Positions 1 to 35,066 of a stretch of 35,066 nucleotides of DNA are shown one piece after another (the first letter of the stretch is position 1; each line of letters begins with the position of its first letter). The position numbers were made by a program, and so were the translations under genes. The stretch comes from a virus, in the IMG/VR virus record IMGVR_UViG_3300009091_000036, positions 1 to 35,066 of that record; one strand, given 5' to 3'. The notes below the pieces were generated by a model. The model saw only the letters and a program-made list of their open reading frames with translations, did not search any database and was not told the DNA's origin.

Positions 1-35
1 GCGTAAACCTCCTGGCTTTCCCTAGCGTGTATTCT

Positions 36-62
36 CGGGGGCCTCTTGGCCCCCGATTTGTT
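36..62 (+). terminator. Intrinsic terminator upstream of the first gene
   Basis: A perfect 8-bp stem (CGGGGGCC at 36-43, GGCCCCCG at 48-55) closes a TCTT loop and is followed by the T-rich tract ATTTGTTT. It probably ends the transcript of a gene lying left of the window. A TAA at 4-6 could be that gene's stop codon, but this cannot be shown from here. The stem-loop is followed directly by TTTATTGACTGG, a 12-mer that recurs after the capsid-gene terminator. Confidence 0.8.
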
Positions 63-111
63 TATTGACTGGGGCATGGGTTGATGCCTAATAGTTGTAT
101 GGAGGGAGCGC

Positions 112-543
112 GTGGGTACCTCAGCTATATTAGAACTTGGTGTAGGTGCAGCCGTTGCCCTGCTCATGATCGAGCGGGTGTATGTTTTGGTGAAGATGAT
201 TCTTGACCATAGCAAGAAAAACCCTGTTGATGAAACCATCAAGGTCATGGGGGAGCAACTGCACGATTTATATTCTTGGCACGATATCAATGACGATGAA
301 GGGGTTAAGATTTGGTATAACCGCCGCTCAGTCGAACGTGCCGTAGAAAAGATTGCCGATTCCCAGGCGACACAGACAGAGATTCTGAAGAACCTTACCC
401 GGTTAGCGGAGACTCAAACCGAGCTGACCAAGGAGATTCATAAGAATTCAGCTAATTTGTTCATGAACCTGACGCAATATCGGGAGACGACATGTCCGTT
501 TCGGGGATCATTAGAGAAGTTAAAAAACGGGGAGTCAAAGTAA
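112..543 (+). CDS. Small membrane-anchored protein with a coiled-coil tail (possible holin-like)
   Basis: The protein has 143 aa and starts at GTG 112, which has GGAGG at 101-105 six bases upstream. Residues about 5-30 form one hydrophobic membrane segment (ELGVGAAVALLMIERVYVLV), followed by a charged region with HDLYSWHDINDDEGVKIWY and then a heptad-like polar helix rich in Gln, Thr and Glu. One N-terminal membrane anchor, a Trp-His motif and a coiled coil is a layout I associate with small unassigned phage membrane proteins, some annotated as holins. Nothing in the sequence proves a lysis role and there is no endolysin nearby. The reading frame is well supported; the function is a guess. 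Confidence 0.7.
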   Translation: MGTSAILELGVGAAVALLMIERVYVLVKMILDHSKKNPVDETIKVMGEQLHDLYSWHDINDDEGVKIWYNRRSVERAVEKIADSQATQTEILKNLTRLAETQTELTKEIHKNSANLFMNLTQYRETTCPFRGSLEKLKNGESK

Positions 544-776
544 CCCTCGCAGATATCCCGATAGGACGGCAGCCTTCGCCACAAATTCCTCGGGTGCATG
601 AAGCCATAGAGCGTGAAATCCTGATACAATTTCTCGATAAAATGTTAACTTGGTTTAACGCACTCGCCCTCCAAAACTACGAAAACCCTGATGTTAACGA
701 AGTGAATGAATTTAGGCGCGAACTCTGCGCCCAGATCAACATGTTAAAAAAGTACAAATCGGCGGACGCGCCGTAA
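492..776 (+). CDS. Small hypothetical protein overlapping the membrane protein gene
   Basis: The 94-aa frame starts at ATG 492, with GGGAG about five bases upstream, and overlaps the end of the preceding gene by 52 bases in a different frame. An overlap this long suggests translational coupling, or that the true start is further in (GTG near codon 35). The product is mixed helical and soluble, with a charged N-terminus (IIREVKKRGVKVTLADIP) and a helical C-terminal half. No family is recognised. The gene ends just before a sigma70-like promoter, so it probably closes the first transcription unit of the window. Confidence 0.6.
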   Translation: MSVSGIIREVKKRGVKVTLADIPIGRQPSPQIPRVHEAIEREILIQFLDKMLTWFNALALQNYENPDVNEVNEFRRELCAQINMLKKYKSADAP

Positions 777-780
777 TGTA

Positions 781-810
781 TTGACAAGGCAAGGACTTAG
801 GACATATACT
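781..810 (+). promoter_or_regulatory. Sigma70-type promoter ahead of the gp55-like gene
   Basis: There is a perfect -35 box TTGACA at 781-786, an 18-base spacer and a -10 box TATACT at 805-810 (five of six matches to TATAAT). Transcription would start near 817, just before the Shine-Dalgarno sequence of the leader ORF. It is the best promoter match in the window and lies in one of the few real intergenic gaps. Host RNA polymerase could therefore transcribe the sigma-like gene without phage factors. Confidence 0.7.
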
Positions 811-830
811 ACTTGCTCAGGAGCTGTAAT

Positions 831-890
831 ATGACCTTGGCTATTGGGGAAAGAATACGGGCTAAGAAAGGGGTTTTGGGGAGGGGATAA
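831..890 (+). CDS. 19-codon leader ORF upstream of the gp55-like gene
   Basis: An ATG at 831 has AGGAG at 819-823, seven bases upstream. It opens a 19-codon frame (MTLAIGERIRAKKGVLGRG) ending with TAA at 888-890. The last codons contain GAGGGG, the Shine-Dalgarno of the following GTG start at 893, so the two would be translationally coupled. The GERIRAKKG part resembles the opening of helix-turn-helix regulators, so it may be a decayed start of one; a real regulatory leader is equally possible. The good ribosome site and position right after the promoter support translation. Confidence 0.45.
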   Translation: MTLAIGERIRAKKGVLGRG

Positions 891-892
891 GC

Positions 893-1684
893 GTGGCTAC
901 AGGCTGGTTCAGCTCATTGGGGTGGTGGGATCAGTATGCGGCATACGACGCATTCGATATCTATCGAGCTGAACCAACACGATCACACTTAGACATAGCG
1001 ATCCAACTTGCACTTCCTATTATACGTGTTGTGTATTCGACTCAAAAGTTCAAGATAACGTACTCTGGTGACGAAGACGACTTCATTTCCCACGCTGCGT
1101 ACACGATCACAAAAGCCATCCCTAAGATGAGTCAAAAACCACGAGAAAAGCTAGATAATGACAAGAAGTACATGCGCTATTTGTTTACTTGTGTGGTCAA
1201 CGCTTTTTACCGTGAATACGATATCCTCCATGGTAAGCACAACAAGCTTCAACGCCGGGTAACCGAGTACCGACCAAATCTCCAACCATCAAGTAGAGGG
1301 GAAAAGACCCATCAGTCTCTCGAAGCGGAGCTAACACTTCGAAGACTGCCTGGGCAGTTGTTTATCATTGCGGTGGATGCTATCCGGTTTGAGGGTAAAC
1401 CTAAGCGCATTTGTGAATATATCTTGGGACAAATGATTCATGACCGAGAAATCGCGAAGTCGGTCCTTCAGCTCATGGGTTGCAAGGACCGACTTTTTTA
1501 TGAGCAGTACTGTAACTCTGTTCTTTTCCACGCTTTCTTAACGCTTCGGCAGCACAAACCTCAATACGACGAGGAGATGGAGCAAGATATTCAGGAGGAA
1601 TTCCTGAATGAGGTTGAGGACTTCCTGCCTGAAGAGGGCTATGACGCTCTCTTTGCGGCGGAAGAAGAAAGTGAGGTGGCCTGA
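893..1684 (+). CDS. Probable late-transcription sigma-like factor (T4 gp55-type)
   Basis: The protein has 263 aa and starts at GTG 893 with GAGGGG six bases upstream. Residues about 34-125 follow the layout I recall for T4 gp55 and sigma region 2: a helix (IAIQLALPIIRVVYS), then DEDDFISHAAYTITKAIPKM, then a YMRYLFTCVVNAFYREYD helix leading to a basic stretch (HGKHNKLQRRV). In gp55 this core binds RNA polymerase and reads the -10 of late promoters. The second half is helical and ends in an acidic tail rich in Glu and Asp. At 263 aa it is longer than T4 gp55 (about 185). The gene has its own sigma70-like promoter and carries a terminator-like hairpin at 1457-1499 inside the coding sequence. The assignment rests on remembered motif similarity; an unrelated helical protein remains possible. 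Confidence 0.5.
   Translation: MATGWFSSLGWWDQYAAYDAFDIYRAEPTRSHLDIAIQLALPIIRVVYSTQKFKITYSGDEDDFISHAAYTITKAIPKMSQKPREKLDNDKKYMRYLFTCVVNAFYREYDILHGKHNKLQRRVTEYRPNLQPSSRGEKTHQSLEAELTLRRLPGQLFIIAVDAIRFEGKPKRICEYILGQMIHDREIAKSVLQLMGCKDRLFYEQYCNSVLFHAFLTLRQHKPQYDEEMEQDIQEEFLNEVEDFLPEEGYDALFAAEEESEVA
1457..1499 (+). terminator. Intrinsic-terminator-like hairpin inside the gp55-like coding sequence
   Basis: A perfect 12-bp inverted repeat (AAGTCGGTCCTT at 1457-1468, AAGGACCGACTT at 1484-1495) with a 15-base loop runs straight into six T residues (1494-1499). It is oriented to stop + strand transcription about 190 bases before the stop codon. The sequence is read in frame as part of a helix of the protein. 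Closely following ribosomes could suppress it, so it may act as a polarity or attenuation signal. Confidence 0.6.
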
Positions 1685-1685
1685 T

Positions 1686-1907
1686 ATGTCATACGCTACT
1701 CGGCAGTTTTTGCTGGCTGAAGCTGAGAAGTGGATTCAGAAGGCGACCGCCAGAATGGAAAAGAAAGGCACGAAAGGATCGTTCAGTGCGGCTGCTTCAC
1801 GCGCTGGGATGGACACTCGTGCCTATGCTAGAAAAGTTTTGAATGATCCTAATGCAAGTCCCGCGATGAAGAAAAAGGCGAACTTTGCTCGTAATGTGAT
1901 GAAGTGA
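1686..1907 (+). CDS. Small basic hypothetical phage protein
   Basis: The frame is open further upstream, but ATG 1686 is chosen because GAGGTGG lies about seven bases before it and the start sits just after the previous stop. The product has 73 aa, is basic and helical, and ends with YARKVLNDPNASPAMKKKAN and a short helix. This 'N-A-S-P-x-x-K-K-K-A-x-F-A' ending is a pattern I recall from many small unassigned phage proteins. It has no catalytic or metal-binding signature. It is the last gene before the structured non-coding segment at 1912-2043. Confidence 0.65.
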   Translation: MSYATRQFLLAEAEKWIQKATARMEKKGTKGSFSAAASRAGMDTRAYARKVLNDPNASPAMKKKANFARNVMK

Positions 1908-1911
1908 TTCC

Positions 1912-2043
1912 GGCGTCCTGAGTGTGGACGGCATAGGTGTGTTACTCCGATATTTGGGTTTTCGACTGGTCAGTGTACCAGCCAACTTTTTACCAGTTAG
2001 GAGATCCCCCCTATGTCGCTAGCCCGTTCAGGACGCCTTTTTT
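1912..2043 (+). ncRNA. Candidate structured RNA with terminator-like 3' end
   Basis: The 149-base gap between coding genes folds into nested stems by inspection. The outer stem is 10 perfect bp (1912-1921 with 2028-2037) plus a G-U pair at 1922/2027, and its 3' arm ends in six T residues (2038-2043). An inner stem of 9 bp with one G-U pairs CGGCATAGG (1929-1937) with CCTATGTCG (2010-2018). A short CTCC/GGAG helix (1945-1948, 2000-2003) follows. The centre can form CTGGT/ACCAG (1966-1970, 1977-1981) or, instead, ACTGGT/ACCAGT (1965-1970, 1992-1997). Two exclusive central hairpins inside long closing stems look like a regulatory leader or a small RNA. No known RNA family is recognised. Confidence 0.5.
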
Positions 2044-2056
2044 GGATGTATAAGCC

Positions 2057-2314
2057 ATGGATGACAGTAACCTTCTCCCTATGGTCTTTGGGGAATTGAT
2101 AGAAAGGGCCAACAAAATCGAACAGTTAACTGATGTTGTCATGGCAGAGTATTATGCTGCTATCAACAATGACGAGAGCTTGATCCCAGAAGTGGTATCT
2201 ATCCTCGGGCCGAACACCTTCGAGTTGCTCGTGAAGTACTTTGGCGGACATACAATCCGGATCCCTAAGAGCGAGGATATCCTGGCGACTGTGAGGCGTA
2301 ACAATGGGCAGTGA
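2057..2314 (+). CDS. Small protein resembling the N-terminal domain of Mor-type activators
   Basis: This 85-aa protein starts at ATG 2057, 13 bases after the T-run of the structured RNA, and has only a weak ribosome site. The segment LLVKYFGGHTIRIPKSEDIL (about residues 56-75) matches my memory of the 'FGG-x-x-I-x-I-P' strand of the Mor/C family of phage transcription activators, where it forms the dimerisation part. The helix-turn-helix that follows in Mor is absent, as the protein ends soon after. It may be a dimerising regulator lacking its own DNA-binding domain, or an unrelated virion-region protein. Its stop overlaps the start of the next gene by 11 bases. Confidence 0.5.
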   Translation: MDDSNLLPMVFGELIERANKIEQLTDVVMAEYYAAINNDESLIPEVVSILGPNTFELLVKYFGGHTIRIPKSEDILATVRRNNGQ

Positions 2315-2834
2315 CCAATCTTCGTTAGCGAGGGAGATTGCGAGTCAACTTCTAGAAGCGGTTCAAACTGGTGAAAAGACCGTTGACAAGAAGCTTATCG
2401 ACATGGCCGAGAATGTGCTGCACGCACATTCGGTATATGTGCAGTTGCTGTATGTGGCCATGGTCGTGGATCAGATCACGCAGCTCACCTACTACTTCGA
2501 GACAGTAGATGAGCTGGTCGAGACGGTGGATATCGAAGATTTTGCCGAAGCATCTACTGCCGAGAAAGTACGCGGTATCGCGGCGATGAACCAGGCGATC
2601 AAGATCAAAGTGGACGTAATCAATAGTATGATGGCGTCCAAGGATGCGATCGGAATGTTGGTTTCCAGTATGAAGGATACGTTTGGCAGTGGCGAGCTTT
2701 CGATCGCCGAAGCTGGTGTGTCGAAGACGCTGTTGGACAAGTTGAAGGGCTTACCTGCCGAACAGCGGCAACGGGTGCTGACAACTGCGGTCAATGCTTT
2801 ACGGACTTCTATGGCTGGAGAAGGCAACGTATAA
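2304..2834 (+). CDS. All-helical hypothetical protein; weak candidate small terminase subunit
   Basis: The 176-aa frame starts at ATG 2304 inside the end of the preceding gene. The sequence reads as almost all alpha helix, with amphipathic segments and few aromatics after residue 70 (for example AAMNQAIKIKVDVINSMM). Small terminase subunits of T4-type phages are similar in size (about 160 aa), helical and encoded upstream of the large subunit, and no better candidate is present before the terminase gene. This is context only: no DNA-binding motif is visible. TATAAT at 2830-2835 overlaps its stop codon but lacks a convincing -35 box. Confidence 0.5.
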   Translation: MGSDQSSLAREIASQLLEAVQTGEKTVDKKLIDMAENVLHAHSVYVQLLYVAMVVDQITQLTYYFETVDELVETVDIEDFAEASTAEKVRGIAAMNQAIKIKVDVINSMMASKDAIGMLVSSMKDTFGSGELSIAEAGVSKTLLDKLKGLPAEQRQRVLTTAVNALRTSMAGEGNV

Positions 2835-2882
2835 TGATTGACTCTCAAAAATCAATGGGAAACGGTTGACCCGAGGTGAAGT

Positions 2883-3170
2883 ATGTTTCGTGCCGCAATA
2901 CCAGTTTTGGTTGTGCTGATTCCTTTGAATATGGTTGTTCTTATCTTCGGTTTCCGGTGGCTTGGTCGGATCTATAGTGCTCGGTTTGAAGCATTGACCG
3001 CTATTGTGACTGAAGCAGTGAACTATCAGCGGGCAGAGCTAGGGGCGTTTAAGGGACGATTTTTGAAAGAGGTCTTATCCCACGACCAAGCCTTTGATGA
3101 ACTGGTAAATTTGAATGCCGAAGAGCTAGAAAGTGAAGGCAATGCCAATGGACATGAAAGCGATTCTTAA
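2883..3170 (+). CDS. Small single-pass membrane protein
   Basis: This 95-aa protein starts at ATG 2883 with GAGGTGA a few bases upstream, after a 48-base gap with no gene. Residues about 4-28 form a strong membrane helix (AAIPVLVVLIPLNMVVLIFG), followed by Arg, then a helix ending in an acidic tail. The positive residues just after the helix suggest the C-terminal part stays in the cytoplasm. No family is recognised. A role in lysis timing or anchoring is possible but not shown. The end overlaps the next gene in another frame. Confidence 0.65.
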   Translation: MFRAAIPVLVVLIPLNMVVLIFGFRWLGRIYSARFEALTAIVTEAVNYQRAELGAFKGRFLKEVLSHDQAFDELVNLNAEELESEGNANGHESDS

Positions 3171-3990
3171 AAAGGAGTTGAACGACTTTTTGTTCGCCAT
3201 AGCTGAAAGCTATGACGGGTTGGTAATGTCAAACATCCCGGATGCAAGGTTCGAAAAGGTTGTTACGGAAATTCAAGCTGCACAGGATAAAACGCTAAAT
3301 AAACTGATAGAGGTGTCCCGTCAGCTTGCAGACGAATCAGCGAAAGCGGTTATCTACCAGACTCATATGTCTGAGACCCCGAAAGAGTTAAAGGAAGTTG
3401 TGGAGGATATCGTGCCTAAACCAACGTTTCTAGGCCCTGCGCCTGCTCCTCCACGACAGGTGGCTGAGGACACCCCTCCTCAGATGAAACAGCTCTTAGA
3501 GGCAGCGGATAGGGTTTCTACCGGGGTGGGCGAGGCTCTTTTAGACTTTGGTGACGACGGGGAACTTGACCACGAACCGCCGACAATGACTCTGGCTGAA
3601 GAAAAACGAATTGAGGCAGGACTTCCTCGAAAGCTCTACCGGCCTCATATCCATGTGGACCACACTGGTCGTCAAGAAGTTTCTCCTAGTGGAAAAGGGT
3701 TAATCACGGCTCCTCCGCTGGCATCCTCTTCAGGAGCGGCTACACTTCCTGAAGTTTCATTACGCGCTCCATTGGCAGCTCGGGAACTCTTTGAACAGAT
3801 TCGAGCCGTAGCAGGTCCACTGCTTCAGGAGCGGAATAACAAGTTTCGAGAGATCGGGTTTAAAATCATAGCTTTAACTGCACAGGGGTTAGCTTTAGAT
3901 TATGCACTTCCTAGTTCTAGAGAGGTTATAACCGAGGATATGGAGGTGACTGTAGAGCCGGTCCCTTTCGCGGAGAAGATCAATGCTTGA
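3133..3990 (+). CDS. Hypothetical protein with helical ends and a Pro-rich middle
   Basis: The frame opens with GTG 3133 but in-frame ATGs at 3142, 3148 and 3154 are also candidates; GAAGG about eight bases before 3148 makes that one attractive. Counting from GTG, the product has 285 aa. Residues about 10-75 are helical, about 95-120 are Pro/Ala-rich (GPAPAPPRQVAEDTPP), and about 160-215 are flexible. The C-terminal part is again helical, from PLAARELFEQIRAVAGPLLQ onward. This looks like two folded ends joined by a linker. I do not recognise it. Its stop overlaps the next gene by eight bases, consistent with co-translation in the packaging gene cluster. Confidence 0.6.
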   Translation: MKAMPMDMKAILKKELNDFLFAIAESYDGLVMSNIPDARFEKVVTEIQAAQDKTLNKLIEVSRQLADESAKAVIYQTHMSETPKELKEVVEDIVPKPTFLGPAPAPPRQVAEDTPPQMKQLLEAADRVSTGVGEALLDFGDDGELDHEPPTMTLAEEKRIEAGLPRKLYRPHIHVDHTGRQEVSPSGKGLITAPPLASSSGAATLPEVSLRAPLAARELFEQIRAVAGPLLQERNNKFREIGFKIIALTAQGLALDYALPSSREVITEDMEVTVEPVPFAEKINA

Positions 3991-4297
3991 AGAGCGAATT
4001 TATCTCGTGGCAGTACTGGTGCATTTATTGGGTGGACAAGATGTTGTGGCCATTGACGCAATTGAGGCGCTATCTCCGGAAACGGCTTCCAATACCGCTT
4101 ACAATATGTTTCTACGAGCTGAAGGCCAAAGCATCGTTTTTGGGAGACAGGCTTTTTTCTCGGAAACAGTAGCCTCTTTTCAGGTTGAGGTACTTGCAGT
4201 AATTGACATCGAGGAAGAGGCTAATAAAGTGTGGAGACGCTCTATAGAAGTCTCGCGGGAGTTTTTCAAGAGAACAGAAGATGGCGAAAGAGACTGA
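3983..4297 (+). CDS. Small hypothetical protein just upstream of the terminase
   Basis: The 104-aa frame starts at ATG 3983, overlapping the previous gene, and its end overlaps the terminase start by 17 bases. The N-terminal half is hydrophobic helix (YLVAVLVHLLGG) followed by a helical acidic segment, and the C-terminus is a charged helix ending in ERD. The tight overlaps on both sides argue for expression together with the terminase. By position it could be a packaging accessory or part of a small terminase, but no motif supports either. A competing 61-codon frame at 3987 is a shadow. Confidence 0.6.
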   Translation: MLEERIYLVAVLVHLLGGQDVVAIDAIEALSPETASNTAYNMFLRAEGQSIVFGRQAFFSETVASFQVEVLAVIDIEEEANKVWRRSIEVSREFFKRTEDGERD

Positions 4298-6356
4298 TAT
4301 TTTCAAGGTTTTACCTTCTATCGACATCAATCAGTTGATGTACGATGGGGGGGATAACGCGATTGTTTCCGAGCTGCTGACCTACCTTCAGCAGACCGGG
4401 GATACAGATATCTTGGATAGCATCTTCTATGAGGACTACGACGAGAAACCAGTATCCCCGCGTGAGTTTCTGAACTCCACCTACTATCTCGGGCCGTTTT
4501 GCTATTCGCTCTATCCCAGGTGGAAAGAAGAGCTGTTACGAGTGCTTGACCCGAGGAACGGTATTAACGAGTGGATCTTATACGGAAGTATCGGTACTGG
4601 GAAAACCTCGGCAGCATGCGTGGCTCAGCTTTATAAGCTCTATCTGTTGAGCTGCATGAAGTCTCCTCAGAAGCTATTTGGTTTGGCAGAGCACTTCCCG
4701 GTGTACTTTGCCTTCTTCTCGGTGACTAAGGGCAAAGCTGAGGATGCCATCAACGCCAAGTTCCAGAGCATGATGAACATGTCCCCGTACTTCCGGGAGA
4801 AGCTCGAAAAGAACCCGCGTAAGGTCTTCCTCCAGGGTGCGGCGAACCTGTTTGGCGCAGGATATCGAGAACACCCTAAAAAAGACGATCTGTTCGAGTT
4901 GACCCTTCCCCATAACCTGCACCTGCTCTTTGGCTCTCAGACGCAGCACGCGCTCTCCCTGGACGTGTTTTCGGCCACTCTGGATGAGATGAACTTCCGT
5001 GCCAAAAAGTCGATTCGTGAAGAAGAGGACGAGAACTCGGCGAAATCGCTGTACCATCAAGTCCGGACCCGTATCGAGTCTCGGTTCAAGCAAGCAGGGT
5101 TCAATGCGGGGCTGCTGATCAATATTTCATCGGCACGTTCTTCTGACTCTTTCGTCGAGATGCGGATGCAAGAAGTCCGGGATCGGGCTGTCAATAACGT
5201 CCATATCTCTGACTTTGCCTTGTGGGATGTGAAACCCGGACGGTATGGAGCTAAGCGGTTTCGGGTTTTCGTAAGTTCTGGGTTCCGTTCTTCCCGGATC
5301 TTGGATAAGAATGAGGCTGTCCCAGATTTACGCGAGGGGGAGCGGATCATCGAGGTGCCTGAAACGTTTCGAGAGTCGTTCGAAACTAGTCTGGATGCAT
5401 CAATTCGTGATCTTGCCGGAGTGGCAACCGCAGCCGTCAACAAGCTGTTCCGTCGTCGAGAAGTTATCAAATTGGCCGATGGTGTCTATCCAAACCCCAT
5501 CCAACCAGAAACTATCGAGATCGGGCTGCGGACTGGGCTGGAGATCTCCGATTTCTTCGATGTGGATGAAGTCAGCCGGTACGATAACATTCAACGGCAC
5601 CTACACCATTACCCTCGGGCAGGACGGTTTGTACACGTAGACTTGGCTCGTCGTGGAGACTGTGTCGGGATCACATCGTTATGTGTCCCATTCTATTATG
5701 AGAAACATTCTCCACATACCGACAACAACGTTGAAGATGTTGTACTGAAGCTCCCATTTGTCTTTGTAGACTTCGTGTGCCGGATCAAAGCTCCGAAGAT
5801 GGACGAGATCAGCTTCGAGAAGGTACGACAGTTCCTCGTTTGGCTGAGGGATAACGTGGGGTATCCGGTTGTGCGGATTTCCTATGACTCTTGGCAGTCG
5901 ATCCACTCGATTCAGCTTCTCCAGGAAAATGGTTTCGAAACTGAAACAATCTCGGTGGACAAGACGGATGAACCGTATATGGAGCTGTTGAACGCTTTTA
6001 CGGAACACCGGCTCATGAAACCGCCACACTCTATTTTGGACGAGGAGTTGAAGAACCTGGAGCACGACATCTTGGCTGCAAAGGGGCAGGTAGACCACCC
6101 AGTTGGCCAATCGAAAGACGTGGCTGACTCATTAGCGGGGGCCTACCAGAACGCCCTAGAGTACATCCATAAGAACGGGTTTGGCGCGATCGGTTCCCAA
6201 CTTGTTCAGGAAGCGATTCTTCCGGGGTTGTTTGCTAAGCACCCGAAGGAAATCAAAGCTGCTAAGCTATCGAAAGAGATGGGGTATTCAGAACCGGTGT
6301 ACTTCGAAGATAATTATGATGGAAGGTTTTACGGAACAGGTCGAACCATCCGTTGA
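4281..6356 (+). CDS. terL: Terminase large subunit (packaging ATPase and nuclease)
   Basis: The 691-aa protein pumps DNA into the prohead and cuts the concatemer. The N-terminal ATPase has Walker A GSIGTGKTS (about 102-110) and Walker B VFSATLDEM with the Asp-Glu pair at about 235-236. The C-terminal RNase H-like nuclease shows three acidic positions: Asp in FVHVDLARRGD (about 454), Asp in RISYDSWQS (about 536) and Asp in QSKDVADSLAGA (about 613/616). Its length exceeds T4 gp17 (about 610). ATG 4281 overlaps the preceding gene, supporting coupling. All expected catalytic motifs are present, so it should be functional. The portal follows two genes downstream, as expected for a motor pair. Confidence 0.95.
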   Translation: MAKETDIFKVLPSIDINQLMYDGGDNAIVSELLTYLQQTGDTDILDSIFYEDYDEKPVSPREFLNSTYYLGPFCYSLYPRWKEELLRVLDPRNGINEWILYGSIGTGKTSAACVAQLYKLYLLSCMKSPQKLFGLAEHFPVYFAFFSVTKGKAEDAINAKFQSMMNMSPYFREKLEKNPRKVFLQGAANLFGAGYREHPKKDDLFELTLPHNLHLLFGSQTQHALSLDVFSATLDEMNFRAKKSIREEEDENSAKSLYHQVRTRIESRFKQAGFNAGLLINISSARSSDSFVEMRMQEVRDRAVNNVHISDFALWDVKPGRYGAKRFRVFVSSGFRSSRILDKNEAVPDLREGERIIEVPETFRESFETSLDASIRDLAGVATAAVNKLFRRREVIKLADGVYPNPIQPETIEIGLRTGLEISDFFDVDEVSRYDNIQRHLHHYPRAGRFVHVDLARRGDCVGITSLCVPFYYEKHSPHTDNNVEDVVLKLPFVFVDFVCRIKAPKMDEISFEKVRQFLVWLRDNVGYPVVRISYDSWQSIHSIQLLQENGFETETISVDKTDEPYMELLNAFTEHRLMKPPHSILDEELKNLEHDILAAKGQVDHPVGQSKDVADSLAGAYQNALEYIHKNGFGAIGSQLVQEAILPGLFAKHPKEIKAAKLSKEMGYSEPVYFEDNYDGRFYGTGRTIR

Positions 6357-6407
6357 TATTGGAACAATGCTTTATTGGAGTGACTCGTAAGAGTTGGAGG
6401 TTTGATT

Positions 6408-6758
6408 ATGAGCTTTCGTGATGAGGTGGCCACATATATCGAGCAGATGCTTGTCGAGGGGGTTCTTCCGGATTCCGACTTTGTGTTGGAGATGGAAGTC
6501 CCTGGTCAACAGCCTGGACCGCAAGCGAGTGGTGATGAGGGTGGGCCGAAGAGTGCTCCATCGGCCACTTTTCCGTGGATGGGGTCAGATCGCCCTCCGG
6601 TATTTAATGCCCCTGGACGAGTGATCCCCCCGGCAGCGTTTTCACAGCAGAACGCTCAGCATCCTCCGGCCATGTTCAGCGGAGCGTCTCAGGGCATGAA
6701 GGAAGAGGCGATTGCTGCTGTCCTGGCTGACCTGGAAGCTCTTCAGGCTGATGAATAG
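6408..6758 (+). CDS. Hypothetical protein with a Pro/Gly-rich disordered middle
   Basis: A TTG at 6402 is in frame, but ATG 6408 has GGAGG (6396-6400) at a proper seven-base distance, so it is used. The 116-aa product has a short N-terminal helix (EVATYIEQMLVEGVLP), a long Pro, Gly, Ser and Ala-rich stretch (about 32-90), and a C-terminal helix (EEAIAAVLADLEALQADE). Helical ends joined by a disordered linker suggest a small adaptor or scaffold-type protein. It lies between the terminase and the portal, so a packaging or portal-assembly partner is the natural guess. No family is recognised. Confidence 0.65.
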   Translation: MSFRDEVATYIEQMLVEGVLPDSDFVLEMEVPGQQPGPQASGDEGGPKSAPSATFPWMGSDRPPVFNAPGRVIPPAAFSQQNAQHPPAMFSGASQGMKEEAIAAVLADLEALQADE

Positions 6759-6770
6759 GGAGGTTGCCTC

Positions 6771-7865
6771 ATGGCAACCTTAAAGAGCCGCGCTCAGCAT
6801 AAGCTGTTCGCTATGCGGGAGAAGGTGCGCTTAGACCCTTTGAGTATTGGTGACGCTTATTCTGTAGCGTTGACCGTGATGCGTTCCTTGTGCCCCCAGT
6901 TATTACGGGCAGCGGAAGAGTCCAAAAAGGCAAAGAAAACAGCGCCTACTCATGATGTGGCAACCTTCACGAGTACTGTGTTGTCTGTTATCGAGCATCG
7001 AGATGGCAGCATTTATGCTGCTTTTGTTACTGCCGTGGACTCAAAGCGGATCTTCCATGGGGATCGGTTTGCTGTGTCCTTGGCTCGTTTAGGCATTACG
7101 GACGAGCTACAGAGCAAGCTTCATACGAATGGATTCCCGGATATTGCTGAAATAGTAGCTTACAAGGCTCCTTGGTTCTGGGCACAGTATACCGCACAGG
7201 AGCTGCTCACGGTTCGCAATGAAGTTAGCACTGTGGTAACGCGGGTAATATCGCGCTTTACTGAGTCTATCACTACAGAAGATATCAATGAGCTGTTAGA
7301 GGCTCAGCTTTTTCCACAAGTAGGGGTAACCAACTCTTACAGAGTCAAACTTGCTACAGCCGCTGATGCGCTTGATGTTACAGGTAGCCCAGAAGCTGCG
7401 TATCTACATCTTTTCCGGCAGTTGGCCCGTTCTCCGCGTGTTGTCTTACTGGACCAAAGTAGCAGCTTAGACGGTGTGTTTGAAACCTTTCATCAGCATT
7501 TGATGACGGATGTAGTGGCGCTACAGCGGTTGCTCCCTGGGGCCAAGTTTGGGGGGAAGCAGATTACCCCTTCTAAGCTCCAACAGATGTTCAAAGATCC
7601 GCAGTTTACTCGGCGTTTGAAGCAAGCGTTCGAGAATGCCTATGACGTGACTCAGCATGATATCTCGATGGATAAGCTCTACCGGTCTATGCAGAAGTAT
7701 AGTGTCTATACTGAGCTGGCACGAGCTGCTCGGGTCAAGGCAAACATCAAGCTCGATAGTAGTGCTGTTGATGCCATAGTTGGGGGTATTGTCGGCCTTT
7801 TCTTTGCTTTTGCAGGTGACATGAAGGGGCAATCTTTCCCACTTATGAAGACGTTTAAGGGGTAG
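6771..7865 (+). CDS. Hypothetical head-region protein upstream of the portal
   Basis: The 364-aa protein starts at ATG 6771 with AGGGAGG seven bases upstream. Its N-terminus SRAQHKLFAMREKVR resembles a 'S-x-x-Q-x-x-L/F' opening I have seen in various phage structural proteins. The rest is mainly helical, with a hydrophobic stretch near the C-terminus (AVDAIVGGIVGLFFAFAGDM) that could be a membrane or buried helix. Placement directly before the portal suggests a virion or head-assembly protein, possibly one ejected with DNA given the hydrophobic end. I do not recognise the family. Confidence 0.65.
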   Translation: MATLKSRAQHKLFAMREKVRLDPLSIGDAYSVALTVMRSLCPQLLRAAEESKKAKKTAPTHDVATFTSTVLSVIEHRDGSIYAAFVTAVDSKRIFHGDRFAVSLARLGITDELQSKLHTNGFPDIAEIVAYKAPWFWAQYTAQELLTVRNEVSTVVTRVISRFTESITTEDINELLEAQLFPQVGVTNSYRVKLATAADALDVTGSPEAAYLHLFRQLARSPRVVLLDQSSSLDGVFETFHQHLMTDVVALQRLLPGAKFGGKQITPSKLQQMFKDPQFTRRLKQAFENAYDVTQHDISMDKLYRSMQKYSVYTELARAARVKANIKLDSSAVDAIVGGIVGLFFAFAGDMKGQSFPLMKTFKG

Positions 7866-7868
7866 CTA

Positions 7869-9641
7869 ATGGCTTCGCCGCTTGTAAATGGTTTGATGCG
7901 TCTGACTCGGTTGGACAAGATTCTCCAGCAGGAGATGGCGGTACGCGCCCAACTTGGCGGTATCCCCACGCAGATGGCAGGGAGCGATGATCTAGTTGGC
8001 GATTTGGCTGTTATTGAGGAAGCCCTCAGCCAGTTCAACATGATCACCCGCATGCACCGTGAACGACGGTTGCGGTACCAAGATTATGACGCCATGGACA
8101 ACTATGGTGATGTGTCGGTTGCCTTGGATATCTATGCGGAAGAAGCTACCCAAACTGATCTGATGCAAGAGACCAATCTGTGGATTACCGGGGAACAGCG
8201 AGATGATGTCGAGGAGATGGTTCAGCGGTTGCACCTGCGGACCATGGTCCAAGGGTTTGCTCGACAGCTTGCCAAGTATGGAGATGTGTTTCAAAGCTTA
8301 CGGTACAACTATGAAGGGTTGGACCGGATTCTGTATCTTCCCCCACAGTATGTCCATCGGATCGGTCCTAGCATTGACCTTGTGAAGTTCTTCAAGATTG
8401 ACTCCCAGTTAGGCAAGGTTTCTCCCCGAGGGGATAACCTCCTTCTGCCGTGGGAGTGTGCTCACTTCCGCATCCTGTCTTTTGGGTTTTCGGTTCTGTA
8501 TGGTCGCTCGATGTTGGAGCCTGCCCGTAAGCGGTGGCTTCATCTTAAACTGCTTGAAGATGCCGTTGCTATCTATCGTTTGAATCGGGCTGTTGAGCGG
8601 TTGATTTTCTATGTGGACGTTGGTGCGGCTTCGCCGCAGGAAGCGCTCCGCATGGTTAACCAGTACAAGCGGAAGTTCGGGAACAAGCGGTCGTACATCG
8701 ATCCTTCGACGAGCACGTTCGAGCAGCAGTATGATCCGACCAACATGTTGGAGAACATCTTCTGGCCGGTGAACAGTGCTACGGAGCGTTCTCGGATCGA
8801 AAAGCTCGCTCCTCCTCCGGACCAAGGACAGCTCCAGGATCTAGCCCACTTTAACGAGAAGCTCTACGTTGCGCTCGGTATCCCGCGTGACTTTCTAACA
8901 GGGGAAACGACTGGTACCTGGAATAGCCGGGAGTCTCTGGCTCTTCAGGACATTCGGTTCTCTCGTAAGCTGCACCGGTTGCAAACGGCGTTACTAGAGG
9001 GGCTGGAGATGTTGGCCCGGTTCCACCTTGCTGTGAAGTACGGTAGTGCGGAGCAAGCTCAGGAAGCTGATTTCCAGATTCATCTTGCCGACGTATCCAA
9101 GATTGCCCGTCAGCAGTATGACCAGATTGTCCTGAACCGAGTACAGATGATGACCATGTTGAATGACATGGGCACTCAGATGAACTTCAATCGGGAAGTG
9201 TGGGTGAAGTGGATCCTGGCGAACTACTTCCCGGATCTCCCGAAGGAGATGATCGAGCAGTTGGTTGTGCCGGATGCCGCTTTGGCACAAGCGCATCAAG
9301 AGATGGCTGATATGGCACGGCCAGTTATGGCTCCTCCGCAGGCTGCGTCAGCGAAATCTAAACCTAAACCTAAAGCGAAGACAGCCAAAAAGAAGACCCA
9401 TGAGGAGATTATCGAGGGTGTAGTTGATAGGCTGCTTCAGCGAAATGTAGTTGAGGAAGATATCAATAGCATCGGGGATATCCTCGCTAATTGGCAGCCT
9501 GCGGATTTATCTATGACTTTGTTAGAGTCTGAGCGGCATCAGATCCCGGTTGAATGGCTCGAAGGTGCAGCGCAGCAATATAGTCGTTCATCTAATGCCC
9601 CCATCAAGAAGATCACAGAGACTGAACTTCTCGTGGAGTAG
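7869..9641 (+). CDS. Portal protein (T4 gp20-type)
   Basis: The 590-aa protein forms the ring at the capsid vertex through which DNA passes. It matches gp20-type portals: YQDYDAMDNYGDVSVALDIY (about 70-89) before the wing, AIYRLNRAVERLIFYVDVG (about 234-252) at the start of the stem region, NMLENIFWPVN (about 292-302), and FNEKLYVALGIPRDFLTGE (about 328-346) in the crown-side segment. ATG 7869 follows AAGGGG by six bases. After residue about 495 there is a Lys/Pro-rich linker (KSKPKPKAKTAKKKTHEE) and an extra C-terminal stretch of about 80 aa with helical character, which I do not recall from T4 gp20. That tail may face the DNA or the inside of the capsid. Confidence 0.93.
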   Translation: MASPLVNGLMRLTRLDKILQQEMAVRAQLGGIPTQMAGSDDLVGDLAVIEEALSQFNMITRMHRERRLRYQDYDAMDNYGDVSVALDIYAEEATQTDLMQETNLWITGEQRDDVEEMVQRLHLRTMVQGFARQLAKYGDVFQSLRYNYEGLDRILYLPPQYVHRIGPSIDLVKFFKIDSQLGKVSPRGDNLLLPWECAHFRILSFGFSVLYGRSMLEPARKRWLHLKLLEDAVAIYRLNRAVERLIFYVDVGAASPQEALRMVNQYKRKFGNKRSYIDPSTSTFEQQYDPTNMLENIFWPVNSATERSRIEKLAPPPDQGQLQDLAHFNEKLYVALGIPRDFLTGETTGTWNSRESLALQDIRFSRKLHRLQTALLEGLEMLARFHLAVKYGSAEQAQEADFQIHLADVSKIARQQYDQIVLNRVQMMTMLNDMGTQMNFNREVWVKWILANYFPDLPKEMIEQLVVPDAALAQAHQEMADMARPVMAPPQAASAKSKPKPKAKTAKKKTHEEIIEGVVDRLLQRNVVEEDINSIGDILANWQPADLSMTLLESERHQIPVEWLEGAAQQYSRSSNAPIKKITETELLVE

Positions 9642-9659
9642 TTCCAATGGAGGATAGTG

Positions 9660-10010
9660 GTGTCCGTTACCTTTCAGAAGTTGGCTACTCGTATCCAAGC
9701 TGACGTTGAGAACAACCCGGCTATTCCCCGTCTTACCCAAGCTCAAATCATGCTGTTGATGAATCGGATGTTCGAACAAGTCAGCATAGCTTTGGCGAAT
9801 GGTGAAGATGTTTATTTAGAGGGGTTTGGTCGTTTTTACCCGGATTGTAAGCCACCGCGTAAAGTGCGCTCAGGGCTGACTTCCGAAGTACATACAACAC
9901 GATTCAAGATTTTTGTTCGCTTTAACCCATTCAAGGAGCTGAACCACCGGGTTCAAAAGTTCCTGGAGCAACTTGGTATCACTGAGGAGGACTTTAATGG
10001 ACAACCCTAA
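9660..10010 (+). CDS. HU/IHF-like DNA-binding protein
   Basis: GTG codons at 9657 and 9660 are both possible; 9660 sits six bases after GGAGG and is preferred, giving 116 aa. The protein follows the HU layout: an N-terminal helical pair (LTQAQIMLLMNRMFEQVSIA), then GEDVYLEGFGRFYP, which matches the 'G-E-x-V-x-L-x-G-F-G-x-F' signature, a basic arm region (KPPRKVRSGLTSEVH) and the closing 'F-x-P-x-K-E-L' strand/helix (RFNPFKELNHRVQ). HU-type proteins bend and compact DNA. Lying between the portal and head morphogenesis genes, it may work in packaging or be packaged into the capsid. The arm lacks the usual conserved Pro context, so binding could differ from host HU. Confidence 0.85.
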   Translation: MSVTFQKLATRIQADVENNPAIPRLTQAQIMLLMNRMFEQVSIALANGEDVYLEGFGRFYPDCKPPRKVRSGLTSEVHTTRFKIFVRFNPFKELNHRVQKFLEQLGITEEDFNGQP

Positions 10011-10179
10011 GCTCCCGCATCTCCGAACTCCCCCGGAAGAGGATGAGCCGTTCGAGAACATGGATCGCGAGATGGCGAAGCATTTTAAGCACACGCATCC
10101 TCACTACAACGAGAACGACTGGTACGGCAACAAGGCCCCAGAGACGGATGACGACAAGGACGATGCAGACGCTTCTTGA
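9997..10179 (+). CDS. Small acidic hydrophilic protein
   Basis: The frame is open from a TTG at 9973, but ATG 9997 is six bases after GGAGG (9986-9990), a clear choice. The 60-aa product is very polar, with Pro-rich start (NPKLPHLRTPPEEDEPF), a His-rich centre (AKHFKHTHPHYNEND) and an acidic end (TDDDKDDADAS). It looks disordered. The start lies within the end of the HU-like gene and the end overlaps the head morphogenesis gene, so the three are coupled. A charge-neutralising partner of nearby basic proteins is possible, but no family is known to me. Confidence 0.65.
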   Translation: MDNPKLPHLRTPPEEDEPFENMDREMAKHFKHTHPHYNENDWYGNKAPETDDDKDDADAS

Positions 10180-10930
10180 AGCCAAGAACATCGGTGACCA
10201 TGCTAGGGCACAGAACCCCTGGCGGCACCATGCTCTGGTTTCAACGATTCAAGCTGCCTTACGTCCAGGCCATCAGCAGACGCTACAGGACGTAGGGCAG
10301 CGTTTCGTTTATCCGGAGTTTGCCCGTCTTGAGGCACAGTTTCGTCGTGAATTGCTCGATGTCTTCACGAATATTAGCCAAAATCAAGAGTTGACGAACC
10401 GGCGTATGAAGGGCATCTTCCGCCGCTTCTACACCCAAGCCTTTCAGCTCGGGATGAAGGCTATGAAGGGGCATACGCTCACAACCACCTTACCCAAGAT
10501 GAACGATGAGGACAAACGGTGGTTAGAGACGTTTCTCCAGAAGGAGTTCAACTTCTGGAAGAACTTCATGGACGCGGTACGCAAAGGGACCACCAAGATG
10601 GACCCTAAGCGTCGGGTGGAGATGTATGTGCAGAGCCTGAAGGCGATGTACAACACATCCCGAGTGCTTGTGACGGCTCCTTCTACGTTGTTCTACTGGG
10701 AGACGACTCCGTCTGAGCACTGTAAACATTGCTTGTACCTCGCGTCGAAAAGTCCGTTCACCAAAGCGAATTTACCGACAATCCCTGCGAGTGGCGATAC
10801 CCAATGTAGGAGCAATTGCCGTTGTCATCTGAGGATTGCCCAGACTTCGGTGCTTGACTATCAACGTGTGAAGAAAAATGCTCCAACTCGGGAGGAACTG
10901 CTCCGAGGGTTGCAGGCCCTAAAAGGGTAA
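10163..10930 (+). CDS. MuF/SPP1 gp7-type head morphogenesis protein
   Basis: The frame is open from 10043 but the early part shadows the previous gene; ATG 10163 gives 255 aa and a 17-base overlap. The C-terminal third carries the family signature: FYWETTPSEHCKHCLYLA, then SPFTKANLPTIPASGDTQC, then RSNCRCHLRI. These Cys residues and the 'T-P-x-x-x-C-x-x-C' opening are typical of MuF-like minor head proteins, which bind the portal or the capsid interior. The N-terminal part is helical. The gene lies close after the portal, the normal place for this family. ATG 10163 has only a weak, close ribosome site, so the exact start is uncertain. Confidence 0.82.
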   Translation: MQTLLEAKNIGDHARAQNPWRHHALVSTIQAALRPGHQQTLQDVGQRFVYPEFARLEAQFRRELLDVFTNISQNQELTNRRMKGIFRRFYTQAFQLGMKAMKGHTLTTTLPKMNDEDKRWLETFLQKEFNFWKNFMDAVRKGTTKMDPKRRVEMYVQSLKAMYNTSRVLVTAPSTLFYWETTPSEHCKHCLYLASKSPFTKANLPTIPASGDTQCRSNCRCHLRIAQTSVLDYQRVKKNAPTREELLRGLQALKG

Positions 10931-10964
10931 GCTTTGGGATTCATTAGATGATAGGAGTCGGAAT

Positions 10965-11339
10965 ATGGACTTTCTACACATATTAGACGAATTTATCGAA
11001 GATACCTTGACCTCGGGGTTCACCGAGGAACAGATCGCGAAGATGCTTTTGGAGGAAGACCGTTTACTCCAAGAAGGGGATAAGTTCCTCCCGATCATTG
11101 AAGCAGTTCATCGTGTTCGGCGTACGATTAGTGGGGTTCGAATTACTACTCGTAAATTTGGGCGGAAAGATCCTCGGCGCTCTCAGCTTATGAAACGTGT
11201 TGCACGGACACATCGAGCAAGTCGATTGATGGCAGCACGGAAATATCAGCGTTCTCCCAAGGCTAAGAGAGTACGGCGTATTGTGATGCAACGACGACGG
11301 ACAATGCACCCTATGCCTTCTCGTTACGGGCGGCGGTGA
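10965..11339 (+). CDS. Very basic small protein, possible DNA-binding virion protein
   Basis: The 124-aa protein starts at ATG 10965, eight bases after AGGAG. Residues 1-45 are acidic and helical (ILDEFIEDTLTSGFTEEQI). From about residue 50 on it is dominated by Arg and Lys, with clusters such as TTRKFGRKDPRRSQLMKRVA and VRRIVMQRRRTMHPMPSRYG. Such a tail should bind DNA or an acidic surface. By position it could be an internal head protein or a DNA-condensing factor. The acidic head and basic tail might self-mask before assembly. No family is recognised. Confidence 0.65.
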   Translation: MDFLHILDEFIEDTLTSGFTEEQIAKMLLEEDRLLQEGDKFLPIIEAVHRVRRTISGVRITTRKFGRKDPRRSQLMKRVARTHRASRLMAARKYQRSPKAKRVRRIVMQRRRTMHPMPSRYGRR

Positions 11340-11342
11340 AGC

Positions 11343-14300
11343 ATGTTTGGACCGTACGCCAATCTCGAAGAGCTGTTGGAGGCTACAAAAACTCCTCCGA
11401 CAGGGCAAGCAGCAGCAAAAGTCATTGCGCCTTTCGCTAAGAACAGTAAGCCTAAGATGAATTGGAAACCTTTCGATACTATCGAGGTTTACAAGAAGTT
11501 TAGAGAAGCTTACACCCAGGATGAAGATCAACTTCGTTCTATCGCTAAGAACAATTTTGTCGCGAAGGCTATATTACAGGCATTTTTAGTCCAGGAGTTT
11601 CCATTAAAAGTTTACGTACAGGGAATTCCTGATGGTAATATGCCTGAGCAAATTTCACGACAATTTGCGTTTGCCTTAACTCGCCAAACATACGAAAAGG
11701 TCATTACTTCAGCTATCAGTAGGGGGCATTTGGTCCGCTACTTTTATGTCTATCTTGTTGGTGGTTTAGACCGTGCTGCATGGGATACTATTGTAAACCA
11801 AGTTTGGACACGGTGTGAAGAATTTATTGCGAACAAGTCGAGTAAGGAAACCGTTGCACACTATCTCAAGGAAATAACCTCAGATATTAAGTCTAAGTAT
11901 TGGAAAGAGCAGATCTTAGGGGTTATCAAATACCGTGTCCATGAAGCATCTACTCCGGGAGGGCATGCCCCTACCGAGTTGGTTCTGACTGTTGAGCACG
12001 AAGACCCCCCGTTCGAGTACGCTAGCGGTGAGCGTAGGAACGCTTTAACTGCCAGTGACTATCAACACCTAATGCAGACTCCGATCAGGAGCAATCAACC
12101 AGATGTTCGGCTTGCGTTACACAAGCTCTATACCGCCTATGCTTGGGATCTTTTTGACGAGTTTGTGAAAAGAGAGGCCACAGGCCCAGAAAAACTCATT
12201 GGGAGTTTGCTCAAACAAGCTCCTTTACGCCATCAATATGACGCTGTAGTTCATCCAGATAGAAAGCGTGTAGCTCCTCCGGGTGAAATGAAGAGAGATA
12301 CGGGGGAACATCCTTTTCGAGGATTTGCTGAGGGGAGAAGTAAGGTAGTCGGTTCGATCAAAAGTAGTGAGTATCGTTTCGATACTGTAACGGCAGATCC
12401 TGCGTACCGAGCATGGTTACAGTCAGACGGCTCAGTCAAGAAACCGGAGAAACAACCGGTAGACCAGCGTGATTTTAACACCTTTTTCCCTGTGGCACCG
12501 GTTGCTCCGTTATTGGAAAATGCTCATTACAAGATTACATTCGGTATCCATTATGACAATCCACTATTGAGTAGGGATTCACGGGGCCAAACTTATTGGT
12601 ATGCGAATCGGAGTCAGTTTCTTCAAGCAGCATACCAATACGCGGTAATGACCGGAGATCGGCCTACTATCGCCTTTTTCATTACTAGTAAGCTTGGTAG
12701 TAACGCAAACGAAATCATGTCCGAAAATGAACTTAGCAAGCATCATGCAGGACCAGAAGCTAGGGATATTATCAAGCAAAAAGATGATCTTGTCCTGGCT
12801 TTCTGGCGGCATGCAGATCAGGGACAACGAGCTTTCCCAATTCTTATTGCAAAATGGTTCGGTGTCTCTCCGGACAAGTATGTAGTCCCTTACAACCCGA
12901 ATAAGGACGTACCGGAGAATATCGACCCGGCTGACTGGCACAAGTATCGGGCATGGGTGCAGAAAACTGCCAGTACCAAACTCGGGTTGAACTTGTCGTC
13001 ACTGCACGACATGTCGGCCAAAGACAAAGAGACGATGCTCAAGCTTCAACAGCACCCACCGGGGCGGGATCATATCGCGGGTGCTATGGCGTTGAATCGG
13101 ACTCGTAAGTTCACAGGTGAGCGGGATGAGAAAGGTAACCCGATTGAACCGTGGGGGGTCTATCTCATTCAGTACGCGCTGGCATACGGGATGTCAGATG
13201 CGGCAGCTACGCCAACGTTTATGGTTCCGATCAATGTGATCAAGTCCACCAAGGGAACTATCCCTCCTCATCGGACACTTACGAAGGTTCTTCGTAACGA
13301 TTTGGAGAAGCTGTTACGGACTCATTGGCCGGATTACAAGGTCACGAACCCGAGATACTCTACGGGGAAGCGTGCGCCACTGTCAGATTGGAAGTTCATT
13401 GCGGGTAACCCGGCGCTGCCGTTTCCTTACCCTCGGTTAGTTCGGCCTCTTCCTCTGGCCGATGCTGAAGTTCGGGATAAGCTCAATGCTAAGTACCCGA
13501 ATAACGTTCGCCGCACAACCCATGGCTTTCAGATTGACGGTGTCACGTACGATGCTTTCGTGATGCTTGTGGCGATGCCGCCATCTGTTGTAGAGAAGGA
13601 GTTCAACCTTCTGAAACGGGATGGAACTGCCCGTCAACTCATCTCCGATCCTACAATGTTGAGCCGATTGAAGGGAGCTGGTAGCCCTAGAGAGATGTTA
13701 AAGCGGGTTAAAAGTAAGGGGCTGCCTGATGAGCATCCAGAGAATATTAAGGGGGAAGGCACTCTCAAGCAGATGGGGCTGATGCCTCGTTCTATGGGAG
13801 TGCAGTTCATGACGAACCCGTACGAGAAAGCCTCTCAAGAGGTAGATCCGTTCAAGTTATTGAACATGGAGAAAGCGACTCCGCTTGGTCCAGAATATTA
13901 CTTATCCCAGATCGGTGAACGGTGGAAACCAAAGATTACGACGATCCTTACGGATGCGGGAAACGTAGCTTACCGGGCTGTGACTGGATTTGAGCACGAA
14001 CAAAGCCCGGAGAAGCGTAAGGAGATGTACGCTAATTGGTTGAAGGCAGTGGCTTTGAACATGGAGAAGTCCGAAGACGCTTTAACCCAGCTCTTAAAGG
14101 ATGTCGTAGCCGCCGTAGACTTAGAGCACCGTACGACGGGTTCGGATATGGCACGGCGTCAACAACTCTATTTGGACTATGTGCGCCGGGAGACGGCAGC
14201 AGGTGGAGCGTACAAGGAACCGCAGCTTATCTACAAGATTAAGATGACTGAGTTCCAGGCTCCGATCGGGTCTACAGGATTTCGGAATATCTTCTTGACG

Positions 14301-14615
14301 ATCAAGGCTCCTTCGGAAGATATCGCCAAGCTGATGATCCTGTATCGGCTGCTCCGTCGTTCAGTGTTGAATAAGGAGCTGGGTAAGCAGATGTTGGCGA
14401 TTTCACCGTTTACCCGGCAACGGGTTTTCCCTGATCTCAACGCTCGTTTGTTGGCACAGTGGGCAGCGGCTCATTTTATCGTGATCGCACATGAAGGGCC
14501 AAAGGGAACTCGATTCCAGCCACCACGGCACCATCCTACTACTCGTGAGTATGCGGCTCAACGTGCAGCGGTTGGGGGCGAGCATCGGTTTGCCCGGATG
14601 CTTGGGTTCAAATAA
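11343..14615 (+). CDS. Very large unrecognised virion-region protein (1090 aa)
   Basis: The frame starts at ATG 11343, four bases after the preceding stop, and runs 1090 codons. It is soluble, mixed alpha/beta, with no signal peptide, membrane helix, Walker box, glycan hydrolase signature or Cys cluster that I can see. Many segments pair beta-rich stretches with helices, for example near AHYKITFGIHYDNPLL and RNIFLTIKAPSEDIAKLMIL. The first half (to about 12,900) is visibly AT-richer than the second, as if two pieces of different history were joined. Its place between head morphogenesis and capsid genes suggests a virion or ejected protein. It is not recognisably a polymerase, and I do not name a function. 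Confidence 0.7.
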   Translation: MFGPYANLEELLEATKTPPTGQAAAKVIAPFAKNSKPKMNWKPFDTIEVYKKFREAYTQDEDQLRSIAKNNFVAKAILQAFLVQEFPLKVYVQGIPDGNMPEQISRQFAFALTRQTYEKVITSAISRGHLVRYFYVYLVGGLDRAAWDTIVNQVWTRCEEFIANKSSKETVAHYLKEITSDIKSKYWKEQILGVIKYRVHEASTPGGHAPTELVLTVEHEDPPFEYASGERRNALTASDYQHLMQTPIRSNQPDVRLALHKLYTAYAWDLFDEFVKREATGPEKLIGSLLKQAPLRHQYDAVVHPDRKRVAPPGEMKRDTGEHPFRGFAEGRSKVVGSIKSSEYRFDTVTADPAYRAWLQSDGSVKKPEKQPVDQRDFNTFFPVAPVAPLLENAHYKITFGIHYDNPLLSRDSRGQTYWYANRSQFLQAAYQYAVMTGDRPTIAFFITSKLGSNANEIMSENELSKHHAGPEARDIIKQKDDLVLAFWRHADQGQRAFPILIAKWFGVSPDKYVVPYNPNKDVPENIDPADWHKYRAWVQKTASTKLGLNLSSLHDMSAKDKETMLKLQQHPPGRDHIAGAMALNRTRKFTGERDEKGNPIEPWGVYLIQYALAYGMSDAAATPTFMVPINVIKSTKGTIPPHRTLTKVLRNDLEKLLRTHWPDYKVTNPRYSTGKRAPLSDWKFIAGNPALPFPYPRLVRPLPLADAEVRDKLNAKYPNNVRRTTHGFQIDGVTYDAFVMLVAMPPSVVEKEFNLLKRDGTARQLISDPTMLSRLKGAGSPREMLKRVKSKGLPDEHPENIKGEGTLKQMGLMPRSMGVQFMTNPYEKASQEVDPFKLLNMEKATPLGPEYYLSQIGERWKPKITTILTDAGNVAYRAVTGFEHEQSPEKRKEMYANWLKAVALNMEKSEDALTQLLKDVVAAVDLEHRTTGSDMARRQQLYLDYVRRETAAGGAYKEPQLIYKIKMTEFQAPIGSTGFRNIFLTIKAPSEDIAKLMILYRLLRRSVLNKELGKQMLAISPFTRQRVFPDLNARLLAQWAAAHFIVIAHEGPKGTRFQPPRHHPTTREYAAQRAAVGGEHRFARMLGFK

Positions 14616-15775
14616 TGGCTATTGTTGTTGAGCGGCATGTCTTCTTCCTACGGGCAGTAGGACAGACTATAGACACGCTGAGTTACCCTTCTCCAAAGTC
14701 ACGAGGAGGACGAGAGTACGTTCGGCTCATGCTTCGGCTTGAGCATAGGCGGCTGCCTTGGCCGGGGGAAAAGCATCGTAGCCTCGTGTACTTGGACGAT
14801 AGTCAACTAGGAGCGGTTCCTATTGAACAGCTAAAAACTCCCAAAGTAGAGGTTCCCCAGTTTCGTCCTTGGCGATTAGAACTCCAGACGGCTGACACTA
14901 ATCTTATGCGTAACTTCTTGCTTGGGAAAGATTTCTCCCATCCGAAGTTACTTGTAGCGGATGTCCCGAATCCTGAGTTATTGATGTCGCGTTCGGCGAT
15001 GGCGCGGCATCTATTTGATGAGTTCTCTAAACGACGTAATAAGCAGTGGATATGGCTCCATACTCCACACATGCCCCATGACGTGGCTCGGGAAGTTTGG
15101 TTACCTTATGACCCAACTCACCCTGAGCAACGAGAACCTGATCGGGATCAGTGGTTACGTGAAGCTAAACATTGGCTGGCTAATGGGCCGGAACGTGTTA
15201 TGGGGCCAAGGGATACTTTTGGGTTGAGCATGGCAAAAATGGTCAACAACCAGAAAGTCTATGACCCTCATACTATTATCCCCCTTGGTATCGCTTACTG
15301 TTTACGATATTACGACAAGCATGCACCACTAGAAGCAGGAGTACCTACTGCGCCTAGAGGGGTTGCATCACGACTCCAAGATTATCTGAAACAGGCACAG
15401 CCTACAGGGAAACCAGACATATGGTATGCCATGGGGGCGGTGTATATCCCTGATCAGGCAATAGGCCGTCAAGGGTTAGAAACTTATCGAAAGGGTCAAC
15501 GAGTTCCTCTTGCTCCAGGTAAGACGTTAACCACTCGCCGTCTGTTTAAAGTCATGGGGAGAACAGTTGCAGAAGCCCGTCAGAATGCAGAAGCTTATCT
15601 GGCGAAGCTCAAGGAAAACCCAGCTACGGAATATATTGGGTACAAGTGGGGGAACGCTTGGGAAAGGAACAAACAGGAACTCATCAATCATCAGGTGTGG
15701 GTAAGACAAAAGAAGTCACGTCCTAAAGTGAATGAAGCATTCTACCGAAGAGATTCGCTTTATAGGGTTTATTAG
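14615..15775 (+). CDS. Unrecognised virion-region protein (386 aa)
   Basis: ATG 14615 overlaps the stop of the previous gene by one base (TAATG), so the two are probably co-translated and work together. The protein opens with beta-rich segments (VVERHVFFLRAVGQTID), then has a Pro/Trp-rich middle (WLPYDPTHPEQREPDRDQW), and ends with a beta-helix-type unit in which an Arg-rich strand precedes the helix TVAEARQNAEAYLAKL. The C-terminus is basic and aromatic. No motif assigns it to a family. The one-base junction makes it a likely partner of the 1090-aa protein. Confidence 0.65.
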   Translation: MAIVVERHVFFLRAVGQTIDTLSYPSPKSRGGREYVRLMLRLEHRRLPWPGEKHRSLVYLDDSQLGAVPIEQLKTPKVEVPQFRPWRLELQTADTNLMRNFLLGKDFSHPKLLVADVPNPELLMSRSAMARHLFDEFSKRRNKQWIWLHTPHMPHDVAREVWLPYDPTHPEQREPDRDQWLREAKHWLANGPERVMGPRDTFGLSMAKMVNNQKVYDPHTIIPLGIAYCLRYYDKHAPLEAGVPTAPRGVASRLQDYLKQAQPTGKPDIWYAMGAVYIPDQAIGRQGLETYRKGQRVPLAPGKTLTTRRLFKVMGRTVAEARQNAEAYLAKLKENPATEYIGYKWGNAWERNKQELINHQVWVRQKKSRPKVNEAFYRRDSLYRVY

Positions 15776-15807
15776 GTGTGCGGGTAGGAACTTAGGAGGA
15801 TTTTACC

Positions 15808-16173
15808 ATGACCCCAATTGACACTTTGTATTTTCAGTGGGTAGTGACCGAGGAAGAGAAGAAAGAGCCGAGCATCTTCGAGAGTATCGTGGAGCTGCCT
15901 GCGGTTGCCAAGGTCAATGACCTGTTAAACACTTACGCTTCGATGATCAGTGATCTCATCGAGGCGGAAGTGAATCGTCGTGCTGTGATCGATGAGTATG
16001 TCGCGAAAGCGAAGGAAGACCCCGAGCTGGAGGAGATGTCCGATAGCGAGCTGGCTGAGGGTATTCTGGCGCTGGAGGACGTGCAGGAGAACGAAGAGCT
16101 GGTGGAAGCTCAGCGCAATGCGCTGGACATGTTCCACGAGAACCTCGTGAAGGTACTGGCTAACGAGGAGTAA
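15808..16173 (+). CDS. Small acidic helical protein
   Basis: The 121-aa protein begins at ATG 15808, eight bases after a strong AGGAGG. It is strongly acidic and helical, with segments such as EEKKEPSIFESIVELPAVAK and DPELEEMSDSELAEGILALE. Codons are richer in G/C at the third position than in the two genes before it, suggesting higher expression. Acidic helical proteins in this position can be chaperones, scaffolds or decoration proteins; none can be chosen from sequence. It appears to begin a new set of three small genes with good ribosome sites. Confidence 0.65.
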   Translation: MTPIDTLYFQWVVTEEEKKEPSIFESIVELPAVAKVNDLLNTYASMISDLIEAEVNRRAVIDEYVAKAKEDPELEEMSDSELAEGILALEDVQENEELVEAQRNALDMFHENLVKVLANEE

Positions 16174-16175
16174 TC

Positions 16176-16652
16176 ATGCTGGGGAAGCCATTACAACGCG
16201 CTGCTCAGATTACGAATGATGACGCTGTAGCTTTAGCTGTAGACGCGCTGTTGTATGGTTCGGATGAGGATCCTGATCGGGATACGACAGCACGCGGGTG
16301 GGATACCCACCATTATGGCGAAGGAGATGACGCTATGAAAATGTGGTATGAGGAACTTCAGGATATCGACGCGGTTATCTCGGAGAACGTCGAGGTGAAC
16401 CCAACTGCGCTTCCGACTGGTGACTTGCTGGAGCGGATTGACACGGCTGTCGAAGCACTGAATTCGTGCTATGCGCTGGCTGTGCCAGTTTGGCAGAAGC
16501 GGATGCTTCACCTGCATTATAACGAGCTGGCCGAGGTAGCTGGCGACCTTCGTGCGGGCAAGATCAACGCCGCTGAAGGGGAAGCTCGTTTCGCTACTGT
16601 GATGGCTGACGTTAGCGAGATCGTGGACTTCTCGAATCTGTTTGGGAGTTAA
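16176..16652 (+). CDS. Hypothetical acidic helical protein
   Basis: The 158-aa frame starts at ATG 16176, five bases after GAGGAG and two bases beyond the previous stop. The product is acidic, with a polar loop (YGSDEDPDRDTTARGWDTHH) around residues 27-46 and helical segments elsewhere, including DLLERIDTAVEALNSCYALA. It resembles its upstream neighbour in overall charge and helical nature, but I see no direct sequence repeat. The pair may form a complex. No family is recognised. Confidence 0.65.
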   Translation: MLGKPLQRAAQITNDDAVALAVDALLYGSDEDPDRDTTARGWDTHHYGEGDDAMKMWYEELQDIDAVISENVEVNPTALPTGDLLERIDTAVEALNSCYALAVPVWQKRMLHLHYNELAEVAGDLRAGKINAAEGEARFATVMADVSEIVDFSNLFGS

Positions 16653-16655
16653 GCT

Positions 16656-17015
16656 ATGCCGACCCTCTCGTTTGACGGGTCGGTTTACTACTCGACGGCT
16701 GTAGATCGACGGGAGTTGGTTCGCATTGCGCCGTCTCTTTCAGTGACGATGCTGATGAACCGTGCTCAGTCGTCTATCGCTGTTAACAACACCCATGAAG
16801 TCAACTTCTCCGACCTTCCTGGAAATAAGGCTACGGTCATTATGCTGTCCTTGTCGAGCGGTACGATAGCTGTGAATGTTACGGATAATACCTCGCATAC
16901 AGCTACGTTTAACTTGACCTCAAGCGGCATGTTGATTCTGATGAACACGCTGGTTACCAACTTGACGATTACTTGCACGGTAGCTGCGGTATATGACTTG
17001 ATCGCGGGGGCCTGA
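16656..17015 (+). CDS. Small beta-rich protein, possible virion decoration protein
   Basis: This 119-aa protein starts at ATG 16656 with GGGAG upstream. It is rich in Ser, Thr, Val and Asn, with alternating polar and hydrophobic residues, as in SGTIAVNVTDNTSHTATFN and LTITCTVAAVYDLIAG. Charged residues are scarce after residue 60. This looks like a beta-sandwich or barrel, as in capsid decoration or tail-surface proteins. The stop overlaps the next start by one base (TGATG). The fold call is an inference from residue pattern only. Confidence 0.65.
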   Translation: MPTLSFDGSVYYSTAVDRRELVRIAPSLSVTMLMNRAQSSIAVNNTHEVNFSDLPGNKATVIMLSLSSGTIAVNVTDNTSHTATFNLTSSGMLILMNTLVTNLTITCTVAAVYDLIAGA

Positions 17016-19297
17016 TGGCAAAGTTTGGTGATAACACTACCCCCGATCTGGGTTTGTTTTTCGGGGATCAGGGAGGACCGGGTACGGCTCTCCCGCAAAC
17101 TGATGCTCAGAAGATGTGCCCCTTTCTCGACCAGCAACAGGGCGCTTTCTGTTCGCTGGACGGAGCGATGTGTCCTTTTGTCGGGTTCAACTACCGCAAA
17201 TGCAAGAAGTACATGAACAACCTGACAAAGGGAGTCTTTGCCAGCACTAACCCGACTGGGATAGTACCGAAGACTAAGCCCCCTCGCCTTGAAGCCCTCA
17301 CCGAGGGCAAAAAAGGGGGGCGTATTCAAGCTCTCTTAGAGGCAAAAGGTGGGGCAAAAAAGCCTTCTGAAAAGAAGGCAGCCGCCCCCCCTAAGAAGAA
17401 GACGACACCTCCTAAGAAAAAGAATGGGTCTACTGTTGACACTGAAAAAGAGCTGAACGACTTCCTTAGTGGTAAGGCACAAGCTATAGAAGTAGGTTCT
17501 TCTCGTAAAGGTGGCGGAAAAAAGACTGCCCCGGCACCAGAACCGTCAGCTCCAGATAGAGGCGATCCGCTGCCGCCATTGCCGGTTCGGCAGCAACGAG
17601 CTTTACCTGTTGCGAACCAGATAGCCTTAAATGCTGTCCTTGCTTTACAGAATAAGGATGTGCAGTCAAAGGAAGCGCAGCAGACGTTTGCTGATAGTTT
17701 TGAAACTTTCGTTAACATTAAAGCGGCGATGCCTCCTCCTCCTGCGTCATGGAGTGCTCGTCAAGCAACAGTTGACAAACAACATCAAGAGTTACGTAAT
17801 CTGCAAGCTCATATTGACGCCTATCTTCGTCGATCATTAGGACTTAAGATCGAAGGTGGGACTAAGACAGATTACCGTCATGTAACGGATGCAATGTTTG
17901 ATGCTATGCACCAATACATTGACATGGGGGAATTCCGGGACTGGCGTACACGAGATGTAGATCTTAAGAATGCTCCTGACTCAGGTTTAGAGCGTGATTT
18001 AAGTGAACCGCGTGGAGGGAGCCAAGGGACTGAACCGGTAGGAGCATCTGCACATGCTGCTCCTGGAGTGGGGCCACATGATGCCGGGTCAGCAGAGCAA
18101 TCGGCTGCGGGCGCTCCTCCACCGCCTCCTGGTAGTAAAACAGCGGCACAGCAGGTTGTGACTGATGTAGGGCACCGTATCCAAATGGACACGGATGCTG
18201 AAACATCGTCAACTGGAACAACTGGAACATCCAAACGAACAAAGCATCCTAGCGGGTTCTCCCAAGCCGCAGGGGATACTCGTAATTATGAACAAACTGT
18301 TGGTAGGATTGAAGCAGAGTTCAACAGCTTAACCCCCGAGGAGAAACGAACTTTCTATCGCGGAGATGGTGAGCTGAATAGCCCCGAAAAACTGATAGCC
18401 AAAGCCAAGCAGCTTTGGGCGGTTAACGATACTTCTGGTTTAGAGACTCTTACCCGAGAGCTTACAAATCGTGTAAGGGACATCAGAAAAGTTGCTCAAG
18501 CCCGAGCTGAGTTTGACCTCGCTTGGGATAACAACATCGAGTTTCTTAAACGTAATCATCTTGTCGATGACGGAACATTGAAAATGCTCCGTACGGACCC
18601 AGCGCGAACCGGCAAAATCGCCGACATGATGAACAGGGCGCGTAAGAAGCTCTACACGGTAGAGACCCAGAATATGTCGCTTGGGGACAAGAAGATCACC
18701 AAGCTTGTCCGCCAAGCTACGCTTCCAGTATTAGATCGTACGGACTATGAAGTGATGCGGATGTCCGAGCAGCTCGGGTTGGCTGCGATTCAGAAGCAGC
18801 ATACGTACGGTCGGGATTATGGTAAGTTCAATACCTGGAATCTTTTAGTTAAGCAGGTTTTAGCCCCGATCGCGTTATTGTGGACTGGACATGCGGGGTA
18901 TGTCCGCCCCCTGCTGCATATTTGGCCGCAGCAGTTCCTGGACTCGCTGTACTTCGCGTATCTCCAAAGTCCGTTACCGAAGTTGCGGGGGAGCAGTATG
19001 CCGCAGCTTTCACGGGATACGAAGTTCGAGTTGAGCCAGAAGATGTCAACTCCTAGCCAGCAAGATCGGCTCATGAAGGGGTTTTACACTGACCCACCTG
19101 GGTTAAAAGGATTCGACTCGGCAGGGGTGGTTATGCCCCCGGATACAGCTATCCTCCACAATCGCATGTATCCAACGACCAAGGAGTCTTGGCCGAAGCG
19201 TCGAAAGAATGTACTTGCACAGCGGTATCAGGAAGTGAAGGCCCGTTTAGCCAACCCTGCGGATGATTGGCGGCGTGGGTACTTGCGGGGGCATTAA
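17015..19297 (+). CDS. Large protein with a four-Cys N-terminal domain and low-complexity linkers
   Basis: The 760-aa protein starts at ATG 17015, overlapping the previous stop by one base. Cys at about 35, 46, 53 and 63 (in MCPFLDQQQGAFCS, AMCPF and YRKCKKYM) form a compact four-Cys module that could bind zinc or an Fe-S cluster. Lys/Pro-rich linkers follow (KKTTPPKKKNGSTVDTE), then a helical part, another Pro/Ala/Gly-rich stretch (about 340-390), and a helical, GC-richer C-terminal half with a hydrophobic Trp-containing segment (APIALLWTGHAGYVRPLLHI). At 17356-17379 the coding sequence contains an in-phase A AAA AAG followed by a hairpin. I do not recognise the family. Domain layering suggests a multi-part virion protein. 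Confidence 0.65.
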   Translation: MAKFGDNTTPDLGLFFGDQGGPGTALPQTDAQKMCPFLDQQQGAFCSLDGAMCPFVGFNYRKCKKYMNNLTKGVFASTNPTGIVPKTKPPRLEALTEGKKGGRIQALLEAKGGAKKPSEKKAAAPPKKKTTPPKKKNGSTVDTEKELNDFLSGKAQAIEVGSSRKGGGKKTAPAPEPSAPDRGDPLPPLPVRQQRALPVANQIALNAVLALQNKDVQSKEAQQTFADSFETFVNIKAAMPPPPASWSARQATVDKQHQELRNLQAHIDAYLRRSLGLKIEGGTKTDYRHVTDAMFDAMHQYIDMGEFRDWRTRDVDLKNAPDSGLERDLSEPRGGSQGTEPVGASAHAAPGVGPHDAGSAEQSAAGAPPPPPGSKTAAQQVVTDVGHRIQMDTDAETSSTGTTGTSKRTKHPSGFSQAAGDTRNYEQTVGRIEAEFNSLTPEEKRTFYRGDGELNSPEKLIAKAKQLWAVNDTSGLETLTRELTNRVRDIRKVAQARAEFDLAWDNNIEFLKRNHLVDDGTLKMLRTDPARTGKIADMMNRARKKLYTVETQNMSLGDKKITKLVRQATLPVLDRTDYEVMRMSEQLGLAAIQKQHTYGRDYGKFNTWNLLVKQVLAPIALLWTGHAGYVRPLLHIWPQQFLDSLYFAYLQSPLPKLRGSSMPQLSRDTKFELSQKMSTPSQQDRLMKGFYTDPPGLKGFDSAGVVMPPDTAILHNRMYPTTKESWPKRRKNVLAQRYQEVKARLANPADDWRRGYLRGH
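17356..17379 (+). other. dnaX-like -1 frameshift signal candidate
   Basis: In phase with the 760-aa gene lies the heptamer A AAA AAG (17356-17362), the slippery sequence used by E. coli dnaX. Its last G begins a perfect 7-bp hairpin with a GAAA tetraloop (17362-17368 with 17373-17379). AGGTGGGG sits just upstream (17347-17354). A -1 slip would add two codons and stop at TGA 17368-17370, giving a 118-aa protein made of the four-Cys domain and part of the linker. The stem is closer to the slip site than is ideal, and Lys-rich linkers produce A-runs by chance. Confidence 0.3.
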
Positions 19298-20748
19298 TGG
19301 CACGACTGGCACCACGTAAGACCGTACCGAAGAAGCGGACGGCCCTTGAAGCAGCCCGGTTTGCTGAGTTTCAGAATCCGGACATGATGCTCCGTGGGTA
19401 TTGGATGAATGAGAAGAGTCCAATTACAGTCGAAGTGCCGATTTTCCCGCATGGTTACTACCCCAAGCTTGGGGCCACAGAACATGAGGTTCGTGCCAAT
19501 ATCGAGTATCGACGGGTTACAGTACCGTCTGTGTCCGAGATTCGGCAGCATGGCGTCGATGTCCAACAGGCGTTCTTTGTAGCCGAGGTTGTAGTAGATC
19601 GCCGTCATATCAAGAACCACAACTACTTTCGAGGCGATTTTCCGGCTGCTGTGAAGGCATTGGCCCGCCAGCATGGGATCTTGTTTGTCCTACCGGCAAA
19701 CGATATGCCGTCTGCCCGTCTTGTCCGTAAAGAAGTGCTGAACTTTTGGCGGCAGTTGTTCACTCCGCTGTTCATCAAGGGGCACCATTACACCTCGGGG
19801 CGGATGACCATGTTCATGGCCGCTCCTTCAGGGTCGTTAACCCGGTTGAAGACGGCGTTGAATTTGGAAGCGAAGGATACTCCAGAGGATAACTTGCAAG
19901 AATGGTATCCTCATGCGGGAGTTCCGCCTCTCCCCCGAAAGCGTCGTCCGCGTGGTCCTCGTCCAAAATTTACGTCTCGGGAAAATTATTTAGCTGATGA
20001 AATTGCGAGCCAAACTACTGAACGGATGAGAGATCAACTCTTACCGGTTCTTCGGTCTAAGTTGGAGATCCCGAGTAACTCTCATGCGGCTCAAGAGTTA
20101 GAAGACTACGTCTCTGATCCGGCTACAGCACGAAGCTTGATTCGTGAAACGGGGAACGGGAAATCCCCTCAAGCCATTCAAACTTGGGTGAAGCACCGTT
20201 TGATCCCCAGGATCAAGGAAATTGTGAAAGAGGAAGGTGTTCAAGCTGCTGAGGGCGTGTTGCGCTCTAGTGTTCAGTTTGCGTTTCAAGTGACGATCGG
20301 GGTTGTGCTGAGTAACATTTTCCAGCAGATGAAAACTTCAAAATTTGGTCAAAAGAGAATGCAAAACTTCAACTACACTCCGGAAGTTAGTACCTCTTAC
20401 CCGGTTGGTGGTGGAAGATTTGAACATGCTCCTACCAAGAATGTGAACATTGAAGAGAAGTTAGTAAAAGTTGTAGCTTATGCGAGTAAATACACTCGGC
20501 AATATGGAGTTCATAATGCTAAAGATGTTCTGGACTTCCATGTTACCCCTACAAAGGTAACAATTAACTTCAACCAAGAACATTATGAATCAGCGTTGAA
20601 GCACCGTCCGAAAGCACTTGGGTCATTGGTTGACGCTGAAGAACTCAAGGCATTCGAAGGGAACCTGCCCTTGCTTCAAGCGGCTATCAATGATTCTTAT
20701 CGCCAGTATAACGACTTGTTTCCTGAATCAGATATGATGGACATTTAG
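19297..20748 (+). CDS. Unrecognised virion-region protein (483 aa)
   Basis: A TTG at 19267 is in frame, but ATG 19297 overlaps the previous stop by one base (TAATG), as at two other junctions in this block, and is preferred. The N-terminus is basic (PRKTVPKKRTALEAARFAEF). Beta-rich segments such as YRRVTVPSVSEIRQHGVDVQ and FFVAEVVVDRR are followed by a Pro/Arg hinge (PPLPRKRRPRGPRPKFTSRE at about 215-234), a helical middle and a mixed C-terminus. The part after about 19,960 is AT-richer than the part before. No family is recognised; it probably works with its neighbours in the same block. Confidence 0.65.
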   Translation: MARLAPRKTVPKKRTALEAARFAEFQNPDMMLRGYWMNEKSPITVEVPIFPHGYYPKLGATEHEVRANIEYRRVTVPSVSEIRQHGVDVQQAFFVAEVVVDRRHIKNHNYFRGDFPAAVKALARQHGILFVLPANDMPSARLVRKEVLNFWRQLFTPLFIKGHHYTSGRMTMFMAAPSGSLTRLKTALNLEAKDTPEDNLQEWYPHAGVPPLPRKRRPRGPRPKFTSRENYLADEIASQTTERMRDQLLPVLRSKLEIPSNSHAAQELEDYVSDPATARSLIRETGNGKSPQAIQTWVKHRLIPRIKEIVKEEGVQAAEGVLRSSVQFAFQVTIGVVLSNIFQQMKTSKFGQKRMQNFNYTPEVSTSYPVGGGRFEHAPTKNVNIEEKLVKVVAYASKYTRQYGVHNAKDVLDFHVTPTKVTINFNQEHYESALKHRPKALGSLVDAEELKAFEGNLPLLQAAINDSYRQYNDLFPESDMMDI

Positions 20749-20752
20749 TTTC

Positions 20753-21493
20753 ATGCACCCGGAACAAGTTGAAGCTATCAATGAAGTCGCTGAAAGGGCG
20801 GATAGGTTATCCGACCTCATAATGCGAGTTTGCCATTGTGACGAAGATACAGCCCTTAATATCGTGCATGACCTCCCGCAAGTTGTACAACGGCTACAAG
20901 CAAATGACATTCAGGGTCTACTGAAAGAGGCTGTAGAACGAGTGCCATATCGTTCTATCCCCCCGAAGCCGATGCCGATCCCTGCCCATCAGCTTTACCC
21001 AGGGCACCCGAATTTCTTGCCCCCGGTGACTACGAAATCAGCTTTCAACGCACATGTGGCTCAGGCCATGTCTCCTTACGTGAAAGCGGTTGTGGACCGG
21101 GTGGCAAAAGACCGAGAACTGGAACCGCCTGATCTTAAGACCATCGAAGCTGTACTGGAAAAGACGGATTGGGCGCGGGCAGCTTATGAAGCTAAGAAGA
21201 TGCCTCCTAAGCCTCCGCCAAGCAAGTTACGCCAATTCTTCAAGAAGTATGTATTCGGCCCTTTGGACGCCGTAACAGACAAAGTACCTTTGGCCCACTT
21301 TTGGGGCTACATCGGAGCTGCTCAGATCCTGCTGATTTTGTGGACTGCGCTAGGTGGAACCCTAGCCCGAGTTGAGCGTGCCGGAGCACCTGTTAAGGTG
21401 TACGACATGATGTCCCGTAGAAAGCAGGCTAGGCTATTCCAGAAATACGCCAAGAAGAGCGGTATGAAGTGGCCGGGGGGCGGAGTCTATTAA
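20753..21493 (+). CDS. Hypothetical protein with one membrane helix
   Basis: The 246-aa protein starts at ATG 20753, four bases after the previous stop, with a weak ribosome site. The N-terminal 60 residues are helical (VEAINEVAERADRLSDLIMR); a Pro-rich region follows (SIPPKPMPIPAHQL), then another Lys/Pro-rich stretch (KMPPKPPPSKLRQFFKKYVF). One hydrophobic helix (GYIGAAQILLILWTALGG, about 190-207) precedes a basic C-terminus (MMSRRKQARLFQKYAKKSGM). A membrane helix inside a head-gene block is unusual. It may belong to an ejected protein or a membrane-attached assembly factor. Confidence 0.65.
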   Translation: MHPEQVEAINEVAERADRLSDLIMRVCHCDEDTALNIVHDLPQVVQRLQANDIQGLLKEAVERVPYRSIPPKPMPIPAHQLYPGHPNFLPPVTTKSAFNAHVAQAMSPYVKAVVDRVAKDRELEPPDLKTIEAVLEKTDWARAAYEAKKMPPKPPPSKLRQFFKKYVFGPLDAVTDKVPLAHFWGYIGAAQILLILWTALGGTLARVERAGAPVKVYDMMSRRKQARLFQKYAKKSGMKWPGGGVY

Positions 21494-21897
21494 TGGGTGT
21501 TCGCCGACAATGGAAAGTATTGAAACTATCTCAGGTTGAGATGGATAGCGATACACGAGTCAAACTTATCGAAGCCATCACCCGCAAAAAGGATATTCAG
21601 GTCACTCTTTATGCATGGGACGTTGACCCATTGCAGCAAGTAGCACGGGAAGCTTTTTTCACCGAACAAGCTGCTATCAAAGACTGGTTTCTTCAGAAAC
21701 GGTTGTGGGAAGCTGATACCCCGCCTCCTGGGGTTACCCTCCGAAAATGGGCAATAGGTGTAGATGACATTATGGGAAACATTCACAACATGAAGTTGCG
21801 CAATATCCCATTGTCGTTAAACGCCGAGATCAGAGTTGGCATCATTCCTTCCTCTCTATACGAGGATCTGCAACGATCCTTGAAAAAGCAGTCGTAA
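21493..21897 (+). CDS. Small hypothetical protein closing the unassigned block
   Basis: The frame is open from GTG 21469, but ATG 21493 has GGAG seven bases upstream and overlaps the previous stop by one base (TAATG). The 134-aa product is mixed alpha/beta and starts basic (MGVRRQWKVLKLSQVEM). A Trp-rich middle (KDWFLQKRLWEADTPPPGVT) and a C-terminal beta/helix segment follow. No family is recognised. It is the last gene before the 82-base gap that precedes the protease/capsid genes. Confidence 0.6.
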   Translation: MGVRRQWKVLKLSQVEMDSDTRVKLIEAITRKKDIQVTLYAWDVDPLQQVAREAFFTEQAAIKDWFLQKRLWEADTPPPGVTLRKWAIGVDDIMGNIHNMKLRNIPLSLNAEIRVGIIPSSLYEDLQRSLKKQS

Positions 21898-21979
21898 ACT
21901 CCCTCTATCTCAACCTGTATCTCCTTATTGACTGATTGGGAACTGATGCCCATTTCGGGCAATACCATAGGAGGTACAC

Positions 21980-22252
21980 ATGACTTATCCGAACATGGAC
22001 CTGCAAAGCCTTCCGGCCACCATTGAGCTGCGGGTGGGAACGGATCAGGCTGAGCGAACCCTTCAGCTTTCGTATTACCAGATTTGGGCTGGTATTCAGG
22101 GCCTGAAGATCATCGACGACCTGGGAACTGTTCCCGAGGTTGTCCACAACGCGGGCGACGATGCGGCGTTTGCTACGGCGCTCGATAACCTGCTGACTGA
22201 CCTTGTCGCCGCGATGGTTCACTACGACGCGATTTGGGCGATGGTTCCGTAA
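21980..22252 (+). CDS. Small hypothetical protein, likely well expressed
   Basis: The 90-aa protein starts at ATG 21980 after AGGAGGT and an 82-base gap. That gap holds TTATTGACTG (21924-21933) and a small TGCCC/GGGCA hairpin with no T-run. Codons are strongly G/C-ending, as in the capsid gene, pointing to high expression. The N-terminal part is beta-like (ATIELRVGTDQAERTLQLSY) and the rest is helical and acidic (NAGDDAAFATALDNLLTDL). It may be a minor capsid or decoration component, but no family is recognised. Confidence 0.65.
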   Translation: MTYPNMDLQSLPATIELRVGTDQAERTLQLSYYQIWAGIQGLKIIDDLGTVPEVVHNAGDDAAFATALDNLLTDLVAAMVHYDAIWAMVP

Positions 22253-22255
22253 CCT

Positions 22256-22621
22256 ATGGAACCTCGTCGTGTCACTCAGGCTAAAGTTGTTCCGGGTCAA
22301 TCTGTGACTCGGTTCCATCTTGCGATGGACAACTCGATGTTGCCAGATGACACGACTGAGCTTCATGTGGCCCACCACACGTCCGGTGATCTGTCCGAAC
22401 CGGCTGATTGGTACAATATTTACGAGCATCCAACTGAGTGGCAGCTCGAACTTGCTCGTATTGGCCTCAATATCGACAAAGAGGACTGGACGATTCTTGA
22501 GCATATGCTCGGGAGTTTCAAATGGGTGCTGTATAAGCACACTGCCGATCCTCATCGAGCCGAAATTCGTGTTGACGTGTCTGCCATGAAACGTGGTGAG
22601 TGGACCACGACGTATTTCTAG
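22256..22621 (+). CDS. Small hypothetical protein upstream of the prohead protease
   Basis: The 121-aa protein starts at ATG 22256, four bases after the previous stop, with little ribosome-site signal, so coupling to the preceding gene is likely. It has a beta-like N-terminus (RRVTQAKVVPGQSVTRFHLA), a His/Asp-rich loop (DDTTELHVAHHTSGDLSEP), and a helical middle ending in beta (HRAEIRVDVSAMKRGEWTT). The stop codon TAG at 22619-22621 overlaps the Shine-Dalgarno of the protease. Its place in the capsid operon suggests a structural role, not otherwise supported. Confidence 0.6.
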   Translation: MEPRRVTQAKVVPGQSVTRFHLAMDNSMLPDDTTELHVAHHTSGDLSEPADWYNIYEHPTEWQLELARIGLNIDKEDWTILEHMLGSFKWVLYKHTADPHRAEIRVDVSAMKRGEWTTTYF

Positions 22622-22631
22622 GAGATCGCTG

Positions 22632-24188
22632 ATGACAGACCTGATCGAAGTCATGCCCTTCAGCTACCAGATTCTGGAATCTGCTAATGGGCGTTTTCGT
22701 GTCGAGGGTGTGTTCCAGCGGTCAGACGTGGAGAACGCCAACAAGCGGGTTTACCCGCGTAGCATCTGGGAACGAGAACTTAAAGAGCCGCGTGTTACCG
22801 AGTCTTTAACAAACCGGGCGATGTTCGGTGAACTGGACCACCCTTCGGATGGGAAAACCTCCCTTAAGCGTGTGTCCCACATCGTGACGGGTTTGAATCT
22901 TCAGGATGACGGCTCGGTTATCGGTGTTGCCGAAGTTCTAGGCACTCCAAACGGACAAATTCTGAAGACACTCTTTGAATCCGGTGCTCAAGTGGGCATC
23001 AGTTCCCGTGGATCCGGGAGTGTTCAGAACGGTGTAGTTCAGGAGGACTTCAAGCTCAGCACATTCGACTTTGTAGCGCGACCTTCTACTCCAGGTGCGC
23101 TCCCCCGCCTTGCGGGGGAAGTTAGTCGGCGAGGGAGTAAGACCGAAGACGTAACGGATGCTTCAACTGAAGTTGAAGTTGTCGATGTGATGGATGTTGA
23201 CCTCTTTAACAGGCTCCAAAAAGAGCTAGCAACGTTAGAGGAAGGTCTTGATACTAACATCGACTTCAATACGTTAGCTCGTTCGGTTATCGAGCTTCAT
23301 AATCTGGTCGAAGGACTCGATGCCATTACACCGAAAATGCGGTCGAGCCTGAATGAGCACATTCTCGTTCTCAGTGGCGAACTTACTCGGTTGGCTGCTG
23401 AATCACCTGAGCACCAAACGATCGTGGCAGAGTTGTTGAAGAAAGTCGAAGAGAGTCTTGAGGCCGTAATCATTCGGCCCACGAATACTAGTGTTAAGGA
23501 GGAACCCATGGATAGGCTTCAATTCATTAAGGATCGACTCCAGGAAGCCGAGCTGGAAGCTACGGTGGATGCCACTGAAGCGGAAATGCAGCTCGCGGCG
23601 GAAGTCGATGAGCTGCGCCAAAATCTTGAAGCCCTCGACGACGACGAGCTGGTCGATGTGGCCCTCGAAGTCGGGGTGATCTCTCCGGACGACCTCGAAG
23701 AGGATGACGATACCAGCGCCGACGACGATAGCGGAGAGACCGTTACCGTTCAGGATCTGCTCGATTATATCGAGGAGCTGGAAGGTCAAGTTGGAGAGGC
23801 GGCGGAGCTGATCGAGGGTATGGCTGCGCAACTGGAAGAGTCGGACGATAGCGACGATCTTACGCTCAAGTACGAGGCGGCTCTCGGCATCATTCAAGAG
23901 ACGGTTACCCGTTACCACTTCCTGCAAGAGGCAGTTGGTGGTGAGGAGCGGGCCAACAAGCTGATGGAGAACCTTCTCCAGCGGCTGGAGTCCGACGATG
24001 AGGATGACGACGAGGACGACGAGGACGAGAAGCCCAAGAAGAAGAAGGGCAAGAAGGAAGAGTCGCTCGATGAGGCTGTTGCGGAAGTCGAGAAGCTTCT
24101 GAGCGAGGATGGTGACGGCCCCGACAAGAACATGCTTCGGTATAAGGAACTCGCTGAGAGTGTCCGCAAGAGTACCGGACTTAACTAG
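22632..24188 (+). CDS. Prohead protease (T4 gp21-type) fused to an acidic scaffold domain
   Basis: The frame is open from 22593, but ATG 22632 lies seven bases after AGGAG; this gives 518 aa. The first about 160 residues are a gp21-type serine protease with NRAMFGELDHPSDG (catalytic His about 70) and AQVGISSRGSGS (catalytic Ser about 124/125). The rest is a long acidic coiled-coil region ending in alternating acidic and Lys-rich runs (DDEDDDEDDEDEKPKKKKGK), as in T4 gp22-type scaffolds. In T4 these are separate genes; here one frame covers both. A second start with a perfect ribosome site at codon 293 would make the scaffold part alone. The protease should digest the scaffold after prohead assembly. 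Confidence 0.9.
   Translation: MTDLIEVMPFSYQILESANGRFRVEGVFQRSDVENANKRVYPRSIWERELKEPRVTESLTNRAMFGELDHPSDGKTSLKRVSHIVTGLNLQDDGSVIGVAEVLGTPNGQILKTLFESGAQVGISSRGSGSVQNGVVQEDFKLSTFDFVARPSTPGALPRLAGEVSRRGSKTEDVTDASTEVEVVDVMDVDLFNRLQKELATLEEGLDTNIDFNTLARSVIELHNLVEGLDAITPKMRSSLNEHILVLSGELTRLAAESPEHQTIVAELLKKVEESLEAVIIRPTNTSVKEEPMDRLQFIKDRLQEAELEATVDATEAEMQLAAEVDELRQNLEALDDDELVDVALEVGVISPDDLEEDDDTSADDDSGETVTVQDLLDYIEELEGQVGEAAELIEGMAAQLEESDDSDDLTLKYEAALGIIQETVTRYHFLQEAVGGEERANKLMENLLQRLESDDEDDDEDDEDEKPKKKKGKKEESLDEAVAEVEKLLSEDGDGPDKNMLRYKELAESVRKSTGLN
23101..23119 (+). other. Strong hairpin at the protease-to-linker boundary
   Basis: TCCCCCGC (23101-23108) and GCGGGGGA (23112-23119) form a perfect 8-bp GC-rich stem with a CTT loop inside the coding sequence. 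It encodes residues about 157-163, exactly where the protease domain ends. There is no T-run, so it is not a terminator. It could pause ribosomes between domains or lower full-length fusion relative to the internal product. Chance from G/C-ending Pro and Gly codons is possible. Confidence 0.4.
23496..23510 (+). promoter_or_regulatory. Internal ribosome binding site and in-frame start for the scaffold
   Basis: AAGGAGG at 23496-23502 is followed five bases later by ATG 23508-23510, in the same frame as the protease fusion. It is one of the best Shine-Dalgarno matches in the window although it lies in the middle of a coding sequence. Here GTTAAGGAGGAACCC reads as Val-Lys-Glu-Glu-Pro, so the site costs only a short charged stretch of linker. 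Confidence 0.75.
23508..24188 (+). CDS. Nested scaffold protein translated from an internal start
   Basis: From ATG 23508 the same frame encodes a separate 226-aa protein, the C-terminal part of the protease fusion. It is helical and acidic (MDRLQFIKDRLQEAELEATV at the start), with repeated Glu/Leu patterns typical of coiled coils, and ends in acidic and Lys-rich tracts and a short helix (RYKELAESVRKS). Scaffolds are needed in many copies and proteases in few, so an internal start meets that need. Phage lambda C/Nu3 uses the same nested plan. The strong internal ribosome site is the main evidence. Confidence 0.75.
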   Translation: MDRLQFIKDRLQEAELEATVDATEAEMQLAAEVDELRQNLEALDDDELVDVALEVGVISPDDLEEDDDTSADDDSGETVTVQDLLDYIEELEGQVGEAAELIEGMAAQLEESDDSDDLTLKYEAALGIIQETVTRYHFLQEAVGGEERANKLMENLLQRLESDDEDDDEDDEDEKPKKKKGKKEESLDEAVAEVEKLLSEDGDGPDKNMLRYKELAESVRKSTGLN

Positions 24189-24224
24189 CCATTGGTTGGC
24201 GATAAGATCTAAGGAGGATCGATC

Positions 24225-25616
24225 ATGACTCAAGAACTCCACGCTATGGGAGAAATGGGAAGGGCACTTGCCAATGGTAAGTGGCGTCCGCTCGTCGAGT
24301 CGATCGAGGATAAGGCCACTCGCGAACTGACCGCTGTTCTCCTGGAGAACGAGCGCCGCTACATCGACATGCTCGATGAGGACGTGCGGATCCAGAGCAT
24401 CGGTTCGTTCGAGAAGTTTGTTTTCCCGATCGTTCGTGCGGTATTCCCCAACCTGATTGCCAAGGACATCGTCTCTGTGCAGCCGATGACTGGCCCCACT
24501 TCCCTTGTGTTCTACCTTGACGCTGTCTATGGTACGACCAAGGGTGGTGTTACCGCTGGTGACACCATGTTCAGTGCCCGTAAGGGCCACCTCGCTGACG
24601 ACCAGTACTCGTCCGAGGCGATTACCGGTGAGACTCTGGTGACTGCGGCGGATGCTGGCGGTCAGACTGTTATCCCGGCTTCGGCTGCTGATTTCGGTTC
24701 CGTTCGTCCCGGTACGTTCTCCATGTCGGGTGTTGTGACTGGTACGGATGTGGTTTGGACCGCGACGGACAATGGTGTTGGTGGTTTCACGTTCAGCGGG
24801 AACACTGCTTCCCCCGCTCCGACCATCAATTATGCGACTGGTGTGGTTACCACCTTCACGCTGGGTACTGCCCAGAAGGCTGCGACGGCCATTACCTGCA
24901 ACTACTACTACAATTCCGAGGGTTCGGCCAACATCCCGATCGTGGACATCAACCTGTCCAGCGTTCCGGTGCGGGCGATTCCCCACAAGCTGCGTGCTCG
25001 TTGGTCCGTTGAGGCGGCTACCAACCTCAAGGCGATTCATGGTATGGACGCCGAGAGCGAGCTGGTTGCCCTCCTGTCCGAGAAGATCCGCTGGGACATC
25101 GACCGGCGCATCCTTTCCGACCTGTTCACCATCGCGAGCGCCGGGTCTGTGACCTGGAACAAGCCCGCTCCGGCTGCCGTGTCGTACAACGACCACAAGC
25201 AGACCTTCATCGACGCCCTGATCGAGGCTTCGAACCTCATCTTCCGGGCGACTCGTCGGGGTACTGGTAACTTCGTGGTTTGCGGCACCAACGTCAGCAA
25301 CGTGGTCGAGTCCCTCTACGGGTTCCGTCCGCAGGCTGTGGCCGGTAATGGCGTCGTGTTCGTCGGTACCCTTCAGGGCCGGTGGTCGATCTACAAGGAT
25401 CCGTACATGGACGCTGACACGTTCCTCGTCGGTTGGAAGGGCAACTCCTTCCTTGAGGCCGGGTATGTGTTCGCTCCGTACGTTCCGCTGTACACCACCC
25501 CGACCTACGTGCTGGATGACATGCTGAACCGCAAGGGGATGATGTCCCAGTACGGTGTGAAGGCCATTAATGGTGATTTCTACGCGACGGGGACCGTGAC
25601 TTACACCGTTGTGTAG
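24225..25616 (+). CDS. Major capsid protein (T4 gp23-type, HK97 fold)
   Basis: The 463-aa protein builds the capsid shell. It starts at ATG 24225, seven bases after AAGGAGG, and has strongly G/C-ending codons, a sign of heavy expression. Residues about 67-103 carry a gp23-like block (FVFPIVRAVFPNLIAKDIVS, then VQPMTGPTSLVFYLDAVYG). The C-terminus has FAPYVPLYTTPTYVLDDMLN and a 'M-S-Q-Y-G-V-K' ending that also fit gp23. L-x-E sequences near residues 23-25 and 39-41 are candidate cleavage points for the gp21-type protease. Residues about 158-231 form an inserted beta domain with GGFTFSG and INYATGVVTTF, resembling a segment in the tail sheath. A terminator follows the gene. Confidence 0.95.
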   Translation: MTQELHAMGEMGRALANGKWRPLVESIEDKATRELTAVLLENERRYIDMLDEDVRIQSIGSFEKFVFPIVRAVFPNLIAKDIVSVQPMTGPTSLVFYLDAVYGTTKGGVTAGDTMFSARKGHLADDQYSSEAITGETLVTAADAGGQTVIPASAADFGSVRPGTFSMSGVVTGTDVVWTATDNGVGGFTFSGNTASPAPTINYATGVVTTFTLGTAQKAATAITCNYYYNSEGSANIPIVDINLSSVPVRAIPHKLRARWSVEAATNLKAIHGMDAESELVALLSEKIRWDIDRRILSDLFTIASAGSVTWNKPAPAAVSYNDHKQTFIDALIEASNLIFRATRRGTGNFVVCGTNVSNVVESLYGFRPQAVAGNGVVFVGTLQGRWSIYKDPYMDADTFLVGWKGNSFLEAGYVFAPYVPLYTTPTYVLDDMLNRKGMMSQYGVKAINGDFYATGTVTYTVV

Positions 25617-25642
25617 TGGTCGTTCTTAGTCTGTTAATCTCC

Positions 25643-25678
25643 GGCCCCCTGTAAGATGCAGGGGGCCTTGTATTTATT
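25643..25678 (+). terminator. Strong intrinsic terminator after the major capsid gene
   Basis: A perfect 9-bp stem (GGCCCCCTG at 25643-25651, CAGGGGGCC at 25659-25667) with a seven-base loop is followed by TTGTATTTATT. It lies 26 bases after the capsid stop and should limit transcription into the neck genes, keeping capsid mRNA in excess. The T-rich tail continues into TTTATTGACTGG, the same 12-mer as at 61-72. Confidence 0.85.
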
Positions 25679-25698
25679 GACTGGAAACGGAGGTTGTC

Positions 25699-26430
25699 AT
25701 GAGTGAAATGAGACGATTCGTGTATTTCGGCAAGGTGCCGACTAACGTCTGTTTTAATGGTGTGTCTTTCCCAATCATGCCCGGTGACGTGGTCAAGTGC
25801 TACCCGGAGTTCATTGCCGGGTTCATCTCCTCCAAGTGGTACAAGGAAGCCCCTGTCGAGAACACAAAGGCCCCGAAGCATATCTTCCCGCATAGCCCCA
25901 TGTTCTTACGCCCCGATCCTACGGGTGGGCTGCCTATGCGATCGGACCCAACTGCTGGTCCTCGGTTAAAGAATAGGATGCCTCTCTCCCCAGCAATCCA
26001 AGAAGACCCTCCAACACTTCTCTATGAGAAGGTGGAAGAGGGTGGGGCCAAGGAAGTTCTCCCGGAAATCGAGGTTCCTAAGCTGGAACTGACCACTCTT
26101 CCTGGGCAAACGCTCACTCCCCCTGAGCCGGAAGTTGTTGTACCAGCGGCAGTTGACTCTGTTGACCCTGTTTCCTTCGCGGGAGATGAAGTGGAGGAAG
26201 AGGCTGTGCCTGCTGAGGAGATCCCAGAATTGATTGCTCTCGGGATTACAAGGTCCGCTTTACGGAAAGCCACTCGTCCCGAGATCTACGCCCGTGTATT
26301 GGAAGTTCGAGAAAAAGGTTGTGTGTTGAAGCCTGAAATGCTTGATATTTTCAACAGTTTCAATGAGGAAACGACACGCGGTGGGATGTTTGCGGCCCTG
26401 TGGGAGTACTACGGTTTCGATAAGGAGTAG
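25699..26430 (+). CDS. Hypothetical protein with a Pro/Glu-rich middle, upstream of neck genes
   Basis: The 243-aa protein starts at ATG 25699, five bases after GGAGG. The N-terminal 50 residues look like a small beta domain (RRFVYFGKVPTNVCFNGVSF). Residues about 60-170 are rich in Pro, Glu and Val and probably disordered (TLPGQTLTPPEPEVVVPAAV). The last 70 are helical (LGITRSALRKATRPEIYARV), and could be a helix-turn-helix-like bundle. It is the first gene after the capsid terminator and precedes the neck proteins, so a head decoration or head-completion role fits. No family is recognised. Confidence 0.65.
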   Translation: MSEMRRFVYFGKVPTNVCFNGVSFPIMPGDVVKCYPEFIAGFISSKWYKEAPVENTKAPKHIFPHSPMFLRPDPTGGLPMRSDPTAGPRLKNRMPLSPAIQEDPPTLLYEKVEEGGAKEVLPEIEVPKLELTTLPGQTLTPPEPEVVVPAAVDSVDPVSFAGDEVEEEAVPAEEIPELIALGITRSALRKATRPEIYARVLEVREKGCVLKPEMLDIFNSFNEETTRGGMFAALWEYYGFDKE

Positions 26431-26433
26431 GCT

Positions 26434-27150
26434 ATGACGACGCCTGCGAACTTCACCGAGAAGTATATCTTTGACTGGGTTAAGAAAAAGCTCGGTGACC
26501 CGACTGTGAATGTAGAACTGGACGAGACTCAGATTAAGCATTGTATTGACGATGTTATCGAGCTTTTCCAGAAGTATCGCCCCAAAGAATACTACCAGGG
26601 TACGATTCTGTCTGAAGGATATCATTTAGTGGACGCCCCTGACGGTAGTATGGGGGTCTTGGGGGTTGAGTTTAACCGTTACGAGTCAGAATTAGGCTCA
26701 GGATTAGAGGATGTGTTCAACCCCTTCTACTTCATCTCCTATGGCGGTATGGGTGGAGTTGACATCCAGACTTATCACCTTATGAAGCACTGGATCGAGG
26801 TGATGCAGCGTACTTTCGGTACGGAAGAAGGCTACGAACTCCTCGATGATGGCAGAGTTTTCATCTCAGTCCCAGGAGAATATAAGGTTTCGATCATGTG
26901 GGCGATGCCTTGGACGGGTCTGGAAGATCTCCACCGTCCGTATCAGCATCTTTTCCTGAACCTTGTACTCGCGAAGAGTCGGCAAGTTTTGGGGCAGATT
27001 CGTGGAAAGTACGGCCAGGGTGTTCCTGGGGCCGGTGGGCAAGTACAGCTTGATGGGGAGTATCAACGCCAGAAAGGGCAAGAAGACGAAACAAAGTATA
27101 CCGACGAGTTGATGCGGATCAGCCCGCACTTCATCCCGTCTTTGGGGTAG
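26434..27150 (+). CDS. Probable neck / head-tail connector protein
   Basis: The 238-aa protein starts at ATG 26434 with AAGGAG upstream. The opening FDWVKKKLGDPTVNVELDET and the following IKHCIDDVIELFQKYRP match a pattern I recall in myovirus neck proteins encoded just after the capsid gene, the position filled by T4 gp13/gp14. A basic-aromatic middle and a Gly-rich loop near residues 200-210 (GQGVPGAGGQVQLDG) follow. It likely sits between the portal and the tail. The family call rests on the N-terminal motif and gene order, not on an alignment. Confidence 0.72.
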   Translation: MTTPANFTEKYIFDWVKKKLGDPTVNVELDETQIKHCIDDVIELFQKYRPKEYYQGTILSEGYHLVDAPDGSMGVLGVEFNRYESELGSGLEDVFNPFYFISYGGMGGVDIQTYHLMKHWIEVMQRTFGTEEGYELLDDGRVFISVPGEYKVSIMWAMPWTGLEDLHRPYQHLFLNLVLAKSRQVLGQIRGKYGQGVPGAGGQVQLDGEYQRQKGQEDETKYTDELMRISPHFIPSLG

Positions 27151-27153
27151 CAC

Positions 27154-27666
27154 ATGGGTCTCCCTCTGTTTGGGTCAACGAAAGATCGTAAGCTCATGGA
27201 GCAGCTCAACAAAGAGATCTATGAGCTGTTCATGCACGATGTGGAAGTTTATAAACTTCACTTCCATACCGAAACCGAGAATGTGCTCTACCACGAGGAT
27301 ATCAATCGGGATATCCTTGACACTCCCACGTATATTGTTCATGGCTATTCTGACGTTTCAGACAACGGACTTGTCGCTTTGTACAAACAAGGCCCGCAAC
27401 AGGACCGTCAAATCTTCTTGTACTTCAGCCGGAAGCTGTTAGAAGATCACCTGAAGTCGTTAGGGTTGGACTACTATCAGGATATCCCTGTTGCTGGAGA
27501 TGTTGTACGGATTCAAGAGTCTTATTGGGAGGTCATGAACTCGGACCCGGAGGGGTTCCATATGAACTTCCGGAACTTCCCGTTCGATTTACAGTACAAC
27601 ATTGTTCCTTGGCAGCGGACTGGAACTCCGAAGACTGCGACGAAGCATATCTTTGAGAGGTATTGA
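27154..27666 (+). CDS. Probable second neck / head completion protein
   Basis: The 170-aa protein starts at ATG 27154 shortly after the previous stop, behind GGGG. It is rich in aromatic and acidic residues (ELFMHDVEVYKLHFHTETEN). The C-terminal region FRNFPFDLQYNIVPWQRTGT looks beta-rich. In T4-type phages two neck proteins are encoded next to each other, and this gene is the natural partner of the one upstream. The stop overlaps the next start by one base (TGATG). No diagnostic motif is recognised, so the name comes from position. Confidence 0.6.
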   Translation: MGLPLFGSTKDRKLMEQLNKEIYELFMHDVEVYKLHFHTETENVLYHEDINRDILDTPTYIVHGYSDVSDNGLVALYKQGPQQDRQIFLYFSRKLLEDHLKSLGLDYYQDIPVAGDVVRIQESYWEVMNSDPEGFHMNFRNFPFDLQYNIVPWQRTGTPKTATKHIFERY

Positions 27667-28226
27667 TGGCTTTTCGTGTACGGAAACTTCGAGTCCGTAT
27701 TCGTAAAGCCATTTTGGCGGCGTTACGCAAAATTCGTATTTTGAAGCCTACCCAAGCCCAGACGAAGATTACCTCTCGCCCCCAAGCAGTTTTTGACAAA
27801 AAGGGGATGAACGTCAAGGGTATCAATCAGGAGATGGCCCAAGAATTCGCTGATGACTTGAAGGCGATCATTGAACGCCAGCTCATTGCCTGGGTACCCC
27901 TTAGCCCCAATTATGCACGCCGAAAGCGGATGCTCGGGATGGACCCGCGTATCTTGATCGCCACAGGGCGGTATGTGAACTCCATTCAACCTATTGAACA
28001 ACCGGATGGGACTTGGGTTGTATCGGTTCCGGCTGAACCACTTCATGCAGGCAGCAAGTACACCTTGAAGGATCTAGCCCGTTGGTTGGAGTACGGGACA
28101 TTGCACATGCCCCCTCGGCCACATTGGCGTCCTGCCATGAATATCTGGCGTACGAAGATTTATCAAGTGAGGCGACGTGTACGACATGACCTCGTACGGG
28201 AGCTGAAAAAGGCAGGATATCGATGA
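27666..28226 (+). CDS. Probable tail completion / head-tail joining protein (HK97 gp10-like)
   Basis: TTG 27663 precedes it in frame, but ATG 27666 overlapping the previous stop is preferred, giving 186 aa. The N-terminus is very basic (FRVRKLRVRIRKAILAALRK). The core has WVPLSPNYARRKRMLGMDPR, then ILIATGRYVNSIQ, and near the end LARWLEYGTLHMPPRPHWRP. The 'E-Y-G-T-x-x-M-P-P-R-P' motif is characteristic of the HK97 gp10-type tail completion family, which seals the head-tail joint. The stop overlaps the next start (ATGA). Confidence 0.78.
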   Translation: MAFRVRKLRVRIRKAILAALRKIRILKPTQAQTKITSRPQAVFDKKGMNVKGINQEMAQEFADDLKAIIERQLIAWVPLSPNYARRKRMLGMDPRILIATGRYVNSIQPIEQPDGTWVVSVPAEPLHAGSKYTLKDLARWLEYGTLHMPPRPHWRPAMNIWRTKIYQVRRRVRHDLVRELKKAGYR

Positions 28227-29059
28227 CGGGTCACTATCGCCCAGATCGTTTTGCGGATCAGGTGCAAGTAGCTTCTCGGGAACGGACAGAAAACTATGAT
28301 GTTATCTACCGTACCGATGCTGCTGTGATGAACTATTTCACCTTTTGGGAGATCTATCACGATACGACTACCAATTTGTTGATGGAGAAGATGATCCCAC
28401 AGGTATTCGCCAGTCCGAGACGCGAGTATACAGAGCGGGATTTCCATGAGCAAGATGATTCAAACCGTTTGGCAACTGAGTGGGAAGGGGATTACCCCCC
28501 AACTAAACATGAACGAATCATCATGCCCTCCATTGCGGTCACTCGATTGGATGTGACGTTTGACCAGACTCGGTTTACATATGCCCACTGGCGAAAGTTA
28601 CTATACTCCAACGACCTGAATATGACGTTGGAGTCGCCATTTCCGCTACCTTACAACTTCTCGTATCAGTTCGACTTTTGGGTGTTAGAGCAAGCCCAAT
28701 TGAACTCGATCATCGAACAGTGGGCACGTAAGTTTCCTCACCCGACATGGTGGATAGATATCCAATACCCGTTTCCTTGGGGGACTAACACAGTTCATAT
28801 TCAAAGCCAAGGGGTTATGAGCAATACCTCGGTTCTTGAAGCTGGTGAGGTTCAACGTCAGCTTCGTGGGGTAGCAACTGTCAATGTATTTGGGTGGATC
28901 CCGTTGCCGTATACCTGGACTCGTACGGTACAGAAGATCACGCTTGAGATGATCGAAGAGAGTTCGCAAGAGATTCTAGAGACTTATGAAACTGAGTGGG
29001 CCGATAAACCAACATTCTGGGAAACCGGTGACCAGGAACAGGTATTGGTGTGGAAATGA
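28223..29059 (+). CDS. Tail terminator / sheath stabiliser (T4 gp15-like)
   Basis: ATG 28223 overlaps the previous stop (ATGA); the protein has 278 aa. The segment YNFSYQFDFWVLEQAQLNSI and the following EQWARKF resemble T4 gp15, which has 'M-I-Y-E-L-S-I-F-T-R-Y-E-D-D-M-x-Q-I-V-E-Q'. A later RQLRGVATVNVFGWIPLPYT matches the gp15 'x-R-x-E-W-S-L-T-F-E-V-N-G-W' region. gp15 caps the finished tail and holds the sheath for joining to the head. The position after the neck genes and before the sheath fits. The gp15 comparison is from memory and would need an alignment. Confidence 0.72.
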   Translation: MTGHYRPDRFADQVQVASRERTENYDVIYRTDAAVMNYFTFWEIYHDTTTNLLMEKMIPQVFASPRREYTERDFHEQDDSNRLATEWEGDYPPTKHERIIMPSIAVTRLDVTFDQTRFTYAHWRKLLYSNDLNMTLESPFPLPYNFSYQFDFWVLEQAQLNSIIEQWARKFPHPTWWIDIQYPFPWGTNTVHIQSQGVMSNTSVLEAGEVQRQLRGVATVNVFGWIPLPYTWTRTVQKITLEMIEESSQEILETYETEWADKPTFWETGDQEQVLVWK

Positions 29060-29328
29060 ACGATCCTATCGAGCAACTCCATAAAGACACCAATGCTCGA
29101 ATTCGAGCAGGTGCAAAAGCAGGTAAGTACTGGGTACTCCGTTCGGAGGATATAGATGACTATATCAGTCGAATTGTGGAGACCACGACCTCGGGGGCCA
29201 TTGGGGGTTTCTCCAAACCAATGCTCGGTAACCCGAATGATCCTGCCTTCGGTGGACGTAATAGGTTTACGAAGCAACAGCTTCGATTTGCTGTAGATCG
29301 ACTTCTTGGCAGAGTATCTTCGGAGTGA
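29056..29328 (+). CDS. Small hypothetical protein between tail terminator and sheath genes
   Basis: GTG 29050 is in frame, but ATG 29056 overlaps the previous stop (ATGA) and is preferred, giving 90 aa. The product is helical, opening with NDPIEQLHKDTNARIRAGAK and containing EDIDDYISRIVETTTSGAI, with a Gly/Pro/Asn-rich loop before a C-terminal helix (FTKQQLRFAVDRLLGRVSSE). No family is recognised. The coupling to the tail terminator suggests a minor tail or neck role. Confidence 0.6.
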   Translation: MNDPIEQLHKDTNARIRAGAKAGKYWVLRSEDIDDYISRIVETTTSGAIGGFSKPMLGNPNDPAFGGRNRFTKQQLRFAVDRLLGRVSSE

Positions 29329-29372
29329 CCTTTGCTATCAACGATTTATTGTGTGACCAATGAGGAGGGTCC

Positions 29373-29669
29373 ATGCCGCGATTTCGCATCATTGGCAAGT
29401 CAGATCGAATGCGAACGGTCTTCCTTCGAGACTCTAAAACGGGGAAGTTCGTCCAGCACAAAATCATTCGGGGTAAGACGATTGACGTGAATGAGGATGA
29501 GATTACGTTTCACGTAGCACGGCAGAAAGGATTCAAGATCCTGGATGTTGTGGAACTTCCTGACTTAACTGAAGTTACAGAGATTATTCCAGTAGTTGAG
29601 GAGGAGCAACCCCGAAAGCGTACCCGTTCTCGGCGGCGGAAAGCTGTAGAAGAGACTGATGAGTCGTAA
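29373..29669 (+). CDS. Small beta-rich protein with a basic tail, upstream of the sheath
   Basis: The 98-aa protein starts at ATG 29373 with GAGGAGGG just upstream. Residues 1-60 alternate polar and hydrophobic (FRIIGKSDRMRTVFLRDSKT), suggesting a small beta domain. An acidic segment and an Arg-rich stretch (QPRKRTRSRRRKAVEETDES) end it. The basic tail could bind DNA, RNA or an acidic virion partner. It is separated from the sheath gene by 34 bases containing the sheath ribosome site. No family is recognised. Confidence 0.6.
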   Translation: MPRFRIIGKSDRMRTVFLRDSKTGKFVQHKIIRGKTIDVNEDEITFHVARQKGFKILDVVELPDLTEVTEIIPVVEEEQPRKRTRSRRRKAVEETDES

Positions 29670-29703
29670 CACGAAGCGATAAGGATCTTTAGGAGGTTTT
29701 ACT

Positions 29704-31524
29704 ATGGGTATCTATGTTTCTCCAGGCGTTTACACTCGGGAGATCGACCTCTCGCTGTATGTGCCTGCTCTGTCTACGACTATTGTGGGCATGGTGGGGG
29801 TGACTGGTAAGGGGCCGACCAATGAGCGGACCTACATCACCAATCAGCAGCAGTTCGTGGAGGTGTTCGGCCCGCCTGACGATACGATCGGCTATGAGGC
29901 GTATGCTGCGCTTCAGTATCTTCGGCAGGGTCGTCAGCTTTGGTTTGTCCGGGTAGTTGGTGCGGCTGCGGCTGCTGCAACGCATACTTTCCTGTATGGT
30001 ATCCCGGTTGTGGATGAGGTTCAGGCAGAAACTGTTCCTCCTGATGGCATCTTGAAGGTTTTTGACGGTACTCTGGATAACTTCCCTGTCCAACCGGCCA
30101 CGCTTACTTTAACCGCCACTGTTGATGCTACTCCAGTTGTGCTTACTGATATTACTGGGCAGGGTATCCTTGTGGGGACGAATTGCACCGGGACGATTAC
30201 TTATTCGACTGGTGCGTGGACGACGACTTTTGACACTGGTCATGAGCCGGATAACGCAACTCACCATGTGGCTGATTACACGTATACCGATGCTGGGTTC
30301 CTGGCTACCTGCATTTCCGATGGTGAATGGGGCAACAACATCACTATCGGTATCGAGGATGGTGGTATCGCAGGGACCAAGAAGCTCACGGTGTACTACG
30401 AGGGGATGTCGGTCGAGCGTTGGAACAACATTGACCTCGATGACACGGTTGGCAACACGCAATTCATCGAGACGGTGATCAACGGTAACTCCGAGTACAT
30501 CACCGTTACGTTGGATGCTGGTGTTCCGGCTGCGACTGCCCTTCTTCCGGTTAATATAGCGACTCCAGTTGCTCTAACTGGTGGAGATACGGATGCCGCT
30601 GCGGTGGTCGCTGCGGACATCATTGGTTTAGCGTGGGACGATGGGCTGTCCTCGCCAACCGGTCTTCAACTTTTTGCTTCGCCGGGTGCGGTAGACATCA
30701 ACTTGTTAGCTTGTCCGGGATGGTCGGATGCTGCGGTTGTAAACGAGCTGCTGAACATCTGTGAGACACGGGCTGACTGCATGGCGATCATTGACCCGCC
30801 TGACAACCTTCGCCCGAGCGAGGTGGTGGACTGGCACAATGGTCAGGGTACGTGGGTTGGGCAGCATGCGGCCTTTAACAGCTCCTACGGTGCTCTGTAT
30901 TGGCCGTGGGTTAAGGTCTACGACTCCTATAATGCCCAGTACGTGATGACGCCGCCCTCTGGGCACGTTCTCGCGGTGTATGCCTTTACCGACTACAACA
31001 CTGAGACTTGGTTCGCTCCTGCGGGCGTCCAGCGGGGTCGGGTGAAGTCCGGTGTTGATGTGGCGATGGGTGCAACTCCCGGTGAAACGGACCTCCTGTA
31101 CGGTGACGGCAATGCGGTCAACCCGATCGTGCGCTTTACCAAGGAGGGGATCGTGGTTTGGGGCCAGCGGACCCTGCAACGGTCTCCGACCGCCCTTGAC
31201 CGGGTGAACGTTCGCCGGTTGCTTCTGTATCTCCGGAAGGTGATCTCGACTGCTGCCCAGTACCTCGTGTTCGAGCCGAACGACGAGAAGACCTGGAAGC
31301 TGTTCGGCCACCTCGTGGTGCCCTACCTGAACGATGTCCGTCAGCGGCGCGGTCTCTACGACTTCCGGGTGAAGTGCGATGAGAGCACCAACCCTCCGGC
31401 TGTTATCGATCGGAACGAGCTGCACGCGCAGATCTTCCTGAAGCCGGTGAAGGCTGCTGAGTTCATCCAGGTGGATCTCGTAATCACCTCGACCGGTGCC
31501 AACTTCGACGAGATCATCTACTAA
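29704..31524 (+). CDS. Tail sheath protein (T4 gp18-type)
   Basis: The 606-aa protein forms the contractile sheath. It starts at ATG 29704, seven bases after AGGAGG, with YVSPGVYTREIDLS and then STTIVGMVGVTGKGPTNERT, the classic sheath opening. The C-terminus RRGLYDFRVKCDESTNPPAV followed by IFLKPVKAAEFIQVDLVITS carries the conserved beta-strand handshake and linker region. Residues about 113-195 are an inserted beta domain with TGQGILVG and GTITYSTGAWTTTF, similar in pattern to the insert of the capsid protein. Surface insertions in sheaths are known to vary between phages. The tail tube lies one gene downstream. Confidence 0.95.
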   Translation: MGIYVSPGVYTREIDLSLYVPALSTTIVGMVGVTGKGPTNERTYITNQQQFVEVFGPPDDTIGYEAYAALQYLRQGRQLWFVRVVGAAAAAATHTFLYGIPVVDEVQAETVPPDGILKVFDGTLDNFPVQPATLTLTATVDATPVVLTDITGQGILVGTNCTGTITYSTGAWTTTFDTGHEPDNATHHVADYTYTDAGFLATCISDGEWGNNITIGIEDGGIAGTKKLTVYYEGMSVERWNNIDLDDTVGNTQFIETVINGNSEYITVTLDAGVPAATALLPVNIATPVALTGGDTDAAAVVAADIIGLAWDDGLSSPTGLQLFASPGAVDINLLACPGWSDAAVVNELLNICETRADCMAIIDPPDNLRPSEVVDWHNGQGTWVGQHAAFNSSYGALYWPWVKVYDSYNAQYVMTPPSGHVLAVYAFTDYNTETWFAPAGVQRGRVKSGVDVAMGATPGETDLLYGDGNAVNPIVRFTKEGIVVWGQRTLQRSPTALDRVNVRRLLLYLRKVISTAAQYLVFEPNDEKTWKLFGHLVVPYLNDVRQRRGLYDFRVKCDESTNPPAVIDRNELHAQIFLKPVKAAEFIQVDLVITSTGANFDEIIY

Positions 31525-31534
31525 GGCTAGGCAG

Positions 31535-32143
31535 ATGACTCTACTTGAACGTGTTAAGCAACGTGTTGGCCTCTTGCAGGCACTTGGGGCAGGGGCCAGG
31601 ACTCTTTACCAGGGGGTAAAGGACACGCCACGTGATATCAAGCGAATGCGGGTTGCCCATAAGCTGCTGACCCGCACTCGCCCAATTGATCCGAATTTGC
31701 CGGGGAAGTTGCCTCCGCTTCTTCAACGGCACCAAACCTTGACGGCAGCACTTTCTCAAGGGAAAAACGCTTTCAGCCCAGAAGATTTTGCACGAAAATC
31801 TACTGAATTCGCTAAGGTAGAAAAAACACGTGCGAAGCTTGGGGCAATTCGCAAGGCTGCTGTTCAGCGTAACGCGATTCGGTTAGGGGCATTAGGACTA
31901 GGGTTGACTGCTGGCTCCTTTGCTTATCGCACTTACAAGTTGCGGAAGCGCCAAGCACAAGAGCGGGCTAAGTACCGAGATTATCACGTTTTCCCGGAGC
32001 ATAATTACGCGACTGCTCCGGTTCAACCTGAGAATCGCGCTGTTTACTACGACAACCCTGTTCCAAGTTCTGGCCCACCGCGAGTAATTGAGAATGAACG
32101 CACTCAACTCATCAATCAGATCATAGAAGCGATTCTCGGATAA
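31535..32143 (+). CDS. Unrecognised protein between sheath and tube genes
   Basis: The frame is open from 31496 inside the sheath gene, but ATG 31535 just after the sheath stop is preferred, giving 202 aa. The ribosome site is weak (AGG only). The protein is basic and helical (KQRVGLLQALGAGARTLYQG), with a hydrophobic Gly/Leu/Ala stretch (IRLGALGLGLTAGSFAYRTY, about 122-141) that could be a membrane or buried helix. A Pro/Tyr/Asn-rich, probably flexible region follows, then an acidic C-terminal helix. Sheath and tube genes are usually adjacent, so this AT-richer gene looks like an insertion. Confidence 0.65.
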   Translation: MTLLERVKQRVGLLQALGAGARTLYQGVKDTPRDIKRMRVAHKLLTRTRPIDPNLPGKLPPLLQRHQTLTAALSQGKNAFSPEDFARKSTEFAKVEKTRAKLGAIRKAAVQRNAIRLGALGLGLTAGSFAYRTYKLRKRQAQERAKYRDYHVFPEHNYATAPVQPENRAVYYDNPVPSSGPPRVIENERTQLINQIIEAILG

Positions 32144-32182
32144 CGGCTTTATTTGGTGGACACTGTATAGGAGGGTTCTAAC

Positions 32183-32743
32183 ATGCCATATTGGGAACCA
32201 ATCGGATCGGATCTTCTTGGGGCCAAGCACATTGCCAGTCCCGGTGGCGGCTTTGAACCTCAGCGCGGGCACAACTTCGAACTTCTTCTTACGCTCCCCG
32301 GTGGTGTCCCAGGTGGCGTTGATGCAGCTATTCTTTTGAAGTCAGTGGAAACCTCGCTAGGTATCAGCCATAACAGTGAGCCACTGGCCCTGCCGTACAT
32401 GAACGAGACCGTCTATATCGCTGGACGGCCCCTGTACGCGCCTGGGGCAGTGGTCTACCGCGACATGGTCAACATGGGTGTCTACAGCATGCTTGAGGGC
32501 TGGTATCAGCTCGTGTACAACGCCTATACCTCGGAGATTGGGTACGCGGCGGACTACAAGAGCATGGGCACGCTGACCATGTATGACGTGAAGGGCATCA
32601 TTGCCCGTTCCTGGGAGCTGATCGGTATCTGGCCCCAGGATATCTCGCAGGAAGCGCCGTCGCATGTGAACGGTGACATCATGCGGCTCAATGTGACGTT
32701 CCAGTTCGACAAGGCAGTACCTTTGTTCATTGCTTCGTACTGA
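32183..32743 (+). CDS. Tail tube protein (T4 gp19-type)
   Basis: The 186-aa protein starts at ATG 32183, seven bases after AGGAGGG. It forms the inner tube through which DNA leaves. The core has FELLLTLPGGVPGGVDAAIL, the central YRDMVNMGVYSMLEGWYQLV, and near the end the 'R-S-W-E-L-I-G-I-W-P-Q-D-I' and 'D-I-M-R-L-N-V-T-F-Q-F-D' features found in gp19-type tubes. G/C-ending codons indicate high expression. Slightly longer than T4 gp19 (163 aa). A terminator follows. Confidence 0.92.
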   Translation: MPYWEPIGSDLLGAKHIASPGGGFEPQRGHNFELLLTLPGGVPGGVDAAILLKSVETSLGISHNSEPLALPYMNETVYIAGRPLYAPGAVVYRDMVNMGVYSMLEGWYQLVYNAYTSEIGYAADYKSMGTLTMYDVKGIIARSWELIGIWPQDISQEAPSHVNGDIMRLNVTFQFDKAVPLFIASY

Positions 32744-32789
32744 TAGAGTTTGACAATAAGATCTTTTCTTGCCCGCTATAAGAACTTTC

Positions 32790-32827
32790 AGCCTGCCTAA
32801 CCTTTCATAAGAGGCAGGCTGTATTTT
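32790..32827 (+). terminator. Intrinsic terminator after the tail tube gene
   Basis: AGCCTGCC (32790-32797) pairs perfectly with GGCAGGCT (32813-32820) across a 15-base loop and is followed by GTATTTTT. The gap also holds TTGACA at 32750 and TATAAG at 32777, but their spacing is 21 bases, too long for an ordinary sigma70 promoter. Confidence 0.75.
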
Positions 32828-32865
32828 TAGATGAGGACAAGAGTTAACCCAATTAGGAGGACACA

Positions 32866-33900
32866 ATGGGTGAATTCGATTTCTTAACGCCAATCCCAAA
32901 AACCACGGTGCAGGTGAAGCTGCCGTCACGGGGAGTCCTTTACCCAAAGGGATCTCCTGCGTCGGGCGGTAAGTTGACCTTGACGCCAATGACGATGGTT
33001 GAGGAAGCCGTTTTCGCCAACCCGAGGTCACAGGGTGGGGAAGCGGTGGACACAATCTTGAAGCGGTGTATCCAAGAATCTGTTGATGTCAACACGCTTT
33101 TGTCCAGTGACAAGTTCTTCATGTTCATGATTCTTCGTGCCATCACCTATGGTCCGAAGTACTCGTTTGTGTGGACTTGCACAGCTAGGAAGAACCCTCG
33201 GGAAGCTTGTGGCCGGAAGAACGAAAAGACGGTCAGGATCCCCGATGACTTCGAGGTGAAATACCTGGCTGATGAGGATAAGGAGCCGTTTATCCTCCGG
33301 CTGAAAGACAGCGGCAAAGAAGTTTCTCTGCGGCTTCTTCGTGGTTATGACGAACCGATGATCGACAAGTACACGGCGGAGTTGGAAGCCAAGCGGAAGC
33401 AGGGTATCCAGATCGCTGATACGACTCAGGCGTACCGGTTGTCCCGGCATCTTGTGGCTGTGGACGGTAAGTCGGTCGAGAAGGCCCCCGAGGACAAGGT
33501 GCTCTCCTTTCTGGTGTCTTTGTCGTCCAAGGATATCCAGCAAATCCGTGACACTATCGTGTACTACACCCCAGGAATTAGCACGGGTGTGACGCTCGTG
33601 TGTGCTGACTGCGGCACTGTCCACGAATGGGATTTGCCGTTTACGGCGGACTTTTTTCGTGCAGTCGATACGGAGCCGGGGCGAACAGTGGTCGATGAAG
33701 TTCGACCTGATGTACCACCTCGGGATGAGGTACAGCGAGATAATGAGCCTGGACCTAGCGGAACTCCAGTGGTACTACGAGAAGCTGCGAGAGACGAAGG
33801 AACAGGAGATCGAAATCGAGAAGGTCAAACTCGAAGTGCTGGCTTACGTCGCATCAGCCGGGGCCACCAAGAAACAGGCGCAGAACCTACTAAGCGGTAA
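32866..33900 (+). CDS. Baseplate hub / tail assembly chaperone (T4 gp26/gp51-like)
   Basis: The 344-aa frame starts at ATG 32866 after AGGAGG. Residues 15-265 fit the family: VQVKLPSRGVLYPKG at the start, LLSSDKFFMFMILRAITYG in the middle, Cys at about 105 and 115, and LVCADCGTVHEWDLPF with Cys about 246 and 249 followed by FFR. The four Cys could bind a metal. The final 80 residues after FFR are rich in Pro, Arg, Asp and Glu and use poor codons; they look like a shadow of the overlapping frame. The conserved part ends at residue about 265, next to a T6 run (33652-33657). It probably helps build the tape measure/hub complex. Confidence 0.85.
   Translation: MGEFDFLTPIPKTTVQVKLPSRGVLYPKGSPASGGKLTLTPMTMVEEAVFANPRSQGGEAVDTILKRCIQESVDVNTLLSSDKFFMFMILRAITYGPKYSFVWTCTARKNPREACGRKNEKTVRIPDDFEVKYLADEDKEPFILRLKDSGKEVSLRLLRGYDEPMIDKYTAELEAKRKQGIQIADTTQAYRLSRHLVAVDGKSVEKAPEDKVLSFLVSLSSKDIQQIRDTIVYYTPGISTGVTLVCADCGTVHEWDLPFTADFFRAVDTEPGRTVVDEVRPDVPPRDEVQRDNEPGPSGTPVVLREAARDEGTGDRNREGQTRSAGLRRISRGHQETGAEPTKR
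33652..33658 (+). other. Possible programmed frameshift site (TTTTTTC)
   Basis: At the end of the conserved part of the gp26-like gene the mRNA reads GAC TTT TTT CGT. Phe-tRNA on the second TTT could slip +1 onto TTC, or -2 onto TTT at 33653-33655; both enter the frame of the downstream ORF. A small GCCG/CGGC hairpin lies just upstream. No strong downstream structure was checked. The site would join the chaperone to the overlapping 86-aa ORF. Confidence 0.45.
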
Positions 33901-33919
33901 GGGTAAAAAAGAGGGTTAA
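33695..33919 (+). CDS. Overlapping small ORF, tail assembly chaperone partner (independent or frameshift product)
   Basis: In the +1 frame relative to the gp26-like gene an ORF runs to TAA at 33919, ending four bases before the tape measure. If translated alone, ATG 33695 gives 74 aa, but it has no good ribosome site. If joined by frameshift at 33658, 86 aa are added to the upstream protein. Codon use in this frame is strongly G/C-ending, unlike the upstream frame in the same bases, so this is the true coding frame here. The product is helical (MSLDLAELQWYYEKLRETKE) with a basic end. Position and overlap match the tail-chaperone pairs that precede tape measure genes in many phages. Confidence 0.75.
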   Translation: MKFDLMYHLGMRYSEIMSLDLAELQWYYEKLRETKEQEIEIEKVKLEVLAYVASAGATKKQAQNLLSGKGKKEG

Positions 33920-33922
33920 CCT

Positions 33923-35066
33923 ATGACCCCCGATCTCGACCAAACTCTATCCCTGAAGGCGCAACTGAATGATCTAGTTACGCCGACGCTACGGAAGATC
34001 GAGCAGAATACTCGTACGACCAGTGATGCGTTGAATCAACTGGTGCAGGCTTTCGAGCAGGCAGGGGCACAGACTGGGAGTAGCACGAAGGGTATGACCG
34101 ACAAGGTCGGGGATAACCTCGACCAACTTCAGGCTAAACTCAAAGAAACTGGTGGTGGGTTCAGGGAGTTCGGGGAGGAAGCGTCACAGAATTCCCGTAA
34201 GGTAGGTCAGGCGTTAGAAGACGCGCTGTATACTGAAGGGGCTACCCGTAAGCTCGATGAGTTAGACAAGGATCTGGGCGGGGTCAATCGTGTTTTCACT
34301 TCGATGGCTTCCCGACAACGGTCCATTTCGGGGAAAGCTCGGAACCTTCAGGCTGTAACCAAGGATAATATCAACAAGAGGGTCATTCCGGCCTTCGAAG
34401 AACTCCATGCTACATTAGACGACTACCCGGATACTTTGAAGGAGATCAACAGCCTCGAAGAGGGCCGAATGAAGATGCTCTCGGAGGGGGGAAGTGTTCT
34501 TAGCCGGGTAGGAGAACGGCTCAAGGGGCTGACTGGTATCCCCGAAAAGATCAAGTTCGGGGTAGCGGACATGGCAGGTGTTGTGACTGGCGGCATGCTC
34601 GGTGTTGCGGGCATGAAAGTGCAGGAGCAACAGCGAGAAGTAGCCCGAGTGGGTGGAGTAGATGCGTTTCAAGCGCTGCCTGGGGAACTCACCAAAGCTA
34701 CCATGCAGGCTCAGACCACGATGGATGTGGCGGGGCCTTTTGTGCTGGCTCTGAAAGAGCTGAACGCTACCTCCAGTGAACTGATCCCCGAAACTGTCAG
34801 CCAGATGGTGAACTTGAGCAAGGCCACGGGGATGAGCGTGGAGGAAACGGTGGCCTTGCAGCATGCTTACACGCGCTTAGGGGGCGTGAAGCTTCCAGAT
34901 TACGAAGAGATCATGAGTGGTGCCCTGTCAGCGGCACAAGAGTCAGCCGCTACTTGGGACGATATGTCGGCAACCATTCAAGAAGCCTCTCTTCACATGC
35001 TCAATTACTCAGAGGCGCAACGGAAGACCTTTGTCAATAATCAAATCGCTGCTGCCGCTGCTGCGA
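33923..35066 (+). CDS. Tail tape measure protein, N-terminal part (runs off the window)
   Basis: ATG 33923 lies seven bases after GAGGG and opens a frame that continues past the right edge; at least 381 codons are present. Tape measures set tail length and line the tube before DNA ejection. The N-terminus is helical (LKAQLNDLVTPTLRKIEQNT) with coiled-coil-like repeats. A Gly/Ala/Met-rich hydrophobic segment (AGVVTGGMLGVAGMKVQEQQ, about 216-235) follows, and later parts resemble tape-measure core sequence (NATSSELIPETVSQMVNLSK; SVEETVALQHAYTRLGG). Its position after the sheath, tube and chaperone genes fits. The rest, including any lytic domain, is beyond the window. Confidence 0.85.
   Translation, partial: MTPDLDQTLSLKAQLNDLVTPTLRKIEQNTRTTSDALNQLVQAFEQAGAQTGSSTKGMTDKVGDNLDQLQAKLKETGGGFREFGEEASQNSRKVGQALEDALYTEGATRKLDELDKDLGGVNRVFTSMASRQRSISGKARNLQAVTKDNINKRVIPAFEELHATLDDYPDTLKEINSLEEGRMKMLSEGGSVLSRVGERLKGLTGIPEKIKFGVADMAGVVTGGMLGVAGMKVQEQQREVARVGGVDAFQALPGELTKATMQAQTTMDVAGPFVLALKELNATSSELIPETVSQMVNLSKATGMSVEETVALQHAYTRLGGVKLPDYEEIMSGALSAAQESAATWDDMSATIQEASLHMLNYSEAQRKTFVNNQIAAAAAA

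Follow-up and report, generated by a model that had tools for sequence, protein, structure and literature searches.

The DNA analyzed here is a 35,066-nt stretch of an uncultured virus record (the window), and near its start a phage gene for a sigma-factor-like protein contains, well before its stop codon, a hairpin followed by a run of T's. Its layout raises the question of whether this gene carries an intrinsic transcription terminator within its own coding sequence and, if so, what such a signal would be for. Three features define the problem.

893..1684, plus strand: sigma-factor-like gene, 263 aa, GTG start, all-helical product with HTH-like helices near residues 189-220
1457..1495, plus strand: intragenic hairpin, perfect 12-bp arms plus an inner 5 bp, 4-nt loop
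1494..1499, plus strand: T6 tract, directly 3' of the G+C-rich stem

The earlier note had described a perfect 12-bp inverted repeat merging into T6 inside the gene, and we find it at 1457-1495. The arms (1457-1468 and 1484-1495, 15 nt apart) are 100% complementary, and an inner extension, CAGCT/GGTTG with one bulged C, continues the stem up to the loop. The T run needs a finer description, as its first two T's already belong to the 3' arm. Counted from the 12-bp repeat, the tail has four T's; counted from the G+C-rich part of the stem at 1459-1493, it has all six. This part folds at -21.7 kcal/mol, giving the stable hairpin of an intrinsic (Rho-independent) terminator. The wider interval 1440-1510 has a minimum free energy of -27.2 kcal/mol (z = -3.7; equally low in 0 of 200 shuffles). 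From the hairpin to the stop codon there are about 185 to 190 nt, in agreement with the roughly 190 bases given before. The coding content of the hairpin is KSVLQLMGCKDRL, and the residues encoded by the repeat region are KSVLQLMGCKDRLF.

Such an element had also been called unlikely by chance in coding DNA. When 28 kb of window genes was shuffled 300 times among synonymous codons, no hairpin with an equally strong U tail reached -21.7 kcal/mol, the best being -20.0 kcal/mol. The window has a single copy of the repeat, and the general form of the hairpin is present in one copy per contig in the five contigs that match, with no further copies of the motif found in them. Under a looser length rule, a second intragenic hairpin of similar score (33600-33651, -22.3 kcal/mol, then T6) appears in the gene at 32866-33900; it is longer and less regular than the one at 1457-1495. 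The window also contains a canonical intergenic terminator-like hairpin at 35-56 (TCGGGGGCCTCTTGGCCCCCGA TTTGTTTATT).

Our comparison set consists of the window and eight IMG/VR relatives, nine sequences in all and every one uncultured; a further 168-kb IMG/VR contig, L002, is identical to the window across the compared stretch. The eight relatives share 47 to 62% identity with the sigma-like protein over its full length, and no relatives of it were found in the phage collection (tblastn) or in the scanned GTDB genomes. Six of the nine genes carry the hairpin (the window, L010, L011, L012, L013, and L014), while L008, L009, and L021 are missing stem and T run jointly. L008 and L009 are the sequences closest to the window yet have no hairpin, which indicates either a loss of the element in these two or more than one gain; the tree of the nine sequences is mostly without resolution. 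The absence of the hairpin from two close relatives also indicates that the gene does not require it.

The earlier note had proposed comparing the folding energy with synonymous shuffles and asking whether relatives keep the stem through pairing-preserving changes, and both comparisons bore out its expectation. We ran 3,000 trials per gene, keeping the encoded protein and the codon set of each gene unchanged. The hairpin was rarely matched in the six genes that carry it, with z values of -4.1, -3.8, -4.5, -3.6, -2.6, and -3.2; the number of shuffles folding equally well was 2 for the window, 5 for L010, 1 for L011, 4 for L012, 34 for L013, and 15 for L014. The corresponding counts in the genes lacking a hairpin were 626 (L008), 719 (L009), and 597 (L021). 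Because fourfold-degenerate sites outside the hairpin are only 17 to 42% identical among the six genes, with silent sites saturated, these amount to nearly independent tests. A scan along the gene placed the mean z of the six at -3.9 at codon 188, with -1.7 in the next separate window, and this peak is the only one of its kind in the gene.

Pairing is preserved through substitution in six of the nine genes. Two stem pairs are altered on both sides, each from C-G to T-A and each with a conservative amino acid change: in L011, GTC to GTT accompanies GAC to AAC (Asp to Asn), and in L013, CTN to TTA accompanies AAG to AGA (Lys to Arg). When the register was slid as a control, the paired share fell from 85% to 53% or less. 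The stem tolerates G-U pairs, which favors RNA over a DNA cruciform. The hairpin is thus an RNA element held by selection within the coding sequence and not an accident of codons.

The T tract is a different matter. It is T6 in the window, T7 in four relatives, and T3CT3 in L010, so that each carrier has the U-rich tract of an intrinsic terminator, and in five of the six the T6 or T7 lies 0 to 3 nt from the stem, on the coding strand only. No significant selection on the tract by itself was detected, since synonymous shuffles match its length in 9 to 95% of trials (P = 0.09 to 0.95 per gene). With tracts of that length arising in the shuffles, conservation of the tract may follow from a conserved Phe-Phe; the window's own tract codons are Leu-Phe-Tyr and differ from that pair. 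The terminator reading is based on layout and not on demonstrated selection for the tract.

Two further features lie upstream of the gene.

781..810, plus strand: sigma70-type promoter, TTGACA-18-TATACT, 11 of 12 matches, the best in 20 kb
831..890, plus strand: 20-codon leader ORF (19 aa and stop), MTLAIGERIRAKKGVLGRG, between the promoter and the sigma-like start

An equivalent sigma70-type promoter is present in all eight relatives, 18 to 20 nt before the sigma-like start codon. In the window, this distance is 82 nt, with the leader ORF in between; no leader ORF was seen in the relatives, whose leaders span just those 18 to 20 nt. The reading frame is open across the hairpin in all carriers and its start is promoter proximal, the layout of a translation-dependent attenuator. 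With a sigma70-type promoter just upstream in every relative, a close ribosome would mask the hairpin and a lagging one would unmask it.

From the structure, its conservation, and its position behind a promoter-like sequence, we infer, with a probability of roughly 55%, that the hairpin is an intrinsic terminator inside the gene and that translation determines whether it is used. Host RNA polymerase carrying sigma70 would initiate at the adjacent promoter, and a ribosome would load nearly immediately. If that ribosome stayed close behind, it would cover the 5' arm, and the polymerase would read through to yield full-length sigma-like mRNA. If translation lagged, the emerging RNA could fold into the hairpin over the U tract, which would end transcription about 185 nt before the stop codon. 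Such an early stop would leave less sigma-like protein and less of everything downstream.

Ribosome-masked terminators are known as single cases, chiefly from laboratory bacteria. In E. coli, ribosomes suppress intrinsic terminators within genes, and stalling exposes them (PMC5021804). The signals in rsxC and narY and the pyrL reporter, exposed by ribosome lag, resemble the phage locus in having a terminator layout within a translated gene that a close ribosome would mask (PMC5021804). Unlike those cases, the putative terminator described here lies in a sigma-like gene, and compensatory substitutions have maintained its stem in a clade of phages; no polyproline stall motif was seen in the sequence just ahead of it.

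The earlier note's interpretation is partly supported: a translation-dependent attenuator is the best fit among the explanations that we considered, and pairing is conserved in six of nine genes. The strongest rival, because selection has been demonstrated for the stem only, is a post-transcriptional role, which we consider doubtful: the hairpin would act on the finished mRNA as a site for RNase III or protein binding or as an element that affects stability or slows elongation, and the T run would be a by-product of Phe-Phe. Two considerations count against a terminator in this comparison. A terminated message would be a non-stop mRNA, an odd means to make or limit a sigma factor, and the T run comes mostly from the conserved Phe-Phe, is not significant in the shuffles, and is interrupted in L010. 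Set against an mRNA-level role are the placement of the tract at terminator spacing in five of six carriers, its Leu-Phe-Tyr codons in the window, and the joint absence of stem and tract from three genes.

The same juxtaposition of stem and T run could also suggest programmed transcriptional slippage, as in the Roseiflexus IS630 transposase gene, where a stem-loop directly precedes a homopolymer run within the coding sequence (PMC5009743). Slippage on T6 or T7 would give frame-shifted mRNAs and a truncated sigma-like protein, and one inserted U does lead to a stop within a few codons in the four genes that were read. We judge this improbable, given that the shifted frames differ in length and sequence and end at different short lengths, with no conserved product or conserved alternative frame. 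The run is only T6 to T7 and is broken in L010, the normal downstream frame is conserved, and the T5C5 motif of the Roseiflexus case is lacking. A site acting in DNA (an operator, cruciform, packaging, or recombination signal) would suit the perfect dyad and the large gene with weak terminase matches about 2.6 kb downstream of the sigma-like gene. It is likewise improbable in view of the preservation of pairing rather than sequence, the tolerance of G-T pairs in the stem, the one-sided T tract, and the single copy per contig. As for chance combined with shared ancestry of a conserved peptide, the residues K-S-V-L...K-D-R do permit complementarity given suitable codons; all six genes, however, use the pairing codons despite saturation at silent sites, and with only 1 to 34 of 3,000 shuffles folding as well, this explanation is effectively excluded.

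Sequence searches of Pfam, PHROG, and PDB returned no match for the sigma-like protein. AlphaFold2 predicts an all-helical structure with modest confidence (pLDDT 70, pTM 0.43), and the hairpin covers the HTH-like helices of this model. With this model as the query, Foldseek placed sigma32, WhiG, SigA, and SigS among the best PDB matches and, among phage proteins, found RpoE-like and sigma-like matches, including one in Klebsiella phage KPV15 (rmsd 3.7 over 125 columns, TMt 0.64). The E values of the sigma matches are 0.02 or higher, so the fold match is support, not proof, that the protein is sigma-like.

The earlier note had called it a gp55-like sigma. The model comparison lends support to a sigma-like fold; sequence gives none for membership in the T4 gp55 family, the profile comparison with eight T4-type gp55 sequences giving a probability of 0.2% (hhalign, shallow profiles), and an alignment to gp55 made by eye finds no support there. 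The locus resembles T4 gene 55, which encodes the late sigma factor, in its putatively sigma-like product, in the T4-type portal gene that the phage carries, and in the fold match to the KPV15 factor. It differs in having no detectable sequence relationship, a length of 263 aa versus 185, and a possible extra HTH region. The hairpin is absent from the eight T4-type gp55 genes, which indicates that late sigma genes of phages do not generally carry it. T4 late promoters have the sequence TATAAATA, of which the window contains no exact match and 6 one-mismatch matches versus 12.5 expected. We infer a "late" role from the genes that follow, one of them Mor/C-like ("late transcriptional activator") and others structural.

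The region directly after the sigma-like gene contains a second structured element.

1686..1907, plus strand: small inserted ORF that separates the sigma-like gene from the rod RNA, PHROG 20603, also in L011 and L013
1912..2043, plus strand: rod-shaped structured RNA, closing stem with its 5' end at 1912 and its 3' end at 2037, then T6 at 2038-2043
2057..2314, plus strand: 85-aa gene with a Mor/C-like domain without the HTH part, phrog_836 "late transcriptional activator"
Rod RNA in relatives: L008, 5184-5310; L009, 5801-5926; L010, 6781-6906; L011, 7006-7133; L012, 6794-6921; L013, 3746-3871; L014, 5687-5819

This RNA of about 126 nt lies between the sigma-like and Mor/C-like genes in eight of the nine phages. 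Its alignment has 89% of base-pair cells paired and changes on both sides in 23 of 28 pairs, a covariation score reached by none of 500 shuffles. A covariance model matches 9 of 10 records (two of which, G000 and G001, are the same sequence) at E values of about 1e-23 or lower, once per contig and not in the L021 contig. No Rfam match was found for the window or the five relatives searched, and the rod RNA may be more novel than the hairpin. The Mor/C-like gene has a phrog_836 match in all nine phages (best E value, 1.4e-4), with Pfam Mor reaching only E = 0.1. L021, which has neither hairpin nor rod RNA, has a promoter-like TTGACA-17-TACCCT ending 6 nt before its Mor-like gene (upstream of 2866); no equivalent was seen before this gene in the other phages, except for one 10/12 match in L011.

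The 5' arm of the rod RNA begins 3 to 19 nt past the preceding stop codon. In the window, L011, and L013, this codon ends the small inserted ORF; in the others, it ends the sigma-like gene itself. The U-rich end lies 9 to 19 nt ahead of the next start codon as listed. The near-constant spacing from stop codon to arm suggests that the 5' arm is masked by the terminating ribosome. The rod RNA might then serve as a second gate, ahead of the Mor/C-like and structural genes, its 5' arm being close enough to the stop codon before it for a ribosome there to reach. The two structures could jointly gate the passage of RNA polymerase into the late genes. We tentatively propose a two-stage ribosome-sensing checkpoint, in which hairpin and rod RNA would pass the polymerase from the host-type promoter to the Mor/C-like and structural genes only if the sigma-like mRNA is well translated.

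In the open-access literature, we found no phage sigma gene reported to contain a terminator, which is not proof of absence. The maintenance of a terminator-like hairpin by compensatory evolution inside a phage regulator gene points to the coupling of transcription and translation as a signal used by phages. The rod RNA, which covaries very strongly and matched nothing in Rfam over the stretches searched, could itself control the step from early to late transcription. If the checkpoint exists, the early-to-late switch of these phages would be tied to the translation capacity of the host.
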